This document shows positions 1 to 64,000 of a stretch of 64,000 nucleotides of DNA, in pieces (the first letter of the stretch is position 1; every line of letters begins with the position of its first letter). Both the position numbers and the translations under genes were made by a program. The notes beneath the pieces were generated by a model that did not search any database, was not told the DNA's origin, and saw only the letters and a list, made by a program, of their open reading frames with translations. The DNA is from Acidimicrobiia bacterium (GTDB lineage: Bacteria; Actinomycetota; Acidimicrobiia; IMCC26256; JAMXLJ01): assembly GCA_035651955.1 (NCBI GenBank), contig DASRES010000015.1:134208-198207 (forward strand), read 5' to 3'.

Positions 1-687
1 CAGGCCGCGAAGGTGCGCGCGACGGAGCGGCGGATCGAGCGGCTCGCGGTGGTCGAGAAGCCGTGGGAGGGGTGGCAGCTGCGCATGGAGCTGTCCGCCG
101 GCGCGCGGAGCGGCGACGTCGTCGCCCGCCTCGACGGCGCGGTCGTCCACCGGGGCGACTTCACGCTCGGTCCGATCGACGTCGAGATCGGCTGGCAGGA
201 TCGCGTCGCGCTGCTCGGCCCGAACGGCTCGGGCAAGAGCACCCTGCTGCGCGCGCTGCTCGGCCGCATCCCGCTCGACGCGGGGACGCGCTGGTTCGGG
301 CCCGGCGTGGTCGTCGGCGAGATGGACCAGGCACGGGGCGCGTTCTCGACGACGCGGCCCGTCCTCGAGACGTTCGTCGCCGGCACCTCGATGCGGCTCG
401 ACGAGGCGCGCTCGCTGCTCGCCAAGTTCGGGCTCGGCGCGGACGCGGTGCATCGCGAGGGCGCGCGCCTCTCACCGGGAGAGCGGACGCGCGCGGTGCT
501 CGCGTCGTTGACCGCGCGCGGCGTGAACCTGCTCGTGCTCGACGAGCCGACGAACCACCTCGACGTCGAGGCGATCGAGCAGCTCGAGTCGGCGCTCGAG
601 ACCTACGACGGCACACTCGTGCTCGTCACCCACGACCGCTGGCTGCTCGACACCGTCGACCTCACCCACGAGATCGTCCTCGGGTAG
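1..687 (+). CDS. ABC-F family ATPase, C-terminal part (cut by window edge)
   Basis: The reading frame is open from base 1 (the frame of GTG 13), so the gene starts outside the window and only its last ABC domain is seen. A basic helix resembling the ABC-F linker is followed by Walker A GPNGSGKS (bases 217-240), a signature LSPGERTR (usual form LSGGE), Walker B LLVLDEPTNHLD (529-564) and the H-loop THDR. The ABC-F form of Walker B, DEPTNHLD, and the lack of membrane segments place it with ribosome-associated ABC-F proteins (EttA, Uup, antibiotic-resistance types) rather than transporters. Which ABC-F subgroup it belongs to cannot be told without the N-terminal half. The gene ends facing the peptide transporter operon, with a strong hairpin between them. 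Confidence 0.93.
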   Translation, partial: QAAKVRATERRIERLAVVEKPWEGWQLRMELSAGARSGDVVARLDGAVVHRGDFTLGPIDVEIGWQDRVALLGPNGSGKSTLLRALLGRIPLDAGTRWFGPGVVVGEMDQARGAFSTTRPVLETFVAGTSMRLDEARSLLAKFGLGADAVHREGARLSPGERTRAVLASLTARGVNLLVLDEPTNHLDVEAIEQLESALETYDGTLVLVTHDRWLLDTVDLTHEIVLG

Positions 688-693
688 CCACAA

Positions 694-730
694 TTGTGGT
701 TCGGCGCGCGTAGAGCGCGCTGAACCACAA
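694..730. terminator. 16-bp hairpin between convergent genes
   Basis: Arms 694-709 and 715-730 pair over 16 bp with one G-T wobble and a 5-base loop. There is no T-run, as is common for actinobacterial terminators. The hairpin sits seven bases after the ABC-F stop and four bases before the dppF stop, so it could end transcription from both sides. The left foot also contains a 12-bp perfect palindrome (688-699). Confidence 0.75.
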
Positions 731-733
731 GAG

Positions 734-1783
734 TCAGCTCGTAGTCGCGGTCTCGCCGTTGGTGCTCATCTCGTGGACGAGCGTCTCGCCCTGGTCGAGC
801 GGGAAGTGGCACGCGACGTAGTGCTTCGGGCGGATCTCCCGGATGATCGGCTCCTCCTGCGCGCACCGCTCCTGCGCCCGGGGGCAACGGGACCGGAACC
901 GGCATCCGCTCGGCGGGTCGAGCGGCGACGGGATCTCCCCGCCGACGACGGGACGCTCCTCGGGACGCAGGTCCGGGTCGGGCACCGGGATCGCGAGCAG
1001 CAGCGCGGCCGTGTACGGGTGCGCGGGTGCGGCATAGATCTCGTCGGGCGGGCCGACCTCGCAGATCTTCCCGAGGTACATGACCGCGACGCGGTCACTG
1101 ACGTTCTTCACGACGGCGAGGTCGTGCGCGATGAACACGAGCGTCAGCCCGTAGCGCGACTTCATGTCCTCGAGCAGGTTGAGGATCTGCGCCTGCACGG
1201 ACACGTCGAGCGCGGACACCGGCTCGTCGCAGATGATGAGCTTCGGCTCGGTGACGACCGCGCGCGCGATCGAGATGCGCTGGCACTGACCCCCGGAGAA
1301 CTCGTGCGGGCGCCGGCGGCCGGCGGCGGCGGGGTCGAGCCCGACCGCCTCGAGCACCTCGTCGACCTTCTTGCGACGGCTCTCGTCGTCGCCCATCTTC
1401 CAGATCGCGAGGCCCTCGCCGACGATGTCCGCCACGCGGCGACGCGGGTTCAGCGACGAGATCGGGTCCTGGAAGATCATCTGGAGCTGCGGGCGGACGC
1501 GTCGCATGCCCTCGCCCTTCAGCTCGGTCAGCTCGGTGCCGTCGAAGCGCACGCTGCCCGAGGTCGGACGGGGCAGCTGCAGGACCGCGCGGCCCGTCGT
1601 CGACTTCCCGCACCCGGACTCGCCGACGAGCCCGAGCGTCTCGCCCGGCGCGATGTCGAGACTGACGTCGGACACCGCGTGGACCTTCTTCCCGCCCCCG
1701 GCCGGGAACTCGACGACGAGGTGCTCGACACGCAGCAGCGTGTCGTCGGCCGGCCGGAGGTGCGCGGTGCCGCTGCCCGCCAT
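734..1783 (-). CDS. dppF: Peptide-type ABC transporter ATP-binding protein (DppF/OppF-like)
   Basis: Cytoplasmic ATPase that powers uptake together with the DppD-like subunit. Walker A GESGCGKS (residues 54-61), Walker B IICDEPVSALD and the C-terminal oligopeptide-ABC cysteine motif (CRFRSRCPRAQERC) are visible. The signature reads SGGQCQR, with Cys where Arg or Lys is usual. I chose ATG 1783 (349 aa) because GGGAGG lies eight bases upstream and it begins just past the dppD stop; an upstream ATG at 1816 would overlap dppD. It is the last gene of the transporter operon. Family assignment is firm; the substrate (di/oligopeptide, opine, nickel or other) is not fixed by sequence, so the symbol is a family name. 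Confidence 0.92.
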   Translation of the reverse strand: MAGSGTAHLRPADDTLLRVEHLVVEFPAGGGKKVHAVSDVSLDIAPGETLGLVGESGCGKSTTGRAVLQLPRPTSGSVRFDGTELTELKGEGMRRVRPQLQMIFQDPISSLNPRRRVADIVGEGLAIWKMGDDESRRKKVDEVLEAVGLDPAAAGRRRPHEFSGGQCQRISIARAVVTEPKLIICDEPVSALDVSVQAQILNLLEDMKSRYGLTLVFIAHDLAVVKNVSDRVAVMYLGKICEVGPPDEIYAAPAHPYTAALLLAIPVPDPDLRPEERPVVGGEIPSPLDPPSGCRFRSRCPRAQERCAQEEPIIREIRPKHYVACHFPLDQGETLVHEMSTNGETATTS

Positions 1784-1784
1784 G

Positions 1785-2963
1785 TCAAGCGCCTCCCGAG
1801 CTGGCGGTGTCGACACCGGCCGCCGAGATCGTGTCCGCGGCGGGAACCGTGTCGGCGATCGTGCCGACCGGCACCCGTCCCTCCGCGCGGTTGCGCTCGA
1901 GCGCGGCGCGTCCTTCCGGCGTCCCGACCGGGAACCAGCAGCGGTACGCGTGCCCCGGCGCGTCGGCGTCGATGAGCGGCGGCTCCTCGATGCGGCACCG
2001 GTCCTGCACGTACGGGCAGCGGGGACTGAACTTGCATCCGGGCGGTGCGTTCACGAGATCGGGCGGACGGCCGTGGATGACGTCGAGGCGGGTGTGGCTG
2101 CGGTTCGTGAGCCGCGGGATCGAGCGGACCAGCGCCTCGGTGTAGGGGTGGCGCATCTGGTGGAAGAGCGTCGTGGTCGGCGCCTTCTCGACGATGCGAC
2201 CGGCGTACATGACCGCGATCTCGTCGGCACGACCCGCGACGACACCGAGGTCGTGCGTGACGAGGATCATCGCCATGAACCGTTCGCGCTGCTGCGCCTG
2301 CAGCAGGTCGAGGATCTGCGCCTGCACCGTGACGTCGAGCGCGGTCGTCGGCTCGTCCGCGAACAGCAGCTTCGGGCCGCACGCGATCGCGATGGCGATC
2401 ATCACGCGCTGGCGCATCCCGCCCGACAGCTGGTGCGGGTACTCGTTGAGTCGCCGTTCCGGCTCCGGGATCCCGACCGACGTCAGCAGCGCGAGCGCGA
2501 GCTCGTTCGCGTAGCTGCGCGAGATGTCGAGGTGGTACAGGAGCGGCTCGGTGATCTGACGACGGATCCGCATGACGGGGTTGAGCGACGTCATCGGGTC
2601 CTGGAACACCATCGCCATCTGCGTGCCCCACAGGGACCGCATCTCCTCGGGCGACGCGTGACCGATCTCGCGTCCCTCGAAGACGATGCTGCCCTCGCGC
2701 ACCACACCGCTCTTGGGCAGCAGCCCCATGATCGAGCGGCTGAGCACCGTCTTGCCGGAGCCCGACTCGCCGACCACGCCCAGCGTGCGACCACGCTCGA
2801 GCGAGAACGACACGCCGTCGACCGCGCGCACGAGACCTCGATCGGTCTGGAACATGGTGCGGACGTCCGTGACCTCGAGCAGCGCGCCGTCGAGCGGCTC
2901 GGTCGGGAACCGCTGGTCCGTGTCGAGGGCGCGCCGCACGCGCCGACGGGGGAGCAACGTCAC
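1785..2963 (-). CDS. dppD: Peptide-type ABC transporter ATP-binding protein (DppD/OppD-like)
   Basis: Second ATPase of the transporter, 392 aa from GTG 2963, which overlaps the dppC stop in a GTGA junction and so is probably translationally coupled. Walker A GESGSGKT (residues 65-72), signature LSGGMRQR, Walker B LLFADEPTTALD and the C-terminal cysteine cluster CKFSPRCPYVQDRC are all intact. It has about 25 extra residues before the ABC domain. It is expected to pair with DppF as a heterodimer on the cytoplasmic side of the permeases. Confidence 0.92.
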   Translation of the reverse strand: MTLLPRRRVRRALDTDQRFPTEPLDGALLEVTDVRTMFQTDRGLVRAVDGVSFSLERGRTLGVVGESGSGKTVLSRSIMGLLPKSGVVREGSIVFEGREIGHASPEEMRSLWGTQMAMVFQDPMTSLNPVMRIRRQITEPLLYHLDISRSYANELALALLTSVGIPEPERRLNEYPHQLSGGMRQRVMIAIAIACGPKLLFADEPTTALDVTVQAQILDLLQAQQRERFMAMILVTHDLGVVAGRADEIAVMYAGRIVEKAPTTTLFHQMRHPYTEALVRSIPRLTNRSHTRLDVIHGRPPDLVNAPPGCKFSPRCPYVQDRCRIEEPPLIDADAPGHAYRCWFPVGTPEGRAALERNRAEGRVPVGTIADTVPAADTISAAGVDTASSGGA

Positions 2964-3904
2964 AGCGAGCTCTCCCGCACGTCGAAGCGGGCGCGGATCA
3001 CGTCGCCCAGGTAGTTCAGCGCGAGCACCGTCAGGAAGATCACGATCGACGGCGCGAGGACGATGTGCGGCGCGTTCGAGATGCTGTTCTTGCCGCTGAC
3101 GATCACGTTCCCCCACGACACCGTCTGGGGCTTCACGCTCGCACCGAGGATCGCGAGCCCGCCCTCGGCGACGATGACGACCGCGATGCCGAGCAGCGCG
3201 AGCGAGAACATCGCGGGGAGGACGTTCGGCAGGATCTCGCGGAACATGATCCGCCGGTGCCGCGCACCCTGGGCGCGCGCGGCGAGCACGAACTCGCGCT
3301 CGGACCACGTCAACGTCGACGCGCGCGCGATGCGGGCGAGGATCGGCGTCGACACGATCGCCAACGCGACCGTCACGTTGACGGTCGTGCGACCGAGGAA
3401 CGTCACGACGGCGAGGGCCAGGATCAGCTGCGGGAACGCGAGGAAGATGTCGAGCACGGAGCCGATGAAACCGCCGATGCGGCCCTTGAAGTAGCCGGCG
3501 ATCAACCCGAGCACCCCGCCGAGCACGAAGCCGATCGCGATCGACCCGAACCCGATCACGAGCGACACCCGCCCGCCGTACACGACCCGGGAGAGGACGT
3601 CGCGGCCGCTCCCGTCGAGCCCGAACGGATGCGCGAGCGTCGGGCCCTGGTTGAGGTGCGAGCTGTCCGCCCAGTTGATCGGATCCTTCAGCGGCAGGAA
3701 CGACGCGAGGACCGCGCTGCCGATGACGAGCACCATCCACGCGATCGCGATCCACGCCGCGATCCCGAGGCGCCGGCGGGCGCTCGCGCCTTGCGGGCCG
3801 AGCTCGACCGCGAGGCCCTGGAGGAGCGGTTCGCTCGGGGGCAGCCCCTCGCGGTCCTCCTCGGCGGCGAGCCGCTCGGCGGGGCTAGACGGCAACTCGG
3901 GCAC
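2960..3904 (-). CDS. dppC: Peptide-type ABC transporter permease (DppC/OppC-like)
   Basis: Inner permease subunit, 314 aa. A cytoplasmic N-terminal arm of about 45 residues leads into a first membrane helix (IAAWIAIAWMVLVIGSAVLA), then the BPD_transp_1 domain with further helices and the cytoplasmic EAA-type loop (LVLAARAQGARHRRIMFREIL). GTG 3904 is used; it overlaps the end of dppB by 20 bases. The N-terminal OppC_N-type segment is typical of the C permease. Operon position and overlaps support tight co-expression with dppB and dppD. Confidence 0.92.
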   Translation of the reverse strand: MPELPSSPAERLAAEEDREGLPPSEPLLQGLAVELGPQGASARRRLGIAAWIAIAWMVLVIGSAVLASFLPLKDPINWADSSHLNQGPTLAHPFGLDGSGRDVLSRVVYGGRVSLVIGFGSIAIGFVLGGVLGLIAGYFKGRIGGFIGSVLDIFLAFPQLILALAVVTFLGRTTVNVTVALAIVSTPILARIARASTLTWSEREFVLAARAQGARHRRIMFREILPNVLPAMFSLALLGIAVVIVAEGGLAILGASVKPQTVSWGNVIVSGKNSISNAPHIVLAPSIVIFLTVLALNYLGDVIRARFDVRESSL

Positions 3905-4835
3905 TGCGAATCCGCGGGTCGAGGACGGTGTAGAGCATGTCGACCAGGAAGTTCAGCACGACGTACGCGACCGCGATGAGCGCGACGTAGCTCTGCAGCG
4001 CAGGGTACTGGTCGGCGAAGATCGCCTCGGTGATGCGGGTCCCGACGCCGGGGAGCTGGAAGATGACCTCGATCACCACCGCGCCGCCGATCAGCGCGCC
4101 TACGTTCAGGCCGGCGACGGTCAACAGCGTCAGGCTCGACGGGCGCAGCGCGTGGCGGAGTAGGACCCGTCGCGTCGGAATGCCCTTCGACTTCGCGGTG
4201 GCGATGTAGTCCTCCTGCAACGTCTGGATCATGTCGCTGCGCAGCAGCCGCATGTAGACCGCGATCTGGCCGACGGCGAGGCTGATCGTCGGCAGGATCA
4301 TGTATCTCGCGTGCTGCCACAGCCCGGCGCCGATCGGCTCGTAGCCCTGCGTCGGGAGGATCTTCCACGTCGCGCCGACGTAGATCGCGAGTACGAGCGC
4401 GAGCACGAAGCTGGGCAGCGCGAGCATCCCGAACGCCGCGGTGTTGGTCACCGCGTCGAGCTTCGTGCCGGCCTTGTACGCGGTCACGACGCCGAGCGGG
4501 ATCGCGACGAGCAGCGCGAGCACCTGCGCGTACAGCATGAGCTGCAACGAGACCGGCAACGCCTTCTTGAGCACCGTCGTCACCGGCTGGCCGGAGTCGT
4601 AGTACCGGCCCAGGTTCCCGTGCAGCAGTCCGCTGAGCCAGTGCCAGTACTGCTGGAAGAACCCCTCGTCGAGCTTCAGGTCGTGGCGCAGCTGCGCCTT
4701 CTGCTGTGGCGTGCCGAACGGGATGATCTTCTGGACCGGGTCACCGGGCAGCAGCTTGATCAGGCAGAAGGTCAGGAACGTGACGACGAGCAGCACCACG
4801 ACCAGCCGCACCAGCTTCGCGGCGATGAGGCGCAT
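3885..4835 (-). CDS. dppB: Peptide-type ABC transporter permease (DppB/OppB-like)
   Basis: Permease partner of DppC, 316 aa. It starts with a hydrophobic helix (VVVLLVVTFLTFCLIKLLPGDP), the hallmark N-terminus of DppB proteins, followed by five or so membrane helices and an EAA loop (DYIATAKSKGIPTRRVLLRHAL). ATG 4835 is chosen because AGGAG lies nine bases upstream. The 180 bases between the binding-protein gene and dppB hold two small hairpins and one dispersed hairpin repeat, which may lower expression of the permease relative to the binding protein. Confidence 0.92.
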   Translation of the reverse strand: MRLIAAKLVRLVVVLLVVTFLTFCLIKLLPGDPVQKIIPFGTPQQKAQLRHDLKLDEGFFQQYWHWLSGLLHGNLGRYYDSGQPVTTVLKKALPVSLQLMLYAQVLALLVAIPLGVVTAYKAGTKLDAVTNTAAFGMLALPSFVLALVLAIYVGATWKILPTQGYEPIGAGLWQHARYMILPTISLAVGQIAVYMRLLRSDMIQTLQEDYIATAKSKGIPTRRVLLRHALRPSSLTLLTVAGLNVGALIGGAVVIEVIFQLPGVGTRITEAIFADQYPALQSYVALIAVAYVVLNFLVDMLYTVLDPRIRSARVAV

Positions 4836-4853
4836 GCGCGGCGACTCCTCAGC

Positions 4854-4881
4854 GGACCGTGCGCCACGAGGCGCACGGTCC
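4854..4881. other. Perfect 12-bp intercistronic hairpin
   Basis: Arms 4854-4865 and 4870-4881 are exact reverse complements around the loop ACGA. It lies between the binding-protein stop (5016) and the dppB start (4835), close to the dppB ribosome-binding site. Likely an mRNA-stabilising or attenuating stem. Confidence 0.75.
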
Positions 4882-4895
4882 ATGCCGCCGCTCTC

Positions 4896-4910
4896 GGCAC
4901 CTTCGGTGCC
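4896..4910. other. Small 6-bp hairpin with TTC loop
   Basis: Arms GGCACC and GGTGCC pair around TTC in the same intercistronic region as the 4854-4881 stem. Weak on its own; noted because three foldable elements are stacked here. Confidence 0.45.
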
Positions 4911-4928
4911 CGGTGACGCCGATGGTCA

Positions 4929-4976
4929 CGTTCGCTGCTCGCGCGGGATACCCGGCTCGCGAACGCTCGCCGCTCC
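4929..4976. repeat. Dispersed hairpin repeat, copy A (48 bp)
   Basis: Shares the flanks CG(C/T)TCGCTGC on the left and CGCTCGCCGCTCC on the right, plus the core CGGGATAC, with copies at 7374-7420 and 39742-39788. Its stem is imperfect and it is one base longer than the others. It lies between the binding-protein and permease genes. Confidence 0.7.
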
Positions 4977-5015
4977 CGAGGCCACGCTTCCGCTCGCCTC
5001 CCGGCTCGCTCGCTG

Positions 5016-6683
5016 TCATGAGACCCAGATGCCGAGCAGCTGGTGGTAGCCGGCGATCATCGGGATCGGCTTGTCGGTGCCCGGTGCGCCCGTCGCGTCG
5101 GGAAGGTTCGGCCCGCCGAGCCCGTGGACGGTGGTCTTCGTCGCGACGAACCACTGCGTGTACCAGCTCCACAGGTTGTAGGCCTGCTGCGACATGCGCC
5201 GGCTGAAGTCCTGATACAGCGCGACGCGCTTCGCGTTGTCGGTCTCGCTGCGGCCCTGGTCGAGGTCCCGGTCGAGCTCGGGATCGCTCACGTGGTTGAA
5301 GTTCACCGGCGAGCCGCTGTGGAACCAGACGTACAGGCTGTCACCGTCACCGCCGGGGTAGTTGCGCCACAGGAAGGCGTCGACCTTGCCGCCGATGGCC
5401 TGGTTGATGATCGTCGCCTGGTCGACCGGCGCGGGCAGGTTCACCGTGATGCCGACCTGCCGGGCCTCGCGCTGCACCTCCTGCGCGAGCTGCTGCGTCA
5501 GCGCGTCGAACGTCGACTGCAGGTTGAATTCGAACTTGCCGCCGTTCGCCGTCTTGCACGCCGCGACGTCCTTCTTGGCCTGCGTCGTGTCGAACTGCGG
5601 GAAGCCCGGGTCGGACACGTAGCCCATGCCCTTCGTGTCGAAGACCTGGTTCGCGATGCGGAACAGGTTCTTGTTCACGATGTTGTTCAGCACCTTCCGG
5701 TCGACACCTTCGGCGACCGCCTTCCGGCACGACAGGTTGTTGAACGGCGGCCGGTTCACGTTGAGCAGGATGTGACCGAGCTCCTGGCGGCCCTGCGGCT
5801 CCATGTCGATGTTGAACTGGTTGCCGAGGCCCTGCAGCGTCGAGAGGTCCGTGCCGTTCGAGTCGTGCATGACGTCGAACTGGCCGCCCTGGAGACCGCG
5901 TGTGCGCTGCTGCCCGTCCTCCTGGATCTTGAAGTCGATCTCGTTCAGGTACGGCAGCTGGCGGCCCGAGCTGTCCTTGCGCCAGTAGTCCGTGTTCTTG
6001 ACGACGTCGACCTCACCGGTGGCCGGGTCGAAGCTCTTGAGCTTGAACGGACCCGTCCCGATCATGTTCGTGTTGCACGTCGCCTGGTTGTTGAGCTGCG
6101 CGGGCGCGGCGATGCCGACGCGACCGGTCGCCCAGAGGTAGAGCGGGAACGCGACCCATGGCTTCGACGTCGTGACGACGACGGTCATCGGGTCGGTGGC
6201 CTGCACGTTCGAGATGTCCTGGAAGACGAACTGCAGCAGGATGCCCTTGCGCCACGCGTTGATGTTCTGCGCGACCGCGGCGGCGTCGAGCGGCTCGCCG
6301 TCCTGGAACTTGATGCCGGGCCGCAGCGTGATCGTCCACTGGTCGTACGTCGGGTTGTGGGTCACCGACTTCGCGAGGTACGGCACCATGTTGCCGCTCG
6401 CGTCGGGCTCGACGAGCGTGTCGTAGATCGCCTGGGTGACCATGATCCCGCTGATCGCGAGCTGCGCGCTCGGGATGCAGAACATCGTCGTCTTGCCCTC
6501 GAGGGCGTAGACGATCTTGCCGCCCTCCTTCGGCGTGCCCTCGCTCGCGCCGCTCGACGTGCCGCCGTTGTTCGAGCTCTTGCTGCTGCTGCCGCCGCCG
6601 CAGGCCGCCGCGACCGTCGCGAATGCGGCGGCGATGGCCAGGAACCGAAGCGTTCGACGCGTCGCGCGAGGCGAGTGCTGCAC
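5016..6683 (-). CDS. Extracellular solute-binding lipoprotein, family 5 (peptide-type)
   Basis: Substrate-binding protein of the ABC transporter, 555 aa. The signal peptide (RRTLRFLAIAAAFATVAAAC) ends in a lipobox VAAAC with Cys28 as the lipidated residue, followed by a Gly/Ser-rich linker. The body carries family-5 features: YDTLVEPDASGNMVPYLAKS near the N-terminus, then WTITLRPGIKFQDGEPLDA. GTG 6683 is chosen because it gives a well-formed signal peptide and follows a G-rich ribosome-binding site. It heads the operon and is preceded by a near-consensus promoter and a TGAC-N6-GTCA palindrome. Ligand unknown; family-5 proteins bind peptides, but also nickel, haem and opines. Confidence 0.93.
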   Translation of the reverse strand: MQHSPRATRRTLRFLAIAAAFATVAAACGGGSSSKSSNNGGTSSGASEGTPKEGGKIVYALEGKTTMFCIPSAQLAISGIMVTQAIYDTLVEPDASGNMVPYLAKSVTHNPTYDQWTITLRPGIKFQDGEPLDAAAVAQNINAWRKGILLQFVFQDISNVQATDPMTVVVTTSKPWVAFPLYLWATGRVGIAAPAQLNNQATCNTNMIGTGPFKLKSFDPATGEVDVVKNTDYWRKDSSGRQLPYLNEIDFKIQEDGQQRTRGLQGGQFDVMHDSNGTDLSTLQGLGNQFNIDMEPQGRQELGHILLNVNRPPFNNLSCRKAVAEGVDRKVLNNIVNKNLFRIANQVFDTKGMGYVSDPGFPQFDTTQAKKDVAACKTANGGKFEFNLQSTFDALTQQLAQEVQREARQVGITVNLPAPVDQATIINQAIGGKVDAFLWRNYPGGDGDSLYVWFHSGSPVNFNHVSDPELDRDLDQGRSETDNAKRVALYQDFSRRMSQQAYNLWSWYTQWFVATKTTVHGLGGPNLPDATGAPGTDKPIPMIAGYHQLLGIWVS

Positions 6684-6821
6684 GTTTCCCCCCGTGTCCC
6701 GATCAGTTTCGTCCGTGGACGATCCGTCCGTCCGTGGACGCTCCCGCAAGGCCCTGCCGCCGACTGGTGCGTGGTGCTGGTGGTACTGGTGCGTGCGTGG
6801 TGCGTTGCGTGCCTGCCCGCT

Positions 6822-6835
6822 TGACCGGGCGGTCA
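6822..6835. promoter_or_regulatory. TGAC-N6-GTCA operator, site 1 (transporter operon)
   Basis: TGACCGGGCGGTCA: outer six-base half-sites are perfect reverse complements around GG. It lies just downstream of the -10 box of the leftward promoter for the binding-protein operon, a repressor-like position. First of six sites of the same pattern in the window. Confidence 0.7.
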
Positions 6836-6847
6836 GTTGGTGACGGC

Positions 6848-6876
6848 AAGGTAGGAACCGGGCCGTTTGTTGTCAA
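6848..6876 (-). promoter_or_regulatory. Sigma-70-type promoter of the ABC transporter operon
   Basis: On the minus strand, TTGACA (6876-6871), a 17-base spacer and TACCTT (6853-6848) form a near-consensus vegetative promoter. Transcription should start near 6841, giving a leader of about 158 bases before GTG 6683 with the palindrome 6822-6835 at its beginning. Confidence 0.7.
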
Positions 6877-6934
6877 CCTCTTCTACCCCACGTGGGACGC
6901 TCGCGGATGTCGCGAACTCCGGAAAGGGCCGAGG

Positions 6935-7351
6935 GTGGACGATCGCCTGCACGTGACCGGCTCGTGCGCCATCGCGCTCGACGAGCTCGAGTGGCGCTTC
7001 ACCGGCGCGGGCGGGCCCGGCGGTCAGCACGCGAACACAGCGAACACGAAGGTCGAGCTGCGCTGGGACGTGGCCAGCTCACGTTCGCTGGGCCCGCGGC
7101 AGCGTGAGCGGCTGCTCGCCCGCCTCGGACCCGTCGTGCGCGTCGTCGTGGCGAGCGAACGGTCGCAGGCGCGCAACCGGGCCCTCGCGCTCGACCGCCT
7201 GCGCGCCCGTGTCGCCGACGCGCTCCGGGTGCGGCCACCGCGCGTGGCGACACGTCCCACCGCACGCGCGCGTGCCGCGAGGGTCGACGAGAAGCGCCGC
7301 CGCGGCGACGTGAAGCGCAACCGCCGGCCGCCGCCGTCACCCGAGGAGTGA
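6935..7351 (+). CDS. arfB: Peptidyl-tRNA hydrolase ArfB (ribosome rescue factor)
   Basis: Releases nascent chains from stalled ribosomes without needing a stop codon. The 138-aa protein has the class I release-factor loop GAGGPGGQHANTANTKVEL, with the catalytic GGQ at about residues 26-28, and a basic tail (DEKRRRGDVKRNRR) that in ArfB sits in the empty mRNA channel. It has neither the codon-recognition domains of RF1/RF2 nor their length (about 360 aa). GTG 6935 is chosen: GGAAAGGG lies seven bases upstream and the length matches known ArfB proteins (about 140 aa). It is divergent from the transporter operon across about 250 bases. Confidence 0.92.
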   Translation: MDDRLHVTGSCAIALDELEWRFTGAGGPGGQHANTANTKVELRWDVASSRSLGPRQRERLLARLGPVVRVVVASERSQARNRALALDRLRARVADALRVRPPRVATRPTARARAARVDEKRRRGDVKRNRRPPPSPEE

Positions 7352-7373
7352 CGGCGGCGGATGCCTCTGGTCG

Positions 7374-7420
7374 CGCTCGCTGCGAGGCGGGATACGCGCC
7401 TCGCGGACGCTCGCCGCTCC
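7374..7420. repeat. Dispersed hairpin repeat, copy B (47 bp)
   Basis: Same flanks and core as the copies at 4929 and 39742. Its stem is GCGAGGCG/CGCCTCGC around GGATACG; the stem letters differ from copy C but remain paired. Intergenic, between arfB and the channel-like gene. Confidence 0.75.
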
Positions 7421-7445
7421 TCTGCCAAGCTGCGGGGCCGTGGGG

Positions 7446-8552
7446 ATGGTGGGCGACGTCGTCAGCGTGGTGGTGGGCGCGCTGCTCGTCGTCGTCGTGC
7501 TCGACTCCGCCGTGCGGACGTTCGTGCTGCCGCGTGGCGTCGTCGTCCCGTACACGAGTGCGGTCTTCATCGGGATCCGCCGCGTGTTCAACGTGCTCGC
7601 GCGCCAGAGCAAGACGTACGAGGCGCGCGACCACGTCATGGCGATGTACGCGCCCACTGCGCTCCTCGTCCTCCCGGCGACGTGGCTCGTGCTCGTGCTC
7701 GGCGGGTTCATGCTCGTGTTCCACGGGCTCGGCGTCACGAGGTGGCGTGAGGCGTTCAGCGAGAGCGGCTCGTCGCTGTTCACGTTGGGGTTCGTCCACC
7801 CGCGCGACCTGCCCACGACCGCGCTGGCGTTCTGCGAGGCGGCGCTCGGCCTGTTCCTGCTCGCGCTGCTGATCTCGTACCTGCCGACGATCTACGCCGC
7901 GTTCTCGCGTCGCGAGATCCTCGTCGCGCACCTGACGGCGCGCGCCGGCGCGCCGCCCAGCGCGGTCGACCTGATCATCCGCGCGCACCGCATCGAGCGG
8001 CTGTACGACCTGGACGACCTGTGGGTGTCGTGGCAGCTCTGGTTCGGCGAGCTCGAGGAGACGCACACGTCGCTCGCGTCGCTGACGTTCTTCCGCTCGC
8101 CGAAGCCGGACCGGTCCTGGGTCACCGCGTCCGGTGTCGTGCTCGACGCCGCCGCGCTCGTGAACTCGACGATCGAGGGGCCGTGGCAGCCGATGGCGGC
8201 ACTGTGCGTGCGGTCCGGCTTCACCGCGCTGCGCTCGATCGCCGACTTCTTCGGGATCGAGTACGACCCCGACCCTGCGCCGAGCGACCCGATCAGCATC
8301 GCCCGCGACGAGTTCGACGACGTGTGTCGCCAGCTCGCGGCAGTCGGCGTGCCGCTGAAGGACGACCGCGACCAGGCGTGGCGCGACTTCGCGGGCTGGC
8401 GCGTCAACTACGACCGCGTGCTGCTCTCGCTCGCGGGGCTCACGATGGCGCCGTACGCGATGTGGTCGTCCGACCGGTCGATCCTCATCCGTCCGCGCAT
8501 CGCGCGCGGGCGGCCCGGCGGGTGGATCCGCCGCGCGACGCCCGGCCGCTGA
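7446..8552 (+). CDS. Ion-channel-like membrane protein
   Basis: 368 aa. An N-terminal helix (VVSVVVGALLVVVVLDSAVR), a second helix (TALLVLPATWLVLVLGGFML), then a short re-entrant-looking segment SGSSLFTLGF followed by a third helix (ALAFCEAALGLFLLALLISY). This helix-pore-helix order resembles two-TM potassium channels, but the filter reads TLGF rather than TVGYG, so potassium selectivity is not implied. The last 220 residues are soluble, mostly helical, with no recognised motif. ATG 7446 is taken; GTG 7440 is in frame and possible. It ends exactly against the stop codon of the convergent PIG-L gene. Confidence 0.7.
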   Translation: MVGDVVSVVVGALLVVVVLDSAVRTFVLPRGVVVPYTSAVFIGIRRVFNVLARQSKTYEARDHVMAMYAPTALLVLPATWLVLVLGGFMLVFHGLGVTRWREAFSESGSSLFTLGFVHPRDLPTTALAFCEAALGLFLLALLISYLPTIYAAFSRREILVAHLTARAGAPPSAVDLIIRAHRIERLYDLDDLWVSWQLWFGELEETHTSLASLTFFRSPKPDRSWVTASGVVLDAAALVNSTIEGPWQPMAALCVRSGFTALRSIADFFGIEYDPDPAPSDPISIARDEFDDVCRQLAAVGVPLKDDRDQAWRDFAGWRVNYDRVLLSLAGLTMAPYAMWSSDRSILIRPRIARGRPGGWIRRATPGR

Positions 8553-9353
8553 CTACCGCGTCGCGCCGTCGTCGAACAACCAGGTCTCGCGCCGGTCGCG
8601 CGGCGCGCCGTCGTGGATGAACCACTCCTGGCCGAAGCTGGCGAGGAACGCGTCCTCGGGCAGCTGCAGGAAGAACGAGCTCTCCGCGATCTGGCTCGCG
8701 TGGGCGGCCATCGCGGCCCGCTTCTGCGGCGCGTACGCGCGGACGTCGACGACGGTCGTGATGAGGTCGGAGTCCACGCCGACGTCGAACGTGTCGGCCT
8801 CGGGGGAGTCCGGCGCGTCGGGGATCTGGTCGGCGCGCTCACGGATCAGCGCGCGGATGTACTCGCGGTCGACGGTCGCCTGGTACACGCGCGGCGTGCG
8901 CGCGAGCTCCGCGGCGCGCATCCCGACCCTGTGCACGTTGACGTGATCCGGGTGCCCGTACGTCCCGCGCTCGTCGTAGACCGTGAGCACGTCCGCGTGC
9001 TCCTCGTCGAGGATGCGCGCGAGACGCGCGGCCGCCTCGTCGAGCGGCGCGCGCCAGAACGCGCCGGGCGCGTCGTTCGTCGGCGTGCCCATCATCCCGG
9101 AGTCGACGTAGCCGAGGAACTCGACGCGCGCGACGCCGAGCGCGTCGGCCGCCCGCATCGTCTCGACCACGCGCCGCTCGGCGAGCGTCTCGCCCGGACG
9201 CAGGAACCCGTCGGGGACCTCGCCGTTCTCGCCCTTCGTCGCGACGACGAGCACGACGCGGTGCCCCTCGGCCGCCGCGCGCGCCATCGTCCCGCCGGTG
9301 GCGATGCTCTCGTCGTCGGGGTGCGCGTGGAACGTCACCAGCGTCTGCGCCAT
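8553..9353 (-). CDS. PIG-L family deacetylase (mycothiol conjugate amidase-like)
   Basis: Zinc-dependent N-acetylglucosamine-type deacetylase or amidase, 266 aa. The metal motif AHPDDE (residues 10-15) and the second site YGHPDHVNVHR (132-142) are intact, as is DSGMMG at 84-89, typical of the Mca/MshB branch. In mycothiol-making actinobacteria MshB makes the thiol and Mca cleaves mycothiol S-conjugates for detoxification; the DSGMMG and ERG.YGHPDH features lean to Mca, without proof. The stop codon abuts that of the channel-like gene with no base between them. A possible -10 (CACACT) lies six bases before the ATG. Confidence 0.85.
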   Translation of the reverse strand: MAQTLVTFHAHPDDESIATGGTMARAAAEGHRVVLVVATKGENGEVPDGFLRPGETLAERRVVETMRAADALGVARVEFLGYVDSGMMGTPTNDAPGAFWRAPLDEAAARLARILDEEHADVLTVYDERGTYGHPDHVNVHRVGMRAAELARTPRVYQATVDREYIRALIRERADQIPDAPDSPEADTFDVGVDSDLITTVVDVRAYAPQKRAAMAAHASQIAESSFFLQLPEDAFLASFGQEWFIHDGAPRDRRETWLFDDGATR

Positions 9354-9378
9354 GCGAGCAGTGTGGCGCGCGACGAGA

Positions 9379-10083
9379 TCAGGATGCAGCCGCGACGTCG
9401 TCGACGCCGTTGAACACGCCGCGGTGGATCACGTGCGCGAGCGTGTCGAGCATCGCGTCCCGGGTCACCTTCACCTGGCGGGACAGCACGTAGTAGTTGA
9501 ACCGCTCGATCATCGCCACGACGGCCAGCGACGCGACCGTCGCCGAGATGCCCTCGGGTCGCGCCGCCCGGATCCGTTCCGCGACGACCCGGGTGAACTC
9601 GCCGAGCACGTCGTTGCCGAGCCGGCCGAACTCGCTGCCGCCGATCTCGGCCTCGGTCCACGCCCCGATCACCGCGCCGTAGTGGTCGTAGAGCTCACCG
9701 AACCGCTCGAGCCAGGCACGCAGCTCGGCGTAGCCCGAGTCGTCGGGCGCGACGTCGGGCAGCCCCTCGGCGAGCTGCATCATCTGCTCCGCGACGTCGA
9801 GCGCGAGCGCGCGGAACAGGTCCTCCTTGTTGGCGAAGTACAGGTAGAACGTCCCGTGCGACGTGTCGGCGAGCTTCACGATGTCGTCGACGCGCGCCGC
9901 GTGGTAGCCGCGCTGCGCGAACACGTCCGCGCCCGCGTCGAGCAGCTTGCGCATCGTGCGCTTCCCGCGGGCGCGCAGCTCGCGGTTCTGCGCGGGGCGG
10001 CCGGCACGGGCGTCGTCGTGCTCGGACGCCGCGCTCCCGGACGCCGCGCGCCTGGACGGGGCGCGCCGGGATCCCCTGGCCAT
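9379..10083 (-). CDS. TetR/AcrR family transcriptional regulator
   Basis: DNA-binding repressor, 234 aa. A basic, Arg/Ala-rich N-terminal extension of about 40 residues precedes the TetR helix-turn-helix (GADVFAQRGYHAARVDDIV, then TSHGTFYLYFANKEDLFRAL). The C-terminal half is the variable all-helical ligand and dimer domain. It lies beside the MaoC/SDR pair, divergently transcribed across 97 bases, so it may control that pair. It is also the only TetR gene in the window and thus a candidate reader of the TGAC-N6-GTCA sites, although no such site lies at its own promoter. Confidence 0.92.
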   Translation of the reverse strand: MARGSRRAPSRRAASGSAASEHDDARAGRPAQNRELRARGKRTMRKLLDAGADVFAQRGYHAARVDDIVKLADTSHGTFYLYFANKEDLFRALALDVAEQMMQLAEGLPDVAPDDSGYAELRAWLERFGELYDHYGAVIGAWTEAEIGGSEFGRLGNDVLGEFTRVVAERIRAARPEGISATVASLAVVAMIERFNYYVLSRQVKVTRDAMLDTLAHVIHRGVFNGVDDVAAAS

Positions 10084-10089
10084 CGCCGC

Positions 10090-10095
10090 AGGCTA
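10090..10095 (-). promoter_or_regulatory. Leaderless -10 box of the TetR gene
   Basis: TAGCCT on the minus strand ends exactly six bases before ATG 10083, so transcription should start at or next to the start codon. No ribosome-binding site fits in between. Confidence 0.5.
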
Positions 10096-10180
10096 CCAGC
10101 GATCTCCGACGCCCATGTCACCTTTCGGGGCGGTCGCGCTACTGTCGCCGGGCCGTCCGCATGTCACAGGGGGATGCAGC

Positions 10181-10624
10181 GTGCCAGCGACTTCGACGAC
10201 GACGCCGCGCTTCGAGGACCTGGAGCTGGGCGCGCAGGCGCCGCCGCTCGTGGTCGAGAACCTGACCCGAACGAGCTTCGTCCGCTACGCGGGCGCGTCG
10301 GGCGACTTCAACCCGATGCACCACGACGACACGATCGCGACGAAGGCCGGCAACCCGTCGGTGTTCGGCCACGGGATGCTGACCGCGGGGATCCTGGCGC
10401 GCGTGCTCAAGGACTGGTTCGGGCCGGAGGCGCTGCTGCGTTACCAGGTGCGGTTCTCGAAGCAGGTGTGGCCCGGTGACACGCTGACGTGCACCGCGAC
10501 CATCACCGCGTTGCACGACGAGGGCGACCACGGCGTCGCCGACTGCGACCTCACGGTGAAGAACGACAAGGGCGACACCTGCCTCACCGGCACGGCGTCC
10601 GCGCGGGTGGAGAAGCGCGGCTGA
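10181..10624 (+). CDS. MaoC-like (R)-specific enoyl-CoA hydratase
   Basis: Hot-dog-fold hydratase, 147 aa, adding water to trans-2-enoyl-CoA. The hydratase-2 motif YAGASGDFNPMHHDD carries the catalytic Asp and His, and FGHGMLTAGI follows as in MaoC proteins. GTG 10181 is chosen for a GGGGGAT ribosome-binding site eight bases upstream. The stop overlaps the start of the next gene (TGATG), so hydratase and dehydrogenase are co-translated. Together they resemble a split version of the eukaryotic multifunctional enzyme type 2 ((3R)-specific beta-oxidation). Confidence 0.9.
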   Translation: MPATSTTTPRFEDLELGAQAPPLVVENLTRTSFVRYAGASGDFNPMHHDDTIATKAGNPSVFGHGMLTAGILARVLKDWFGPEALLRYQVRFSKQVWPGDTLTCTATITALHDEGDHGVADCDLTVKNDKGDTCLTGTASARVEKRG

Positions 10625-11526
10625 TGCTGCTCGAGGGACGGAGCGCGATCGTCACCGGCTCGGGGCGCGGGATCGGGCGCGAGTTCGCGCTCTGCCTCGC
10701 GCGTGAAGGCGCGTCCGTCGTCGTGAACGACGTCGGCGTGAGCCTCGACGGGCGCGGCACGGAGGAGGACCCGGCCGCGCAGGTGTGCAAGGAGATCGAG
10801 GGCTTCGGCGGCCGCGCGGTCCCCAACTACGACTCGGTCACCGACTTCGAGGGCGCCGGACGCATCGTGCAGACCGCGCTCGACTCGTTCGGGAAGCTCG
10901 ACATCCTCGTCAACAACGCCGGCATCGTGCGTGACCGCACGCTCGTGAAGATGACGGAGGAGGACTTCGACGCCGTCGTCAACGTGCACCTGAAGGGCAC
11001 GTTCAACTGCGCGCGCCATGCGGCACCGGTGATGAGGGATGCCGGCTACGGCCGGATCATCAACATCACGTCGTCGGCCGGCCTGCGCGGGAACTTCGGG
11101 CAGACGAACTACGGCGCGGCGAAGGCCGGCATCATGGGGATGACGTTCATCTGGGCCATGGAGCTCGGCCGGCACGGGATCACCGTGAACGCGATGGCAC
11201 CCGCGGGAGCGACACGGATGACCGCGGGCCTGTACGAGCGCAGCGGCACCGAGCCGCCTCCCGAGCAGGACCCCGCGCTGAACGCGCCGCTCGTGGCATA
11301 CCTCGCGTCGGAGCAGGCCGGTCACGTGAACGGTCAGGTGCTCGGCCGCAGCGACTACGCGTACACGTTGTTCCAGACGCCGCGGCAGATCGCGTTCATG
11401 TGGCGCGACGGCGGCTGGGACACCGAGGGTGTCGCCGCCAACTTCGACACGGTGCTCGGGCAGCACCTGCAGCCCGTCGGCATGGTCATGCCCAAGGGCA
11501 TGGGCCACGGCGACAGCGGCAAGTAG
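10624..11526 (+). CDS. SDR family dehydrogenase, MFE-2-type (3R)-hydroxyacyl-CoA dehydrogenase-like
   Basis: NAD(P)-dependent short-chain dehydrogenase, 300 aa. Rossmann motif TGSGRGIG (11-18), NNAG (97-100), catalytic Ser150/151, Tyr163 and Lys167 (NYGAAKAG) are present. The long insert after strand 2 (NDVGVSLDGRGTEED) and the KVHLKGTF-like stretch match the dehydrogenase part of peroxisomal MFE-2. Pairing with the upstream MaoC hydratase supports a role in oxidising (3R)-hydroxyacyl-CoA. A close paralogue (49352-50269) heads another operon in this window. Confidence 0.92.
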   Translation: MLLEGRSAIVTGSGRGIGREFALCLAREGASVVVNDVGVSLDGRGTEEDPAAQVCKEIEGFGGRAVPNYDSVTDFEGAGRIVQTALDSFGKLDILVNNAGIVRDRTLVKMTEEDFDAVVNVHLKGTFNCARHAAPVMRDAGYGRIINITSSAGLRGNFGQTNYGAAKAGIMGMTFIWAMELGRHGITVNAMAPAGATRMTAGLYERSGTEPPPEQDPALNAPLVAYLASEQAGHVNGQVLGRSDYAYTLFQTPRQIAFMWRDGGWDTEGVAANFDTVLGQHLQPVGMVMPKGMGHGDSGK

Positions 11527-11548
11527 CCGGCGGGACGCGTCGTCGCAC

Positions 11549-12184
11549 GTGCGCTGGCGGCTCGGCGTCGTCGACGTCACGTTCTGGCCGGCACCGCCTC
11601 AGGAGAGCGCGCGTCGCGCGCGGGACCTGGGATTCGAGCATCTCGACGTGCTCGTCGACGTCGACCCGTCGACGCTCGCGTTGCCCGTCGCGTGCCCGAC
11701 CGCGTTCCCGAAGCCCCGGCCCGGATGGTGCGCGACCCCGGCGCCACGGGCGGGTGACGGGATGTGGGAGCGCACCGTGCGGTGGTTCCGAGCCGCGCCG
11801 GGTGCCCTGTTGGAGCCGTGGGCCGGCTCGACCGTGAACTCGGCCGACGCGGCGCGCGAGATGATGCGCGAGGTGCCGGGGCTCCGGCTGCTCGTCGACA
11901 CCGGCCATGTCGCGGACTGGGGTGGTGACCCGCTCGAGCTGCTCGAGTACGCCGACCACGTCCAGCTGCGCCAGGGCCGACCAGGCGCGACGCAGGTCCA
12001 CGTGGACGACCCGGCCGGCGTCGTCGACTTCGCCGCGGTGCTGCACCGGCTCGACGACCTCGACTACCAGGGCGCGCTCAGCGTCGAGTACTTCGACCTG
12101 CCGGACGAGGGCTGGCCCCTCGACGACCCGGTCGGCTGGGCCGTCGCGCTGGCCGACCACGTGCGCGCGCTTCCCCCCACCTGA
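11549..12184 (+). CDS. Sugar phosphate isomerase/epimerase-like TIM-barrel protein
   Basis: 211 aa from GTG 11549, of the xylose-isomerase-like TIM-barrel superfamily. The second half shows barrel strands with candidate metal ligands: LLVDTGHVADWGG, then HVQLRQ and the late LSVEYFD glutamate. It is shorter than usual for the family (about 260-280 aa), mainly in the N-terminal half, so it may be a compact or degraded member. The start is uncertain because the frame is open upstream inside the SDR gene. Substrate unknown. It ends at the operator in front of the P450 gene. Confidence 0.7.
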   Translation: MRWRLGVVDVTFWPAPPQESARRARDLGFEHLDVLVDVDPSTLALPVACPTAFPKPRPGWCATPAPRAGDGMWERTVRWFRAAPGALLEPWAGSTVNSADAAREMMREVPGLRLLVDTGHVADWGGDPLELLEYADHVQLRQGRPGATQVHVDDPAGVVDFAAVLHRLDDLDYQGALSVEYFDLPDEGWPLDDPVGWAVALADHVRALPPT

Positions 12185-12195
12185 CGGGCGTGTCA
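12182..12195. promoter_or_regulatory. TGAC-N6-GTCA operator, site 2 (P450)
   Basis: TGACGGGCGTGTCA, extended to CCTGAC-N6-GTCAGG. It begins at the stop codon of the upstream gene and ends 26 bases before the P450 ATG. No clear -10 is seen here. Confidence 0.65.
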
Positions 12196-12221
12196 GGCTG
12201 GGGCTCGACCGGGAGGACGCC

Positions 12222-13469
12222 ATGACCGACGTGCACGTGCCGGCGCAGGACGACGACTACGACCCGTTCGAAGCCTTCGACCGCGCCCAGGGGGCCGAGG
12301 TCGTGAGCGATCCGTACTCCGGGTTCGCGGAGCTGCGCGCGCGGTGCCCGGTGCACGAGGGGAGCGCGGGCGACCTGATGGGCGTCGAGAACGCGATCAC
12401 GCTGGACATGCTCGACGACGGCCCGACGTACACGGTGTTCACGTACGACGGCGTCGAGCAGGTCTTGCGTGACCACGAGACGTTCTCGTCGCGCGGCTAC
12501 GAGAAGAGCATGGGTCTCGTCATGGGCCACACCATCCTCGAGATGGACGAGCCCGAGCACGGCCGCTACCGGCGGCTCATCCAGCAGGCGTTCACGCGCA
12601 GGGAGATGGAGCGCTGGGAGCACGAGTTCGTGCGACCGACCGTCGACGCGTGCATCGACGCGTTCGCCGATCGTGGGCGCGCCGATCTGGTGAAGGAGCT
12701 GACGTTCGGGTTCCCGAACCAGGTCATCGCGCAGGCGATGGCGCTGCCGGAGGCCGACCGGCCCCAGTTCTACCGGTGGGCCGTCGAGATCACGAACATC
12801 ACCGCGGAGCCCGAGCGCGGGTTCGCGGCGTCGGTCGCGGTCGGCGAGTACATCGGTCGCCTCGTCGCCGAGCGGCGCGACGAGCGCGGGGACGACCTCA
12901 TCTCGTTGCTCGCGCACGCGGAGCTCGACGGGCAGCGCCTGACCGACGAGGAGATCTTCGCGTTCTGCCGGTTGCTGCTCCCCGCGGGCTCCGAGACGAC
13001 GTACCGCTCCTCCAGCAACCTGCTGTACGGGCTGCTGACGAACCCCGACCAGCTCGACGCGCTCCGGCGCGACCGCTCGTTGATGCCGCAGGCGATCGAG
13101 GAGGGGCTGCGGTGGGAGCCGCCGTTGACCGGGATCGCACGCACCGCGACGCGTGACGCGACCGTCGACGGCGTGACCATCCCGGCGGGCGCGTCCGTCG
13201 CGGTGTGCCTGGGTGCGGCGAACCACGACCCCGCGCACTACGACGAGCCCGAGCGCTTCGACATCTTCCGCACGCGCACCAACCACCTCGCGTTCGCCAG
13301 CGGTCCGCACATGTGCCTCGGGATGCACCTCGCGCGCATGGAGACCGCGGTCATGCTCGAGCGCGTCCTCGACCGTCTCCCGAACCTGCGCCTCGACCCC
13401 GACGCCGACGTCGCGATCATGGGCCTGACGTTCCGCGCGCCCCGCGCGCTCCCTGTCCTGTTCGGCTGA
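12222..13469 (+). CDS. Cytochrome P450
   Basis: Soluble bacterial P450 monooxygenase, 415 aa. The I-helix oxygen-activation motif AGSETT, the K-helix ExxR (EEGLRWE) and the haem loop FASGPHMCLG with Cys365 as thiolate ligand are all intact. GGAGGA six bases before ATG 12222 fixes the start. Class I P450s of this type take electrons from a ferredoxin, but none is encoded nearby. A TGAC-N6-GTCA site immediately upstream links it to the lipid/CoA operons. Substrate unknown; steroid, terpenoid or alkyl hydroxylation is plausible from context. Confidence 0.95.
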   Translation: MTDVHVPAQDDDYDPFEAFDRAQGAEVVSDPYSGFAELRARCPVHEGSAGDLMGVENAITLDMLDDGPTYTVFTYDGVEQVLRDHETFSSRGYEKSMGLVMGHTILEMDEPEHGRYRRLIQQAFTRREMERWEHEFVRPTVDACIDAFADRGRADLVKELTFGFPNQVIAQAMALPEADRPQFYRWAVEITNITAEPERGFAASVAVGEYIGRLVAERRDERGDDLISLLAHAELDGQRLTDEEIFAFCRLLLPAGSETTYRSSSNLLYGLLTNPDQLDALRRDRSLMPQAIEEGLRWEPPLTGIARTATRDATVDGVTIPAGASVAVCLGAANHDPAHYDEPERFDIFRTRTNHLAFASGPHMCLGMHLARMETAVMLERVLDRLPNLRLDPDADVAIMGLTFRAPRALPVLFG

Positions 13470-13485
13470 CGCAACGCCTCCGCGC

Positions 13486-13530
13486 CGTTGGGACAGAAAC
13501 GCGTCGCTACGCCGCGTCTCTGTCCCAACG
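13486..13530. terminator. 18-bp hairpin between convergent genes
   Basis: Arms 13486-13503 and 13513-13530 pair with a single mismatch around a 9-base loop; no T-run. It sits between the stops of the P450 and SMP-30 genes and could terminate both. The arm motif TTGGGACAGAAA recurs near 48100. Confidence 0.75.
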
Positions 13531-13536
13531 CAGTGG

Positions 13537-14409
13537 CTACCGGGCGGGTGCGGGCCAGGGGTGGAGGGGAAGGCCGGGCGTCGGCATGTGCTCCCACGCG
13601 ACGACGTGGCCGGGGACGGCGTCGGTCGCGAACAGCGTGCGCAGGTCGTCGCCGCCGAAGCAGCAGTTCGTCGTCACGCCGCTGCCGGGGATCGCGAGGA
13701 ACTCCACCTCGGTACCGTCCGGCTCGACGACGCGCACGCCGTGCTCACTCGTCGACGCGACGTAGAACCGGCCCTCGGCGTCGACGCAGAACCCGTCGCC
13801 ACCGCCCGGCCCGAGGTGCTCGACCACCCACTCGCGCTCACCGTCGGCGAGCACACGCATCAGCCCGCGCTGCTCGACGACGACGAGCGTGCCGTCCGGC
13901 TCCAGCGCGATCCCGTTGCAGTACGCGAACCCGCCGGCGACGACGCGCGTCGAGCCGTCGGGTGCGTACGCCCACACGCGTCCCTCGGCGGGCGCGCGCA
14001 GGAAGTGGTACGGGTCCGTGAAGAGCACCGTCCCCTGCGCGTCGCACACGAGGTCGTTCGGCGCCCGGAACCCGCCGCGGGCGAGGTACGAGACGCGCCC
14101 GTCGGGATCGACGCGCTGCAGCCCGGGTTCGACGGGCCGGTAGCCCGCGTCGGCGAACGTGCCGACGGTGTCACCCATCTGCGAGAAGTCGAGCCCGCCG
14201 TTCTGGGTGACGACGAACCCACCGTCGCTCGCGGGGTACGCGGCGTTCGGCCCGCCCGCGGTGTCGGCGACGGCCGTCACCTCGCCGCTCGACACGTCGA
14301 CGCGCAGCAGCATGCCGTCGCACACGCTCGTCACGACGAGCGTGCCGTCCCCGCACCACACGGGTCCCTCACCGAAGCGCACACCGGTCGCGACGATCTG
14401 GCTCGACAC
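13537..14409 (-). CDS. SMP-30/gluconolactonase family protein
   Basis: Six-bladed beta-propeller lactonase, 290 aa. The family's metal-site neighbourhoods are visible: FGEGPVW at the N-terminus (Glu ligand), RAPNDLVCDAQGTVLFTD (Asn and Asp) and NGIALEPDG / GDGFCVDAEG near the end. Such enzymes hydrolyse sugar lactones or other esters with Ca or Zn. GTG 14409 is used, with a -10 TACCGT eight bases upstream (leaderless). It is divergent from a Gfo/Idh oxidoreductase across only 32 bases; a dehydrogenase making a lactone and a lactonase opening it would be a sensible pair. Confidence 0.9.
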   Translation of the reverse strand: MSSQIVATGVRFGEGPVWCGDGTLVVTSVCDGMLLRVDVSSGEVTAVADTAGGPNAAYPASDGGFVVTQNGGLDFSQMGDTVGTFADAGYRPVEPGLQRVDPDGRVSYLARGGFRAPNDLVCDAQGTVLFTDPYHFLRAPAEGRVWAYAPDGSTRVVAGGFAYCNGIALEPDGTLVVVEQRGLMRVLADGEREWVVEHLGPGGGDGFCVDAEGRFYVASTSEHGVRVVEPDGTEVEFLAIPGSGVTTNCCFGGDDLRTLFATDAVPGHVVAWEHMPTPGLPLHPWPAPAR

Positions 14410-14417
14410 GGCTGCCG

Positions 14418-14433
14418 ACGGTACCCGTACGAT
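14418..14433. promoter_or_regulatory. Back-to-back leaderless promoters
   Basis: Minus-strand TACCGT (14423-14418, eight bases before GTG 14409) and plus-strand TACGAT (14428-14433, eight bases before ATG 14442) share the 32-base gap. Both genes appear to be transcribed from their start codons. Confidence 0.55.
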
Positions 14434-14441
14434 CGCCCGCC

Positions 14442-15515
14442 ATGTCTCCGCAGCCGGGCGCGGTCGTCATCGGGACGGGCTTCGGCGCGCGCGTGCACGT
14501 GCCCGCGCTGCGGGCCGCCGGGTTCGACGTCGTCGCCCTCGTCGGCACCGATCGCGAGCGCACGCAGCGGCGGGCCACCCGACTCGGCGTCGCGGTCGCG
14601 TCGACCTCGGTCGAGGACGCGTTGGCGCTCGACGGCGTCGACGCGGTCACGATCGCGACGCCGCCGTCGACGCACGCGCGCCTGGCCATCGCGGCGTTGC
14701 GTGCGGGCAAGCACGTGGTGTGCGAGAAGCCGTTCGCGCTCGACGTCGTGGAGGCTGCCGCGATGCTGGAGGAGGCGGAGGCGGCCGGCGTCACGGCGCT
14801 CGTCGGGCACGAGTTCCGGTGGGCGACGGACCGCGCGGTGCTCGGCCGCGCGATCGCGGAGGGTGTGATCGGCGAGCCCCGCTTCGCGACGCTCGTGCAG
14901 TTCACGCCCCTCGTGGCCGACCCCGCCGGCCGCATGCCCGCATGGTGGTTCGAGCCCGGTGCGGGCGGTGGCTGGCTCGGTGCATCGGGTTCGCACGCGG
15001 CCGACCAGGTGCGGACGTGGCTCGGTGAGTTCGACACGCTGAGCGCGTCCTTGCGCGTCGTCTCCGCGCGTGACGTCGGCGCGGAGGACTCGTTCACGAT
15101 CCGCTTCACGCTCGAGTCGGGTGTCGACGGAGTGCTCCAACAGACCGCGGGCGCGTGGGGTGAGCCGACCGGGATCACGCGCGTCGCGGGGAGCGACGGC
15201 ACGTTGTGGATCGACGACGGCGTCGTACGGCTCGCCGACCGCCTCGGCGAGCAGGTCGTGCCCGTCCCGCCCGACCTCGCGCTCCCTGCCGCGTCACCGA
15301 GCGACGACCCGCGCGAGCGCTTCACGCACCTCGAGCTCGGCCCCTACACACGGTTGTGCGAGGTGCTGCGGGCCGGGGTCGAGGGTCGCCCGCTCGAGGC
15401 CGCGGTCCCGGTGCCGACGTTCGCGGACGGCTTCGCGTGCATGCAGGTGCTCGACGCGGTGCGCCGGTCGGACGCGCGCGGCGGCGACCGCGTGCCCGTC
15501 AAGAGCGGCGTCTAG
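14442..15515 (+). CDS. Gfo/Idh/MocA family oxidoreductase
   Basis: NAD(P)-dependent dehydrogenase of sugars, inositols or related polyols, 357 aa. The N-terminal Rossmann motif GTGFGARVHVPAL, TIATPPSTHARLAIAALRAGKHV and the family signature CEKPF are present. The C-terminal domain carries GGGWLGASGSHAAD, whose His corresponds to the usual catalytic His region. Its last four bases overlap the convergent nitroreductase gene (both stops share CTAG). Substrate not deducible; see the SMP-30 neighbour. Confidence 0.92.
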   Translation: MSPQPGAVVIGTGFGARVHVPALRAAGFDVVALVGTDRERTQRRATRLGVAVASTSVEDALALDGVDAVTIATPPSTHARLAIAALRAGKHVVCEKPFALDVVEAAAMLEEAEAAGVTALVGHEFRWATDRAVLGRAIAEGVIGEPRFATLVQFTPLVADPAGRMPAWWFEPGAGGGWLGASGSHAADQVRTWLGEFDTLSASLRVVSARDVGAEDSFTIRFTLESGVDGVLQQTAGAWGEPTGITRVAGSDGTLWIDDGVVRLADRLGEQVVPVPPDLALPAASPSDDPRERFTHLELGPYTRLCEVLRAGVEGRPLEAAVPVPTFADGFACMQVLDAVRRSDARGGDRVPVKSGV

Positions 15516-16117
15516 CGCCAGGGCGTGCCGAAGCGGTCGCGGTGCGTCTTGCCCGCGACCGGCTCGCGACGCGGCGGGCCGAGCGTGCGGGCGGGATGCC
15601 CGAGCGGCACGACGGCGAGCGCGCGCACGTGGTCCGGCAGGGCGAGCAGCTCGCGGAGCTCGGCGTCGAATCCCGTCGCGAGCGTCGTGAGCGCCGAACC
15701 GAGTCCGAGCGCGTGCGCGGCGAGCAGCAGGTTCTGCACGGCGGGGTAGACGGACGCCTCGAGCACCGGCTCCAGACAGAACGAGGTGTCGCCGCACACA
15801 ACGACGAGCACAGGTGCGCCGGCGACGCCACCGGTCGCGCCGCGGTCGACGTCCGCGAGCATCGTGTCGGGGATGCGGCCCCGCTCGAAGTCGCGCCCGT
15901 GCGCCTCCCACGCCCGCCGTGTGAGCTCGCCGATGCGCGTGCGGAGCGACTCGTCGCGCACGACGACGAACTGCCACGGCTGGCTGTTCTCGGCGCTCGG
16001 TGCGTACGTCGCCGTCTCGAGCACGCGCTCGACGACCGCGTCGTCGACGGGCTCGTCCGTGAAGGCTCGGTGCGCGCGCAACGTCCGCACGACGTCGAAG
16101 AAGCGCGGCTCGGTCAC
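15512..16117 (-). CDS. Nitroreductase family protein
   Basis: FMN-dependent NAD(P)H oxidoreductase, 201 aa. The N-terminal RTLRAHRAFTDEPV and ETATYAPSAENSQPWQFVVV are standard FMN-binding regions; AVQNLLLAAHALGLGSALTT is the second family block and VVPLGHPA the third. GTG 16117 overlaps the stop of the upstream gene (GTGA), so the two are co-translated. Members reduce nitro groups, quinones, enones or flavins; the exact reaction is unknown. Confidence 0.92.
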   Translation of the reverse strand: MTEPRFFDVVRTLRAHRAFTDEPVDDAVVERVLETATYAPSAENSQPWQFVVVRDESLRTRIGELTRRAWEAHGRDFERGRIPDTMLADVDRGATGGVAGAPVLVVVCGDTSFCLEPVLEASVYPAVQNLLLAAHALGLGSALTTLATGFDAELRELLALPDHVRALAVVPLGHPARTLGPPRREPVAGKTHRDRFGTPWR

Positions 16118-16758
16118 GGTGTTGCGCTCGCGATCAGCGCGAACGTGTTCACGTAGTCGATGCGGAGCTCGCGTGTGTTCGCCCACTCGCGCCACTGCGG
16201 CGTGTCGGAGCCGAGTCGCTGCATGACGAGCGGCGTCATCGACGCGAACACGGCCTCCGGGTCGTCGCGGTCGATCTCGTAGAGGTGCAGGAAGCGCGGC
16301 GACGCGCTCGGTGTCGCGTTCTCGTAGGGGGTGATCATCGTGTAGCCGGGAACCGCGGCTTCCGCGATGTGGCGGATGTGCACGAAGTCGCCCCAGTCCC
16401 GGAGTGCCTGCGCCTCGCTGTCGTGGCGCGGGCTGATGAGTACGAGTGACAGCCCGACGGTCGGGCGTCCGCTCAGGCGTCCCTGCCCGGGGCGCGCGTG
16501 ATGACGGAAGTGGTGCGCGCGCACGTCGGCCGGGACCTCCGGCGGCGCGAACCGGTCGTCGACCTCGTAGACGCCCAGGAGATCGAACTCCGGGATGCGC
16601 CGCGGGAGGTCCTGCCGATCGCGACGTTCGTTGCGCCACCACGTCGCGCGTGACACGCCGTCGCGTGCGAGCACCGACGGCACGCGCGTCGACGCGTAGG
16701 CGTCGGCGGCGCGGTCGGTCATCTCCAGGTAGAGGCCCGGCGTGATCCGGTCTTCCAT
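16114..16758 (-). CDS. Conserved protein, two ferredoxin-like (dimeric alpha/beta barrel) halves
   Basis: 214 aa, not recognised with certainty. The second half (GLSLVLISPRHDSEAQALRDW, then FLHLYEIDRDDPEAVFASM) has the beta-alpha-beta rhythm of EthD/ABM-type dimeric barrels, and the first half seems to repeat it more weakly (LYLEMTDRAADAYASTR ... FDLLGVYEVDDRF). Such folds serve as small monooxygenases, isomerases or chaperones of degradative pathways. GGAGGG before ATG 16758 and a TACAAT -10 at 16785-16790 support expression. It is translationally coupled to the nitroreductase, so a joint role is likely. Confidence 0.65.
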   Translation of the reverse strand: MEDRITPGLYLEMTDRAADAYASTRVPSVLARDGVSRATWWRNERRDRQDLPRRIPEFDLLGVYEVDDRFAPPEVPADVRAHHFRHHARPGQGRLSGRPTVGLSLVLISPRHDSEAQALRDWGDFVHIRHIAEAAVPGYTMITPYENATPSASPRFLHLYEIDRDDPEAVFASMTPLVMQRLGSDTPQWREWANTRELRIDYVNTFALIASATP

Positions 16759-16784
16759 CCGCCCTCCCTGCGCGTGAGCGGCGG

Positions 16785-16790
16785 ATTGTA
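16785..16790 (-). promoter_or_regulatory. -10 box TACAAT
   Basis: Minus-strand TACAAT 26 bases upstream of ATG 16758. Start of transcription is expected near 16778, leaving room for the GGAGGG ribosome-binding site. Confidence 0.5.
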
Positions 16791-16818
16791 CGGCGGACGC
16801 GTCAGCCGACGACGGCCG

Positions 16819-17298
16819 TCACGCGTGCGCGCACGCGTCCTTCACCGTGCCGAGCTGCGCGCCGGCGAGGAAGACCGCGACGGACGCCGGCGTCGACGGG
16901 TCCACCGTGGCCGCGGCGGTGACGACGGTGACGGGTGCCTGCCACGCCTGGTGCCAGCGCGCACGAACGACGTCGCCGGTGTCGATCGCGTCCTGGTACG
17001 ACGCGCCCGCGAGCAGCGCGAGAACCTGGTCGTGGATCCACGGCACGGTGAGATCGTCGCCGACGACCGCGCTCACGATCCGCACGAGGCTGTTTCGCAG
17101 CACGGTCGTCGCCTCGGGTGTGAGCGCGACATGCAGCGACGGTGCGGGCACGAGCGCCGCGACGAGCAGCGCGTCGCCGTGCTGCGTGCGGGCGAGCAAC
17201 GTCGCGGCCACGGGAGTCGCGTCGACGGCACGCACCTCGACGGGGTCGCGCACCGAGACGGGCCCGGTCGCGCCGGGCGCGTCGTGGCGGGTCGTCAT
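16819..17298 (-). CDS. Hypothetical protein
   Basis: 159 aa from ATG 17298 (GTG 17307 is also in frame). Not recognised. The predicted protein has a globular look: alternating hydrophobic strands (ATLLARTQHGDALLVAALVP), a helical middle with Trp residues (WIHDQVLALLAG) and a hydrophobic tail (ASVAVFLAGAQLG). No signal peptide or membrane helix. The frame on the other strand here has a composition unlike real proteins, which favours this strand. Confidence 0.5.
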   Translation of the reverse strand: MTTRHDAPGATGPVSVRDPVEVRAVDATPVAATLLARTQHGDALLVAALVPAPSLHVALTPEATTVLRNSLVRIVSAVVGDDLTVPWIHDQVLALLAGASYQDAIDTGDVVRARWHQAWQAPVTVVTAAATVDPSTPASVAVFLAGAQLGTVKDACAHA

Positions 17299-17342
17299 CG
17301 GGTCCACGGGGTACTCGTCGGCACGTCGGCCCGGCTCCGAAG

Positions 17343-17362
17343 GGTTCTGGGCGTCGAGAACC
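17343..17362. promoter_or_regulatory. Inverted repeat GGTTCT-N8-AGAACC
   Basis: Perfect six-base half-sites with an 8-base spacer in the 127-base divergent region between the hypothetical gene and the LuxR gene. Possible operator; no other evidence. Confidence 0.35.
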
Positions 17363-17412
17363 GGCCACGCAGCGCGCGCACGGGGCGGGGATCGTCCGGA
17401 ATGTCTCGCGGG

Positions 17413-17418
17413 TACGGT
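17413..17418 (+). promoter_or_regulatory. Leaderless -10 box of the LuxR-type gene
   Basis: TACGGT ends seven bases before ATG 17426; no ribosome-binding site is present. Confidence 0.5.
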
Positions 17419-17425
17419 CCCTCCG

Positions 17426-18079
17426 ATGCCGCCGCGCCACCACATCGCCGTGCTCCTGGTCGATGATCATGCGATGGTCGCCGAGGCGCTCGTGCACACG
17501 TTGGGGGACGAGCGCGACTTCGAGGTCGTGGGTCGGGCGGGCACGGCGCGCCGCGCGCTCGAGCTCGTCCAGCAGCACACGCCCGACGTCGTGGTCGTCG
17601 ACTCCGAGCTGCCGGACGCGACCGGCGCGGATCTCGCGCGTGACGTCCGTGCCCACCGACCGGCGACGGTCGTCATCGCGCTGGGCAACTCGGAAGACGT
17701 CGCGACGCGCGACGCCGTCGTCGAGGCCGGTGCTGTCGCGTACGTCTCCAAGGCCGAGCCGGTCGACGCGTTGACCGACGCGATCCGCAGCGCGGCGGCC
17801 TCGGGTGAGGCCGCGGCGACGCGTCGTGCACTCGACGGCACGCGTCTCGCCGCTGCGTCACAGCTGACCCCCCGCGAGCGCGAGGTGCCCGATCTGCTCG
17901 CGGAGGGGCTCTCGACCGAGGAGATCGTTGCGCGTCTCGTGCTGAGCCCGCACACGGTCCGCAATCACGTCCGCCGGATCCTGACCAAGCTCGACGCGCA
18001 CTCGCGTCTCGAGGCCGTCGCGATCGCGGCGCGGACGGGCATCATCCGGTTGGCGAAGGCGCCCTCCGACCGTCGATGA
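17426..18079 (+). CDS. Response regulator, receiver plus LuxR-type HTH
   Basis: 217-aa NarL/FixJ-type regulator. Receiver domain (about 1-120): acidic pair VDDH, phospho-acceptor Asp in VVVVDSELPDATG, Lys in VSKAEP. Where a Thr or Ser normally follows strand 4, IALGNSED shows Gly, so phosphorylation-driven switching may be altered. C-terminal GerE HTH (about 150-210): LTPREREVPDLLAEGLSTEE and SPHTVRNHVRRIL; the usual Leu after REREV is Pro. No histidine kinase gene is adjacent, so it is an orphan regulator here. Target genes unknown. Confidence 0.9.
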   Translation: MPPRHHIAVLLVDDHAMVAEALVHTLGDERDFEVVGRAGTARRALELVQQHTPDVVVVDSELPDATGADLARDVRAHRPATVVIALGNSEDVATRDAVVEAGAVAYVSKAEPVDALTDAIRSAAASGEAAATRRALDGTRLAAASQLTPREREVPDLLAEGLSTEEIVARLVLSPHTVRNHVRRILTKLDAHSRLEAVAIAARTGIIRLAKAPSDRR

Positions 18080-18150
18080 TCCGCCGTCGCTTTTCCCATT
18101 CGAGGCACGGGTAAACCGGTGAACCGCGCGCGGGCAGGAGGCAGCGAACC

Positions 18151-19368
18151 TTGACGACGGCCCTCACGGACCTGCGCGAGCGCGTTCGCGCACCGTCCCC
18201 GGTCAGTCGCCCGCCGCTGCCGGTCAAGCACCGGCGACCGCTGACCCGGCCGGTGGTCGCGTACGTCGTCTCGCGCCTGCTCGTCTTCGCGACGGTCGCA
18301 ATCGTCACGCTCGCGGGCCGCGCCGATCCGGGAAAGGGGCCGTGGCCCACGCTGCCGGGTCCGCGCGTGCCGTTCCTCCGCGCGCTCGGACGCTGGGACA
18401 GCGCGTGGTACCTCGCGATCGTGCGTCACGGCTACCGCGTCGAGTCGTCGCCGCCGAAGGGCCACGCGAGCAACGCGTTCTTCCCGCTCTACCCGATGCT
18501 CGTCCGCGGCGTCTCCGACGTCACCCGTCTCTCGCCATTGATCGTCGGCGTCATCCTCACGACGATCTTCGGCGGCGTCGCGACCGTCTTCGTCTGGCTC
18601 GTCGCGAACCGTCTCGCCGGCCGCCAGGTCGCGGACCGCGCGGCGATCCTGTTCTGCTTCTTCCCGGGCGCGTTCGCGCTGTCGATGGCGTACGCCGAGG
18701 CGTTGCTCGTCCTCGCGTGCGCGGTGAGCCTCCTCGCGCTGCTCGACCGGCGCTGGCTCCTGGCCGGCGTCGCCGCGGCGGTCGCGACGGCGACGCGGCC
18801 CAACGCGGTCGCCATCGTCCTCGCGTGTGCAGCCGCCGCGTTCGTGGCGTGGCGCCACGAACGCGACATTCGCGCGTGGATCGCGCCACTGCTGGCACCC
18901 GTCGGTGGTCTCGCCTACTTCACGTTCCAGTACGCGCGAACCGGTGACTTCATGGCGTGGTTCCACGCCGAGCGCAACAACTGGCAGGACCACCTCGACC
19001 CCGGCGTGACCGCGTTCAAGCGCATCTGGCAGACGATCACCGGCCCCGCGCCGTCCCTCCACGCGGGCGGCCTCAACGTCCAGGTCGTCGCGGTGGGCAT
19101 CGTGCTGGGCGTCGTCGGCATCGTGTTCCTGCTCCAGTGGCGCCCGCCGCTGCCCGTCACCCTGTTCGGTCTCGGCGTGATCGTCATGGCGTGCACCTCG
19201 GTGAACGTCGGCCCGCGCCCGCGCCTGCTGCTGCCCGCGTTCCCCGTCGCGATCGCGGTCGCGCGCGGCGTGCGCGGCAAGGCGTTCGTCGTCCTCGCGG
19301 TCGTCAGCGCGATCGGGATGGCGGTGCTGACCGGGATCACGGTCGCGTCGCTCGCCGCGACCCCGTGA
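18151..19368 (+). CDS. PIG-V-like mannosyltransferase, integral membrane
   Basis: 405 aa, about ten membrane helices. The early luminal loop GRWDSAWYLAIVRHGY, with an acidic residue after Trp, matches the catalytic loop of GT-C enzymes of the PIG-V type, which transfer mannose from a polyprenyl-phosphate donor. SNAFFPLYPMLVRG is the second conserved patch. TTG 18151 is taken as start (GGAGG about eleven bases upstream). It forms an operon with the next gene two bases downstream. Likely role: lipoglycan or protein mannosylation at the outer face of the membrane. Confidence 0.85.
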   Translation: MTTALTDLRERVRAPSPVSRPPLPVKHRRPLTRPVVAYVVSRLLVFATVAIVTLAGRADPGKGPWPTLPGPRVPFLRALGRWDSAWYLAIVRHGYRVESSPPKGHASNAFFPLYPMLVRGVSDVTRLSPLIVGVILTTIFGGVATVFVWLVANRLAGRQVADRAAILFCFFPGAFALSMAYAEALLVLACAVSLLALLDRRWLLAGVAAAVATATRPNAVAIVLACAAAAFVAWRHERDIRAWIAPLLAPVGGLAYFTFQYARTGDFMAWFHAERNNWQDHLDPGVTAFKRIWQTITGPAPSLHAGGLNVQVVAVGIVLGVVGIVFLLQWRPPLPVTLFGLGVIVMACTSVNVGPRPRLLLPAFPVAIAVARGVRGKAFVVLAVVSAIGMAVLTGITVASLAATP

Positions 19369-19370
19369 CC

Positions 19371-20969
19371 ATGGCGCGCCCGACGCCCGTCGCGGCCCCG
19401 GTGCGCGCCGAGGCGCCGAGCGTCAGCCGTGGCGCGACCGAACCGGACGCCCGCCGGTCGGGGTCGCCCACCGCGGACCGAACGGCGGCCGTGTTGCGTG
19501 TCGTGCTCCTCGTCGTCGGGATCGCGTTCGTCGCCGTGTACGTCGCGATCGCCGTCGCGCGGATGCGCTACCCGTACGAGCTGGAGTGGATGGAGGGCGG
19601 CGTCCTCGACCACGTGCGGCGCGTCGTCCACGGTCACGGCGTGTACTCGCGGCCGTCGCTGTCGTTCACGCCGTACCTCTACACGCCGCTCTACTACTAC
19701 GTCGCCGCGGTGCCGGCGAAGCTGTTCGGCGTCTCGTTCTCCTCGCTGCGACTGGTGTCGTTTCTCGCGTCGTTGGGCGCGTTCGGCTGCGTCGGTCTCC
19801 TCGTCCACCGCGAGACGCGCGACCCGTTCGCGTCGGTCGTCGCGGGCTGCATCCTCGCCGCGTGCTTCCGGCGCGGCGGGGCGTGGTTCGACCTCGCCCG
19901 CATCGACTCGCTCTTCCTCGCGCTCACGCTCGCCGGGCTGCTGCTGGTCCGACGGGCGCGCAGCCGCCCGGCCGCGGTGCTCGCCGCGCTCGTCATGGCC
20001 GCGGCGTTCTTCACCAAGCAGGAGGCGCTGCTGCCCGCGGTCGCGGCCGTGCCGTTCCTGTGGCGCGCACGGCGCACGCTCGCGGGCTGGTACGCGGGTG
20101 TGCTCGCGGTCGCGGTGGGCGGCGTGTCGGTCGTGTTCGAGGCGGTCTCGCACGGCTGGTTCTCGTTCTACGTGTTCCAGCTCCCTGCCCGTCACGAGAT
20201 CGTGGGGCGCGAGTGGTGGGCCTTCTGGACGGAGGACCTGCTCGCTCCGCTCGCGGTCGCGACGCTCGTCGGCGCGCTCGGCCTGTGGTGGGCGTCGACG
20301 CACCACGACGTCGACGACGACGGCGTGCGCGTCGTGTGGTTCTGGGGCCCGGTCACCGCCGCCCTCGTGCTCGCTGCGTACACGGGCCGGTTGCACAGCG
20401 GTGGTTACGACAACGTGCTGCTGCCGTTGTTCGCGGCGCTGGCGCTGACGTGCGGGCTCGGGATCCACGCGGCGCGGACGCGCAGGCTCCCGGGGTTGCG
20501 CGCGTGGACCGCGACGGCGGTGCTCCTGCTCCTCGTCGCGCAGCTCGCGACGCTGACGTACGACCCGACCAAGCAGATCCCGTCGTCACGCGACCGCGCC
20601 GAAGGTGCCGCGCTCGTCGCACGACTGCGCGCGCTGCCGGGACGCGTGTACCTGCCCGGTCACGGCGCGTACCTCGAGCTCGCCGGCAAGCCGGGCGTGG
20701 TGCAGTCGGCCGCGTTCGAGGACGTGTTGCGCGCGAAGCTCGGCTCGACGAGCCGTGACCTCGGCCGCGCGCTCCACGACGCGATCGCGCATCAGCGCTA
20801 CGACTGGGTCGTCGTCGACTCCGCGGAGACGTTCTCGTACCTGCCCCAGGGCTTCCGGCGCGCGTACGTCCGCGTCGGCTACGTCGGCGACCGCCACCAC
20901 CCGCTCCTCCCGCTCACCGGGACGCCCACCGGACCGTTGACGGTCTGGGTACCGCGTCCCGCGGCGTAG
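19371..20969 (+). CDS. GT-C family membrane glycosyltransferase (PMT/ArnT-like)
   Basis: 532 aa, about ten to eleven membrane helices after a short cytoplasmic tail. The first outer loop carries YELEWMEGGVLDHVRRV with acidic residues, as in GT-C (GT39/83-like) enzymes using lipid-linked sugars, and YTPLYYYVAAVPAKL follows. The soluble C-terminal part (about 400-532) begins after the last helix. The start ATG is two bases after the PIG-V-like stop, so the two probably work in the same glycan pathway. The sugar and acceptor are unknown. Confidence 0.85.
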   Translation: MARPTPVAAPVRAEAPSVSRGATEPDARRSGSPTADRTAAVLRVVLLVVGIAFVAVYVAIAVARMRYPYELEWMEGGVLDHVRRVVHGHGVYSRPSLSFTPYLYTPLYYYVAAVPAKLFGVSFSSLRLVSFLASLGAFGCVGLLVHRETRDPFASVVAGCILAACFRRGGAWFDLARIDSLFLALTLAGLLLVRRARSRPAAVLAALVMAAAFFTKQEALLPAVAAVPFLWRARRTLAGWYAGVLAVAVGGVSVVFEAVSHGWFSFYVFQLPARHEIVGREWWAFWTEDLLAPLAVATLVGALGLWWASTHHDVDDDGVRVVWFWGPVTAALVLAAYTGRLHSGGYDNVLLPLFAALALTCGLGIHAARTRRLPGLRAWTATAVLLLLVAQLATLTYDPTKQIPSSRDRAEGAALVARLRALPGRVYLPGHGAYLELAGKPGVVQSAAFEDVLRAKLGSTSRDLGRALHDAIAHQRYDWVVVDSAETFSYLPQGFRRAYVRVGYVGDRHHPLLPLTGTPTGPLTVWVPRPAA

Positions 20970-20976
20970 CCGTTCG

Positions 20977-21828
20977 CTACACGCCGAGGAGCCGGCGCGG
21001 GTTCGTGCACGCCATCGTGCGGATCTCGTCGCCCGTCAGACCCGCGTCCGCGAGCGCGCCGGCGAACTGCGCGAACCCTTCGGCCGGGCGTGGGTTCGCC
21101 TTCTGCCCGTAGTCGGTCGCGAGCGTGACCCGGTCGATGCCGACCGCGCGCGCACATGCCGCGATGTCGGCGGGGGAGCGCGTCGCGATGTTCCCCAGAC
21201 ACGTCAGCGCGCACAGCTCGATGGTCGCACCGAGATCGGCGAGCTCGACGCACTGCTCGACCGAGAGGTTCGGGCCCGCGAGCTCCTCCATCGCGTGCGT
21301 CACGACGACCTTGCCGCGCCCCGCGAACTCCTCGGCCACCGCGAAGTGCTCCTGCGCGCTCACATGACCGGTCGCGAGGATGGCGTCGTGCGCGGCGACG
21401 AGCTGCATGATCTCGAGCGTCTCGGGCAGCAGCTCGTCCGAGTGGGGGTTCGTGACGGTGAGTCCGGGACCGGGGATGCCGAGCTGTGCGCCGATCCCGT
21501 TGACCTGGTCCTGCCGGCTGGACAACGTCGGCAGCCACACGACCTTCGCGCCGATCAGCAGCGCGGCTTCGACGGCCGCGGGGTTCAGACCACCGACCTC
21601 GCGGTCGCAGCAGATCCCACCGAACACGCGCACACCGTCGACGAGGCGGTCGACGATCGTCGCGAGCGCCGCGGTCGGGTAGTCGTGCGACTTCAACACG
21701 ATCGCGGCGTGGCCGGCCGCGGCCGCGTCACGCGCCGCGTCGTAGGCGTCGACGGAACGCTCGCGGTGTGCGTCCGGCCCGAAGTGGCAGTGCAGGTCCG
21801 CTGCACCCGTGAGGTCGACCGTCGCCAT
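20977..21828 (-). CDS. Amidohydrolase/PHP-like metal-dependent hydrolase (DUF6282-type)
   Basis: 283 aa TIM-barrel hydrolase. The N-terminal HxH (DLHCHFGPD, His13 and His15), VLKSHDYP, a His near the middle (ATGHVSAQEH, VVTHAMEE) and the closing Asp (TLATDYGQ) outline a one- or two-metal site of the amidohydrolase type. I believe this is the family annotated DUF6282; its substrate is not known to me. It is eleven bases downstream of a VOC-family gene on the same strand, so co-transcribed. Confidence 0.75.
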   Translation of the reverse strand: MATVDLTGAADLHCHFGPDAHRERSVDAYDAARDAAAAGHAAIVLKSHDYPTAALATIVDRLVDGVRVFGGICCDREVGGLNPAAVEAALLIGAKVVWLPTLSSRQDQVNGIGAQLGIPGPGLTVTNPHSDELLPETLEIMQLVAAHDAILATGHVSAQEHFAVAEEFAGRGKVVVTHAMEELAGPNLSVEQCVELADLGATIELCALTCLGNIATRSPADIAACARAVGIDRVTLATDYGQKANPRPAEGFAQFAGALADAGLTGDEIRTMACTNPRRLLGV

Positions 21829-21839
21829 GAGCGCGCGCC

Positions 21840-22214
21840 TCAGCCCCGTGACGGCCGCGAGCCGACCCGGTGCAGGGTGCCGTCCGGGTCGACGAACGCG
21901 AACTCGCGCATGCCGTAGTCGGTGTCCCGCACCTCACCGAGGCGACCCGCGACGCCGCAGGTCGACCACTCCTCCCGGACGGCGTCCGCGTCGGACACGT
22001 ACAGGTAGACGACCGAGGCCGTCCGCTTCGGGTCGTGCTCGTCCCATTCGCTGACGTGGATCGACACGCGGTCGCGCTCGGCGTAGCCGTACCCGGTCCC
22101 GTGGCCGTACGCGCGCACGGCGAATCCCATCTTCCGGTACCGCTCGAGCGCGGCGTCCAGGTCGAGCACGGGGACGACGGGGGCCACGTCTTCGAACGCG
22201 GCGGGCGTGCTCAT
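21840..22214 (-). CDS. VOC (glyoxalase/bleomycin-resistance) family protein
   Basis: 124 aa, one VOC module pair (beta-alpha-beta-beta-beta twice). VAPVVPVLDLDAALERYRKMGF and FAFVDPDGTLHRVG are the family's start and end blocks; the last resembles bleomycin-resistance-type antibiotic-binding proteins. ATG 22214 follows GGAGGAG. Could be a small-molecule sequestering protein or a dioxygenase-like enzyme; the sequence does not decide. Confidence 0.85.
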   Translation of the reverse strand: MSTPAAFEDVAPVVPVLDLDAALERYRKMGFAVRAYGHGTGYGYAERDRVSIHVSEWDEHDPKRTASVVYLYVSDADAVREEWSTCGVAGRLGEVRDTDYGMREFAFVDPDGTLHRVGSRPSRG

Positions 22215-22275
22215 GGTGGTCTCCTCCGGGCGGGGTCGGCGGGCGGCACGACGATCGCACACGCCGTTGCCGCCG

Positions 22276-22291
22276 GGCGAGCGCGCTCGCC
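22276..22291. other. 16-bp perfect palindrome
   Basis: GGCGAGCGCGCTCGCC in the 113-base region between divergent genes (VOC and cyclo-ligase-like). All G/C-type, so chance is not excluded; possible operator. Confidence 0.3.
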
Positions 22292-22315
22292 GTACACCGG
22301 CCGCCTTGCGGCGCG

Positions 22316-22321
22316 TACCGT
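22316..22321 (+). promoter_or_regulatory. Leaderless -10 box
   Basis: TACCGT ends exactly six bases before ATG 22328. Confidence 0.5.
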
Positions 22322-22327
22322 CGCGCG

Positions 22328-23116
22328 ATGCCCGTCCGACACGACCACGACGCCGGCGGACCCCGGGAGCTGCTGGACCGCAAGGCGGGATTGCGTGACG
22401 ACGTGTGGGCGGCGCTCACCGACGCCAAGGTCGCGAGGTTCCCGGGTGCGTACAACCGCATCCCCAACTTCGTCGGTGCGGAGGCCGCGGCGGAGCGCCT
22501 GCGCGAGCTCGACGTGTGGCGCGACGCGCGCACGGTCAAGGCGAATCCCGACTCGCCGCAGTGGCCCGTCCGCCAGCGCGCACTCGAGGACGGGAAGACG
22601 CTCTACATGGCCGTCCCGCGGCTCGCGGAGGACAAGCCGTTCTTCCTCCTCGACCCCGCGCACCTCGCCGACGCTCCGCGCACGGCGAGCTCCATCAAGG
22701 GCGCGGCGCGCTCGGCGCGCGCGGTCGACGTCGAGGAGCTCGACGCCGTCGACCTCGTCGTGACCGGTTGCGTCGCGGTGAGCGAGGACGGCGCGCGCCT
22801 CGGGAAGGGCGGCGGCTTCAGCGATCTCGAGCTCGCGGTCGCGGCCGAGGCCGGCCTCGTCGACGCGCGCACGAGGATCGTGACGACCGTGCACGACCTG
22901 CAGGTGGTGCCCGCCGGTGTGATCCCGCGCGCGGAGCACGACTTCCTGCTCGACGTGATCGTGACGCCGACGCGGGTCGTCGCGGCGCGGCACCGCGGCC
23001 GGCGCCGCAGTCCACGCGTCCGGTGGGACGAGCTGACCGACGAGAAGATCGCCGCGATCCCGCTGTTGCAGCGACTGCGCGGGTCGGCTCGGGAGCCGTC
23101 CGCACGCCACCGCTAG
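22328..23116 (+). CDS. 5-formyltetrahydrofolate cyclo-ligase family protein
   Basis: 262 aa. The C-terminal ATP/folate block GVxRLGKGGGxxD is clear as EDGARLGKGGGFSDLELAVAAEAG, and the N-terminal region (AALTDAKVARFPGAYNRIPNF) resembles the longer family branch found in actinobacteria, archaea and the eukaryotic MTHFSD protein rather than classic YgfA (about 190 aa). The true enzyme interconverts 5-formyl-THF and 5,10-methenyl-THF using ATP; whether this longer branch does so is not established. It ends ten bases before the acyl-CoA synthetase ATG. Confidence 0.82.
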   Translation: MPVRHDHDAGGPRELLDRKAGLRDDVWAALTDAKVARFPGAYNRIPNFVGAEAAAERLRELDVWRDARTVKANPDSPQWPVRQRALEDGKTLYMAVPRLAEDKPFFLLDPAHLADAPRTASSIKGAARSARAVDVEELDAVDLVVTGCVAVSEDGARLGKGGGFSDLELAVAAEAGLVDARTRIVTTVHDLQVVPAGVIPRAEHDFLLDVIVTPTRVVAARHRGRRRSPRVRWDELTDEKIAAIPLLQRLRGSAREPSARHR

Positions 23117-23132
23117 AGTGACGCCGATGTCA
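23114..23132 (+). promoter_or_regulatory. Leaderless promoter plus TGAC-N6-GTCA operator, site 3 (acyl-CoA synthetase)
   Basis: TAGAGT (23114-23119) is a -10 box seven bases before ATG 23127. The palindrome TGACGCCGATGTCA (23119-23132) shares its first base with the -10 and spans the start codon, so a bound protein would block initiation. The -10 includes the stop codon of the preceding gene. Confidence 0.65.
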
Positions 23133-24902
23133 GGTTCCGAGACGTCGCTGCGCCGCCGTGCCGTCCCCGCTCCCGGCGAGGCGCCGATGCCGGCGCCGAA
23201 CGCCGCCGCGCTGCTGCGACGCAACGCGACCGATCCCGCGATCGCCGATCGACCCGCGCTGCGCTTCGGCGACCGCGTCTGGACGCACCGCGAGTACGTC
23301 GAGGAGTCGTGCCGGTTCGCCAACCTGTTCCTGGACCACAAGCCCGCCGACCGACCGCTGCACGTCGCGGTGCTGCTCGACAACACGCCCGACTACCTGT
23401 TCGCGTTCGGCGGCGCGGCGCTGTCGGGGTCGTGCGTCGTCGGGCTCAACCACACGCGCCGCGACGAGCACCTGCTCCGCGACGCCGACCACACGCACTG
23501 CTCGCTCGTGATCACGGAGCCTCGTCACCAGGCGCTGCTCGACCCGATCGCCGAGAAGCTGCCCGGCGGGCGCGACGCGGTGCTCGTGACGACCCGCTTC
23601 TCCGACGGCGACGATCCGGCACCCGCGTTCGGCACGTCGCTCGACGACGCGCTCGCGCGCGTGCCCGCGAGTGACCCCGGTCTCGAGCCGGTGGCCGACA
23701 CGTTGTGGACGCTGATCTTCACGTCGGGGACGTCCGACGCGCCGAAGGCCGTCATCACGACGCAGCGCCGCATCCTCGTCACCGGGACGCGCATGGGCAT
23801 CATCATGGATCTCGGTCCCGACGACGTCGGCTACGTCTGCATGCCGTTGTTCCACTCGAACGCGGTGATGGTGGGATGGGCGCCGTCGATCGTCCTGGGC
23901 GCGTCGGTCGGGCTCGCGCGGCGGTTCAGCGCGTCACGCTGGCTGGCCGACGTCCGCCACTACGGTGCGACGTACTTCAACTACACCGGCAAGCCGCTCG
24001 CCTACGTGCTGTCGACGCCCGAGCAGCCCGACGACGCCGACAACCCGTTGCGCGTCGCATTCGGCAACGAGGGGTCTCCGGAGGTCGTCGACCGGTTCAG
24101 CCGCCGCTTCGGCGTCGACGTGATCGACGCGTACGGCGCGACCGAGGGCGGCGTCGCCGTCAACCGCGACGCCGAGGAGCGCACGGGTGCGCTCGGTCTC
24201 GCGGGCGAGAACGTCGCCGTCGTCGACGAGGACGGCAACCCGAAGCCGTTCGCGCGCTTCGACGCGAGCGGCCGGCTCGAGAACGCGGACGAGTGCGTCG
24301 GCGAGATCGTGAACACCGCGGGCGTCGGGCCGTTCGAGGGCTACTACAACAACGATGCCGCGAACGAGCGCACGACCCGGTTCGGCTGGTACTGGACCGG
24401 CGACCTCGGCTACCTCGACGAGGACCGCTACCTGTACTTCGCGGGCCGGAACGCGGACTGGATCCGGGTCGACGGCGAGAACTTCCCGGCCGCGCCGATC
24501 GAGACGACGCTCGGGCACCATCCCGACGTCGTGCTCGCGGTCGCGTACGGCGTCCCCGACGACCAGGCCGGCGACCAGGTCATGGCCGGGCTCGTCATGC
24601 GTGACGGTGCGACGTTCGATCCCGTCGCGTTCGCGCGTTGGCTCGACGGGCAGGACGCGATCGGCCCGAAGTGGCGGCCGCGGTACGTACGTCTGCTGCG
24701 CGACCCGCCGACGACCGGCACGAACAAGATCGTCAAGCGCACACTCGTCCACCAGAAGTTCCGGTCGGACCGGGTCGGGGGCGACGAGGTGTACGTGCGC
24801 GGTCGTGGCGAGGACGTGTACCGGTCGTTCACCGCCGACGACGAGCGCGCCCTCCACGACTCGTTCGTGCACTACCAGCGCGAGCGCTTCTGGGACCTGT
24901 GA
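23127..24902 (+). CDS. Acyl-CoA synthetase (FadD17-like AMP-forming ligase)
   Basis: Activates a fatty or other carboxylic acid to its CoA thioester via an acyl-adenylate; 591 aa. The phosphate loop FTSGTSDAPKAV, the adenine motif DAYGATEGG, the hinge region WYWTGDLGYLDEDRYLYFAGR and the C-terminal lysine region (GTNKIVKR) are intact. The overall pattern recalls FadD17 of mycobacteria, linked to steroid side-chain degradation, but this is by resemblance only. Expression from a leaderless ATG with an operator over the start is likely. It heads an operon with an acyl-CoA dehydrogenase and a VOC protein, separated by a hairpin. Confidence 0.9.
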   Translation: MSGSETSLRRRAVPAPGEAPMPAPNAAALLRRNATDPAIADRPALRFGDRVWTHREYVEESCRFANLFLDHKPADRPLHVAVLLDNTPDYLFAFGGAALSGSCVVGLNHTRRDEHLLRDADHTHCSLVITEPRHQALLDPIAEKLPGGRDAVLVTTRFSDGDDPAPAFGTSLDDALARVPASDPGLEPVADTLWTLIFTSGTSDAPKAVITTQRRILVTGTRMGIIMDLGPDDVGYVCMPLFHSNAVMVGWAPSIVLGASVGLARRFSASRWLADVRHYGATYFNYTGKPLAYVLSTPEQPDDADNPLRVAFGNEGSPEVVDRFSRRFGVDVIDAYGATEGGVAVNRDAEERTGALGLAGENVAVVDEDGNPKPFARFDASGRLENADECVGEIVNTAGVGPFEGYYNNDAANERTTRFGWYWTGDLGYLDEDRYLYFAGRNADWIRVDGENFPAAPIETTLGHHPDVVLAVAYGVPDDQAGDQVMAGLVMRDGATFDPVAFARWLDGQDAIGPKWRPRYVRLLRDPPTTGTNKIVKRTLVHQKFRSDRVGGDEVYVRGRGEDVYRSFTADDERALHDSFVHYQRERFWDL

Positions 24903-24922
24903 CCGCTCTTTCGAGCTTTTGG

Positions 24923-24957
24923 GAAGCGTCAGACACACATCGTGTGGATGACGCTTC
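24923..24957. other. Two-tier hairpin between fadD-like and fadE-like genes
   Basis: Outer 9-bp stem (24923-24931 with 24949-24957), then GA facing GA, then CACAC/GTGTG around ATC. Tandem GA-GA would form sheared G-A pairs in RNA. It lies between two same-strand genes (stop 24902, start 24977); possible partial terminator or RNA-processing site. Confidence 0.6.
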
Positions 24958-24976
24958 ACAGAACGGGGGGCGGTAG

Positions 24977-26167
24977 GTGGACCTGTCGTTCACCGCGGAG
25001 GAGCAGGCGTTCGCGGAGGAGATCCGCGAGTGGCTGCGCGGGAACCTCGAGCTGCCGCCGTCGTTCCCGTCGCTCGCCGAGGAGATCGAGTGGGGGCGGG
25101 CATGGCAGGCGAAGCTCGCCGGTGGCCGGTGGGTCGGGATCCACTGGCCGGCCGAGTACGGCGGGCGCGGCGCGTCGCCGGTCGAGGTCGCGATCTTCAA
25201 CATGGAGTACGCGCGGTCGCGCGCGCTGCAGCCCATCAACCGCGTCGGGATCAACCTCGCCGGGCCGACGCTCCTCGCGCACGGCACCGAGGAGCAGAAG
25301 CAGCGTTGGCTCCCCTCGATCCTGAACGCGGACGAGATCTGGTGCCAGCTGTTCAGCGAGCCCGAGGCGGGCTCGGACCTCGCGTCCCTGCGGACGCGCG
25401 CGACGCCGGTCGAGGGCGGCTGGGTGCTGAACGGGCAGAAGGTGTGGACGAGCTACGCGCAGTTCGCACGGTGGGGGATCTGCCTCGCCCGGACCGACCC
25501 CGACGCGCCGAAGCACAAGGGGATCTCGTACCTCGTCGTCGACATGACCGCGCCAGGGATCGAGGTGCGACCGCTCGTGCAGATCACCGGCGACGCGGAG
25601 TTCAACGAGGTGTTCTTCGAGGACGTGTTCGTTCCCGAGGACCATCTCGTCGGCGGGCTCCACCAGGGATGGGCGGTCGCGAACACGACGCTCGCGCACG
25701 AGCGTGGCACCGCGTTCCCGTTCAAGGAGCAGGTCGTCCACGAGGTGTACCTCGACGAGCTGTACGCGCTCGCGTCGCGTCGCGGCGAGCTCGACGACGA
25801 GGACGTGTCGGACGAGCTCGCGCAGAGCTTCGTCGAGCTGCGGGTCCTGCGGCTGCACAACTGGCGCACGCTGTCCCGGCTCGCGCGTGGCGTCGAGCCC
25901 GGGCCGGAGTCGAGCGTGACGAAGCTCGCGTGGACCGACATGACGCAGCACCTGTCCGAGCGCGCGCTCGACGTGCTCGGCGACGCCGCGCCGCTCTGGG
26001 CGGGCGCCACGCACGAACCCGCGGGCGGGAAGTGGCAGCGGCAGTGGCTGTGGAGCAAGGCTGCGTCCATCGCCGGTGGCACGTCGGAGGTGCAGCGCAC
26101 GATCATCGGCGAGCGCATGCTCGGCCTGCCGCGGGAGCCACCGCCGAAGGAGAAGGCGAAGCAGTAG
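24977..26167 (+). CDS. Acyl-CoA dehydrogenase
   Basis: FAD-dependent dehydrogenase making 2-enoyl-CoA; 396 aa. FAD/acyl motifs are clear: CQLFSEPEAGSDLASL (residues about 130-145), WVLNGQKVWTSYA and, near the end, SIAGGTSEVQRTIIGERMLGLPR. The usual length of the FadE family (about 380-400) is matched. GTG 24977 is used. It is downstream of the FadD17-like ligase and probably oxidises the acyl-CoA that the ligase makes. The alpha-chain-like sequence suggests a self-sufficient enzyme or the FAD-rich subunit of a heterotetramer. Confidence 0.93.
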   Translation: MDLSFTAEEQAFAEEIREWLRGNLELPPSFPSLAEEIEWGRAWQAKLAGGRWVGIHWPAEYGGRGASPVEVAIFNMEYARSRALQPINRVGINLAGPTLLAHGTEEQKQRWLPSILNADEIWCQLFSEPEAGSDLASLRTRATPVEGGWVLNGQKVWTSYAQFARWGICLARTDPDAPKHKGISYLVVDMTAPGIEVRPLVQITGDAEFNEVFFEDVFVPEDHLVGGLHQGWAVANTTLAHERGTAFPFKEQVVHEVYLDELYALASRRGELDDEDVSDELAQSFVELRVLRLHNWRTLSRLARGVEPGPESSVTKLAWTDMTQHLSERALDVLGDAAPLWAGATHEPAGGKWQRQWLWSKAASIAGGTSEVQRTIIGERMLGLPREPPPKEKAKQ

Positions 26168-26180
26168 CGTCGTCGCCATC

Positions 26181-26558
26181 ATGAAGGTCCGGGGTCTCGA
26201 TCACGTCGTGTTGCGCGTCGCCGACGTCGAGCGGTCGCTCGCGTGGTACTGCGACGAGCTGGGCTGCATGCCCGAGCGCGTCGACGAGTGGCGCGCGGGG
26301 ACGATCTTCTTCCCGTCGGTGCGGCTGGACGCGACGACCGTCATCGACCTCCTGCAGGCGCCACGCGCGGACGGCAACGTCGACCACGTCTGCCTGGTGA
26401 TCGAGCCCGAGGACCTCCAGGCGTTGAAGGACTCCGGACGCTTCGACGTGGTCGACGGCCCGGCGACGCGCTGGGGCGCGCAGGGCGACGGCACGAGCCT
26501 GTACGTCCGCGATCCGGACGGCAACGTCGTCGAGCTGCGCTACTACGGCGACGCGTAG
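26181..26558 (+). CDS. VOC (glyoxalase) family protein
   Basis: 125 aa. LDHVVLRVADVERSLAWYCDELG at the start and SLYVRDPDGNVVELRYY at the end are standard VOC blocks; His7 and the terminal Glu match metal-ligand positions of extradiol dioxygenase and glyoxalase I types. ATG 26181 is 13 bases after the dehydrogenase stop. As the third gene of the acyl-CoA operon it may act on a pathway intermediate; the reaction is not deducible. Confidence 0.88.
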   Translation: MKVRGLDHVVLRVADVERSLAWYCDELGCMPERVDEWRAGTIFFPSVRLDATTVIDLLQAPRADGNVDHVCLVIEPEDLQALKDSGRFDVVDGPATRWGAQGDGTSLYVRDPDGNVVELRYYGDA

Positions 26559-26564
26559 CCGAGC

Positions 26565-27761
26565 TCAGATCGAGTACAGCCTCCGGCAGCTGTCACCCGC
26601 GATCTCGCGCTGCTGGTCGTCGGTGAGCCCGTCCATCGCCTCGGCGAGCTCCTCGGTCACGCCGGGGAACTTCGCGTCGGGATGGGGGTAGTCGCTCGCC
26701 CACACGATCCGCTCCGCGCCGACGAGCGGCGAGCGCGCGGTGAACGCGAGCGTCGACTCGTCGGGGTCGAAGCTGATCCAGCACTGCCGGCGGAAGTACT
26801 CGGACGGCGCGAGCTTCAGGCTCGGCACGTCCCAGGCGAAGATCCTCGCGTGGTGGTCGAGCCGCTCGAGCCACGGCACCACCCAGCCCCCGTTCGCCTC
26901 GAGGAACACGATCTTCAGCTCGGGGAAGCGCTCGCACACCCCGCCCGCGAGCACGAACGCCATCGTGTACATCATGTCGAACGGGTTCGAGATCGCCTGC
27001 GTGAAGTAGACGTTGTCGATCGCGCCGCGCCGGGCGCTCATCTCGGTCGGGCGTCCGGACGTGCCGAGGTGGTCGATGTGCAGACCGCGGCATGCGCCGG
27101 GCAGGTCGGCGAGCAGGTACGGGTGCAGCCCGACCGGTAGCCCGGCGTCGCACGCGGCGCGCCACAACGGGTCGTAGACGGGATCCGAGAACGGCTTCCA
27201 GTCGATCATCGGGTTCGGGCGCAGCATCACCCCGACGATGTTCGGCTTGCCCGCGACACGGCGGATCTCCGCGGCCGCGCGCTCGACGTCCTGCTGCGGC
27301 ACGATCGCGACGCCGAACAGCCGGCCGTCACCCTGGACCGCGTGGTCCGACAGCCAGTCGTTGTAGGCGCGGCACTGCGCGTCGGCGAAGTCGACGTCGT
27401 CGATGCCCGCGATGCCGAGCAGCATCGTCGGGTACAGGACGGACTGGTGGATGCCGTCGGTGTCGAGGTCCGCGAGGCGCGCCTTGACGTCGTACGCCGC
27501 GGGCCGGACCTCCGTGTAGCGGAGCTCGCCGCGCTGCGCCTTCTCGCGCTCCTCGAGCGACATGCCGGCCGTCCCCGCGAGCGCGAGGAAGTTCGCAGGC
27601 GTGCGCTGCTCGCCGAACACGCACCACTCGTTGCCGTCGGCGTCCGTCTCGATGTGCCAGATGCGGTCCTCGTAGCCCTTCGGCGCGTACTGGAGCATGC
27701 CGGTCGGGTGCTCGAGGATGTGACCGTCGGAGTCGATGTACCGGATGCCGTTGCTCGCCAT
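26565..27761 (-). CDS. Amidohydrolase family 2 (ACMSD/decarboxylase-like)
   Basis: 398 aa. The start YIDSDGHILEHP holds the first metal-binding His, GLHPYLLADLPG and HIDHLG supply later ones, VFLEANGGWVVPWLERLDHH is the block typical of PF04909 proteins, and the closing WASDYPHPDAKFPG gives the catalytic Asp. This branch, with an insertion around residues 30-80, is common in actinobacterial degradation clusters and is often next to acyl-CoA genes; related enzymes decarboxylate or hydrate aromatic or cyclic acids. Convergent with the fadD-fadE-VOC operon six bases away. Its own promoter region (27762-27841) shows no clear box. Confidence 0.88.
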   Translation of the reverse strand: MASNGIRYIDSDGHILEHPTGMLQYAPKGYEDRIWHIETDADGNEWCVFGEQRTPANFLALAGTAGMSLEEREKAQRGELRYTEVRPAAYDVKARLADLDTDGIHQSVLYPTMLLGIAGIDDVDFADAQCRAYNDWLSDHAVQGDGRLFGVAIVPQQDVERAAAEIRRVAGKPNIVGVMLRPNPMIDWKPFSDPVYDPLWRAACDAGLPVGLHPYLLADLPGACRGLHIDHLGTSGRPTEMSARRGAIDNVYFTQAISNPFDMMYTMAFVLAGGVCERFPELKIVFLEANGGWVVPWLERLDHHARIFAWDVPSLKLAPSEYFRRQCWISFDPDESTLAFTARSPLVGAERIVWASDYPHPDAKFPGVTEELAEAMDGLTDDQQREIAGDSCRRLYSI

Positions 27762-27841
27762 GGCGACCCGCTTTCGCCGGAGTCCGTCGACGAGGCGAGC
27801 GTGCCGCGGCGGCGGCCCGCGCGCAAGGGTGACGCGGCTCG

Positions 27842-29236
27842 CTACATGAACCGGCGGATGAGCGCCCGCTTCAGGCGCGTGTACGGCGGGTAGGCGACGT
27901 CGGGGTCGACGCGCGTCGACTTCGTCAGCACGCCCTTCTTGTGGCTGAACGTGTCGAAGCTCGCGTGGCCGTGATACGCACCCATCCCGCTCGGGCCGAC
28001 ACCGCCGAACGGGAGCTCGGGCACGGAGAGGTGCAGAAGCGTCCCGTTGACGCACACGCCGCCGGAGGTCGTCTCCTCGACGACCCGCTGCTGCACGGCC
28101 TCCGACTCCGAGAACACGTACAGGGCGAGCGGCTTGTCGCGCTCGTTCACGAACTCGATCGCCGCACCGACGTCGTCGACGGGCAGGATCGGCAGGATCG
28201 GCCCGAAGATCTCTTCGTGCATGACCGCGGTGTCGGGCCGCACGTCGCGCAGCGCGGTCGGGGCGAAGTACCGCGTGTGCGCGTCGCGGTCGCCGCCGAA
28301 CGCGATCGCGCCGTCGTCGACGAGACGCTCCAGGCGCTCGAAGTGACGGTCGTTGATGATCCGCGCGTAGTCCGGACTGCGCCGTGGGTCGTCGCCGTAG
28401 AAGGACCGCACCGCCTCGCGCACGTCCGTGATGAGCGCGTCGTGCAGCTCCGCGTCGACGAGGACGTAGTCAGGCGCGACGCACGTCTGGCCCGCGTTGA
28501 GGTACTTCCCCCACGCGATCCGGCGCGCGGCGACGTCCAGGTCGGCGTGACGGTCGACGATCGCGGGGCTCTTGCCGCCGAGCTCGAGCGTGACCGGCGT
28601 CAGGTGCTTCGCGGCCGCCTCCATCACGACACGACCGACCGTGCCGTTGCCCGTGTAGAAGATGTGGTCGAAGCGCTCCGCGAGCAGCGCCGTCGTCTCC
28701 GCGACCGCGCCCTCGACGACCGCGACGCACTCCGTGTCGAGGTACTCGGGGACGATGCGCCCGAGCACGCGGGACACGTTCGCGGCGACCTCGGACGGCT
28801 TGAGGACGACGCAATTGCCCGCCGCGATCGCGCCGACGAGCGGCGCGAGCAGGAGCTGCACGGGATAGTTCCACGGCGCGATCACGAGGACGACGCCGAC
28901 GGGTTCGCGGTGCAGACGCGCCCGGCCGGGTTGCGCGAGCAGCGGCGTGTGGACCTTCTCGGGACGCATCCACCCGGCGAGGTGCTTGCGCACGTAGTCG
29001 ATCTCCGCGACGGTGAAGCCGATCTCGGTCGCGTACGCCTCGGTCGGCGGCTTCCCGAGGTCGTCGAGCAGGGCGGCGAGCAGCTCCTGCTCACGCTCGA
29101 CGAGCATCGTGCGCAAGCGGGACAGCTGCTCGAGGCGCCAGTCGAGCGAGCGGGTGCGGCCGGCGGCGAAGGTCGCGCGCAGGCGCTTGACGGTGTCGGG
29201 GATGTCGGCGACGGGGGTGGGCGTCACGTCGGTCAT
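27842..29236 (-). CDS. Aldehyde dehydrogenase (class 3-like)
   Basis: NAD(P)-dependent aldehyde oxidation, 464 aa. Catalytic Cys252 (NAGQTCVAPDYV), Glu218 (TLELGGKSP), the cofactor lysine region VLKPSE and PWNYP (121-125) are in place. The C-terminal LPFGGVGPSGMGAYHG and SFDTFSHKK are hallmarks of ALDH3-type fatty or aromatic aldehyde dehydrogenases, as is the short length. ATG 29236 follows a -10 TAGCGT by seven bases (29249-29244), so it is probably leaderless. Confidence 0.93.
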   Translation of the reverse strand: MTDVTPTPVADIPDTVKRLRATFAAGRTRSLDWRLEQLSRLRTMLVEREQELLAALLDDLGKPPTEAYATEIGFTVAEIDYVRKHLAGWMRPEKVHTPLLAQPGRARLHREPVGVVLVIAPWNYPVQLLLAPLVGAIAAGNCVVLKPSEVAANVSRVLGRIVPEYLDTECVAVVEGAVAETTALLAERFDHIFYTGNGTVGRVVMEAAAKHLTPVTLELGGKSPAIVDRHADLDVAARRIAWGKYLNAGQTCVAPDYVLVDAELHDALITDVREAVRSFYGDDPRRSPDYARIINDRHFERLERLVDDGAIAFGGDRDAHTRYFAPTALRDVRPDTAVMHEEIFGPILPILPVDDVGAAIEFVNERDKPLALYVFSESEAVQQRVVEETTSGGVCVNGTLLHLSVPELPFGGVGPSGMGAYHGHASFDTFSHKKGVLTKSTRVDPDVAYPPYTRLKRALIRRFM

Positions 29237-29243
29237 GCGCCCC

Positions 29244-29249
29244 ACGCTA
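29244..29249 (-). promoter_or_regulatory. Leaderless -10 box of the aldehyde dehydrogenase
   Basis: Minus-strand TAGCGT, seven bases before ATG 29236. Confidence 0.45.
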
Positions 29250-29266
29250 ATGGCGTCGCTCGCGTG

Positions 29267-29731
29267 CTACCGCCCGGTCGTCCCGTCGATCAGCTCGCGC
29301 AGGATGTCGGCGTGGCCGGCGTGGCGTGCGGTCTCCTCGAGGAGGTGCATCAGCACCCAACGGAGGGTCACGGGTCGGTCGTCGCCGTCCATGTCGCGGC
29401 ACATGTCGTCGAGCCCGGAGTCGTCGACGATCGCGTCGACGCGCGTCCACGTCGTGCGGTAGTCGTCGATCGCGGCCTCGAGGCCGGTGTCGGTCCGGAT
29501 CGCGTCGATCGGCTGCCCCGCGAAGCGATGGACGACCCAGAGCGTCTCCGCGTACGCGAGGTGCTGGACGAGCCACAGCAGCGTCGTGCCGCTGTCGACG
29601 AGCCGGCGACGCGCGGCGTCGTCGTCGAGACCGTCCACCTTCCGCACCACCGAGTCGCGCTGGAACTGCAGGAGCGCGCGCAGCGTGGTGCGCTCGTCCG
29701 CGACGAGCTTCGGGGGCTTGCGATCGGCCAT
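29267..29731 (-). CDS. DinB/DUF664 family protein
   Basis: 154 aa four-helix-bundle protein. LVQHLAYAETLW supplies the first metal-ligand His and the C-terminal WVLMHLLEETARHAGHADILRE the other two, as in DinB-like putative metalloenzymes that include thiol-dependent S-transferases (mycothiol, bacillithiol). A mycothiol-dependent role would fit the PIG-L/Mca-like gene elsewhere in the window, but is inference. Confidence 0.88.
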   Translation of the reverse strand: MADRKPPKLVADERTTLRALLQFQRDSVVRKVDGLDDDAARRRLVDSGTTLLWLVQHLAYAETLWVVHRFAGQPIDAIRTDTGLEAAIDDYRTTWTRVDAIVDDSGLDDMCRDMDGDDRPVTLRWVLMHLLEETARHAGHADILRELIDGTTGR

Positions 29732-29739
29732 GGGTCGGC

Positions 29740-29759
29740 ACGCTATTCGCTTGTACCGT
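29740..29759. promoter_or_regulatory. Divergent leaderless promoters
   Basis: Minus-strand TAGCGT (29745-29740) is eight bases before ATG 29731, and plus-strand TACCGT (29754-29759) is nine bases before ATG 29769, within a 37-base gap. Confidence 0.45.
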
Positions 29760-29768
29760 TGCGCCCCC

Positions 29769-30425
29769 ATGACGACGCGCGACTGGCTGGAGTGGCACCG
29801 CCCGTACGACGAGGACGGGTCGCCGTTGCAGCGCCGTCTCGCGATCGTGCAGCACCGGCTGCGTGACGCGCTCGACGCGTGCCCGCCTGGTCCGGTCCGT
29901 GTCATCAGCATGTGCGCGGGACAGGGGCGCGACGTCGTCGGCACGCTCGACGGTCACGCGCGACGTGGCGATGTCTCGGCGCTGCTCGTCGAGCTCGACG
30001 CGCGCAACGTCGCGTTCGCGCGCGGGGCCGCTCGTGCGGCCGGTCTCGACGGCGTGCGCGTCGTGTGTGGTGACGCGTCGACGACGGCCGCGTACGTCGA
30101 CGCCGTCCCCGCCGACGTGGTGCTCGCGTGCGGCATCTTCGGCAACGTGTCCGACGAGGACGTCGCCCGGACGGTCGCGATGCTGCCGGCGTTGTGTGCG
30201 CCCGCCGCGACCGTCATCTGGACGCGGCACCGCAAGCCCCCGGACCTGACCGTGTCGATCCGTGAGTGGTTCGTCGACGCGGGGTTCGAGGAGGTCGCGT
30301 TCGACACGACGCCCGACACGTTCCTCGGTGTGGGGACGGCGCGGTTGACGGCCGAGCCGCACACGTACGTCCCCGGCGCCCGCATGTTCAGCTTCGTCGG
30401 CGACGGCTCCCTGGGGAACTGCTGA
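29769..30425 (+). CDS. Class I SAM-dependent methyltransferase-like protein
   Basis: 218 aa. The Rossmann-type motif I reads RVISMCAGQGRDVVGTL, followed by an acidic residue (LVELDARNVAFA) that would hold the ribose of SAM, and VVCGDAS and ADVVLACGIFGNV as motifs II and III. The C-terminal part has no recognised substrate domain. Divergent from the DinB gene. Its last bases face a truncated acetyltransferase remnant. Methyl acceptor unknown. Confidence 0.82.
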   Translation: MTTRDWLEWHRPYDEDGSPLQRRLAIVQHRLRDALDACPPGPVRVISMCAGQGRDVVGTLDGHARRGDVSALLVELDARNVAFARGAARAAGLDGVRVVCGDASTTAAYVDAVPADVVLACGIFGNVSDEDVARTVAMLPALCAPAATVIWTRHRKPPDLTVSIREWFVDAGFEEVAFDTTPDTFLGVGTARLTAEPHTYVPGARMFSFVGDGSLGNC

Positions 30426-30438
30426 CAGAGCCGGTGCA

Positions 30439-30549
30439 CCACTCCATCGCGATGCGACCGTCGTGCTCGTCGGCCACCCCGAAGCCGAGCCGTTCGTACA
30501 GCGCGCGTGCGCGGACGTTGATCGCAAAGACGTGCAGTCGCACCGGCCG
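30439..30549 (-). pseudogene. Remnant of a GNAT acetyltransferase (C-terminal tail only)
   Basis: The minus-strand frame encodes PVRLHVFAINVRARALYERLGF and DEHDGRIAMEW, the last acetyl-CoA-binding helix and strand of a GNAT protein. Nothing upstream (30550-30620) resembles the rest of the domain; the SOS promoter of the DUF222-HNH gene lies there instead. No stop follows at the usual place, and the frame runs into the methyltransferase gene until 30388. A gene broken by insertion or deletion is the simplest reading. Confidence 0.7.
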
Positions 30550-30585
30550 GGCGTCCTGCTGCCGCGCCGGCTTTCCTGACGCGCA

Positions 30586-30614
30586 TTGACATCCGAACAT
30601 ATGTTCGCTATCAT
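30586..30614 (+). promoter_or_regulatory. SOS (LexA-type) box inside a near-consensus leaderless promoter
   Basis: TTGACA (30586-30591), a 17-base spacer and TATCAT (30609-30614); ATG 30621 begins six bases after the -10, at the expected transcription start. The spacer holds the perfect palindrome CGAACATATGTTCG (30594-30607), which matches the Gram-positive/mycobacterial LexA box pattern (CGAAC-N4-GTTCG). Strong DNA-damage-inducible promoter candidate. Confidence 0.85.
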
Positions 30615-30620
30615 TCAGGC

Positions 30621-31811
30621 ATGTTCGATCAGGGCGGGGTCGGGCACGCGGCGGAGACGTTCGATCAGTCCGAGTTGTTGGCGCGTCTGCGCGGGTGCTC
30701 GACGGAGGAGTTGAAGGTCGCGTTCGGGCAGTTGGACGCGTTGGAGAACGCGGTCCGAGTGCAGCGTCTGTTCGTGCTCGCGGTGTTGGACGAGCGCGAG
30801 GCCGGTGCGGACGACGGCGCGCTGGACACCGAGGCCTGGGTCGCGGCGCAGTCGTTGGTCACGCGTCCGCATGCGGTGCAGCAGGTCGCGACCGCCCGCG
30901 GGTTGAAGGAGCTCCCCCACGTCGCCGAGGTGGCGGCGCGCGGCGAGCTGAGCTGGGATCAGCTGGTGCCGTTGGCGGAGATCGCCGACGCAACGAGCGA
31001 CGAGTGGTGGGCTGCACATGGGCGCGGCTATTCGCCCGCGCAGCTCGGCTATCGGGCGCGCGTGAGGCGCACGGCGCGCAACGAAGAGGACGTGGCGCGC
31101 GAGCGGCAGCGGTCGTTGGTGTGGTGGTTCGACGCGCGGATCAAGATGCTGCGGCTGAAGGGCCGGCTCACTGCGGAGCAGGATGAGCGGCTGACGCGGG
31201 CGTTGGAACGGATCGTCGAGCGCGACCCCGTCGGCCCGGACGGCAGTGTCGAGTCGTGGGAGCAGCGGTACGCGGACGCGCTCGCGGACCTCGCGGGGAT
31301 GAACCTGGCCGCGGACAGCGACATGGATCGGGCGTGCGTCGTCGTGCACGTGGAGCACGACACCGCGACCGGCTTCGTCGGTGAACACGACGAGCCGTTG
31401 TCGCCGGAAATGTGTCGTCGGCTGGGCTGCGACGCGTGGATCCAGGTGTTGATCCGCGACGCGTTCGGCAACCCCGTCGGCCTGAGTGCCCGACAGCGAA
31501 CGGTGTCTCCCGCGTTGGCGCGCGTGTTGCGCCATCGGGACCGGACGTGCCGGTTCCCGGGGTGCACGCGCACGTGGGGGCTGCACGCACATCACATGGT
31601 GCACTACGAGCACGGTGGGCCGACCGAGGCGGGGAACCTGCTGATGCTCTGCCCCCGCCATCACCGTTGGGTGCACGAACACGGCTGGCGAGCGCGCGGC
31701 GATCCGAACCGCGCCGACGGGCTGGTGTTCCGACGACCCGACGCGCGCATCTACGCGCCCGGCCCACCACCCCTCGACCCGACCACCCGGCACCGCGTGT
31801 TCGCGGCGTAG
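30621..31811 (+). CDS. DUF222 and HNH endonuclease domain protein (13E12 repeat family)
   Basis: 396 aa. The N-terminal two thirds is the helical DUF222 domain (LARLRGCSTEELKVAFGQLDAL onward); the C-terminal HNH nuclease module (about residues 310-352) has CRFPGC, LHAHHMVHYEHGG, NLLMLCPRHH and the zinc-binding Cys pairs, all intact. This is the multicopy actinobacterial 13E12 family, whose cellular role is unknown. The gene stands alone, starts with a leaderless ATG under a perfect SOS box, and sits beside a broken GNAT gene, which suggests mobility. Codon use looks slightly less GC-biased than neighbours (more TTG and GTT). Confidence 0.93.
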   Translation: MFDQGGVGHAAETFDQSELLARLRGCSTEELKVAFGQLDALENAVRVQRLFVLAVLDEREAGADDGALDTEAWVAAQSLVTRPHAVQQVATARGLKELPHVAEVAARGELSWDQLVPLAEIADATSDEWWAAHGRGYSPAQLGYRARVRRTARNEEDVARERQRSLVWWFDARIKMLRLKGRLTAEQDERLTRALERIVERDPVGPDGSVESWEQRYADALADLAGMNLAADSDMDRACVVVHVEHDTATGFVGEHDEPLSPEMCRRLGCDAWIQVLIRDAFGNPVGLSARQRTVSPALARVLRHRDRTCRFPGCTRTWGLHAHHMVHYEHGGPTEAGNLLMLCPRHHRWVHEHGWRARGDPNRADGLVFRRPDARIYAPGPPPLDPTTRHRVFAA

Positions 31812-31824
31812 CGCGGCGCGCGGC

Positions 31825-32526
31825 TCAGAGAAGATCGGGTACGCCGGCGAGGTCGGGCAGGACGGCGACGACGCGGTCGTCCGCATGCTCGGGCGCGCCC
31901 GGGTCGTCCCAGTGGCCCTCGCGGCGCAGGTACACGGCGGACATGCCGACCGCGTGGGGGCCCTCGACGTCGGGGCCCCAGCTGTCGCCGACGAACAACG
32001 TCTCCGACGCGTCCGCTCCGACCTCCTGGAGCGCGCGTCGGAAGATGCGCGGGTGCGGCTTGCGCGCGCCGGCCCAGGCGGACGAGACCTGCGCGTCGAA
32101 GTACTGCGTGAGGCCGGCGTCGTCGACGGCTTCCGCGAGGTCCCAGTCCCAGTTCGAGCAGATGGCGAGGCGCAGGCCGCGCTCGCGCAGCGCGGCGAGC
32201 GTGCCCGGTACCTCGGGATACGCCTCGAGCACGCGCTGGGTCGCGCCGGCGCGCAGCTTCTCGACGATCGACTCGTACTCGTCGGGATGGACGTCGGTCT
32301 CGGCGAGCATCCCGAGCGTCCGCTCACGCTGCCAGGCGACGTAGTGGTCGCGGCTGCGCGAGTGCTCGAGGTGCTCGACCCCGTCCATCCCGTCGTTGAA
32401 CCAGCGCCGCTGGGTCTCGGCCGGGAGCGTGTAGCCGTGCTCGGCGAGTACCTCCTCGGCGGAACGCCACTGGGTCGCGCGCGCGAGCGTCCCGTAGAAG
32501 TCGAGCAGGACGGCCCGGAACGGCAT
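31825..32526 (-). CDS. HAD superfamily hydrolase
   Basis: 233 aa phosphatase-like protein. HAD motif I LLDFYGTLA: the first Asp is present, but the usual second Asp (DxD) is Tyr (DFYGT), as in several HAD phosphatases and dehalogenase-like members. Motif II Ser in ICSNWDWDL, motif III Lys in GARKPHPRIF, motif IV GDSWGPDVEG. The cap domain is the helical C1 type. Substrate unknown. Divergent from the PEBP gene across 34 bases; GAGGAT serves as ribosome-binding site. Confidence 0.88.
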   Translation of the reverse strand: MPFRAVLLDFYGTLARATQWRSAEEVLAEHGYTLPAETQRRWFNDGMDGVEHLEHSRSRDHYVAWQRERTLGMLAETDVHPDEYESIVEKLRAGATQRVLEAYPEVPGTLAALRERGLRLAICSNWDWDLAEAVDDAGLTQYFDAQVSSAWAGARKPHPRIFRRALQEVGADASETLFVGDSWGPDVEGPHAVGMSAVYLRREGHWDDPGAPEHADDRVVAVLPDLAGVPDLL

Positions 32527-32548
32527 GGTCGGATCCTCGCGCGCTGGG

Positions 32549-32554
32549 TACGGT
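32549..32554 (+). promoter_or_regulatory. Leaderless -10 box of the PEBP gene
   Basis: TACGGT ends six bases before GTG 32561; this spacing argues for GTG 32561 rather than ATG 32564. Confidence 0.5.
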
Positions 32555-32560
32555 CGCCCC

Positions 32561-33145
32561 GTGATGGGGGCCCGCGCGGTCGCCGTGGTGCTCGCGTCGA
32601 CGACGCTCGGAACGCTGCTGGCGGCGTGCGGGTCGGGTCCGTCCGGGGCGGGCACCTCTCCCCGGTCCCGCCCGACGACCAACCGGGAGGCCCCGATGAC
32701 GATGACGCTGTCGAGCGCCCTGTTCGCCGACGACGCCATGATCCCGACCCGCTCGACGTGCGACGGCGAAGACGTGTCGCCCCCGCTGACGTGGGACGGT
32801 GTTCCCGCAGGCGCGGCCGAGCTCGCCCTCACGATGGTGGACCCCGACGCGCCCGGCGGGACGTTCGTGCACTGGGTCGTGTGGGGCATCGACCCGGCGA
32901 CGCACGAGCTCGACGAGGGTGTCCTGCCCGACGGCGTCCACCAGGGCCGGACGGGCTTCGGCAAGACCGGCTACGGCGGCCCGTGTCCACCGAAGGGCGA
33001 CAAGGCGCACCGCTACGTCTTCACGATCTACGCCCTCTCGTCGCCGGTCGCGCTCGCCGACGGCGCGTCGATCGACGACCTCCGCTCGAACATGGACGGG
33101 AAGGTCCTCGCCGAGGGGACGCTCGTCGGCCGGTACGGGCGTTAG
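32561..33145 (+). CDS. YbhB/YbcL (PEBP/Raf-kinase-inhibitor-like) lipoprotein
   Basis: 194 aa. An N-terminal signal peptide ends in a lipobox (LLAAC, Cys23), followed by a Gly/Ser/Pro linker, so it is anchored outside the membrane. The PEBP fold signature is clear: TCDGEDVSPPLTWDGVP, TMVDPDAPGGTFVHWVVWGI (ligand-pocket DPDAP and HW) and YGGPCPPKGDKAHRYVFTI. Bacterial members bind small anions, with no settled function. The stop codon shares three bases with that of the convergent enoyl-CoA hydratase gene. Confidence 0.92.
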   Translation: MMGARAVAVVLASTTLGTLLAACGSGPSGAGTSPRSRPTTNREAPMTMTLSSALFADDAMIPTRSTCDGEDVSPPLTWDGVPAGAAELALTMVDPDAPGGTFVHWVVWGIDPATHELDEGVLPDGVHQGRTGFGKTGYGGPCPPKGDKAHRYVFTIYALSSPVALADGASIDDLRSNMDGKVLAEGTLVGRYGR

Positions 33146-33972
33146 CGCCCGCGGAAGGCGTCGAGCAGCGCGTCGAGGTCGAGCTCCGCGTCGCGCGTCT
33201 GCAGCCCGACCGCCAGCGCGTCGTCGAAGCGGGCGTCGAGGTCGGGGTCGGCGACCGTTGCCGCGAACGCGGCGCGCTCCGCGGCGAGCCCGTCCTCGAA
33301 CGACGCCGCGCCGGCATCGACGGCCTGCTTCGCGAGACGGATTGCGTGTGGTGGGAACGACGCGATGCGGCGCGCGAGCGCGTCGACGAACGGACCGATC
33401 TCGTCCGCAGGGAGCGCGCGGTTGACCCAGCCGTAGCGTTCCGCCATGAGCGCGTCGAAGTCCGCGCACCCAGTAACGATCTCGAGCGCGCGTGCGCGAC
33501 CCACGAGCCGTGCGAGCCGCTGCGTCCCGCCCGCGCCGGGGATGATCCCGAGCGCGACCTCCGGCTGGCTCAACACCGCGCGACCGATCGCCGCGAACCG
33601 CAGGTCGAGCGCGAGCACGAGCTCGCTCCCGCCACCACGGGCGCGACCCTCGAGCTGCGCGATCGTCACCTTGTCGAGCGTCCGCCACCGCTCCATGAAG
33701 CCGTGGATGCCCCGCATGGCCTCGGTCGCGGTCGCCGCGTCGCGCGGTAGCCCGCGGATCATCGCGAGGTCCGCGTGCGCGACGAAGTACTCCGGATCCG
33801 CGCTCCGGAACACGACGACGCGCAGCCCGTCGTCGGCGGCCAGCTCGGCCTGCAGGCCGTTCAGGTCGGTGACGAGCGCCGCGTCCAGCAGGTTCATCGG
33901 CGGGTGGTCGATCGTGACGACGGCGATCCCGCCGTCGCGATCGATGCGCAGCGTCGTGTACGGCTCCGGCAT
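33142..33972 (-). CDS. Enoyl-CoA hydratase/isomerase family protein
   Basis: 276 aa crotonase-fold protein. The oxyanion-hole regions are visible (AHADLAMI and EGRARGGGSELVLALDLRFAA), as is GIIPGAGGTQRLARLVG, where the second catalytic Glu is usually found; here the residues are PGAGG as in many hydratases with a changed acid/base. ATG 33972 is chosen; an earlier in-frame ATG lies at 34008. It is alone, convergent with the PEBP gene, its stop (TAA) overlapping the other (TAG) as TTAG. Confidence 0.88.
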   Translation of the reverse strand: MPEPYTTLRIDRDGGIAVVTIDHPPMNLLDAALVTDLNGLQAELAADDGLRVVVFRSADPEYFVAHADLAMIRGLPRDAATATEAMRGIHGFMERWRTLDKVTIAQLEGRARGGGSELVLALDLRFAAIGRAVLSQPEVALGIIPGAGGTQRLARLVGRARALEIVTGCADFDALMAERYGWVNRALPADEIGPFVDALARRIASFPPHAIRLAKQAVDAGAASFEDGLAAERAAFAATVADPDLDARFDDALAVGLQTRDAELDLDALLDAFRGR

Positions 33973-34042
33973 GGTCGCAGGCTCGCACGTGACACGCGGC
34001 GCCGTCACTACAGTCGGCCGTCGCCGGTGACGACACTGGGGC

Positions 34043-35434
34043 GTGGAGATGGACGATCGGCGCTTGCGACTGGTGCTCGTCGCGGTCGGGCTCTCGCAGA
34101 TCTGCGTGACGCTCGACTACTGGTCGCTCTCGGTCGCGCTGCCGCCGATGTCGCACGACCTGCACGTCTCGACCACCGACCTGCAGTGGGCCATCAGCGG
34201 GTACGTCCTCGCCTTCGCCGCGGCGCTCATCGCGGCGGGACGGCTCGGTGACATCTTCGGCCGCCGGCGCATGCTGATCGGCGGTGCCGCCGTGTTCGGC
34301 GCCGCGTCCGCAGTGTGCGGGCTGTCGAACGGCGTCGGGCTGCTCGTCGGCGCCCGGGCCGTCCAGGGCATCGGCGCGGCCGCGCTGTTCCCCGCGAGCA
34401 TGGCCGTGCTCGTCGACGCGTTCCCCGCCGATCGGCAGGCGCGCGCGATCGGGATCATCGTGGGCATCTCGGGGATCGGCATGGCGCTCGGCCCGTTCGT
34501 CGGCGGGGTGCTCACCGAGACGCTGAGCTGGCGGTGGATCTTCTTCCTGAACGTTCCCGTCGCCGCGGGCGCGATCGCGCTCGTGACGACGTTCGTGTGC
34601 GAGTCGCGTGACGAGACCGCGTCGCGTCACGTCGACCTTCCCGGTCTGCTGACGGTCAGCGGCGGCATCGTCGCGCTGACGCTCGCGATCGACCGCGGTC
34701 CGGGCTGGGGATGGGGATCGGTGCGCATCGTCGGTCTCCTGGTCGCGTCGGCCGTGTTGCTCGTCGGCTTCGTCGTCCTGGAGCACCGTGTGCGCGCGCC
34801 GCTCGTACCCCCCGCGCTGCTCCGGAACCGCCCGCTGATGGTGATGTCGGGCGCCGGGCTCGCCGGGAACTTCACGTTCGCGCTCGCCGTCTTCTGCGTG
34901 ACCTTGTTCTTGCAGCAGGTGCGCGGCGTGTCCGTGATGGTTGCCGGCGTCCTGTTCCTGCCCCTCTCGATCGGCGCCGCCATCGGCGGTCCGCTGTCCG
35001 GGAAGCTGAGCCAGCGCCACGAGTTGCGGACGCTCATGGGTGCCGGCCTGCTCCTGTCCGCGCCCGGGTTCGCCGTGTTCTCCGCGTCGACGGGATGGCC
35101 GACCTACTTCGTCGGCGCGTCGCTGGTCGGCCTGGGCCTGGGTCTCGCCTACGCGGCCACCAACTCGGGCACGCTCGCCGTCGTTCCCGCGGCCGAGTCC
35201 GGCGCGGCATCGGGGTTCGTGACGACCGCGCTGCTCGTCGGGGCCGCGCTCGCGACGACGCTCACCGCGACGCTCATCGAGCAGCTGCAGCACGGCCACG
35301 GTGCGCACGCCGAGGGACTCGCCATCGAGGGCGTCCTGCGCGTCGGCGTCGTCGTCGCGCTGCTCGGCGCGGCCGTGCTCCCGCTCGCGCGCGAGCGAGC
35401 GAGAGCTACGCGTCCGGAGGTCGCTGCGACGTGA
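34043..35434 (+). CDS. MFS transporter, DHA2 (14-TM drug exporter) type
   Basis: 463 aa with 14 predicted membrane helices. Motif A GRLGDIFGRRRML after helix 2, motif C GISGIGMALGPFVGGVL in helix 5 and the first-helix motif LDYWSLSVALPPM are as in proton-coupled multidrug exporters of the EmrB/QacA type. GTG 34043 (or ATG 34049) is the start. The last 29 bases overlap the convergent GMC oxidoreductase gene. Substrate unknown. Confidence 0.92.
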   Translation: MEMDDRRLRLVLVAVGLSQICVTLDYWSLSVALPPMSHDLHVSTTDLQWAISGYVLAFAAALIAAGRLGDIFGRRRMLIGGAAVFGAASAVCGLSNGVGLLVGARAVQGIGAAALFPASMAVLVDAFPADRQARAIGIIVGISGIGMALGPFVGGVLTETLSWRWIFFLNVPVAAGAIALVTTFVCESRDETASRHVDLPGLLTVSGGIVALTLAIDRGPGWGWGSVRIVGLLVASAVLLVGFVVLEHRVRAPLVPPALLRNRPLMVMSGAGLAGNFTFALAVFCVTLFLQQVRGVSVMVAGVLFLPLSIGAAIGGPLSGKLSQRHELRTLMGAGLLLSAPGFAVFSASTGWPTYFVGASLVGLGLGLAYAATNSGTLAVVPAAESGAASGFVTTALLVGAALATTLTATLIEQLQHGHGAHAEGLAIEGVLRVGVVVALLGAAVLPLARERARATRPEVAAT

Positions 35435-37115
35435 GCGGCTCGAGCCCCGCGAGCGCGCGGGCGGCACGCAACGCGAGCGCGACGATCGTGAGCGTCGGTC
35501 CGTAACCCGTCGACGTCGGGAACACCGACGAGTCGGCGACGAGCACGTTGTCGACGTCGTGCAGGCGCTGCCAACGGTCGCACACGCTCGTGGTCGGATC
35601 GTCACCCATGCGCGCGGTCCCCATCACGTGACGCGACGCCGGCGCCATGAAGTCGGTGTCCGCGCCGGGCTCGCCCACGAGCGGCGGCGACGTGACGCTG
35701 AACGCATGCGTCGCGCCCGCCTCCTTCATGACCCGCTCGAGCAACGGCGCCCAGTGTCGTGACGCGGCGATCTCGTGACGATGGGGCCGGTACGTCACGC
35801 GCCCGGCGGGGAACCCCCACACGTCGCGCACGGCCGGGTCGAGGTCGACGCGGTTCGTCGCCTGGGGCATGTCCTCGCCCTGGACGGTGAACGCGCCCAT
35901 GTGGTCGCGCATCGCCGAGTGCAGCATCGCGGCGCTGTGGTGACGGCCCGCGCCGGTGTGGATCGCCTCCATCAGCGGTAACGACGCACCGCCGTGCTCG
36001 ACGATCCCGCCCCGGAAGTAGGGCAGCCCGGCGGCGCGCGCTGCGGCGAGCGCGTCGTCGTCGGGGACGAGGAAGTCGTCGTGCAGGTGCGTCACCGCGC
36101 GCCCGCGGTAGGCGTGCAGGCGGAACGGGAAGATGCCGAGCGTGAACGTCTGGAAGTGGTACATGAGGTACCGGCCGACGAGGCCCGAGGAGTTCCCGAT
36201 CTCGGAGCGCAGCAACAAGCGCGGGGTCTCGAACGCGCCGCACGCCAGCACGACGTGGCGGGCCCGGATCTCGTGCGTCGTGCCCTCGACGTCGCGGTAG
36301 CGCACGCCGCGCGCCTGCCTGCCGCTCGGGTCGAGCACGACGTCGACGACGTACGATTCCGGCCGCACGTCGAGACGTCCGGTCCGCAGCGCGTTGCGCA
36401 GCGGTGCGATCGGGTCGCCCTTCGCCTCGATCGGACAGCCGTAGTACGCGCAGAACCCGCAGTTGTTGCACGCCGGACGCCCGTCGTACTCGACGCTGTT
36501 CGCGCCGGTCGGCGCGCGGTAGGGGTGCAGGCCGAGCTTCGTCGCGGCGGCGCCAGTCAGCACGGCGACGAACATGTCGGGACCGGGCGGCATCGGGTAC
36601 GGGCCGGATCGCCACGACGCGAACGGGTTCGCGGTGTGGTCGCCCGCCACGCCGATCAGCCGCTCCGCGGCCGCGTAGTACGCCTCCATCTCGTCGTAGT
36701 CGACCGGCCAGTCCACGAGATCGGCACCGTCGATCGGGCCGAGCTCCGACCGCGCGTGGAAGTCGACCTCGCGGAAGCGGGGCAGCTTCCCGTCGGCGTG
36801 GAAGCCGCCGCCGCCGAGCGTGGACGGGAGGTTGTTGACCTCGCCGACCATCAGCCGATCGCCGTCGTCGTCGGCGCGGCGGTACGTGCGCGGCTCGAGC
36901 AGGGGGTCGGGTCCGAGGAACCAGCGGCGCGTGAACTTGATCTCGTCGTTCGTGATCTCGCCCTTGCCGCCGAACGGCGGATCGAGGTGCAACAGGTGGT
37001 TGGCGCCCTTCTCGAGCATCACGACGGACCACCCCGCCGACGTCAACACGTCGGCGACCGTCGACCCCGCAGGACCCGACCCGACGATGACCGCGTCGCA
37101 GTCGTGATCACTCAC
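35406..37115 (-). CDS. GMC family FAD oxidoreductase
   Basis: 569 aa flavin alcohol dehydrogenase/oxidase. FAD motif VIVGSGPAGSTVADVLTSAG (GxGxxG at about 12-17) with MLEKG, and C-terminal SRHVMGTARMG and STGYGPTLTIVALA, which carry the active-site His and the second conserved polar residue. A Cys-rich stretch CNNCGFCAYYGCP resembles the cluster-binding loop of FAD-dependent sugar dehydrogenases with a 3Fe-4S cluster. No signal peptide. ATG 37115 overlaps the preceding gluconate-dehydrogenase-subunit-3-like gene by eight bases, which fits a two-subunit enzyme. It closes the HyuBA operon; alcohol to ketone oxidation is the likely reaction type. Confidence 0.9.
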   Translation of the reverse strand: MSDHDCDAVIVGSGPAGSTVADVLTSAGWSVVMLEKGANHLLHLDPPFGGKGEITNDEIKFTRRWFLGPDPLLEPRTYRRADDDGDRLMVGEVNNLPSTLGGGGFHADGKLPRFREVDFHARSELGPIDGADLVDWPVDYDEMEAYYAAAERLIGVAGDHTANPFASWRSGPYPMPPGPDMFVAVLTGAAATKLGLHPYRAPTGANSVEYDGRPACNNCGFCAYYGCPIEAKGDPIAPLRNALRTGRLDVRPESYVVDVVLDPSGRQARGVRYRDVEGTTHEIRARHVVLACGAFETPRLLLRSEIGNSSGLVGRYLMYHFQTFTLGIFPFRLHAYRGRAVTHLHDDFLVPDDDALAAARAAGLPYFRGGIVEHGGASLPLMEAIHTGAGRHHSAAMLHSAMRDHMGAFTVQGEDMPQATNRVDLDPAVRDVWGFPAGRVTYRPHRHEIAASRHWAPLLERVMKEAGATHAFSVTSPPLVGEPGADTDFMAPASRHVMGTARMGDDPTTSVCDRWQRLHDVDNVLVADSSVFPTSTGYGPTLTIVALALRAARALAGLEPLTSQRPPDA

Positions 37116-37674
37116 GGCCCGAGACCTCCTCGTCGGTGTAGCCGCGCGGTTGCACGTCGCCCGGGAAGCCGATCGCCGCCCACACCGACCCGTCGCGGTT
37201 TCCCCCGTACTCGGGCGCGCCGTACGCGCCCTCGCACGCGTGCTCGTACAGCAGGTGACGGAATCCGGGCACCGCGGCGAGACGGCGGTCCTGCTCGTCG
37301 CCGTCGACCTCGCAGAAGTCGTCGCCGAGCGCGGCGATCCCGTCTCGGTAGCGCTGCTGCCACCCGACGACGGGTCCGTTGAACTCGCGCTCCGCGATCC
37401 CGTTCGAGCCCTCGATGCGTGTCCGCCACGCGAGCTCCTGCAGCCGCGTGAGCGGCGTGAAGCGCGCGAACGACGGTTCGCCGCCGTGTCGGCCCGAGAA
37501 CGGGCCGCCCGCGAAGATGCGGGGCGGGTCGAACGTGAACGCGCCGAGCAGCCCGTCGACGTAGTCGGTCACGCCGGCCGCGACCGCGCCCGGGTGCTCG
37601 CCTTCGGCGGGGATCAGCCGGTCGAGCGCGGCGCGGACGACCGCGTACGACTGCTCGTCGAACCAGACAGGCAC
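37108..37674 (-). CDS. Gluconate 2-dehydrogenase subunit 3-like protein
   Basis: 188 aa. Helical small subunit of GMC-type dehydrogenases; FDEQSYAVVRAALDRLIPAEGEHPGA and DYVDGLLGAF at the N-terminus match the family (PF13618). In known FAD-GDH complexes this subunit helps folding and export through a Tat signal; here no Tat or Sec signal is seen, so the complex is probably cytoplasmic. GTG 37674 overlaps the HyuA stop by one base (TAGTG), so it is coupled to both neighbours. Confidence 0.85.
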   Translation of the reverse strand: MPVWFDEQSYAVVRAALDRLIPAEGEHPGAVAAGVTDYVDGLLGAFTFDPPRIFAGGPFSGRHGGEPSFARFTPLTRLQELAWRTRIEGSNGIAEREFNGPVVGWQQRYRDGIAALGDDFCEVDGDEQDRRLAAVPGFRHLLYEHACEGAYGAPEYGGNRDGSVWAAIGFPGDVQPRGYTDEEVSGRE

Positions 37675-39800
37675 TACTCGGCGCGCAGCTCGTAGTTGCC
37701 GAGCTCGTCGAGACGGGCCCGCCACGCGGGCGGCACGACGACGACCGTGAACGGCTCCTCGACGAGCGCCGGGCCGTGCACCTCCGCACCAGGACCGAGC
37801 GCGGCGCCGTCGTACACGGGGGTGTCGACGAACTCGACGCCGAAGTACGCAGGTCGCGTCCCGCGACGCGCGCGCTCGACATCGGCGACGTCACCGGTCT
37901 CGCCGAGGTGCGACGGCTTCGGCGTCGCACCTCGCGCGACCAGGCGCACGCCCCGCAGGACCGGCTGCTGGTTGCGGAAGCAGAACCCGCGGTCGGCCTC
38001 GTGCTCGTCGTGGAAGCGCTCCATCAGGTCGAGCAGGCCGGGCTCGTCGAGCGAGGTGCCCTCGGGGACCGGCACGCTCATGTCGAAGTTCTGGCCCGGG
38101 TAGCACATCTGCGCGTACAGCGCGACCTCGACCTGGCTCTCCGGCAAACCGGTCGGTTCGAGCTCCTTGCGGGCCTCGTCGCTCAGCTCCGTCATCAACC
38201 CGCGCAGCCGGCCCAGGTCGACCTGCGACAGCGGCACGACGTACGCGCGCACGATGTCGACGACGTAGTCGGCGACGAGCACGCCGAGCGCCGAGAACGC
38301 GGGTGCCGCCTTCGGCACGAGGATGCGGTCCACGCCGAGCTCGTTCGCGATCGCCCACGCGTGCACCGCGCCGTTGCCGCCGTACGCGATGACGGCGAGG
38401 TCGCGCGGGTCGGCGCCGTGCCCCGCGAGGACCTTGCGCGTCGCGTTGGCCATGTTCGCGTTGACGATCCGCTCGATGCCCCACGCGGCCTCGACGACGT
38501 CGAGCGCGAGCGGCTCCGCGACGTCACGCCGGATCGCCTCACGCGCCCCGTCGACGTCGAGACGCATCCGTCCGCCGGCGAACCCGTCGACCGGGAGGTA
38601 CCCGAGCACGGCGTCGGCGTCGGTCACCGTCGGGCGCGTGCCACCGCGGCCGTAGCAGACGGGCCCGGGCTGCGATCCCGCGCTCTCGGGGCCGACGAGC
38701 AGCGCGCCCTGCCGCACCCGCGCGATCGAACCGCCGCCTGCGCCGACGCTCTGCACGTCGACCATCGGCATCCCGATGTAGTAGCGGTACCGCCAGTTCC
38801 AGTCGGTCTTGATCTCGGGCTTGCCGTGGCGGACGAGGCAGAGATCGAAGCTCGTGCCGCCCATGTCGACCGCGACGAACCGGTCGACGCCGACCTTCGA
38901 CGCCGCGAGCGTCGCACCCATCACGCCACCGGTCGGACCCGACGCGAGCAACGACACCGCGCGCCGCGAGACGTAGTCGGGCGGCATCACACCACCGGTC
39001 GACTGCATGATGAGCAGCTGCCCCGCGTAGCCCGCGGCACGCAGCTTCTCGGTCAGGCGCTGCACGTACGACTGGATGCGCGGCGCCACATACGCGTTGA
39101 CGAGCGTCGTCGACGTCCGCTCGAACTCGGGCCCGCGCGGCATCACCTCGTGCGAGAGCGAGACGTGCTCGACGTCGGGGAACTCCTCGCGGATGATCTC
39201 CGCGGCGCGGCGCTCGTGCGCGGGGTTGACGAAGCTGAACAGGAACATCACCGCGATCGAGCGCACGCCGAGCCGCTGGAGCCGCTGGACCCCGCGGCGC
39301 ACGGCGTCCTCGTCGAGCGGCATGAGGACCTCGCCCTCGAAGCTCATTCGCTCCGGGATCGGGATCCGCGCGCGGCGGCGCGCGATCGGCTCGGGCGGCG
39401 GGTACGTCGGGTCCCAGATCTCCTCCTTGTGGACCCGGCGCATCTCGATCTCGTCGCGGTGACCCTCGGTGACGAGCAGCCCGGTGGGCGCACCGTTCAT
39501 CTCGATCATCGTGTTGTCGGCCGTCGTCGTCCCGTGCACGACGATGTCGAGCTCCCGGCACAGCTCGGTGAGCGACACGCCGAATCGCTCCGCCAGCTGC
39601 GTCAGCCCGTTCATGACGCCGATCGACTGGTCCTCGGGCGTCGTCGGCGTCTTGTCGAGCACGACCTCACCCGCGGGAGTCACGCAGATGAGGTCGGTGA
39701 ACGTCCCGCCGACGTCGATGCCAACGCGATATCCATGGTCGCGCTCGCTGCGGCCCGGGATACCCGGGCCGCGGTCGCTCGCCGCTCCGATCCGGCTCAC
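37674..39800 (-). CDS. HyuA-type hydantoinase/oxoprolinase/ketone carboxylase subunit
   Basis: ATP-dependent large subunit, 708 aa. Phosphate motif GIDVGGTFTDLI, adenosine motif HGTTTADN, and VAVDMGGTSFDLCLV as the second nucleotide motif; VIAYGGNGAVHAWAIA near the middle. Relatives are N-methylhydantoinase, 5-oxoprolinase and the beta subunits of acetone/acetophenone carboxylases. GTG 39800 overlaps the HyuB stop (GTGA). The first 24 residues or so, before YRVGIDVGG, have no family counterpart and are largely encoded by a dispersed hairpin repeat (39742-39788), so the repeat has become the protein's N-terminus. No other in-frame start exists nearby. Confidence 0.9.
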   Translation of the reverse strand: MSRIGAASDRGPGIPGRSERDHGYRVGIDVGGTFTDLICVTPAGEVVLDKTPTTPEDQSIGVMNGLTQLAERFGVSLTELCRELDIVVHGTTTADNTMIEMNGAPTGLLVTEGHRDEIEMRRVHKEEIWDPTYPPPEPIARRRARIPIPERMSFEGEVLMPLDEDAVRRGVQRLQRLGVRSIAVMFLFSFVNPAHERRAAEIIREEFPDVEHVSLSHEVMPRGPEFERTSTTLVNAYVAPRIQSYVQRLTEKLRAAGYAGQLLIMQSTGGVMPPDYVSRRAVSLLASGPTGGVMGATLAASKVGVDRFVAVDMGGTSFDLCLVRHGKPEIKTDWNWRYRYYIGMPMVDVQSVGAGGGSIARVRQGALLVGPESAGSQPGPVCYGRGGTRPTVTDADAVLGYLPVDGFAGGRMRLDVDGAREAIRRDVAEPLALDVVEAAWGIERIVNANMANATRKVLAGHGADPRDLAVIAYGGNGAVHAWAIANELGVDRILVPKAAPAFSALGVLVADYVVDIVRAYVVPLSQVDLGRLRGLMTELSDEARKELEPTGLPESQVEVALYAQMCYPGQNFDMSVPVPEGTSLDEPGLLDLMERFHDEHEADRGFCFRNQQPVLRGVRLVARGATPKPSHLGETGDVADVERARRGTRPAYFGVEFVDTPVYDGAALGPGAEVHGPALVEEPFTVVVVPPAWRARLDELGNYELRAE
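39742..39788. repeat. Dispersed hairpin repeat, copy C (47 bp), inside hyuA
   Basis: Same 10-base left and 13-base right ends as copy B; its stem GCGGCCCGGG/CCCGGGCCGC around ATA is perfect over 10 bp. It lies at the HyuB-HyuA junction and is translated as the HyuA N-terminal extension. Confidence 0.8.
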
Positions 39801-41620
39801 GAATGTGTCCGCCGCTGTGTTCGGACCTCCCGAGTCGCGTCCTCGTCGACCGCGAGCGTGAGGTCGTCGAGCGAGCCGGTCAGCACGACGCCGTAGTCGC
39901 GCGTGGCGCCCTCGACGCTCACGTACTCGTCGAGGACGTCGTCGAGCACGGCCTGCGGGTCGCGGTCGAGCGGATCGCCCCAACCGCCGCCGCCGCCGTA
40001 GTCGTACATGATCCGCTGGCCGGCGCTGATCGGCACCCAGTCCGCGGTGTGCTGCACGACGAACGGGTCGTCGGAGCCGTAGCGGATCACCATCTTGTTC
40101 GGCTCGCCGGGGTCGCCGCCGCAGATCCCAGGCATCGGGTACTTCATGCCGACGACGTACGTGTAGACCTTCGCGTCGACGAGCACCTCCTTCTCGTAGT
40201 GGCTGCCGCACAGGCCGCGCCACTGGCCCGCACCGCCCGAGTCCGTGCGGTAGTCCCGGCTCCACTGGACGTGCGGGTAGAGGCTCTCGTTGATCTCGGC
40301 GGTCGCCTTCCACAGGTTGCCGAAGCTCGCGTTCTGCGCACCCCACGCGTCCATGCCCTTCGCCGCATTGCACCAGCCCGCGTAGACCTCGGCCGAATGG
40401 TCGGTGAACGTCGCGCCGGTGCGCGGGTCCTGGCCGACGATGATCGTCGGGATGCCCGTCTTGTAGGTCTGGGGCACGGCCTTGTCCGGCAGGACGTGCT
40501 GCATCGCGACCGCGATCACCTCGCCGACGTCCGCGCCCGGGTGGTGCGTGCCCGCGCTCACCGGCTTGTTCGGGTGCGGGTTGAGCACGCACCCCTTCGG
40601 CACGACGAGCTTGATCTGGTCGAAGAAGCCCTCGTTCTTCGGGATCTCGGGGTCCATCATCGAGGCGATCTGCCCGATCGTGTAGCCGCGCGTGTTGCCG
40701 AACGTCGACCACGCCTGGATCTCCTGGCGCGTGTCGCTGCCCGTGTAGTCGATCGTCAGGTCGTCGCCGTCGACCGTGATCTTCACGTGCAGGTGGATGT
40801 CGGGATTGCCGAGCGGGTCGTGGTCGACGTACGCGTCGGCTTCGTACACGCCGTCGGGCCACTCGGCGACCTCCTCGCGGAAGCGCTTCGCGGCGTAGTC
40901 GATCATGTGGTCGACGGACTCCTCGACGCCCTGCCTGCCGTACGCGTCGATCACCTCGCTCAGGCGACGGACGCCGAGCTGCGCCGCGCCGATCTGCGCG
41001 CGCAGGTCGCCGATGTAGTCGGGGAGGCGGTTGTTCGCCTGCAGCGCGTACAGCACGTCGCGCCGCTCGACGCCGCGGTCGATCACCTTCACGGCCGGCC
41101 ACCGGACGCCCTCGCCCCAGATGTCGCCCGCGGTGACGTTGTAACCGCCGGGCACACCACCGCCGGTGTCGCCGTGGTGGCACTGGATGCTCGCGATGAG
41201 CACCATGCGCCGGTTGCCGTCGGCGTCGTCCGCGAAGACGGGTGCGAAGACGTTGTAGTCGGGGAGGTGCCCGCCGCCGTGGTACGGGTCGTTGGCGACG
41301 AACACGTCGCCCTCGCGGAACTCGTCCGCGCCGAGGAACTCGAGCGCGAAGCGCACGGGCAACGTCGACGTCAGCATGAACTGCGGGATGCCGACCGACA
41401 GCGCCGCGAGCCGTCCCTTGGCGTCGAGGATCGTCGCGTTGCGCTCGTTGCTCTGGTTGAGGATCGGTGTGGTCGCGGTGCGGCTGACGTAGGTCGCCAT
41501 CTCGAAGCAGATGGTCTCCATCGCGCCGCGCACGACCTCGGCGGTCACCTGGTCGACGGTGGGGCGCTCGCTCAGGCGACCCCGGTGGCCGGCGAGCTGG
41601 ACGAGGTCGACGTGGGTCAT
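39797..41620 (-). CDS. HyuB-type hydantoinase/oxoprolinase/ketone carboxylase subunit
   Basis: 607 aa partner of HyuA. The N-terminal ETICFEMATYVSRTATTPIL, NDPYHGGGHLPDYNVFAPVF (metal-binding Asp and His) and DYTGSDTRQEIQAWST mid-protein match HyuB and AcxA/Apc-type subunits. ATG 41620 has GGAGG five bases upstream. It is the first gene of a four-gene coupled operon (HyuB, HyuA, subunit 3, GMC). The joint presence of a GMC dehydrogenase suggests an alcohol is oxidised to a ketone that the HyuAB enzyme then carboxylates or hydrolyses; this is inference. A TGAC-N6-GTCA site lies 35 bases upstream. Confidence 0.92.
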   Translation of the reverse strand: MTHVDLVQLAGHRGRLSERPTVDQVTAEVVRGAMETICFEMATYVSRTATTPILNQSNERNATILDAKGRLAALSVGIPQFMLTSTLPVRFALEFLGADEFREGDVFVANDPYHGGGHLPDYNVFAPVFADDADGNRRMVLIASIQCHHGDTGGGVPGGYNVTAGDIWGEGVRWPAVKVIDRGVERRDVLYALQANNRLPDYIGDLRAQIGAAQLGVRRLSEVIDAYGRQGVEESVDHMIDYAAKRFREEVAEWPDGVYEADAYVDHDPLGNPDIHLHVKITVDGDDLTIDYTGSDTRQEIQAWSTFGNTRGYTIGQIASMMDPEIPKNEGFFDQIKLVVPKGCVLNPHPNKPVSAGTHHPGADVGEVIAVAMQHVLPDKAVPQTYKTGIPTIIVGQDPRTGATFTDHSAEVYAGWCNAAKGMDAWGAQNASFGNLWKATAEINESLYPHVQWSRDYRTDSGGAGQWRGLCGSHYEKEVLVDAKVYTYVVGMKYPMPGICGGDPGEPNKMVIRYGSDDPFVVQHTADWVPISAGQRIMYDYGGGGGWGDPLDRDPQAVLDDVLDEYVSVEGATRDYGVVLTGSLDDLTLAVDEDATREVRTQRRTHS

Positions 41621-41655
41621 CGCTGCCTCCGGGTCACGCGGGTCACGGCTGAAGC

Positions 41656-41680
41656 TGACACGTGCGTCACCTCAAGCGTA
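41656..41680 (-). promoter_or_regulatory. -10 box and TGAC-N6-GTCA operator, site 4 (hyuBA-GMC operon)
   Basis: Minus-strand -10 TACGCT (41680-41675) is followed after five bases by the palindrome TGACACGTGCGTCA (41656-41669, plus-strand reading), so the site covers the expected transcription start. The 8-bp stem 41682-41700 with GGT loop and an imperfect second site (TGACACGGCCGTCG, 41708-41721) lie next to it. Confidence 0.65.
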
Positions 41681-41729
41681 CACCGGCCCGGTGGGCCGGT
41701 CCCCGGCTGACACGGCCGTCGGGCCGCCG

Positions 41730-41735
41730 TACATT
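41730..41735 (+). promoter_or_regulatory. -10 box TACATT
   Basis: Plus-strand -10 for the TenA/PqqC-fold gene; transcription from about 41742 leaves a short leader with GGAGGT before GTG 41770. Confidence 0.45.
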
Positions 41736-41769
41736 CGAAGCGGCCGCGGGGAGCAACCGGAGGTGTGCC

Positions 41770-42546
41770 GTGTCCGAGCACCGGGAGTTCGTCGACGTTC
41801 GCGGGTCTCGTGCCGAGACGGAGGGCGCGTTGCCCGTCGACGAGTTCATGGCCGGGCTCGAGGCGCTGCAGGCCGAGATCGCGACCGAGAAGAACCTCGT
41901 GTGGGAGCGCGTCGCCGACGGGACCCTGTCGATGGAGCTCCTGAAGCGGCTCGCCAAGGAGTACTACTTCCTCGGCAAGTGGTACACGACCGAGTTCGGC
42001 TCGATCGTGTCGAACGCGCCGGACGTCGACGCGCTCGACCTCGGCACGAGCGAGCACTTCCAGCACTGGCTGCAGAACCTCGCCGACGAGACCGGCTTCG
42101 CGGGCGACCGGAACCATGTCGACATGAAGATCGAGTGGGCCCGGCAGCTCGGCATCAGCGACGACGAGCTGCTGTCGTACCGCGCGATGCCGGAGTCGAT
42201 CGGCTCGGTGTTCACGACGCTCTTCTACATGCGTCGCTCGTACGAGGAGGGCCTCGCCGCGTTCGGCTGGGCGGGGGAGCGCTTCGCCGCGTCGACCGGG
42301 TACGCGAAGAAGATGTACGAGGGGATGCGCGAGCACTACGGCATCGACGTCGAGAACTTCAAGGTCCACGCGTACGCCGAGGAGGATCACGGCGCGGCCG
42401 CGGACTACCTGCTCCGGCAGGTCGCGATCACGGCCGGGCAGCAGCGCCGCATCCGACGCGCGGTGGAGCACGTGCTCGTGTGCCGCAACGCGCGCACGGT
42501 CGCGCTCAACCGCTGGCTCGACGAACCGGGCGCGCTGCGGGGCTGA
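41770..42546 (+). CDS. TenA/PqqC/haem-oxygenase-fold protein (possible di-iron oxidase)
   Basis: 258 aa, all-helical. LKRLAKEYYFLGKWYTTEFG, HWLQNLADETGF and the late HAYAEEDHGAAADYLL carry Glu, Asp and His at spacings like the haem-oxygenase-like di-iron oxidases (HDO, CADD, UndA) and TenA/PqqC relatives. GTG 41770 follows GGAGGT. If metal-binding, it would oxidatively cut or decarboxylate a small molecule with O2; the exact ligand set is uncertain by eye. It is divergent from the HyuBA operon and could share its operator region. Confidence 0.7.
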   Translation: MSEHREFVDVRGSRAETEGALPVDEFMAGLEALQAEIATEKNLVWERVADGTLSMELLKRLAKEYYFLGKWYTTEFGSIVSNAPDVDALDLGTSEHFQHWLQNLADETGFAGDRNHVDMKIEWARQLGISDDELLSYRAMPESIGSVFTTLFYMRRSYEEGLAAFGWAGERFAASTGYAKKMYEGMREHYGIDVENFKVHAYAEEDHGAAADYLLRQVAITAGQQRRIRRAVEHVLVCRNARTVALNRWLDEPGALRG

Positions 42547-42578
42547 CGCGCGGCGCGGACGTCGAGGCGTCGCGCGTG

Positions 42579-43088
42579 CTATCGCCCGCCCCTACGACCC
42601 TCGATCTCGTCCTGCAGTGCGTAGAGGATCGGCAGGGTCCGGTGATCCTTCGGCCGGTTCGCGGTCTCCTTCGACCGGATGATGTCGGCGAGCGAGGCGA
42701 CCTTCACGGCAACGCCGTCGATGTCGAAGTGCACCGCGTGTTCGACGAGGTCGTCGTAGCCGTTCGTCCCCGCCGGGACGAACGAGATGTCGAAGTCGCC
42801 GTAGCGCGTAGTGCAGTTCACCATCGCCATACGCGCGAGGAGCTCGGCGTCGCAGGCGAAGGCCAGTCCGTCGGGCTCTGTGTGCGCGCGCACTCGCGCG
42901 TCCATCTGCCGCAACGCCGCGGCGAGCCGTACCAGGTTCTCGTGCGACCGCTCGGGGCAGATGTCGGCGTCGTTCGTCAGCGCCGAAGATCCGTAGAGCA
43001 CGCCGGCGAGCCCGCCGATCAAGACGTAGCGGACGTCGTGCTCGGCGAGCACGCGCAGCATTGCCTCGGGCTGGAGCGGCTCAGGCAC
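42579..43088 (-). CDS. Nucleotidyltransferase, AbiEii/MNT-like (putative toxin)
   Basis: 169 aa. The pol-beta-type nucleotidyltransferase core is visible: IGGLAGVLYGSS (Gly-Gly), TNDADI with Asp40 and Asp42 as metal ligands, and a third carboxylate in GDFDISF. The C-terminal VASLADIIRSKETANRPKDHRTL is the helix seen in AbiEii and similar toxins. GTG 43088 overlaps the XRE gene by eight bases. Relatives modify tRNA or proteins with nucleotides (MenT, MntA) and act as toxins, but toxicity is not shown here. Confidence 0.82.
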   Translation of the reverse strand: MPEPLQPEAMLRVLAEHDVRYVLIGGLAGVLYGSSALTNDADICPERSHENLVRLAAALRQMDARVRAHTEPDGLAFACDAELLARMAMVNCTTRYGDFDISFVPAGTNGYDDLVEHAVHFDIDGVAVKVASLADIIRSKETANRPKDHRTLPILYALQDEIEGRRGGR

Positions 43089-43440
43089 TGGCTCGGTCGT
43101 GCCGTCGGGCGCTCGCGGCGAACCGCGACACGTGCTCGACGGTCCGGAGACGTTGCGCGGGCGTCATCGCGAGGTTGAGCGCGAGCTGGGTGCGGTCCTC
43201 GTCGTCGTGGCGCCGGAAGGTGAGGTCGGCCTCGAAGCCGCACGCCTGGAGGATGCGCCCGAGCGTGTCGACGCGCGGGATGTCGGCGCCGCGCTCCCAC
43301 CGTGAGATCACCGACTGCTTGGTCCCCAGGCGGCGGGCCAGCTCCGCCTGGGTGATGCCCGCGTACCGGCGCGCGTCGCGGACCAGCGCGCCGGTGTCGA
43401 CCCTGCTGAGGACCTGGCGTCCGGGACGGTCTGCTGCCAT
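43081..43440 (-). CDS. XRE-family regulator (putative antitoxin)
   Basis: 119 aa. Helix-turn-helix of about residues 18-72: DARRYAGITQAELARRLGTKQSVISRWERGADIPRVDTLGRIL. The rest (RTQLALNLAMTPAQRLRTVEHVSRFAA) is a helical tail that may contact the partner enzyme. It overlaps the nucleotidyltransferase gene, in the usual antitoxin-first order. A leaderless -10 covered by an inverted repeat (43444-43461) suggests it represses itself. Confidence 0.88.
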   Translation of the reverse strand: MAADRPGRQVLSRVDTGALVRDARRYAGITQAELARRLGTKQSVISRWERGADIPRVDTLGRILQACGFEADLTFRRHDDEDRTQLALNLAMTPAQRLRTVEHVSRFAASARRHDRASA

Positions 43441-43443
43441 GCC

Positions 43444-43461
43444 GATAGCCTATCAGCTATC
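43444..43461 (-). promoter_or_regulatory. Operator over the leaderless -10 of the XRE gene
   Basis: GATAGC-CTATCA-GCTATC, with an inner perfect palindrome GATAGCCTATC (43444-43454). The minus-strand -10 TAGGCT (43452-43447) lies inside it and ends six bases before ATG 43440. Confidence 0.7.
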
Positions 43462-43485
43462 TCGACAGTACCGATGAGGTCTCTC

Positions 43486-46400
43486 TCAGGGGCCGGGTGC
43501 GAGGACGAGCGGGCCGAAGTTCCCTGCCGCGTCGACCGCCACGACGCCGACGTGCTGCGCGCCGGCCGGCAGCGTGATCGTCTGCGTGGTCCCCGCCGGT
43601 CCGGACGACAGCACGCCGAAGAACCCCTTCGACGACAGCACGAGGTATCCGAGCGCGCGCCCGTCGTACCAGTCGTCACCGGGCGCGGTGAAGGTCACCG
43701 TCCTGCCGGCGCGGCGCAGGTCGCGCAGCGTCCCGGGCGGGCGCGTGTCGACGCCGTAGCGGCCGGTGCGGTGCTCGTCGTGGTGGTACGTCCACCATTC
43801 GGAGTTCGCGCTCGCCCGGCCGGCCGTCTTCCAGTCGAACAGGTATCCCTCGCGTGTCACGACCACCACGTCGTTCGTCCCGCTCGCCGCGACGTCACCC
43901 GCGCTCGCGGACCACAGTGCCCAGCCACCCGTGAAGCGGGGGAACCCGGTCACGAGCGCGCCCGCGCCGTCGTGCGCGGACAGCGCCGACGAGTCGGTCG
44001 TGTCGACGACGTCGGGCTTGCCGTCGCCGTTCACGTCGGTCACGAGCGCGGCGCCGAGGAAGTCGAGGCCCTGCAAGGTGGTCGGGTAGCCGGCACGTGG
44101 CGCGCCGGTCGCGGCGTCGTACGCCGTGTCGAGGTTGTGGATCCCGAACCCCGACGACGGCACGAGCAGCGCGGCGGCCATCGAGCCCGCACTGGTCGCG
44201 GGTGCGACGAACGACAACGGCCCGCCGCCGACGCGGCCGAACACGCCGCTCGTCGTGAAGCTGATCGGTATGTCGACCGGCGTGACCGAGCCGGTCAACA
44301 GGCCCGCGCGGTTGCCGAGGATCGAGAGGAACGCGCTCGTCGCGGCGGCGTCCGAACCGTATGTCGTCATCAGCGTGCCGTTCCCGCCGAACAGGCGCGG
44401 CGGGGTGAAGACGGGCGCGGACTCGATCTCGTCGCGGCCGTCCCCGTTCACGTCGGCGGCGACGGGGACGTCGGAGCCCTCGGTGATGAACTCCTGCGCG
44501 GAGCCGTAGTACTCGAGCAGCCCGGGCATCGCGAGCGGCTGCCATCCCGCGACGGGCGTGCCGTTGGCGTGGTAGGCGAAGAGGTACGACGTGCCGCCGG
44601 GTTGGATGCCGTCACCGGTGATCGCGCTGTACTGGCTGCGCACGACGATCTCGGGACGGTGGTTGCCGTCGAGGTCCGCGATCGTCGCGGTCGCGTCGAG
44701 CTTGTTGTCGTTCACGATCGTCGTCCCGGCGGGCGGGGTGAAGCCCGCGGGCAACGTCACGTGCACCGGCCATCCGGGCAGCGGCTTCGCGTTCGCGTCC
44801 CACGCGTGCAGGTAGCCGTCCCAACCGGCCTGCACGACGTCGAGGTGCCCGTCGCCGTTGAGGTCGTCCAGCACGGGCGACGCGGTCGCGCCCTGCACGG
44901 GCAGGCGCGTGTGCGGGAGCGCGGGACGCGGGATCGGCGGCGGTACGACGCCGTGGTTCATCGTCAGCGGCCACCCCGGTCGTCGATGGCCGGTGGAGTC
45001 GAAGACGTAGACCTTGCCCGCCGTCGACGTCGCGACGACCCAGAGGTGTCCGTCGTGGTCGAGGTCGCCGACCGCGACGCTGGCGACGATCGACTCGTGG
45101 CCCGGGTCGATGCCCGCGTGGGTCTTCGTCACGACGGTCGGGTCCGTGCGCGCGGGCCAGCCGGGGAGCTCGTGTCCCGTCGTCGGGTCGATCGCGTGGA
45201 CCCGTCCGTCGGCGTCACCGAACACCGCGGCCAGGTGACCGGTTCCCTGGAGGTCGACGAGCGCAGTCTGCGATTCGCCTCCGATGCCGAACCGGAGGGG
45301 CGCCCCCGTCCGCAGCGCGGGGTCGTGGTGCACCGCGATCGTGCGCCGGTCCTCGCCGACACGACCGTGCGCGTCCGTCACGCGGAGACGGATCGTCACC
45401 GTGTACTGCTCGGTGGCCTCCAGCGACTTGGTGTGCGACTCCTGGTACGGGGCGTTCCAGAACGACGGCGGGATCTTCGACAGGTCGAGCGTGCCGAGGG
45501 TCGTGTCGCGCGGCGTCGTGCCCGTACCCGTCCCGGCGGTGACGAACTGTGACTCGGTTGGTTGCGCGCCCGGCGCGAACTGCAGCGTCCACGAGTAGCC
45601 GGTGGAACGTTTCGCCTCCACGTGGCCCTGCACCGGGACGCGGGACGTCACCGTCGGGTCGTAGATCGAGTACCAGTCGGGCGACGTGATCCAGCCGACG
45701 GGCGGGATGTCGTCCGTCGAGATCGCCTGCATCGCGCGGTGGACGTTGGGCCGGCCGTAGCCGTACTGGAGGTCCCATCCGGGCGCGCCCGGCCACCGCA
45801 GCGTCGGGTCGTCGATGTCGGACGCCGTCGCGCGCAGCACCTGCACGACCTCGGGACCGCTCAGCGCGCCGTGGATCAGACCCTGGTCGGACGCGACGCG
45901 TCCGTACGACGACACGAGCGCGGCCGCGCCGCCGATCGTCGGTGTCGACTCCGACGTGCTCCCGCCCTGGGTCGGCACCGAGAACATGTTGTGCGTCCCG
46001 AACGACGTGAGGTCGGAGCGTTCGCGGAAGTTCGTCGTGAGCGCGTTCGCCGCGGTGCCCGGCACGCCCGCCGAGCTCGACAGGATGCCGTTGCCGGGCA
46101 GCACGTGCGGCCAGAACATGCCGCCCTGATGGTCGGTCGAGTCGAAGTCGTTCGACGACTCGGCCATGATCACGCCCTTGCGCCACAGCGCCTCGACGGT
46201 CTGGCGCATGAAGCTCGAGTAGCCGAGGTCCGCGGTGACCGAGACGATCACGGACGCGCCGGAGTCCGCCGCGAACCACCACGCCTGGGCGAGGTCGTCG
46301 GTGCGGTCGAGCGCCTCGGCGCCGGCCTTGATCGGCAGGATCATGCAGCCGGGGCAGACACCCGCGCCTTCGAAGCCGTTGTTCGTCTGCGCGGCCGCCT

Positions 46401-47046
46401 GCCGCATCTGGTTGTCGGAGTGGCCGTAGGCGCTGTCGTACGTCGCGGGGTCGTTCTGGTTGTCGTAGAAGTCCCACCCGGAGATGTCGTCGACGTAGCC
46501 GTCGTGGTCGTCGTCCTTGCCGTTCGAGAACGCGACGATCAGGTCCTCGGGGTCGAGGTAGCCGTTGCCGTTCGTGTCGTGCACGCGCGGGTCGTGCGCA
46601 TAGTCCTCGACGTTGAACACGCCGTCGTGGTTGGCGTCGTAGGTCGTCGACCCGTACGGCAGCGGGAGCTCGCCCTTGTTCAGGTAGACCTTGTCGACGA
46701 GGTCGCGGGCGTCGGGCGAGTGCCAGTTGATGCCGCCCTCGACGTACGCGATGACCGTGTCGGGACGCCCCGTCGTGTAGTCGCGCCACGCCGCGTCGGC
46801 CGACATGCCGGCGGCGTTCTCCGGGTCGTGCGCGGTCGCCTTCGCGCACTGCGGGATGAACGAGTACAGGTGGTACTGGTCCTCGTTGACGGAGTGCGTC
46901 AGGCAGTTCGCCGGGCTGCCCTCGGCCGGCGCGTAGCCCGGGTCGTTGGGCGCGGTCTGCGGGAAGTCGGCCAGCGCGATCCCCGTCCCCGCGACGATCG
47001 TCGCGACGACGGCGAGCACGACGACGAGCGTGCGCATCCGTGCCAT
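43486..47046 (-). CDS. Secreted S8 (subtilisin-like) peptidase with FG-GAP/VCBS repeats
   Basis: 1186 aa. Signal peptide (MRTLVVVLAVVATIVAGTGIALA). Peptidase region about 90-440: His209 (AYGHSDNQM), oxyanion Asn299 and Ser365 (STSESTPTIGGAAALV) align with the S8 triad, but the Asp position reads Glu103 (AYVEGGINW). EF-hand-like calcium loops at 137-148, 157-168 and 178-187 sit inside the domain. The C-terminal two thirds holds FG-GAP propeller repeats (DLNGDGHLDVVQ, DVNGDGRDEIE, DVNGDGKPDVVD). No wall anchor or transmembrane tail, so it is likely released. ATG 47046 has GGAGGGGG upstream. Possibly an extracellular protease or a protease-like adhesin. Confidence 0.88.
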   Translation of the reverse strand: MARMRTLVVVLAVVATIVAGTGIALADFPQTAPNDPGYAPAEGSPANCLTHSVNEDQYHLYSFIPQCAKATAHDPENAAGMSADAAWRDYTTGRPDTVIAYVEGGINWHSPDARDLVDKVYLNKGELPLPYGSTTYDANHDGVFNVEDYAHDPRVHDTNGNGYLDPEDLIVAFSNGKDDDHDGYVDDISGWDFYDNQNDPATYDSAYGHSDNQMRQAAAQTNNGFEGAGVCPGCMILPIKAGAEALDRTDDLAQAWWFAADSGASVIVSVTADLGYSSFMRQTVEALWRKGVIMAESSNDFDSTDHQGGMFWPHVLPGNGILSSSAGVPGTAANALTTNFRERSDLTSFGTHNMFSVPTQGGSTSESTPTIGGAAALVSSYGRVASDQGLIHGALSGPEVVQVLRATASDIDDPTLRWPGAPGWDLQYGYGRPNVHRAMQAISTDDIPPVGWITSPDWYSIYDPTVTSRVPVQGHVEAKRSTGYSWTLQFAPGAQPTESQFVTAGTGTGTTPRDTTLGTLDLSKIPPSFWNAPYQESHTKSLEATEQYTVTIRLRVTDAHGRVGEDRRTIAVHHDPALRTGAPLRFGIGGESQTALVDLQGTGHLAAVFGDADGRVHAIDPTTGHELPGWPARTDPTVVTKTHAGIDPGHESIVASVAVGDLDHDGHLWVVATSTAGKVYVFDSTGHRRPGWPLTMNHGVVPPPIPRPALPHTRLPVQGATASPVLDDLNGDGHLDVVQAGWDGYLHAWDANAKPLPGWPVHVTLPAGFTPPAGTTIVNDNKLDATATIADLDGNHRPEIVVRSQYSAITGDGIQPGGTSYLFAYHANGTPVAGWQPLAMPGLLEYYGSAQEFITEGSDVPVAADVNGDGRDEIESAPVFTPPRLFGGNGTLMTTYGSDAAATSAFLSILGNRAGLLTGSVTPVDIPISFTTSGVFGRVGGGPLSFVAPATSAGSMAAALLVPSSGFGIHNLDTAYDAATGAPRAGYPTTLQGLDFLGAALVTDVNGDGKPDVVDTTDSSALSAHDGAGALVTGFPRFTGGWALWSASAGDVAASGTNDVVVVTREGYLFDWKTAGRASANSEWWTYHHDEHRTGRYGVDTRPPGTLRDLRRAGRTVTFTAPGDDWYDGRALGYLVLSSKGFFGVLSSGPAGTTQTITLPAGAQHVGVVAVDAAGNFGPLVLAPGP

Positions 47047-47089
47047 GTGCCCCCTCCGTGACGACCGGTCCGGAGACCGGCTCGCGCCG

Positions 47090-48082
47090 CTACGTGATCA
47101 GCTCCGCGAGCCGGTCATGGTGCCAGTCGGCGTTGCCCAACCATGCCTCCGACGCGAACGCCCGGCGGACGAACAGGTGAAGGTCGTGCTCCCACGTGTA
47201 GCCGATGCCGCCGTGGATCTGCACCGAGTCCTTGCCGATGCGGCGGACCGCGACGCCCGCCGTCGCCTTGGCCGCGTGCGTCGCGCGGTGCCGTTCACGG
47301 TCGTCGGCGTCGAGCGTCATCGCCGCGTAGTAGACGGCCGCCCACGCGCGCTCGAGGTCGAGGGCCATGTCCGCGAGCTTGTGCTGGACGGCCTGGAACG
47401 AGCCGATCGGCCGGTCGAACTGCACGCGCTCCTTGGCGTACGCGAGCGACATGTCGAACAGGCGCCGGCACGTGCCGACCTGCTCCGCCGCCAGCGCGAC
47501 GGTCGCGCGCTCGAGGACGCGCGTGAGCGCGCCTTCGTCGACGGGAGTGGCGGGCGACGCTCGCAGCGACGAGGTGTCGACGTCGAACAGGCGGCGAGTC
47601 GTGTCGATCGTCTCGATGAGTCGCGCGGGCGGTGTGTCGACGATCGTGACGACCGGTCCGGCGTCGACGACGGCGACGTGCTCGACGCGGGCCACCTCGG
47701 GCACGAACGTCTTCGCCGGGTCGCCGTTCGCGCGCCACACGCCGTCGGGCCCCGCGACCGCCACCGTTCCGGTCACCTCGCCTGCGAGCACCTTCTCGAG
47801 GAGGTCCGAGCCGATCGCGTCCAGCAGCGGTGCGAACAGCGCGACCGTCGCGAAGAACGGTCCGGGCGCGGCGACGTAGCCGGTCTCCTCCACGAAGAGG
47901 CACAGGTCGACGGCCGACCCCGTGCCGAGCGCGCAGAACTCGCGCAGGTGCTCCCACAGCGGCCGCGCGACCGACGGGTCGTCCATGTGCGCGCGCAGCA
48001 ACGACGTCGGGCACTCGCGCGCGAGCAACGCGCGCGCGGTGTCGCGCAGCAGCTCCTGCTCGTCGGTGAGTGCGAAGTCCAT
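47090..48082 (-). CDS. Acyl-CoA dehydrogenase, small-subunit-like (FadE/ChsE type)
   Basis: 330 aa. MDFALTDEQELLRDTARALL at the start, YAKERVQFDRPIGSFQAVQHKLADM and QIHGGIGYTWEHDLHLF at the end mark the family. The middle is shortened and the FAD-side motif (usually xxSEPxAGSD) is degenerate, as in one partner of the heterotetrameric steroid-degrading dehydrogenases (ChsE1/E2 type). The partner would be the following full-length dehydrogenase (48154-49332). Same operon, 71 bases apart. Confidence 0.85.
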   Translation of the reverse strand: MDFALTDEQELLRDTARALLARECPTSLLRAHMDDPSVARPLWEHLREFCALGTGSAVDLCLFVEETGYVAAPGPFFATVALFAPLLDAIGSDLLEKVLAGEVTGTVAVAGPDGVWRANGDPAKTFVPEVARVEHVAVVDAGPVVTIVDTPPARLIETIDTTRRLFDVDTSSLRASPATPVDEGALTRVLERATVALAAEQVGTCRRLFDMSLAYAKERVQFDRPIGSFQAVQHKLADMALDLERAWAAVYYAAMTLDADDRERHRATHAAKATAGVAVRRIGKDSVQIHGGIGYTWEHDLHLFVRRAFASEAWLGNADWHHDRLAELIT

Positions 48083-48153
48083 CTACCGGTCGTGTGTTGG
48101 GACAGAAAGTCGTCGTATGGCCGACAAAGCGACCCAACGCGCCGTCGTCACCG

Positions 48154-49332
48154 TCACCCCCGAGGGAGTCCCAGGATGCGCTGGGCGATGATGTTGCGCT
48201 GGATCTCGGCGCTGCCTCCCGCGATGGTCCCCGCGAAGCTCGTCATGAACCCGCGTGCCCAGCGGCCGTCCTCCTGCCCGCGCTCGGGGTCGACCACCGG
48301 TCCGTATGCGCCCTGGATCTCCATCCCGAGCTCGAACACCGCCTTGCTCGCCTCGGACGTCGCCATCTTCATGTAGGAGTGCTCGGGTGCCGAGCTGCCC
48401 TGCGCGAAGCTCGTGAAGCCCTTGTAGCCCAGCGCGCGCAGGCTGGCGGCCTTGCTGTAGGACTCCGCGATGCGCCGTCGCACGGTCGGGTCGTCGGCGA
48501 CCCCGACGCGGTGCGCGAGATCCACGAGCGCGCGCACGCCTTGCTCGAGACGGGCGACGCCCTCGACCCACAGGCCGCCCCGCTCGTGGGCCAGCGAGCC
48601 CTGGGTGATGCGCCAGCCGTCGTTCAGCGTGCCGACGAGGTTCTCGCGCGGGACGACGACGTCGGTGAAGAACACCTCGGCGAAGCCGGCGAGCCCGTTG
48701 ATGTGACGGAGGGGGCGGATGTCGATGCCGGGCGTGTCCATGTCGATGATGAGCACGCTGATGCCCTTGTGCTTCGGAGCGTCCGGGTCGGTGCGCACGT
48801 AGCAGAAGCACTTCTGCGCGTGCATCGCGTAGCTCGTCCACACCTTCTGCCCGTTGACGACGAACCGGTCGCCGTCGAGCTCCGCGCGCGTCTGCAGTCC
48901 TGCGAGGTCCGAGCCCGCGTTGGGCTCGCTCATCCCGATGCACCAGACCGTGTCGCCGCGTATGGCCGCGGGGACGAGCTGCTTCTGCGCGTCGTTGCCG
49001 AACTCGAGCAGGCTCGGACCGACGATCGCGTACCCGGGGAAGTGCACCGCGCGCGGGATCCCGCGCGACGCCATCTCCTCGAGGTACACGAGCGTCTGGA
49101 CGGGTGTCGCGTTCCGGCCGCCGAGCTCGGGTGGGTAGCCGGGCACCATCCACCCGTGGTCGAACAGCGTCGCCTGCCAGTCACGGGCCCACTGCGGGAT
49201 GACGTCGCCCGCCTCGTCCTCGGCGGCCGCGAAGTCGTGGAACCGGTGCGCCTCGGGTGGAAGGTGCTCGTCGAGGAACGCGACGAGCTCGGCGCGGAAC
49301 GCCTCCTCCTCGGGACCCCACGCGAGGTGCAT
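48154..49332 (-). CDS. Acyl-CoA dehydrogenase, large-subunit-like
   Basis: 392 aa. CIGMSEPNAGSDLAGLQTRAE, FVVNGQKVWTSYAMHAQKCFCYVRTDPDAPKHKGIS and the C-terminal TIAGGSAEIQRNIIAQRILGLPRG are intact FAD and acyl-CoA motifs. A long insert before the C-terminal block (ADDPTVRRRIAESYSKAASLRALGYKGF) is shared with FadE-type alpha subunits. The gene lies between an SDR and a small-subunit-like dehydrogenase in one operon, behind operator site 5; alpha2beta2 assembly with 47090-48082 is the likely form. Confidence 0.92.
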   Translation of the reverse strand: MHLAWGPEEEAFRAELVAFLDEHLPPEAHRFHDFAAAEDEAGDVIPQWARDWQATLFDHGWMVPGYPPELGGRNATPVQTLVYLEEMASRGIPRAVHFPGYAIVGPSLLEFGNDAQKQLVPAAIRGDTVWCIGMSEPNAGSDLAGLQTRAELDGDRFVVNGQKVWTSYAMHAQKCFCYVRTDPDAPKHKGISVLIIDMDTPGIDIRPLRHINGLAGFAEVFFTDVVVPRENLVGTLNDGWRITQGSLAHERGGLWVEGVARLEQGVRALVDLAHRVGVADDPTVRRRIAESYSKAASLRALGYKGFTSFAQGSSAPEHSYMKMATSEASKAVFELGMEIQGAYGPVVDPERGQEDGRWARGFMTSFAGTIAGGSAEIQRNIIAQRILGLPRG

Positions 49333-49351
49333 CGGCGGACGGCCCTCGCGC

Positions 49352-50269
49352 TCAGCCCTGCGGGCCGAACATGAACGGTGGCACGCCGGGGTCGGACTTG
49401 GCGAACAGCGTGTCGCGGCCCGACTCGATGTCGGCGATCGTCCACGGCTTGTCGGACGTGATCTCGGTGATCGGCCGCCAGCCCTGCACGATCTGCGCGA
49501 GCCCGCCTTGGATCTTCAGCACCTGGCCGGTGACGCCGGCCGAGAGGTCGGACGCGAGCCACGCGACCCCGGCGGCCACGTTCTCGGGTGCGAACTTGTC
49601 GAACTCGCCCTCCTTCGCGTTCATGAACCCGCTCGCGACGGTCTCGGTGAGGCGAGTGCGCGCGACCGGTGCGATCGCGTTCACGCGGACACCGATCCGC
49701 TCGAGCTCGCGCGCCATGACGATCGTCAACGCCGCGATGCCTGCCTTCGCGGCCGCGTAGTTGGCCTGGCCGGCGTTGCCGTAGAGGCCGGACTCGCTCG
49801 CGGTGTTGACGATCTTCGCGTTCACGGGCCCGCCGCTCGCCTTGCTCTGCTGACGCCAGTACGCGGCGGCGAACTTGCTCGGTGCGAAGTGGCCCTTCAG
49901 GTGGACCTTGATGACGGCGTCCCAGTCGGACTCGTCCATGTTGAAGCTCATCTTGTCGCGCAGGATCCCGGCGTTGTTCACGACCACGTCGAGCCCGCCG
50001 AACGTGTCGATCGCCTGCTGCACGACGGCCTCGCCGCCCTTCCACGACGCGATGTCGTCGTAGTTGGCGACCGCCGTGCCGCCCGCGCCCGTGATCTCGT
50101 CGACCACGAGCTGCGCGGGCCGGTCGTCCTTGCCCTCGCCGCTGAAGTCGCCGCCGAGGTCGTTCACGACGACCGACGCGCCCTCGGCCGCGAGCAGCAT
50201 CGCCTCGGCGCGCCCGATGCCGCGACCCGCGCCGGTGACGATCGCGACCTTCCCGTCGAACAGGCCCAT
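49352..50269 (-). CDS. SDR family dehydrogenase, MFE-2-type
   Basis: 305 aa. TGAGRGIG (12-19), NNAG, Ser160, Tyr171 and Lys175 (NYAAAKAG) form the SDR site; the region KVHLKGHFAPSKFAAAYWRQQ and the C-terminal extension after residue 250 match the dehydrogenase unit of multifunctional enzyme type 2. ATG 50269 has AGGAG upstream. It heads an operon with two acyl-CoA dehydrogenases and has a -10 TACTGT and operator site 5 in front. A paralogue occurs at 10624-11526. Confidence 0.92.
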   Translation of the reverse strand: MGLFDGKVAIVTGAGRGIGRAEAMLLAAEGASVVVNDLGGDFSGEGKDDRPAQLVVDEITGAGGTAVANYDDIASWKGGEAVVQQAIDTFGGLDVVVNNAGILRDKMSFNMDESDWDAVIKVHLKGHFAPSKFAAAYWRQQSKASGGPVNAKIVNTASESGLYGNAGQANYAAAKAGIAALTIVMARELERIGVRVNAIAPVARTRLTETVASGFMNAKEGEFDKFAPENVAAGVAWLASDLSAGVTGQVLKIQGGLAQIVQGWRPITEITSDKPWTIADIESGRDTLFAKSDPGVPPFMFGPQG

Positions 50270-50302
50270 GCTCACTCCTGTCGTGCTCACGTGGCGGGTT
50301 GC

Positions 50303-50323
50303 TGACGTCGGTGTCAGACAGTA
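50303..50323 (-). promoter_or_regulatory. -10 box and TGAC-N6-GTCA operator, site 5 (SDR/acyl-CoA dehydrogenase operon)
   Basis: Minus-strand -10 TACTGT (50323-50318) is one base from the palindrome TGACGTCGGTGTCA (50303-50316), which thus spans the expected transcription start. Flanks are C and G (CTGAC-N6-GTCAG). Confidence 0.7.
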
Positions 50324-50361
50324 GCGGCGGGTCTCGCAGGCGGGCCAAAGCCCACCCGCCG

Positions 50362-51336
50362 TCAGTACGCGCCGACGTTCTCGAAGATCCGGCGGGGGTT
50401 CCCGACGAGCATCGCGTCGATCTGCGCGTCCGTGACGCCGCGGTCGCGCAACGCCGGGAGGACCTCGTCCGAGATGTGCGTGAAGTTCCAGTTCGGCGCG
50501 CCGACGTGCAGGACCTCGAGGTCGAACCAGTCGATGAAGCACGACGCGTCGTGCGAGAGGACCATCTTCTCGGCGTAGCCCTGCTCGCACAGCTTCACGA
50601 CCGTGTTCACCCGGTCCTCGAACGGCAGGATCACGTCCACGCCGAAGCGGTCCATCCCGATGTACGAGCCGTTGTCCATCAGCTCGCGCAGGTAGTCGAG
50701 GTCGGTGCTGTCACCCGAGTGGCCGACGATCACACGCTCGAGGTCGACGCCCTCCTCCTTGAAGACGCGCTGCTGGTCACGACCGCGGTAGTGCTGGACG
50801 TTCGTGTGCGTCGTGATCGGCACACCGGTCTCGCGGTGCGCGCGCGCCGTCGCCCGCAGCACCCGCTCGACGCCCGGTGTCAGGCCCGCCTCCTCGGTGA
50901 CGCACTTGAGGATCGCGGCCTTCACGCCCGTGTCGGCGATGCCCTGCGTGATGTCGCGCACGAACATCTTCACCATCACGTCGACGCCGTCGGGCTGCAG
51001 CTGCGGGAACCGGTAGTGGAACCAGAACGGGACGTCGTTGTACGTGTAGACACCCGTCGCGGCAACGATGTTGAGCTCGGTCTGCGCGGCGACGCGCTGC
51101 ACGCGCGGGATGTAGCGACCGAGGCCGATGACGGTCGGGTCGACGATCGTGTCGATGCCCAGGGCCTTCAGCTCGTTCAGCTTCGCGATGGCGTCCGCGA
51201 CGCGCTCCTCCTCGTCCCAGTCGCCCGGGTAGTTCTGCTGGATCTCGGTGTTGAGGACGAAGACGTGCTCGTGCATCAACGTCGGCCCGAGCGCGGCGGT
51301 GTCGACGGGCCCGCGGACCGTCTCGACGGTGGGCAT
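50362..51336 (-). CDS. Phosphotriesterase-family metal hydrolase
   Basis: 324 aa TIM-barrel. HEH (His22/His24 in LMHEHVF), a likely carbamylated Lys in ILKCVTEE, His in TTHTN and VGHSGD, and Asp in LSHDAS match the binuclear site of phosphotriesterase-like lactonases (PLL) and esterases. ATG 51336 is preceded by AGGAGG. A -10 TACCGT at 51390-51385 is likely. Many family members are quorum-quenching lactonases or carboxylesterases rather than phosphotriesterases; the substrate here is unknown. Confidence 0.92.
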   Translation of the reverse strand: MPTVETVRGPVDTAALGPTLMHEHVFVLNTEIQQNYPGDWDEEERVADAIAKLNELKALGIDTIVDPTVIGLGRYIPRVQRVAAQTELNIVAATGVYTYNDVPFWFHYRFPQLQPDGVDVMVKMFVRDITQGIADTGVKAAILKCVTEEAGLTPGVERVLRATARAHRETGVPITTHTNVQHYRGRDQQRVFKEEGVDLERVIVGHSGDSTDLDYLRELMDNGSYIGMDRFGVDVILPFEDRVNTVVKLCEQGYAEKMVLSHDASCFIDWFDLEVLHVGAPNWNFTHISDEVLPALRDRGVTDAQIDAMLVGNPRRIFENVGAY

Positions 51337-51384
51337 GGCGCGACCTCCTGTCGTCCCGCTGCTGCGCGTTCGGCGCGGGCGGCG

Positions 51385-51445
51385 GACGGTACCCGAGCCT
51401 GCTCGGCGAGGCGCGGCGCGCACCTGAGGGCGTGTCAGATAGCGT
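51385..51445. promoter_or_regulatory. Divergent promoter region with a degenerate operator
   Basis: Minus-strand TACCGT (51390-51385) serves the phosphotriesterase gene; plus-strand TAGCGT (51440-51445) serves the 51485 gene. CTGAGGGCGTGTCAG (51424-51438) resembles the TGAC-N6-GTCA sites but is one base short and imperfect. Confidence 0.4.
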
Positions 51446-51484
51446 CGCCGCCGGACCCGTCGGACCGAGCTGCCGGAGGCAACC

Positions 51485-52318
51485 GTGAACTACCCGCTCG
51501 ACGTCGGTGGTGTCGACGACTACGCGATCAAGGTCGGGAGCATGCTGCTCACGCTCGTGGACCCGTCGAAGGGCTACGAGCGCGCGTACAACCGGTGGTA
51601 CGAGCGGGACCACTTCTACGCGGGCTGCATGATCGGCCCGTTCCTCTTCGCGGGGAGCCGGTGGGTGGCGACACGCGAGCTCAAGGACCTGCGCTGGCCG
51701 AAGGGCGACACGACGATCGCGAACCCGATCGACGCCGGCTCGTACGTCGCGATCTACTGGGTCGAGAAGGGCCATCACGAGGAGCACTTCGGCGAATGGG
51801 CCCGCCCGCAGGTGCGCGACCTCTACGCGCAGGGCCGCGGCTTCGCGGAGCGCAAGCACGTGCACACCGTGCTGTTCGACCACCTCGGGGCGGTCTACCG
51901 CGATCCCGACGACGTCGCGGTGCCGGTCGAGCTCGCGCTCGACCACGGCTACGACGGGCTCGTCGCCGCGTGGTTCGACGCGCGCGGCACGGACGCGCGC
52001 GGGTTCCACGAGAAGGTGTCGAAGGAGCTGCTGCCCGAGCTGATGCAGGGGTCCGGCATCGAGATCGCGAGCACGTGGACACCGTCGGCGGGCGAGAACG
52101 ACGAGAAGGATGTTCCCATGGACCTCGGCTCACGCGCCGGCGGGCCCGAGCGCGCGTGCCAGCTGTTCTTCGTGTCCGGCGACGTGCGCGACACCCTCGA
52201 CCGGTTCCACCGCTACACCGACGGCATCGGCAAGCAGGGCCTCGGCGACGTCCACCTCGTGGCGCCGTTCTTCCGGACCGTCATCGGCACCGACAAGTAC
52301 GTCGACGAGCTCTGGTGA
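51485..52318 (+). CDS. Conserved protein with EthD/dimeric-barrel-like halves
   Basis: 277 aa, not recognised with certainty. MLLTLVDPSKGYERAYNRWYERDHFYAG and FLFAGSRWVA are the strand-helix pattern of ABM/EthD-like ferredoxin folds; the C-terminal half (ERACQLFFVSGDVRDTLDRFHRY) repeats the pattern. The first half has Arg-Asp-His (YERDHF), like active-site residues in EthD-type enzymes. GTG 51485 follows GGAGG by six bases. It stands alone between the phosphotriesterase and enoyl-CoA hydratase genes, and ends in a long hairpin. Confidence 0.65.
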   Translation: MNYPLDVGGVDDYAIKVGSMLLTLVDPSKGYERAYNRWYERDHFYAGCMIGPFLFAGSRWVATRELKDLRWPKGDTTIANPIDAGSYVAIYWVEKGHHEEHFGEWARPQVRDLYAQGRGFAERKHVHTVLFDHLGAVYRDPDDVAVPVELALDHGYDGLVAAWFDARGTDARGFHEKVSKELLPELMQGSGIEIASTWTPSAGENDEKDVPMDLGSRAGGPERACQLFFVSGDVRDTLDRFHRYTDGIGKQGLGDVHLVAPFFRTVIGTDKYVDELW

Positions 52319-52372
52319 CGCGAAGATGCGGCACTGACGTACGGATTCCGTACGTCAGTGCCGCATCTCGCG
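52319..52372. terminator. About 26-bp hairpin between convergent genes
   Basis: Nearly perfect inverted repeat from 52319 to 52372 with one bulged A and a very small loop around 52345; no T-run. It directly follows the stop of the 51485 gene and faces the convergent hydratase gene. The strongest terminator-like structure in the window. Confidence 0.8.
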
Positions 52373-52375
52373 TGG

Positions 52376-53188
52376 TTACCGCCCGGTGAACCTGGGGTCG
52401 CGGCGTTGCTTGAACGCGGCCATGCCCTCGACGAGGTCGGACGACGTCGTCGCGAGCGACTGGAACGCGCCTTCGCGGTCGAGCGAGTGCGCGAGGTCGG
52501 TCTCGAAGCTCGCGTTGAGCAATTGCTTCGACAAGCCGAGCGAGCGCGTCGGACCCGCCGCGAGACGGGCGGCGAGCTCGGTCGCCTCGGCGTCGAGCTC
52601 GTCCTGCGCCACGCACCGGTACGCGAGGCCGAGGTCGACCGCCTCCGCGCCCTTGCAGCCCTCGCCGAGCATGACCATCGCCTTGGCGCGCGGCAGCCCG
52701 ACGAGGCGGGGAAGCAGGTAGGCGCCACCGGCGTCGACGACGAGCCCCCACTTCGCGAACGACCACAGAAAGCGCGTCTCGGGGTGCACCATCACGAAGT
52801 CGCACGCCAGCGCGAGGTGCGCACCGGGCCCGACCGCGACGCCGTTCACGGCGGCGACGGTCGGCTTGTCGAGCTCCCACAGCTCCCGGATGAACGCCTG
52901 CACGCCGACGCGCAACGCCTCCGAGGTCGAGCGCGTCTCGAACTCGCCGCCACCGGCTCGCGCGACCGTCGAGGCCCCGAGGTCCATGCCCGCGCAGAAC
53001 GCGTCGCCGACACCGGTGACGAGCAGCGCGCGCACGTCCGGGTCGGCGCGTCCCGCGCGGACCGCGTCGACGATCGTGTCGCGCATCTCGATCGAGAGCG
53101 CGTTCTTCGCCTCGGGCCGGTCGAGCGTGATGCGACAGACGTGGTCGTCGCCGGTCTCGACCCGGACGCCGGTCGCCGTGGCGGTCAC
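52376..53188 (-). CDS. Enoyl-CoA hydratase/isomerase family protein
   Basis: 270 aa crotonase. ITLDRPEAKNALSIEMRD, FCAGMDLGAS (first oxyanion strand) and NGVAVGPGAHLALACDF (second) are standard; where the general acid/base Glu usually sits the sequence reads AKWGLVVDAGGAYLLPRLVG, with Asp in the second position. GTG 53188 overlaps the thiolase stop (GTGA). Third gene of the DUF35-fusion/thiolase operon. Confidence 0.9.
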   Translation of the reverse strand: MTATATGVRVETGDDHVCRITLDRPEAKNALSIEMRDTIVDAVRAGRADPDVRALLVTGVGDAFCAGMDLGASTVARAGGGEFETRSTSEALRVGVQAFIRELWELDKPTVAAVNGVAVGPGAHLALACDFVMVHPETRFLWSFAKWGLVVDAGGAYLLPRLVGLPRAKAMVMLGEGCKGAEAVDLGLAYRCVAQDELDAEATELAARLAAGPTRSLGLSKQLLNASFETDLAHSLDREGAFQSLATTSSDLVEGMAAFKQRRDPRFTGR

Positions 53189-54360
53189 CGTTGGTTCGTC
53201 AGGATGTTCACGACCGACACACCCGAGCCGCGGCCACCCACGTTGTGCTGCAGCGCGTAGCCGTTGCGGATCTCGACCTGCCGGTCGCCCGCCTCCCCGC
53301 GCAGCTGCCACCAGCACTCCGTCAGCTGCGCGACGCCCGTCGCGCCGATCGGGTGCCCCTTGGCGAGCAGCCCGCCCGACGTGTTGACCGGGATGCGGCC
53401 CGTGAGCGACGTCTCGCCGTCGAGCGACGCGACGCCGCCTTTGCCCTTGTCGACGAACCCGAGGTCCTCGATGTCGAGGATCTCGGTGATCGTGAAGCAG
53501 TCGTGCACCTCGGCCATGTCGACCTGCGACGGCTCGATCCCTGCCATCGCGTACGCGCGCTTCGACGCCTCGGTCGTCGCCTGGAGCCCTACGAAGCTCG
53601 ACTTCTCGTGCAGGTACGGGTGGTCCGTCGCGACGCCGAACCCCGCGACGTACACCGGCTTGTCGGTGAACTCGCGGGCGCGCTCCGCGTTGACGAGGAT
53701 CGTCGCCGCGGCGCCGTCGGTCTGCGGGCAGCAGTCGAGCAGGTGCAACGGCGTGCAGACCGGCGGCGACTTCATCACGTCGTCGACGGTGATCTCGTTC
53801 TGGAAGTGCGCGTACGGGTCGAGCGCACCGTTGTGGTGGTTCTTCACCGCGACCGACGCGAGCATCTCGCGGGTCGTGCCGAACTCGTGCATGTGACGCG
53901 TCGCGAACGGCGCGAACAGCACGGGCGCGGTCTCTCCTCGGGTGAGGATCGGGTGACCGGCCGCGGCGCGTGACAGGAGCCCCTCCTCGGTCGACTTGTC
54001 GCGCATCTTCTCGACGCCGATCACGAGCACGACGTCGTACACGCCGCTCGCGACCGCCATCGCGCCGACCCGGAACGCGTCCGAGCCGGACGGGCACGCG
54101 TTCTCGACGCGCGTGCACGCGATGCCCGCGAGGCCGATGGCGGTCGGCACCGTGTTGCCGCCGATGCCCTCCTGGCCCCACAGCGTGCCCCGCTGCGTCG
54201 CGACGAACGCGGCCTCGACCTGGTGCGGGTCGAACCCCTTGTCGACCGCGTCGACCGCGGCGTTGAACGCGCCCGCCGCCATCTGCTCGTAGCTCTGGTC
54301 GAACAGCTCCCCGAACTTGATCAGCCCTGCGCCGACGACCGCGACCCGGTTCCACGCCAT
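53185..54360 (-). CDS. SCP-x-type thiolase family protein
   Basis: 391 aa. The nucleophile Cys89 (VENACPSGSDAFR), His in EVHDCFTITEI and the closing LLAKGHPIGATG match thiolases of the SCP-x/Ltp type. ATG 54360 overlaps the preceding stop by one base (TGATG). In steroid degradation such proteins, paired with a DUF35 protein, act as thiolases or as retro-aldolases (Ltp2); the DUF35 partner here is fused to a thiolase-like domain in the upstream gene. Keeping Cys89 and both His favours a true thiolase, but an aldolase-like role is possible. Confidence 0.92.
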   Translation of the reverse strand: MAWNRVAVVGAGLIKFGELFDQSYEQMAAGAFNAAVDAVDKGFDPHQVEAAFVATQRGTLWGQEGIGGNTVPTAIGLAGIACTRVENACPSGSDAFRVGAMAVASGVYDVVLVIGVEKMRDKSTEEGLLSRAAAGHPILTRGETAPVLFAPFATRHMHEFGTTREMLASVAVKNHHNGALDPYAHFQNEITVDDVMKSPPVCTPLHLLDCCPQTDGAAATILVNAERAREFTDKPVYVAGFGVATDHPYLHEKSSFVGLQATTEASKRAYAMAGIEPSQVDMAEVHDCFTITEILDIEDLGFVDKGKGGVASLDGETSLTGRIPVNTSGGLLAKGHPIGATGVAQLTECWWQLRGEAGDRQVEIRNGYALQHNVGGRGSGVSVVNILTNQR

Positions 54361-55799
54361 CACACACCCTCCGCAGCGTTGTCGTCCTGCGTCGCCGTCG
54401 CGCGCGCCTTGAACCCGTAGACGGGCACGCCGCGCTCGTACGCGTACCTGCGCAACACCAGCTCCACCGGCGAGCCGACGTGCAGCCCCGAGCCGTCCCC
54501 GACGACCTGCAGCATCACGCGAGCGCCGTCCTCGAGGTCGACGACCGCGATCGGCAGCGGCGCGACGAACGGCGCGGGCATCGTCTGGTTGACGACGAAC
54601 GTGTGCACGACGCCGCGCCGCGCGAGCGCGACCGGCTCCAGCTTCGTGCCGCCGCACTGCACGCACGTCGGATGGATCGACGGCGGCGTGCTGATCGTCC
54701 CGCAGTCGGCGCAGCGCGCGCCGAGCAGACCGAGCATCTCGTCCATGCCTCGCACGAACATCGCGCTCTCCGGCGGCACGCCCATCGGGACCGTCTCACC
54801 CGTCGCGACGAGCTGGCCGCGGGCCCGCAGCACCTCCGTGTAGCTCGCGCTCCGCCCGCCGGCCAGCGCGTCGGCGGTGCCGGCCGCACCGGGGACCGGC
54901 GCGTCGACCGTCACGACGACCCCGGTCGCGCGCCCGCCGCCGTACGCGACGACACCCACCGCGCCCGGCGCGTCGAACGCCTGGGCCGCGCCGAGGAGGG
55001 CCGCCGCCGCGCCGGTGTCGCCGACGGCCCCGTACGCCGCGCTCGACGCCGGTGCACCGGCGCCGAGCTGCTTCGCGACCGCGGCGCCGAGGCGGCCGTC
55101 GGGGTCGGGGAGCGACCACGCGCTCACGTCGAGGGCGCCGAGCTGCTCGGCGACCTCGCGCACGAGCGGCACGAAGACCTCCTCGCGGAACAGCCGGGCG
55201 TCGTAGACGTCCCGGGTCGCCGGTTCGTCGTCGCCGCGATAGCGGTCGAGGAACGGGCGCGTCCGCGTGACACGCGCCCCGATGGTCGCGGGGCCGTCGC
55301 CCGCCGACAGCACGACCGCCGCCGCGCCCGCACCCGATCGCGTCTCGAACGGGGTCCCCGGGCCCGGCACGACCGCGTCCGACACGACGACGAGCGCGAC
55401 CCGTGCGGATCCCGCCGCGACCGCGTCGGCCGCGGCGAGCAGCGCCTCGATCCCGGCGTGCGTCGAGCCGCTGCACAGCGCACCGGACGAGTTCGGTGAC
55501 AGGCCGACCGCGGCGGCGAGGAGCGCGTGGCTCGGGCCCTCGGCGAACGGAGGCCGGCTCGTGCCCCACCAGAGCCCGTCGACCGTCGCCCCGTCGATCC
55601 CGGCCGCGGTCAGCGCGCGACCCGCGGCTTCCGCGGCCAGCGTGAGGACGTCCTCGTCCGGCGCACAGACCGCGGTCCGTCCCCGACCGCCGCCGCGACC
55701 CCAGGCCGCGCCGACGTCGGCGGCGTCGAGACGGAGGCCGGCGGCCGACGCGCCGACGGAGACGATCCGGGCCGGGGAGCTGCGCGCGGGGGACGTCAC
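54360..55799 (-). CDS. Thiolase-like (HMG-CoA synthase-type) and DUF35 zinc-ribbon/OB-fold fusion
   Basis: 479 aa from GTG 55799 (486 from ATG 55820). Residues about 1-330 form a thiolase/HMG-CoA synthase-like domain: RIVSVGASAAGLRL, nucleophile-type Cys in ALCSGSTHAGIEALLAAADAV, late GDTGAAAALLGAAQAF. The position of the usual catalytic His before the DGR stretch reads Pro-Asp (SLPDPDGRLG), so catalysis may be lost. The C-terminal DUF35 has a rubredoxin-like CADC/CVQC zinc ribbon and an OB fold (AVVDLEDGARVMLQVVG). GTG 55799 is favoured: -10 TAGAGT lies eight bases upstream. First gene of a coupled operon with the thiolase and hydratase. Confidence 0.85.
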   Translation of the reverse strand: MTSPARSSPARIVSVGASAAGLRLDAADVGAAWGRGGGRGRTAVCAPDEDVLTLAAEAAGRALTAAGIDGATVDGLWWGTSRPPFAEGPSHALLAAAVGLSPNSSGALCSGSTHAGIEALLAAADAVAAGSARVALVVVSDAVVPGPGTPFETRSGAGAAAVVLSAGDGPATIGARVTRTRPFLDRYRGDDEPATRDVYDARLFREEVFVPLVREVAEQLGALDVSAWSLPDPDGRLGAAVAKQLGAGAPASSAAYGAVGDTGAAAALLGAAQAFDAPGAVGVVAYGGGRATGVVVTVDAPVPGAAGTADALAGGRSASYTEVLRARGQLVATGETVPMGVPPESAMFVRGMDEMLGLLGARCADCGTISTPPSIHPTCVQCGGTKLEPVALARRGVVHTFVVNQTMPAPFVAPLPIAVVDLEDGARVMLQVVGDGSGLHVGSPVELVLRRYAYERGVPVYGFKARATATQDDNAAEGV

Positions 55800-55805
55800 G
55801 GAACC

Positions 55806-55819
55806 TGACTCTAGCGTCA
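55806..55819 (-). promoter_or_regulatory. TGAC-N6-GTCA operator, site 6, over the -10 (thiolase/DUF35 operon)
   Basis: Plus-strand TGACTCTAGCGTCA; on the minus strand its centre contains the -10 TAGAGT (55813-55808) for leaderless GTG 55799. A bound repressor would cover the promoter. Confidence 0.65.
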
Positions 55820-55896
55820 TGTGTCCTGGCTCCCTCGGGTCGGACGCCGGGCGCGGCGTGTTCAACTCGTGAGCGGTTCGCGTCGATACGTCAGGG

Positions 55897-58152
55897 GTGA
55901 CGGAGGCAGGGGCTCGGCTGCGCGCGTACGCACGCGAGGTGTCGCGCAAGCCGACGGGCTGGTGGGTGCTCGTCTGCATCCCGCTGCTGTGGCTCGGCAG
56001 GCGCGCAGGCGTGATCGCGTCGACACCGCTCTGGCTGCTCGCGCTGCTGCTCGTCGCCGTCACGTGCGCGCGCACGCTCGTGCACCTCGCGGTCCCGTCA
56101 CCCGCGAGCGGGCCGCGGCTGTGGGCGCGCATCGCGGTCGACATGGCGGGCATCACCGCGGTCGTGTACGCGCTCGGGTGGGGCCCGACGCTCGCGGTCG
56201 GATATGTCTTCGGGACCGTCGACAACCTCGAGGGCGACGGGTCGGCCGTGACCTACCCGGCGATCGTGTGCTCCCTCGCCGGCATCGCGCTCGGTCAGGC
56301 CGCGATCGCGGCACACGTCGCGCCGACGCTCGTCCATGCGCCGCTCGTGCACGGCCTCGCGGTCCTGTGCGGCGTCGGCGTGGCCGTCACCATCCGGCTG
56401 CTCGGATGGGAGACACGCGCGAAGGAGCGTGCACAGGCCGAGACGCGCCGCCGCGAGGCCTGGTTCCGTGCGCTCGTCCAGCATGCGTCGGACGTGGTCC
56501 TCGTCATCGGGCGCGACACGAGGATCACGTACGCGAGCCCGGCGTTCCAGCCCGTGTTCGGCGCGCCGCCGGAGGACGCGGTCGGCGTGCCCGCCGTCGA
56601 GCTGGCGCACGGCGACGACCTCGCCGCGGCGCGCGTGCTCCAGGAGATCAACGGCCGGCCCGGCCAGGTCCACCGCGTGCAGATCCGCATGTCGTTCCGC
56701 GGCGGTCCGTGGAAGTGGTTCGAGATGAGCGTCACGAACCTCGTCGACGACCCGGCGGTGCACGGCGTCGTCGCGAACCTGCGTGACATCACGGAGCGGC
56801 GCGGCTTCGAGGAGCGCCTCAGCTACCAGGCGTTCCACGACGCGCTGACCGACCTCCCGAACCGCACCGCGTTCCTCGACCGCGTGCACCGATCGATCGT
56901 GCGCGCGTCCCACGCGGGGGAGCGCGTCGCCGTGCTCTTCCTCGACGTCGACCGGTTCAAGCTCGTGAACGACAGCCTCGGCCACGAGATCGGCGACCGC
57001 CTCCTCGTCGACGTCGCGCAGCGCGTGCGGCGTTGCGTGCGACCCAACGACCTCGTCTCGCGCTTCGGAGGTGACGAGTTCACGGTCCTGCTCGACCACC
57101 TGACGGACGTCGGCGACGCGACCGCGACCGCGCAACGCATCCTCGACGCGCTGCGCCATCCCGTCTCCATCGGCGGGCGCGACCTCTTCGTGACGACGAG
57201 CATCGGCATCGCGGTGTCGCGGGACTCGATGCTCGCGGCCGACGAGCTGCTGCGCGAGGCCGACCTCGCGATGTACGTCGCCAAGGAGAAGGGGCGGGGA
57301 CGCTACGAGCTGTACGACCCGTCCAGCGCGCCACGCGTCGCCGAGCGGCTCGAGGTCGAGGCCGATCTGTGGCGCGCCGTGCACAACGGCGAGCTCGCGG
57401 TGCACTACCAGCCGGTCGTCGCGCTCGACGACGGCGAGGTCGTCACGCTCGAGGCCCTCGCGCGCTGGCACGACCCGGCGCGCGGGCTCGTCGCGTCGGA
57501 CGCGTTCGTGCCCCTGGCGGAGGAGAGCAGCCTCATCGTCGCCATCGACCGGCTCGTGCTGCGCACCGCCTGCGTGGACGGGCGCCGCTGGCACGAGCGG
57601 CTCGGGCCCGACGCGCCCCGTGTCGGGGTGAACCTCTCCGCGCGGTTCCTGCGCCAGGTCGAGGCCGTCGACGAGGTCGCCGCGCAGCTCGACGAGACCG
57701 GGCTCGACGCCGACCGGCTGCAGATCGAGATCACCGAGCGGTGCGCGGTGACGGACGAGGCCCGCACGATCGAGGCGCTCGAGCGGCTGCGCGCGCTCGG
57801 CGTGGTCGTCGCGATCGACGACTTCGGGACGGGCTACGCGTCGCTCGACTACCTCAAGCGACTGCCCGTCGACACCGTGAAGCTCGACGGCTCGTTCGTC
57901 GAGGGGATGGACGAGGCCGCGTCGGAGGCCGCGATCATCCAGGCCGTCATCACGATGTCGCACGCGCTCGGCCTGCAGGTGACCGCGGAGGGCGTCGAAC
58001 GCGCCGAGCAAGCCGCGGTGCTCCGGTCCCTCGGCTGCGACAACGCGCAGGGTCACCTCTTCTCGCCCGCGCTGCCCGCGGCGGCGATCGACGACCTCCT
58101 CGCACCGGCTCAGGTCGTGCCGCTGCCGGTCCGCCGGAACGCCGCGTCGTAA
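55897..58152 (+). CDS. Membrane GGDEF-EAL protein with PAS domain
   Basis: 751 aa cyclic-di-GMP enzyme. N-terminal half: about six membrane helices of an uncharacterised sensor. PAS at about 190-310 (HASDVVLVIGRDTRITYASPAF). GGDEF at 391-395 (SRFGGDEFTVLL) intact, with an inhibitory RPND a few residues before (I-site). EAL at 519-521 (TLEALARW) and motif 2 IDDFGTGYASLDYLKRLPVD intact, so both cyclase and phosphodiesterase activities are possible. GTG 55897 is assumed; no clear ribosome-binding site or -10 with good spacing is seen. Confidence 0.9.
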   Translation: MTEAGARLRAYAREVSRKPTGWWVLVCIPLLWLGRRAGVIASTPLWLLALLLVAVTCARTLVHLAVPSPASGPRLWARIAVDMAGITAVVYALGWGPTLAVGYVFGTVDNLEGDGSAVTYPAIVCSLAGIALGQAAIAAHVAPTLVHAPLVHGLAVLCGVGVAVTIRLLGWETRAKERAQAETRRREAWFRALVQHASDVVLVIGRDTRITYASPAFQPVFGAPPEDAVGVPAVELAHGDDLAAARVLQEINGRPGQVHRVQIRMSFRGGPWKWFEMSVTNLVDDPAVHGVVANLRDITERRGFEERLSYQAFHDALTDLPNRTAFLDRVHRSIVRASHAGERVAVLFLDVDRFKLVNDSLGHEIGDRLLVDVAQRVRRCVRPNDLVSRFGGDEFTVLLDHLTDVGDATATAQRILDALRHPVSIGGRDLFVTTSIGIAVSRDSMLAADELLREADLAMYVAKEKGRGRYELYDPSSAPRVAERLEVEADLWRAVHNGELAVHYQPVVALDDGEVVTLEALARWHDPARGLVASDAFVPLAEESSLIVAIDRLVLRTACVDGRRWHERLGPDAPRVGVNLSARFLRQVEAVDEVAAQLDETGLDADRLQIEITERCAVTDEARTIEALERLRALGVVVAIDDFGTGYASLDYLKRLPVDTVKLDGSFVEGMDEAASEAAIIQAVITMSHALGLQVTAEGVERAEQAAVLRSLGCDNAQGHLFSPALPAAAIDDLLAPAQVVPLPVRRNAAS

Positions 58153-58219
58153 CGACACGCCCAGGCTGTGGTCCGATCCCGGGTCAAGGCGCCCCCGCGC
58201 GCCGTCGATCAACGACCTT

Positions 58220-59731
58220 GTGACCGTGGACATGCAGGGACCGCCGCCTCCCGCCGACTCGTGGGCACCGCCGGCCGTCGTGACGCCGCCCGATCGCCCG
58301 GGCGGTCGCCGGCGCGGCCGGCTGGTTGCCCTCGTCGTCGCGGCGGTGCTCGTCGTCGTGCTCGGCGCGGGTGGGCTCGTCTACGCGCTCGTGGGCCGTT
58401 CGGGTGGTCACTCGTACCCGAGCCACTGGGACGCCCGCATCGCACCGATCGCGCACGAGGTCGAGAAGCTGCGCGGCCTGAAGTTCGAGCACCCGGTGCC
58501 CGTCGACTTCCTGTCCGACGCGAAGTTCCGCAAGCTCGTCACGACGGACGACAAGGACCTCAGCGCGTCCGACCGGCGTGATCTGCAGCGCAGCGAGGGC
58601 CTGCTGCGGGCCCTCGGGCTGATCGGCCGCGACGTCGACCTGCTGTCGGCGACGAACACGCTCCAGGGATCGGACGTGCTCGCGTTCTACGACAACGACA
58701 CGAAGCGCGTCAGCGTGCGCGGTCAGCGGCTCGACGTGGACACACGCGTGACCCTCGCGCACGAGCTGACCCACGCGCTGCAGGACCAGCACTTCGACCT
58801 CACGAAGCTGCAGGACCAGGCCGACCGCGACAACCGGCAGCTCCCGCTCACCGCGCTCGTCGAGGGGGACGCCGTCCGGATCGAGGACGCCTACGTCAAC
58901 ACGCTCTCTGAGGCCGACCAGCAGGCGTACGACGCGAGCCAGAACGCGGACTCGTCGTCCGTCCAGCAGCAGACCGACGACGTCCCCGGCATCGTCGTCG
59001 CGTTGCAGCAGACGCCCTACGCGCTCGGCCCGACGATGCTCGAGACGTTCAAGGCGCTGCACGGCGGCGGTGCGATCGACGACGCGTTCCGCGACCCGCC
59101 CCGGACGGATCTCGACGTGCTCGCGCCGATCCTCGGCGACGACCTCGGCGGCGCGCGTCACGTCGCGACGCCGGCGCTGCGCGCGGGGGAGCGTCGGGAC
59201 GGTGCTCCCGACACCTTCGGTGCCGCCGGGCTGTACTTCACCCTCGCCAGCCGGATGCCGGCCGCCGACGCGCTCCGCGCGGCCGACGGGTGGGCCGGCG
59301 ACTCGATGATCGAGTTCCGTCGTGGTGACGAGCTGTGCGTCCGGGCCGCGTTCCGTGGCCGTGACGCGTCGGCCACGACCGCGATCGCGGACGGGCTGCG
59401 GCGCTGGGCCGGCGCGATGCCGGCCGGCATGGCGACGGTGGACACGAACGGCGGGCTGGTGACGTTGTCGTCGTGCGACGCGGGGACGCCCGTCCCGACG
59501 GCGAAGACGTTCGCGGACGACGCGCTCACGATGGTCGGGACGCGCAACGAGCTCGCGGCCACGTTCGTCGAGCAGAGCAGCGTTCCCGGCGGCGTGGCGC
59601 AGTGCGTCGCCGACGGGGTCGTCGCCCGCCCCGACCTCTACGCCGAGGTCCAGAAGAACGAGGACAACCCGCCGCAGTCGTTCGTTGACGCCGTCCGCGG
59701 CATCGCGACCACCTGTCGAGCCTCGACGTAG
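58220..59731 (+). CDS. Membrane-anchored HExxH (zinc metalloprotease-like) protein
   Basis: 503 aa. A short Pro-rich cytoplasmic part, one transmembrane helix (about 35-57, LVALVVAAVLVVVLGAGGLVYAL), then an extracellular domain with HELTHALQDQHFDL at residues 181-194: a gluzincin-like HExxH with a further candidate ligand downstream (LVEGDAVRIED). Length and pattern fit a family of actinobacterial secreted-side proteins of unknown function. It is followed by DsbB/DsbA genes on the same strand, so its folding may depend on them; it has three Cys in the outer half. Confidence 0.75.
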   Translation: MTVDMQGPPPPADSWAPPAVVTPPDRPGGRRRGRLVALVVAAVLVVVLGAGGLVYALVGRSGGHSYPSHWDARIAPIAHEVEKLRGLKFEHPVPVDFLSDAKFRKLVTTDDKDLSASDRRDLQRSEGLLRALGLIGRDVDLLSATNTLQGSDVLAFYDNDTKRVSVRGQRLDVDTRVTLAHELTHALQDQHFDLTKLQDQADRDNRQLPLTALVEGDAVRIEDAYVNTLSEADQQAYDASQNADSSSVQQQTDDVPGIVVALQQTPYALGPTMLETFKALHGGGAIDDAFRDPPRTDLDVLAPILGDDLGGARHVATPALRAGERRDGAPDTFGAAGLYFTLASRMPAADALRAADGWAGDSMIEFRRGDELCVRAAFRGRDASATTAIADGLRRWAGAMPAGMATVDTNGGLVTLSSCDAGTPVPTAKTFADDALTMVGTRNELAATFVEQSSVPGGVAQCVADGVVARPDLYAEVQKNEDNPPQSFVDAVRGIATTCRAST

Positions 59732-59772
59732 CCCCGGGTCGCGGGCACGCGCACCGGGTGGCCGGGGACGTG

Positions 59773-59788
59773 CGCGACGATCGTCGCG
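59773..59788. other. 16-bp perfect palindrome upstream of dsbB
   Basis: CGCGACGATCGTCGCG between the HExxH gene and dsbB. Could be an operator or the stem of a small terminator; not shared with other sites. Confidence 0.35.
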
Positions 59789-59815
59789 TCCCGTCCGCCC
59801 ACCGAGAGGCGTCTC

Positions 59816-60433
59816 ATGTCCGTGCACGCGGTGACGACGTTCCTGTCGTTGCTCGCGCTGGTTGCCCTCGCCGGTGCGGTCGTCACCGTCGTCGCCGCCA
59901 CGGGTGCACGCGCGAACGGCGCACTCGGGCTGACGCTGCGGCGCAGCGCGCTCGGCCTCGCGGCGACCGTCGCGGTCGTCTCGCTCGCCGGCTCGCTGTA
60001 CCTGTCCGAGGTCGCGCACTTCCTGCCCTGCCGCCTGTGCTGGTACCAGCGGATCGCCATGTACCCGCTCGCGGTCGTGCTCGTCGTCGCGGCGCTGCGG
60101 CGTGACGCAGCGGTGCGGTGGTATGCGATCCCGCTCGCGGTCGGCGGGCTGGCGATCTCGCTGTGGCACCTCGGCGTCGAGCACCTCGGCATCGGCGAGG
60201 GTGCATGCGACATCGCGAACCCCTGCTCGATCCGGTGGGTCGAGCACTTCGGGTTCGTGACGATCCCGTTCATGGCCGCGTGTGGCTTCGTCGCGATCGC
60301 CGTCCTCACGGCCGTCGCCGACCCGTTCGCGGACGACGACGCCGACGTCGACGGTGACGGTGACGACGCAGCGACGCGTCCCGCGCCGTCGCGCGACCGA
60401 GGAGCGCGCGTGATGGAAGGGAGCGGCACGTGA
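59816..60433 (+). CDS. DsbB-like disulfide oxidase (BdbC type)
   Basis: 205 aa, four membrane helices. The first periplasmic-side CxxC (CRLC, Cys72-Cys75, in LPCRLCWYQRI) and the second pair (Cys131, Cys137, in ACDIANPCSIRW) are as in DsbB/BdbC. The C-terminal tail is Asp-rich. ATG 59816 follows GAGAGG. It is coupled to the DsbA-like gene by GTGA. Together they would oxidise cysteines of exported proteins, with quinone as acceptor. Confidence 0.9.
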   Translation: MSVHAVTTFLSLLALVALAGAVVTVVAATGARANGALGLTLRRSALGLAATVAVVSLAGSLYLSEVAHFLPCRLCWYQRIAMYPLAVVLVVAALRRDAAVRWYAIPLAVGGLAISLWHLGVEHLGIGEGACDIANPCSIRWVEHFGFVTIPFMAACGFVAIAVLTAVADPFADDDADVDGDGDDAATRPAPSRDRGARVMEGSGT

Positions 60434-61158
60434 GCCAGCGACCCGGTCCGGGCGGCGGTTCCGGCCGGCGGCCCCCGCCGCGGAAGCGCCCCGTCACGCG
60501 GGGGCGCCAGGGCCCACCCGCCGGCTTCGTCGTCGCCGTCGCGGTCGTCGTCGTGATCGGCGTGGCCGCGCTCGTGGCCGTCGTCGCGTCCGGGGGTGGC
60601 GGCAGCAGCAAGAGCGCGAGCAGCAAGAGCGGCGGCTCGACCGGGTCGTCGGTCGACTACGGCAAGGTCGCCGTGCAGGGCAGCGCGCTCCCGCAGTTCG
60701 ACGAGAACCAGCCGGCGAAGGGTGACGGGGCGGCGCTGCCCACGATCACGGGCGAGTCGCCCACGGGCGCGACCGTCACCATCCAGCCCGGCGGTGGCCC
60801 CCAGGTCGTCGTCGTCGGCGCGCCGTGGTGCCCGCACTGCAACCGCGAGCTGCCGAAGCTCGTGCAGGAGCTCGACAGCGGCTCGCTGGGCCACCCCCGC
60901 ATCACGCTCGTCGTGACCGCCCAGGCGCCGAGCTACCCGAACTGGCCGCCCGGCCGCTGGATCAGCTCGACGATCCGCTGGCCCGCGAACCTCGCGCCCG
61001 TCATGCTCGACGACAAGAACACGACCGCGGCGAACGCGCTGGGCACCCCGGCCTACCCGTACTTCGTGTTCGTCGACTCGCAGGGCAAGGTCGGGTCGCG
61101 CCTCACCGGTGAGATCGGGCTCGACGTGTTCCAGCAGCACCTGCAAGCGCTGCACTGA
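60430..61158 (+). CDS. DsbA/TlpA-like thioredoxin-fold lipoprotein-like oxidase
   Basis: 242 aa. A basic N-terminal tail, a single membrane helix (AGFVVAVAVVVVIGVAALVAVVA) and a Gly/Ser linker lead to a thioredoxin domain with the active CPHC (Cys134-Cys137, in GAPWCPHCNRELPKL) and a cis-Pro in GTPAYPYFVFVD. The overlap with dsbB and the CPHC dipeptide (DsbA-like) suggest an oxidase of extracytoplasmic thiols rather than a reductase. It ends 16 bases before the convergent pyrophosphatase gene. Confidence 0.88.
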   Translation: MSQRPGPGGGSGRRPPPRKRPVTRGRQGPPAGFVVAVAVVVVIGVAALVAVVASGGGGSSKSASSKSGGSTGSSVDYGKVAVQGSALPQFDENQPAKGDGAALPTITGESPTGATVTIQPGGGPQVVVVGAPWCPHCNRELPKLVQELDSGSLGHPRITLVVTAQAPSYPNWPPGRWISSTIRWPANLAPVMLDDKNTTAANALGTPAYPYFVFVDSQGKVGSRLTGEIGLDVFQQHLQALH

Positions 61159-61174
61159 CCGCCCGGGGCTGGGG

Positions 61175-61675
61175 TCAAGGGTGGGCGCGGCGTCGTGCCG
61201 CGTCGAGCTCCGCCCAGGCCGCGTCGCGCCCTTCGAAGCCGGCCGTCGACGACGACTTGCCCGGCTCGAGCGCCTTGTAGACGTCGAAGAAGTGCTCGAT
61301 CTCGTCGAGGAGGTGCTGCGGGAGGTCGCGCAGGTCGGCCACGTCGTCCATCATCGGGTCGCGGTCCAGCACGCAGATGAGCTTGGCGTCGGGCCCCTTC
61401 TCGTCGCTCATCCAGAACACGCCGACGGGCCGCGCGGTGACCATGCAGCCGGGGAACGTCGGGTCCTCCAGCAGCACGAGCGCGTCGAGCGGGTCGCCGT
61501 CCTCTCCGAGGGTGTCGGGCACGAACCCGTAGTCGGCCGGGTACACCGTCGCCGTGAACAGGCGGCGGTCGAGACGGATCACGTGGCGCTCGTGGTCGTA
61601 CTCGTACTTGTTGCGGCTCCCGCGCGGGATCTCGATGACAACCTCGATCGTCTCGTGCCCGTCGTGCGTGCCCAC
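61175..61675 (-). CDS. ppa: Inorganic pyrophosphatase
   Basis: 166 aa, family I soluble PPase that hydrolyses PPi and drives biosynthesis. RGSRNKYEYDHERHVIRLDR, YPADYGFVPDTLGEDGDPLDALVL (metal-binding Asp cluster) and VLDRDPMMDDVADL are complete. GTG 61675 is preceded by GAGGAG. It is divergent from the NAD salvage operon. Confidence 0.95.
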   Translation of the reverse strand: MGTHDGHETIEVVIEIPRGSRNKYEYDHERHVIRLDRRLFTATVYPADYGFVPDTLGEDGDPLDALVLLEDPTFPGCMVTARPVGVFWMSDEKGPDAKLICVLDRDPMMDDVADLRDLPQHLLDEIEHFFDVYKALEPGKSSSTAGFEGRDAAWAELDAARRRAHP

Positions 61676-61703
61676 GCCGTCTCCTCGCGCTCGCCCGGCG
61701 GCG

Positions 61704-61733
61704 GGGTACGTACCCGCCACGCGTCCCTAAATT
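61704..61733 (+). promoter_or_regulatory. Palindrome and leaderless -10 in front of pncB
   Basis: GGGTACGTACCC (61704-61715) is a perfect 12-bp palindrome at the -35 position; TAAATT (61728-61733) is a -10 six bases before GTG 61740. Candidate operator of NAD salvage, such as an NrtR site, but its sequence is not matched to a known consensus. Confidence 0.5.
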
Positions 61734-61739
61734 GCAGCC

Positions 61740-63050
61740 GTGATCCCTGACCGCACGCGTGCCGCCGGCACGCGCGCGATCGGGCTGCGGACCGACGCGT
61801 ACGAGCTCACCATGCTCGACGCGACGCTGCGCTCGGGAACCGCGGACGTACGCGCTGTGTTCGAGGTGTTCACCCGCGGCCTGCCCGACGGGTACGGGTA
61901 CGGGATCGTCGCCGGGCTCGGCCGGCTCGTCGACGAGCTGCAGGAGTTCCGCTTCGGCGACGACGAGCTCGAGTACCTGGCCGCGACGCGGCTCGTGCAC
62001 GACACGACCCTGGACTGGCTCGGCCGGTACCGCTTCACCGGCTCGATCGACGCGTACCGCGAGGGCGAGACGTTCTTCCCGTTCTCGCCGGTGCTCACCG
62101 TCGAGGCCGGCTTCGGCGAAGCGGTCGTCCTCGAGACGATCGTCCTGTCGGTGCTCAACCACGACTCGGCGGTCGCGTCGGGCGCGAGCCGCATGGTCGA
62201 CGCGGCCGCCGGCCGGACGCTGATCGAGGGCGGCAGCCGGCGGACGCACGAGGACGCGGCCGTCGCCGCGGCACGCGCGGCGTACATCGCCGGCTTCGCG
62301 TCCACGTCGAACCTCGAGGCCGGTCGCCGGTACGGCATCCCGACTGCCGGCACCGCTGCGCACGCGTTCACGCTCGTGTACCCGTCCGAGCGCGACGCGT
62401 TCGCGGCGCAGGTCGCCGCGCTCGGCCCGGGCACGACGTTGCTCGTCGACACGTTCGACGTGGCCGCGGGGATCCGCACGGCCGTCGACGTCGCCGGGCC
62501 CGGCCTCGGCGCCGTCCGCATCGACTCGGGCGATCTCGCGACGGAGGTGCCGCGGGCGCGCGCGCTCCTCGACGAGCTGGGCGCGACCCGGACCCGGATC
62601 GTCGCGTCCGGCGACCTCGACGAGCACGCGATCGCCCGGTTGCGCGGCACGCCCGTCGACACGTTCCTCGTCGGGACCAAGGTCGTGCTCGCGCCGACAC
62701 CCGGGTTCGTCTACAAGCTCGTCGCGGTCGGCGAGGAGCCGCGCGAGGAGCGCCGCCTGCGCGGTGTCGCGAAGCTGTCCGTCGGGAAGGCTTCCACCGC
62801 GGGCAAGAAGCGGGCGTTCCGCTTCCGGGACCCGGAGGGCCATGCCGACGCCGAGCACCTCTTCCTCGACGACCGCACACCTGCGGGCGGCCGCCCGTTG
62901 CAGGTGCGCGTCGTGACCGACGGTGTCGTGGCCGCGCAGCCGTCGCTCGAGGAGTCACGCGCGCACGCGTCTGCGGCGCGTGCCGAGCTGCCCGACGGCG
63001 CGCGCGACCTGTCCGGTCGCGGCGCGTCGATCACCGCGACCGTGGTCTGA
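61740..63050 (+). CDS. pncB: Nicotinate phosphoribosyltransferase
   Basis: 436 aa; converts nicotinate and PRPP to nicotinate mononucleotide in NAD salvage. LRTDAYELTMLDATLRSG at the N-terminus, EGGSRRTHEDAAV, GTAAHAFTLVY, and RIDSGDLATEV with STSNLEAG are the family blocks, including the ribose/PRPP loop. GTG 61740 is leaderless behind TAAATT. It leads a pncB-pncA-Nudix operon. Confidence 0.95.
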   Translation: MIPDRTRAAGTRAIGLRTDAYELTMLDATLRSGTADVRAVFEVFTRGLPDGYGYGIVAGLGRLVDELQEFRFGDDELEYLAATRLVHDTTLDWLGRYRFTGSIDAYREGETFFPFSPVLTVEAGFGEAVVLETIVLSVLNHDSAVASGASRMVDAAAGRTLIEGGSRRTHEDAAVAAARAAYIAGFASTSNLEAGRRYGIPTAGTAAHAFTLVYPSERDAFAAQVAALGPGTTLLVDTFDVAAGIRTAVDVAGPGLGAVRIDSGDLATEVPRARALLDELGATRTRIVASGDLDEHAIARLRGTPVDTFLVGTKVVLAPTPGFVYKLVAVGEEPREERRLRGVAKLSVGKASTAGKKRAFRFRDPEGHADAEHLFLDDRTPAGGRPLQVRVVTDGVVAAQPSLEESRAHASAARAELPDGARDLSGRGASITATVV

Positions 63051-63061
63051 GGAGCGCGACC

Positions 63062-63661
63062 ATGGAGCGCATGGACGGCGAACGGCGCGCGCTCGTCGTC
63101 GTCGACGTGCAGCGCGACTTCTGCGAGGGCGGCGCGCTCGCCGTCGCCGGCGGCAACGACGTCGCGACGCGCGTCGTGCTGCTCGCGCAAGAGGGCGACT
63201 ACGAGGTCGTGATCGCCACCCGCGACTGGCACGTCGATCCCGGCGAGCACTTCGCGAGCGAGGGCAGCGAACCCGACTACGTGCGGAGCTGGCCGGTGCA
63301 CTGCGTCGCGGGGAGCCGAGGCGCGGCGTTCCATCCCGCGCTCGACGACGTCGAGCTCGACGCCGTGTTCGACAAGGGTCACCGCGGCCCCGGCTACTCG
63401 GGGTTCGAGGCGATCGAGCACCTCACGCACGAGCCCTTCGACGGGTGGCTCGAACGCCACGGCGTCACCGCACTCGACGTCGTCGGCATCGCGACGGACC
63501 ACTGCGTGCTCGCCACCGCGCTCGACGCCGCGCGAGCCGGCTTCTCGGTGCGCGTCCTCGAAGGCGCGGTCGCCGGCGTCGGTGCGGACACCAGCGCGGC
63601 GGCGATCGCGCGGATGCGCGCCGCCGGCGTGGAGGTGGTCCCGGGCCTGGGTGACGGGTGA
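63062..63661 (+). CDS. pncA: Nicotinamidase
   Basis: 199 aa; hydrolyses nicotinamide to nicotinate, which feeds PncB. The catalytic triad Asp15 (VVVDVQRDF), Lys105 (FDKGHRG) and Cys148 (ATDHCVLAT) and the metal ligands Asp55, His57 and His63 (TRDWHVDPGEHF) match PncA. ATG 63062 follows GAGGAG. Eleven bases after pncB and coupled to the Nudix gene by GTGA. Confidence 0.95.
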   Translation: MERMDGERRALVVVDVQRDFCEGGALAVAGGNDVATRVVLLAQEGDYEVVIATRDWHVDPGEHFASEGSEPDYVRSWPVHCVAGSRGAAFHPALDDVELDAVFDKGHRGPGYSGFEAIEHLTHEPFDGWLERHGVTALDVVGIATDHCVLATALDAARAGFSVRVLEGAVAGVGADTSAAAIARMRAAGVEVVPGLGDG

Positions 63662-64000
63662 ACGACGACGAGGCGACGGACCTCGGCGACGAGGCACGGT
63701 TCCTCGCGTCCTACGACCCGTCGCGCTACGACCGCGTCGCGGTCACCGTCGACGTCGTCGCACTGACGGTGCGCGACGGCGAGCTGTCGGTGCTGCTCGT
63801 GCGGCGCGGCGGCCACCCCTTCAAGGGTCGTTGGGCGCTCCCCGGCGGGTTCCTCGACGCGACCGACCGCACGCTCGACGACGCCGCGCGCCGGGAGCTG
63901 CAGGAGGAGACCGGACTCGACCTCACCGCCGACACGCACGACCTCGTGTACTTCGCGCAGCTCGGCAGCTACGGCGACGTCGGTCGGGACCCGCGTCAGC
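63658..64000 (+). CDS. Nudix protein, possibly NrtR-type regulator (cut by window edge)
   Basis: Only the first 114 codons are seen. The start DRVAVTVDVVALTVRDGELSVLLVRRGG and KGRWALPGGFLDATDR...ARRELQEETGL show a Nudix box that is one residue longer than the standard form and has Asp where Glu is usual, a pattern seen in NrtR regulators of NAD metabolism, which have a winged helix after the Nudix domain. Position behind pncA supports that. The deciding C-terminal part is outside the window. GTG 63658 overlaps the pncA stop (GTGA). Confidence 0.82.
   Translation, partial: MNDDEATDLGDEARFLASYDPSRYDRVAVTVDVVALTVRDGELSVLLVRRGGHPFKGRWALPGGFLDATDRTLDDAARRELQEETGLDLTADTHDLVYFAQLGSYGDVGRDPRQ

Follow-up and report, generated by a model that had tools for sequence, protein, structure and literature searches.

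A free-standing DUF222-HNH nuclease gene in the window, the 64,000-nucleotide stretch of DNA analysed here, reads as a true, damage-controlled representative of a known family, and its control by LexA and DNA damage is very probable. Judged from sequence, damage control through the host's own regulator has been conserved in much of the DUF222-HNH family, which some actinobacterial chromosomes carry many times over (30 copies in the 2.46 Mb genome G016) and which has no established function. We find most interesting that damage control appears to be kept through different operators in different lineages; if it is kept across lineages with three different control sequences, what these genes do must be linked to DNA damage and is hence directly testable. 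If this reading is true, the family would also be the most frequent gene with an SOS box in some genomes and may be a source of damage-induced rearrangement.

Promoter, operator and gene in the window

30586 to 30591, + strand: -35 hexamer TTGACA (direct reading and promoter scan)
30594 to 30607, no strand assigned: candidate LexA operator (SOS box) CGAACATATGTTCG in the -35/-10 spacer (palindrome; the motif also stands before lexA, recA, ruvC and uvrA)
30609 to 30614, + strand: -10 hexamer TATCAT (direct reading and promoter scan)
30621 to 31811, + strand: DUF222-HNH gene, 396 amino acids (open reading frame and Pfam)

The first-pass annotation had described a perfect SOS box in a near-consensus promoter, with TTGACA and TATCAT 17 nt apart around the palindrome and the ATG six bases past the -10, and all of these elements were recovered at the same coordinates. 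The hexamers match consensus at 11 of 12 positions and form the only sigma-70 site that the promoter scan returned in the region around the gene (mean in shuffles 0.0). With the ATG (30621) so close behind the -10, the transcript is predicted to be leaderless. A second ATG at 30601, inside the SOS box, lies in another reading frame than the gene, and 30621 is therefore kept as the start of the window copy. The CGAACATATGTTCG palindrome is the sole match in the window at ≤2 mismatches (chance expectation 0.03). A second perfect match to CGAACN4GTTCG, at 37467-37480, has no obvious promoter or gene start adjoining and is probably due to chance.

The reading frame matches DUF222 (PF02720, E 5e-19) and HNH (PF01844, E 2e-4), both above the Pfam gathering cut-off. 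As the annotation had noted, the gene has no partner: its downstream neighbour is convergent and none is co-directional.

SOS boxes in the source genome and its order

Perfect CGAACN4GTTCG sites number 30 in the 4.1 Mb source genome, against 1 for a reversed control pattern. They precede lexA (two boxes), recA, ruvC, a Y-family (IMS) polymerase gene, an ImuA-like gene, uvrA (identified from sequence reading) and a gene with an exonuclease domain. The same genome holds nine dispersed DUF222 copies, seven strong and two weak; in 7/7 strong copies an SOS box precedes the domain match by no more than about 175 nt, and the two weak ones (on contigs C77 and C89) have none. With a host-type operator overlapping its promoter, of the type found at lexA, recA, ruvC, uvrA and polymerase genes, the window gene is by all sequence indications a member of the LexA regulon, which strongly supports the damage control that had been proposed for it.

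Across the order, DUF222 is present in 18 of 21 sampled genomes, with up to 24 matches each. G016, a single contig, contains 39 perfect boxes, of which 30 belong to DUF222-HNH genes and one further box to ruvC; every one of these 30 genes has the identical CGAACATATGTTCG at its start. The start codon in G016 falls inside the palindrome (...AT ATG TTC GA.., giving MFD or MFE), directly after a TATAAT-like -10, an arrangement seen in many relatives but not in the window copy. We tabulated 54 copies from 16 genomes, with the source genome included and G016 left out; the LexA box is perfect in 28 copies and has one mismatch in 8 (36/54 at ≤1 mismatch). The box is thus carried by other members of the family: by all the strong copies of the source genome, by all those of G016 and by most in the order. 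Its absence from other members, which the annotation had named as counting against damage control, is therefore not what the survey shows.

Boxless copies share a different element, TTGTCACAC-N8-TAnnnT, which is of the RecA-NDp or PafBC type. For the RecA-independent damage promoter, through which PafBC acts (PMC6789036, PMC8223512), the consensus tTGTCRgtg-8 nt-TAnnnT has been published (PMC5656591). Among 18 boxless copies, the clade version occurs within 2 mismatches in 14 and within 3 in 17; none of 452 control windows matched it within 2. Other carriers in the surveyed genomes, identified from sequence reading, are radA, dnaB, the rpsF-ssb operon and a gene for a RecB-like nuclease, and in four genomes (G000, G001, G016 and G018) pafA is followed by tandem WYL genes (PafBC). 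LexA and RecA-NDp signals occur together in three copies of the source genome (L001, L002 and L005) and in the G016 copies, and the LexA signal occurs alone in the window copy, L006 and L007. Unlike L001, L002 and L005, the window gene (L004) has no TTGTCACAC-N8-TAnnnT upstream at ≤2 mismatches.

Two further loci carry elements of this kind. At L259 (G000:C40:2972-2994, near a gene of the pafA-like/Pup-ligase family), a RecA-NDp-type motif stands directly before a small zinc-finger protein (MKRCPDCGERKPPEEF...). At L011 (G000:C1 near 49842; about 1010-1535, - strand), a tRNA-Ala gene, followed by a LAGLIDADG-type endonuclease reading frame, is preceded by a perfect LexA box and a RecA-NDp-like stretch, CTGTCAGAC-N8-TATGCT. 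From its sequence, the LAGLIDADG frame adds another nuclease, not related to DUF222-HNH, with a dual damage promoter of the same type.

Operators in other phyla

Relatives in many phyla were recovered by an alignment-based scan; an earlier single-sequence scan of named genomes had given none. A de novo search of 20 actinobacterial and related loci recovered the dyad CGAAC-N4-GTTCG in 9, compared with at most 2 in shuffles. The specificity of proteobacterial LexA is well established, and 19 of 29 proteobacterial copies (15 genomes) have an E. coli-type LexA box, TACTGT-N8-ACAGTA, at p<0.05 (combined p 3e-19 against shuffles). One example, TACTGTATATTTATACAGTA, lies close upstream of the ATG, and the dyad TACTG-N10-CAGTA again emerged de novo. 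The proteobacterial copies have no box of the actinobacterial type, and no CTGT-N8-ACAG was seen on the actinobacterial copies. Taking the 36/54 copies with LexA boxes, the 17/18 boxless copies with a PafBC-type motif and the 19/29 with an E. coli-type box together, the family appears to be wired to each host's damage switch.

Some gammaproteobacterial copies (G025, G026 and G037) have no recognisable box. We recognised no operator on the copies from Gemmatimonadota, Rokubacteria and Acidobacteria, three groups whose LexA motifs are less familiar to us, and a de novo search in them found no shared palindrome above shuffles. Five rokubacterial loci (L145, L154, L156, L158 and L160) share a strongly conserved, non-palindromic promoter stretch (about GAAATCGGGGTGTAGAGTCGCC), which is possibly the damage operator of that phylum. 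Many of the gammaproteobacterial DUF222 copies in G031 and G029 (e.g., L229 and L249) lie at contig ends, as is expected because recent near-identical repeats break assemblies.

Protein domains and predicted fold

30741 to 31073, + strand: predicted ParB/Noc-like helix-turn-helix DNA-binding domain inside DUF222, residues about 41-151 (AF2 model, Foldseek, VIA-align, weak HTH_ParB)
31506 to 31727, + strand: HNH nuclease fold with zinc-binding cysteines, residues 296-369 (Pfam, fold comparison, conservation)

An AF2 model built on 67 sequences (m2dd981d77ab4) reached a pLDDT of 83.5 and a pTM of 0.56; a first model from 18 sequences was poor (pTM 0.42). In the larger model, residues 41-151 are similar to ParB, Noc, Spo0J and KorB, with Z up to 8.8 over 100 residues, in a range where a Z near 8 for helical domains can be chance. 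Weak HTH_ParB matches were found in 6 of 67 relatives (best E 0.014), and the stretch LPxxxxAxxxGxLSxxKVRAL presumably resembles the core of the ParB helix-turn-helix. At the nuclease end, model comparison matches residues 296-369 to the HNH domains of EcoKMcrA, TagI and IscB. The fold assignments cover these two parts, on either side of a middle part at about residues 155-295. Among the 67 relatives, C310, C315, H324, H325 and C344 are invariant, N339, H347, H348 and H352 are conserved in ≥90%, and the window protein carries all the conserved HNH catalytic and zinc residues.

Copy pattern and unit boundaries

30584 to 31820, + strand: shared unit of three 86%-identical copies, on contigs C15 (window copy), C23 and C8 (alignment, protein identity)
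30481 to 30567, - strand: C-terminal remnant of a GNAT acetyltransferase, N-terminal part missing (weak Pfam match, below cut-off)

The annotation had suggested self-mobility or DNA processing. Homology among the three copies of the shared unit runs from the -35 to about 9 bases past the stop codon, in unrelated flanks, and the GNAT remnant stops at the 5' boundary of this unit in the window. Homology among G016 copies likewise runs from TTGTC to the stop codon, and the flanks are unrelated even in pairs that are 89-91% identical. Moreover, when the gene is split into halves, 20 of the 30 G016 copies have a different nearest neighbour for each half (mean 10 and maximum 15 for random splits), which indicates that copies exchange sequence. 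A dN/dS of about 0.1-0.2 places most G016 copies under purifying selection. At least 2 of the 30 are broken: the reading frames of L115 (G016:C1 near 2017515) and L075 (near 717180) stop after 34 and 99 codons, and the SOS promoter is intact in both.

Copies present in one genome are absent from some relatives. G021 lacks one G016 copy between conserved genes, with 171 bp of diverged intergenic DNA in place of about 1,460; G022 lacks another; and in G001 the window gene is missing between the same neighbours, together with two other genes. The proposal of self-mobility or DNA processing is thus supported in part, by promoter-plus-gene units in unrelated flanks, presence or absence in relatives and mosaicism; no exact insertion footprint was seen, and the empty loci in G021 and G001 are inexact. 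On these alignments, the copies are consistent with a unit that spreads within chromosomes and undergoes gene conversion.

Neither terminal inverted repeats nor a target duplication could be found at the window unit or in the stacked G016 ends, so no known transposition mechanism applies. We considered and rejected a transposon bounded by terminal repeats or by a target duplication of TAG/TAA: many G016 copies have TAG/TAA ahead of TTGTC, but it differs from the stop codon at the opposite end, and by eye it fits a -35 of TTGTAG or TTGTAA, 17 nt from the -10. Phage or plasmid cargo was likewise rejected, as only 3 phage records (of 50,697) and 2 plasmid records (of 72,556) matched; a Rhodococcus plasmid homologue has a one-mismatch box just upstream, and the phage homologue has none. 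As judged from its reading frame and promoter, the window gene is a free-standing gene with a promoter of its own and does not fit an intron or intein homing endonuclease. It also matches no PADLOC model of a known anti-phage defence system.

Proposed mechanism and alternatives

We propose that the window gene is a damage-controlled, self-spreading chromosomal nuclease unit, an explanation that, taken as a whole, we lean towards. The gene would be a free-standing chromosomal nuclease gene under LexA repression that is switched on by DNA damage. LexA on the box inside the -35/-10 spacer would block RNA polymerase, and RecA-triggered cleavage of LexA would free a strong leaderless promoter, as the sequence and the M. 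tuberculosis data suggest. Through its predicted ParB/Noc-like DNA-binding domain and intact HNH domain, the protein would most likely bind particular DNA sites and nick or cut them during the damage response. From the copy pattern, we infer that the unit of damage promoter and reading frame may spread and gene-convert within chromosomes through the recombination activity of damaged cells. This self-spreading function is held tentatively, as the likeliest reading and one well short of shown. A wider version is speculative and, to us, doubtful: DUF222-HNH genes might be minimal selfish units across bacteria, each a damage promoter with a site-specific ParB-type HNH nuclease, that copy only with host recombination active and that re-evolve or acquire the host's damage operator in each lineage (actinobacterial LexA, PafBC or proteobacterial LexA).

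Alternatively, the genes could serve the host as a multicopy DNA repair or recombination nuclease family induced with the SOS and PafBC regulons, for example in a mismatch-repair-like role. Such a role was explicitly proposed, without biochemical tests, for the M. tuberculosis 13E12 HNH genes (van Dam et al. 2014, PMC4181829), and it would agree with the purifying selection on copies and with the operators held in common with ruvC, uvrA, recA and polymerases. It accords poorly with copy numbers anywhere between 0 and 30 in related genomes, with patchy occurrence at equivalent loci, with the unrelated surroundings of the units, and with the lack of any copy in G010 and in G022 of the G016 genus, and we regard it as unlikely.

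Less probable again is a suicide or anti-invader nuclease that degrades DNA under irreparable damage or phage attack. HNH enzymes that kill in stressed or SOS-induced cells are known: an HNH nuclease acts in M. smegmatis cell death (PMC9416677; MSMEG_1275, likened here at the HNH level), and phage P1 Ref cuts RecA-coated DNA (PMC4713147). Weak RecA_dep_nuc (Ref) profile matches in 3 of 67 relatives speak for this reading, though at an E of about 0.03. Against it, the window gene matches no PADLOC model and has no partner or immunity gene, and many copies are retained. Finally, that the palindrome arose by chance or serves another regulator, with no damage control, is hardly credible given 0.03 matches expected in the window, 30 sites against 1 genome-wide, its presence on lexA, recA, seven paralogues and 30/30 G016 genes, and perfect boxes in 0 of 172 downstream control windows.

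Comparison with known systems

The damage-controlled, self-spreading unit proposed here shares features with several described systems. With the RecA-NDp/PafBC promoters (M. smegmatis recA P1), the surveyed family has in common the TTGTC[A]-N11-TAnnnT spacing, a motif also found at radA, ssb and dnaB, and PafBC behind pafA; it differs in its clade version, TTGTCACAC-N8-TAnnnT rather than TTGTCRGTG, and the window copy is without it. Residues 41-151 share a predicted fold with the ParB/Noc/Spo0J/KorB domain, but at only 10-20% identity, with no CTPase domain seen in the DUF222 protein and with a nuclease fused to it. The HNH domains of EcoKMcrA, TagI, ScoMcrA and IscB have the same fold and metal or zinc residues, whereas no modified-base reader, RuvC domain or guide RNA was recognised in DUF222-HNH. 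Phage P1 Ref, a RecA-dependent nuclease, is likewise an HNH nuclease of the SOS response, and differs in the weakness of the profile similarity given above.

The closest counterparts are the 13E12 or REP13E12 genes of M. tuberculosis (Rv3074, Rv3776, Rv0515 and Rv1702c), likened here by their published descriptions as multicopy HNH genes with a LexA box and induction by damage (PMC8151990, PMC7911356, PMC5005354). The link of some mycobacterial 13E12 genes to LexA, which the annotation had mentioned, is borne out by the literature: 13E12 genes are LexA targets (PMC4181829), mitomycin C induces five M. tuberculosis HNH genes only with RecA present (PMC8151990), and moxifloxacin raises Rv3074 29-fold and Rv3776 22-fold (PMC7911356). 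Among the surveyed relatives, by contrast, promoters of the PafBC type and E. coli-type LexA boxes occur as well, and the start codon often falls inside the operator. Open-licence papers on DUF222 contained none on PafBC-type promoters, proteobacterial LexA boxes or a ParB-like domain. SOS induction of the family was already known in M. tuberculosis, and, within the papers searched, its breadth, the swapped operators and the predicted ParB-like domain are new.
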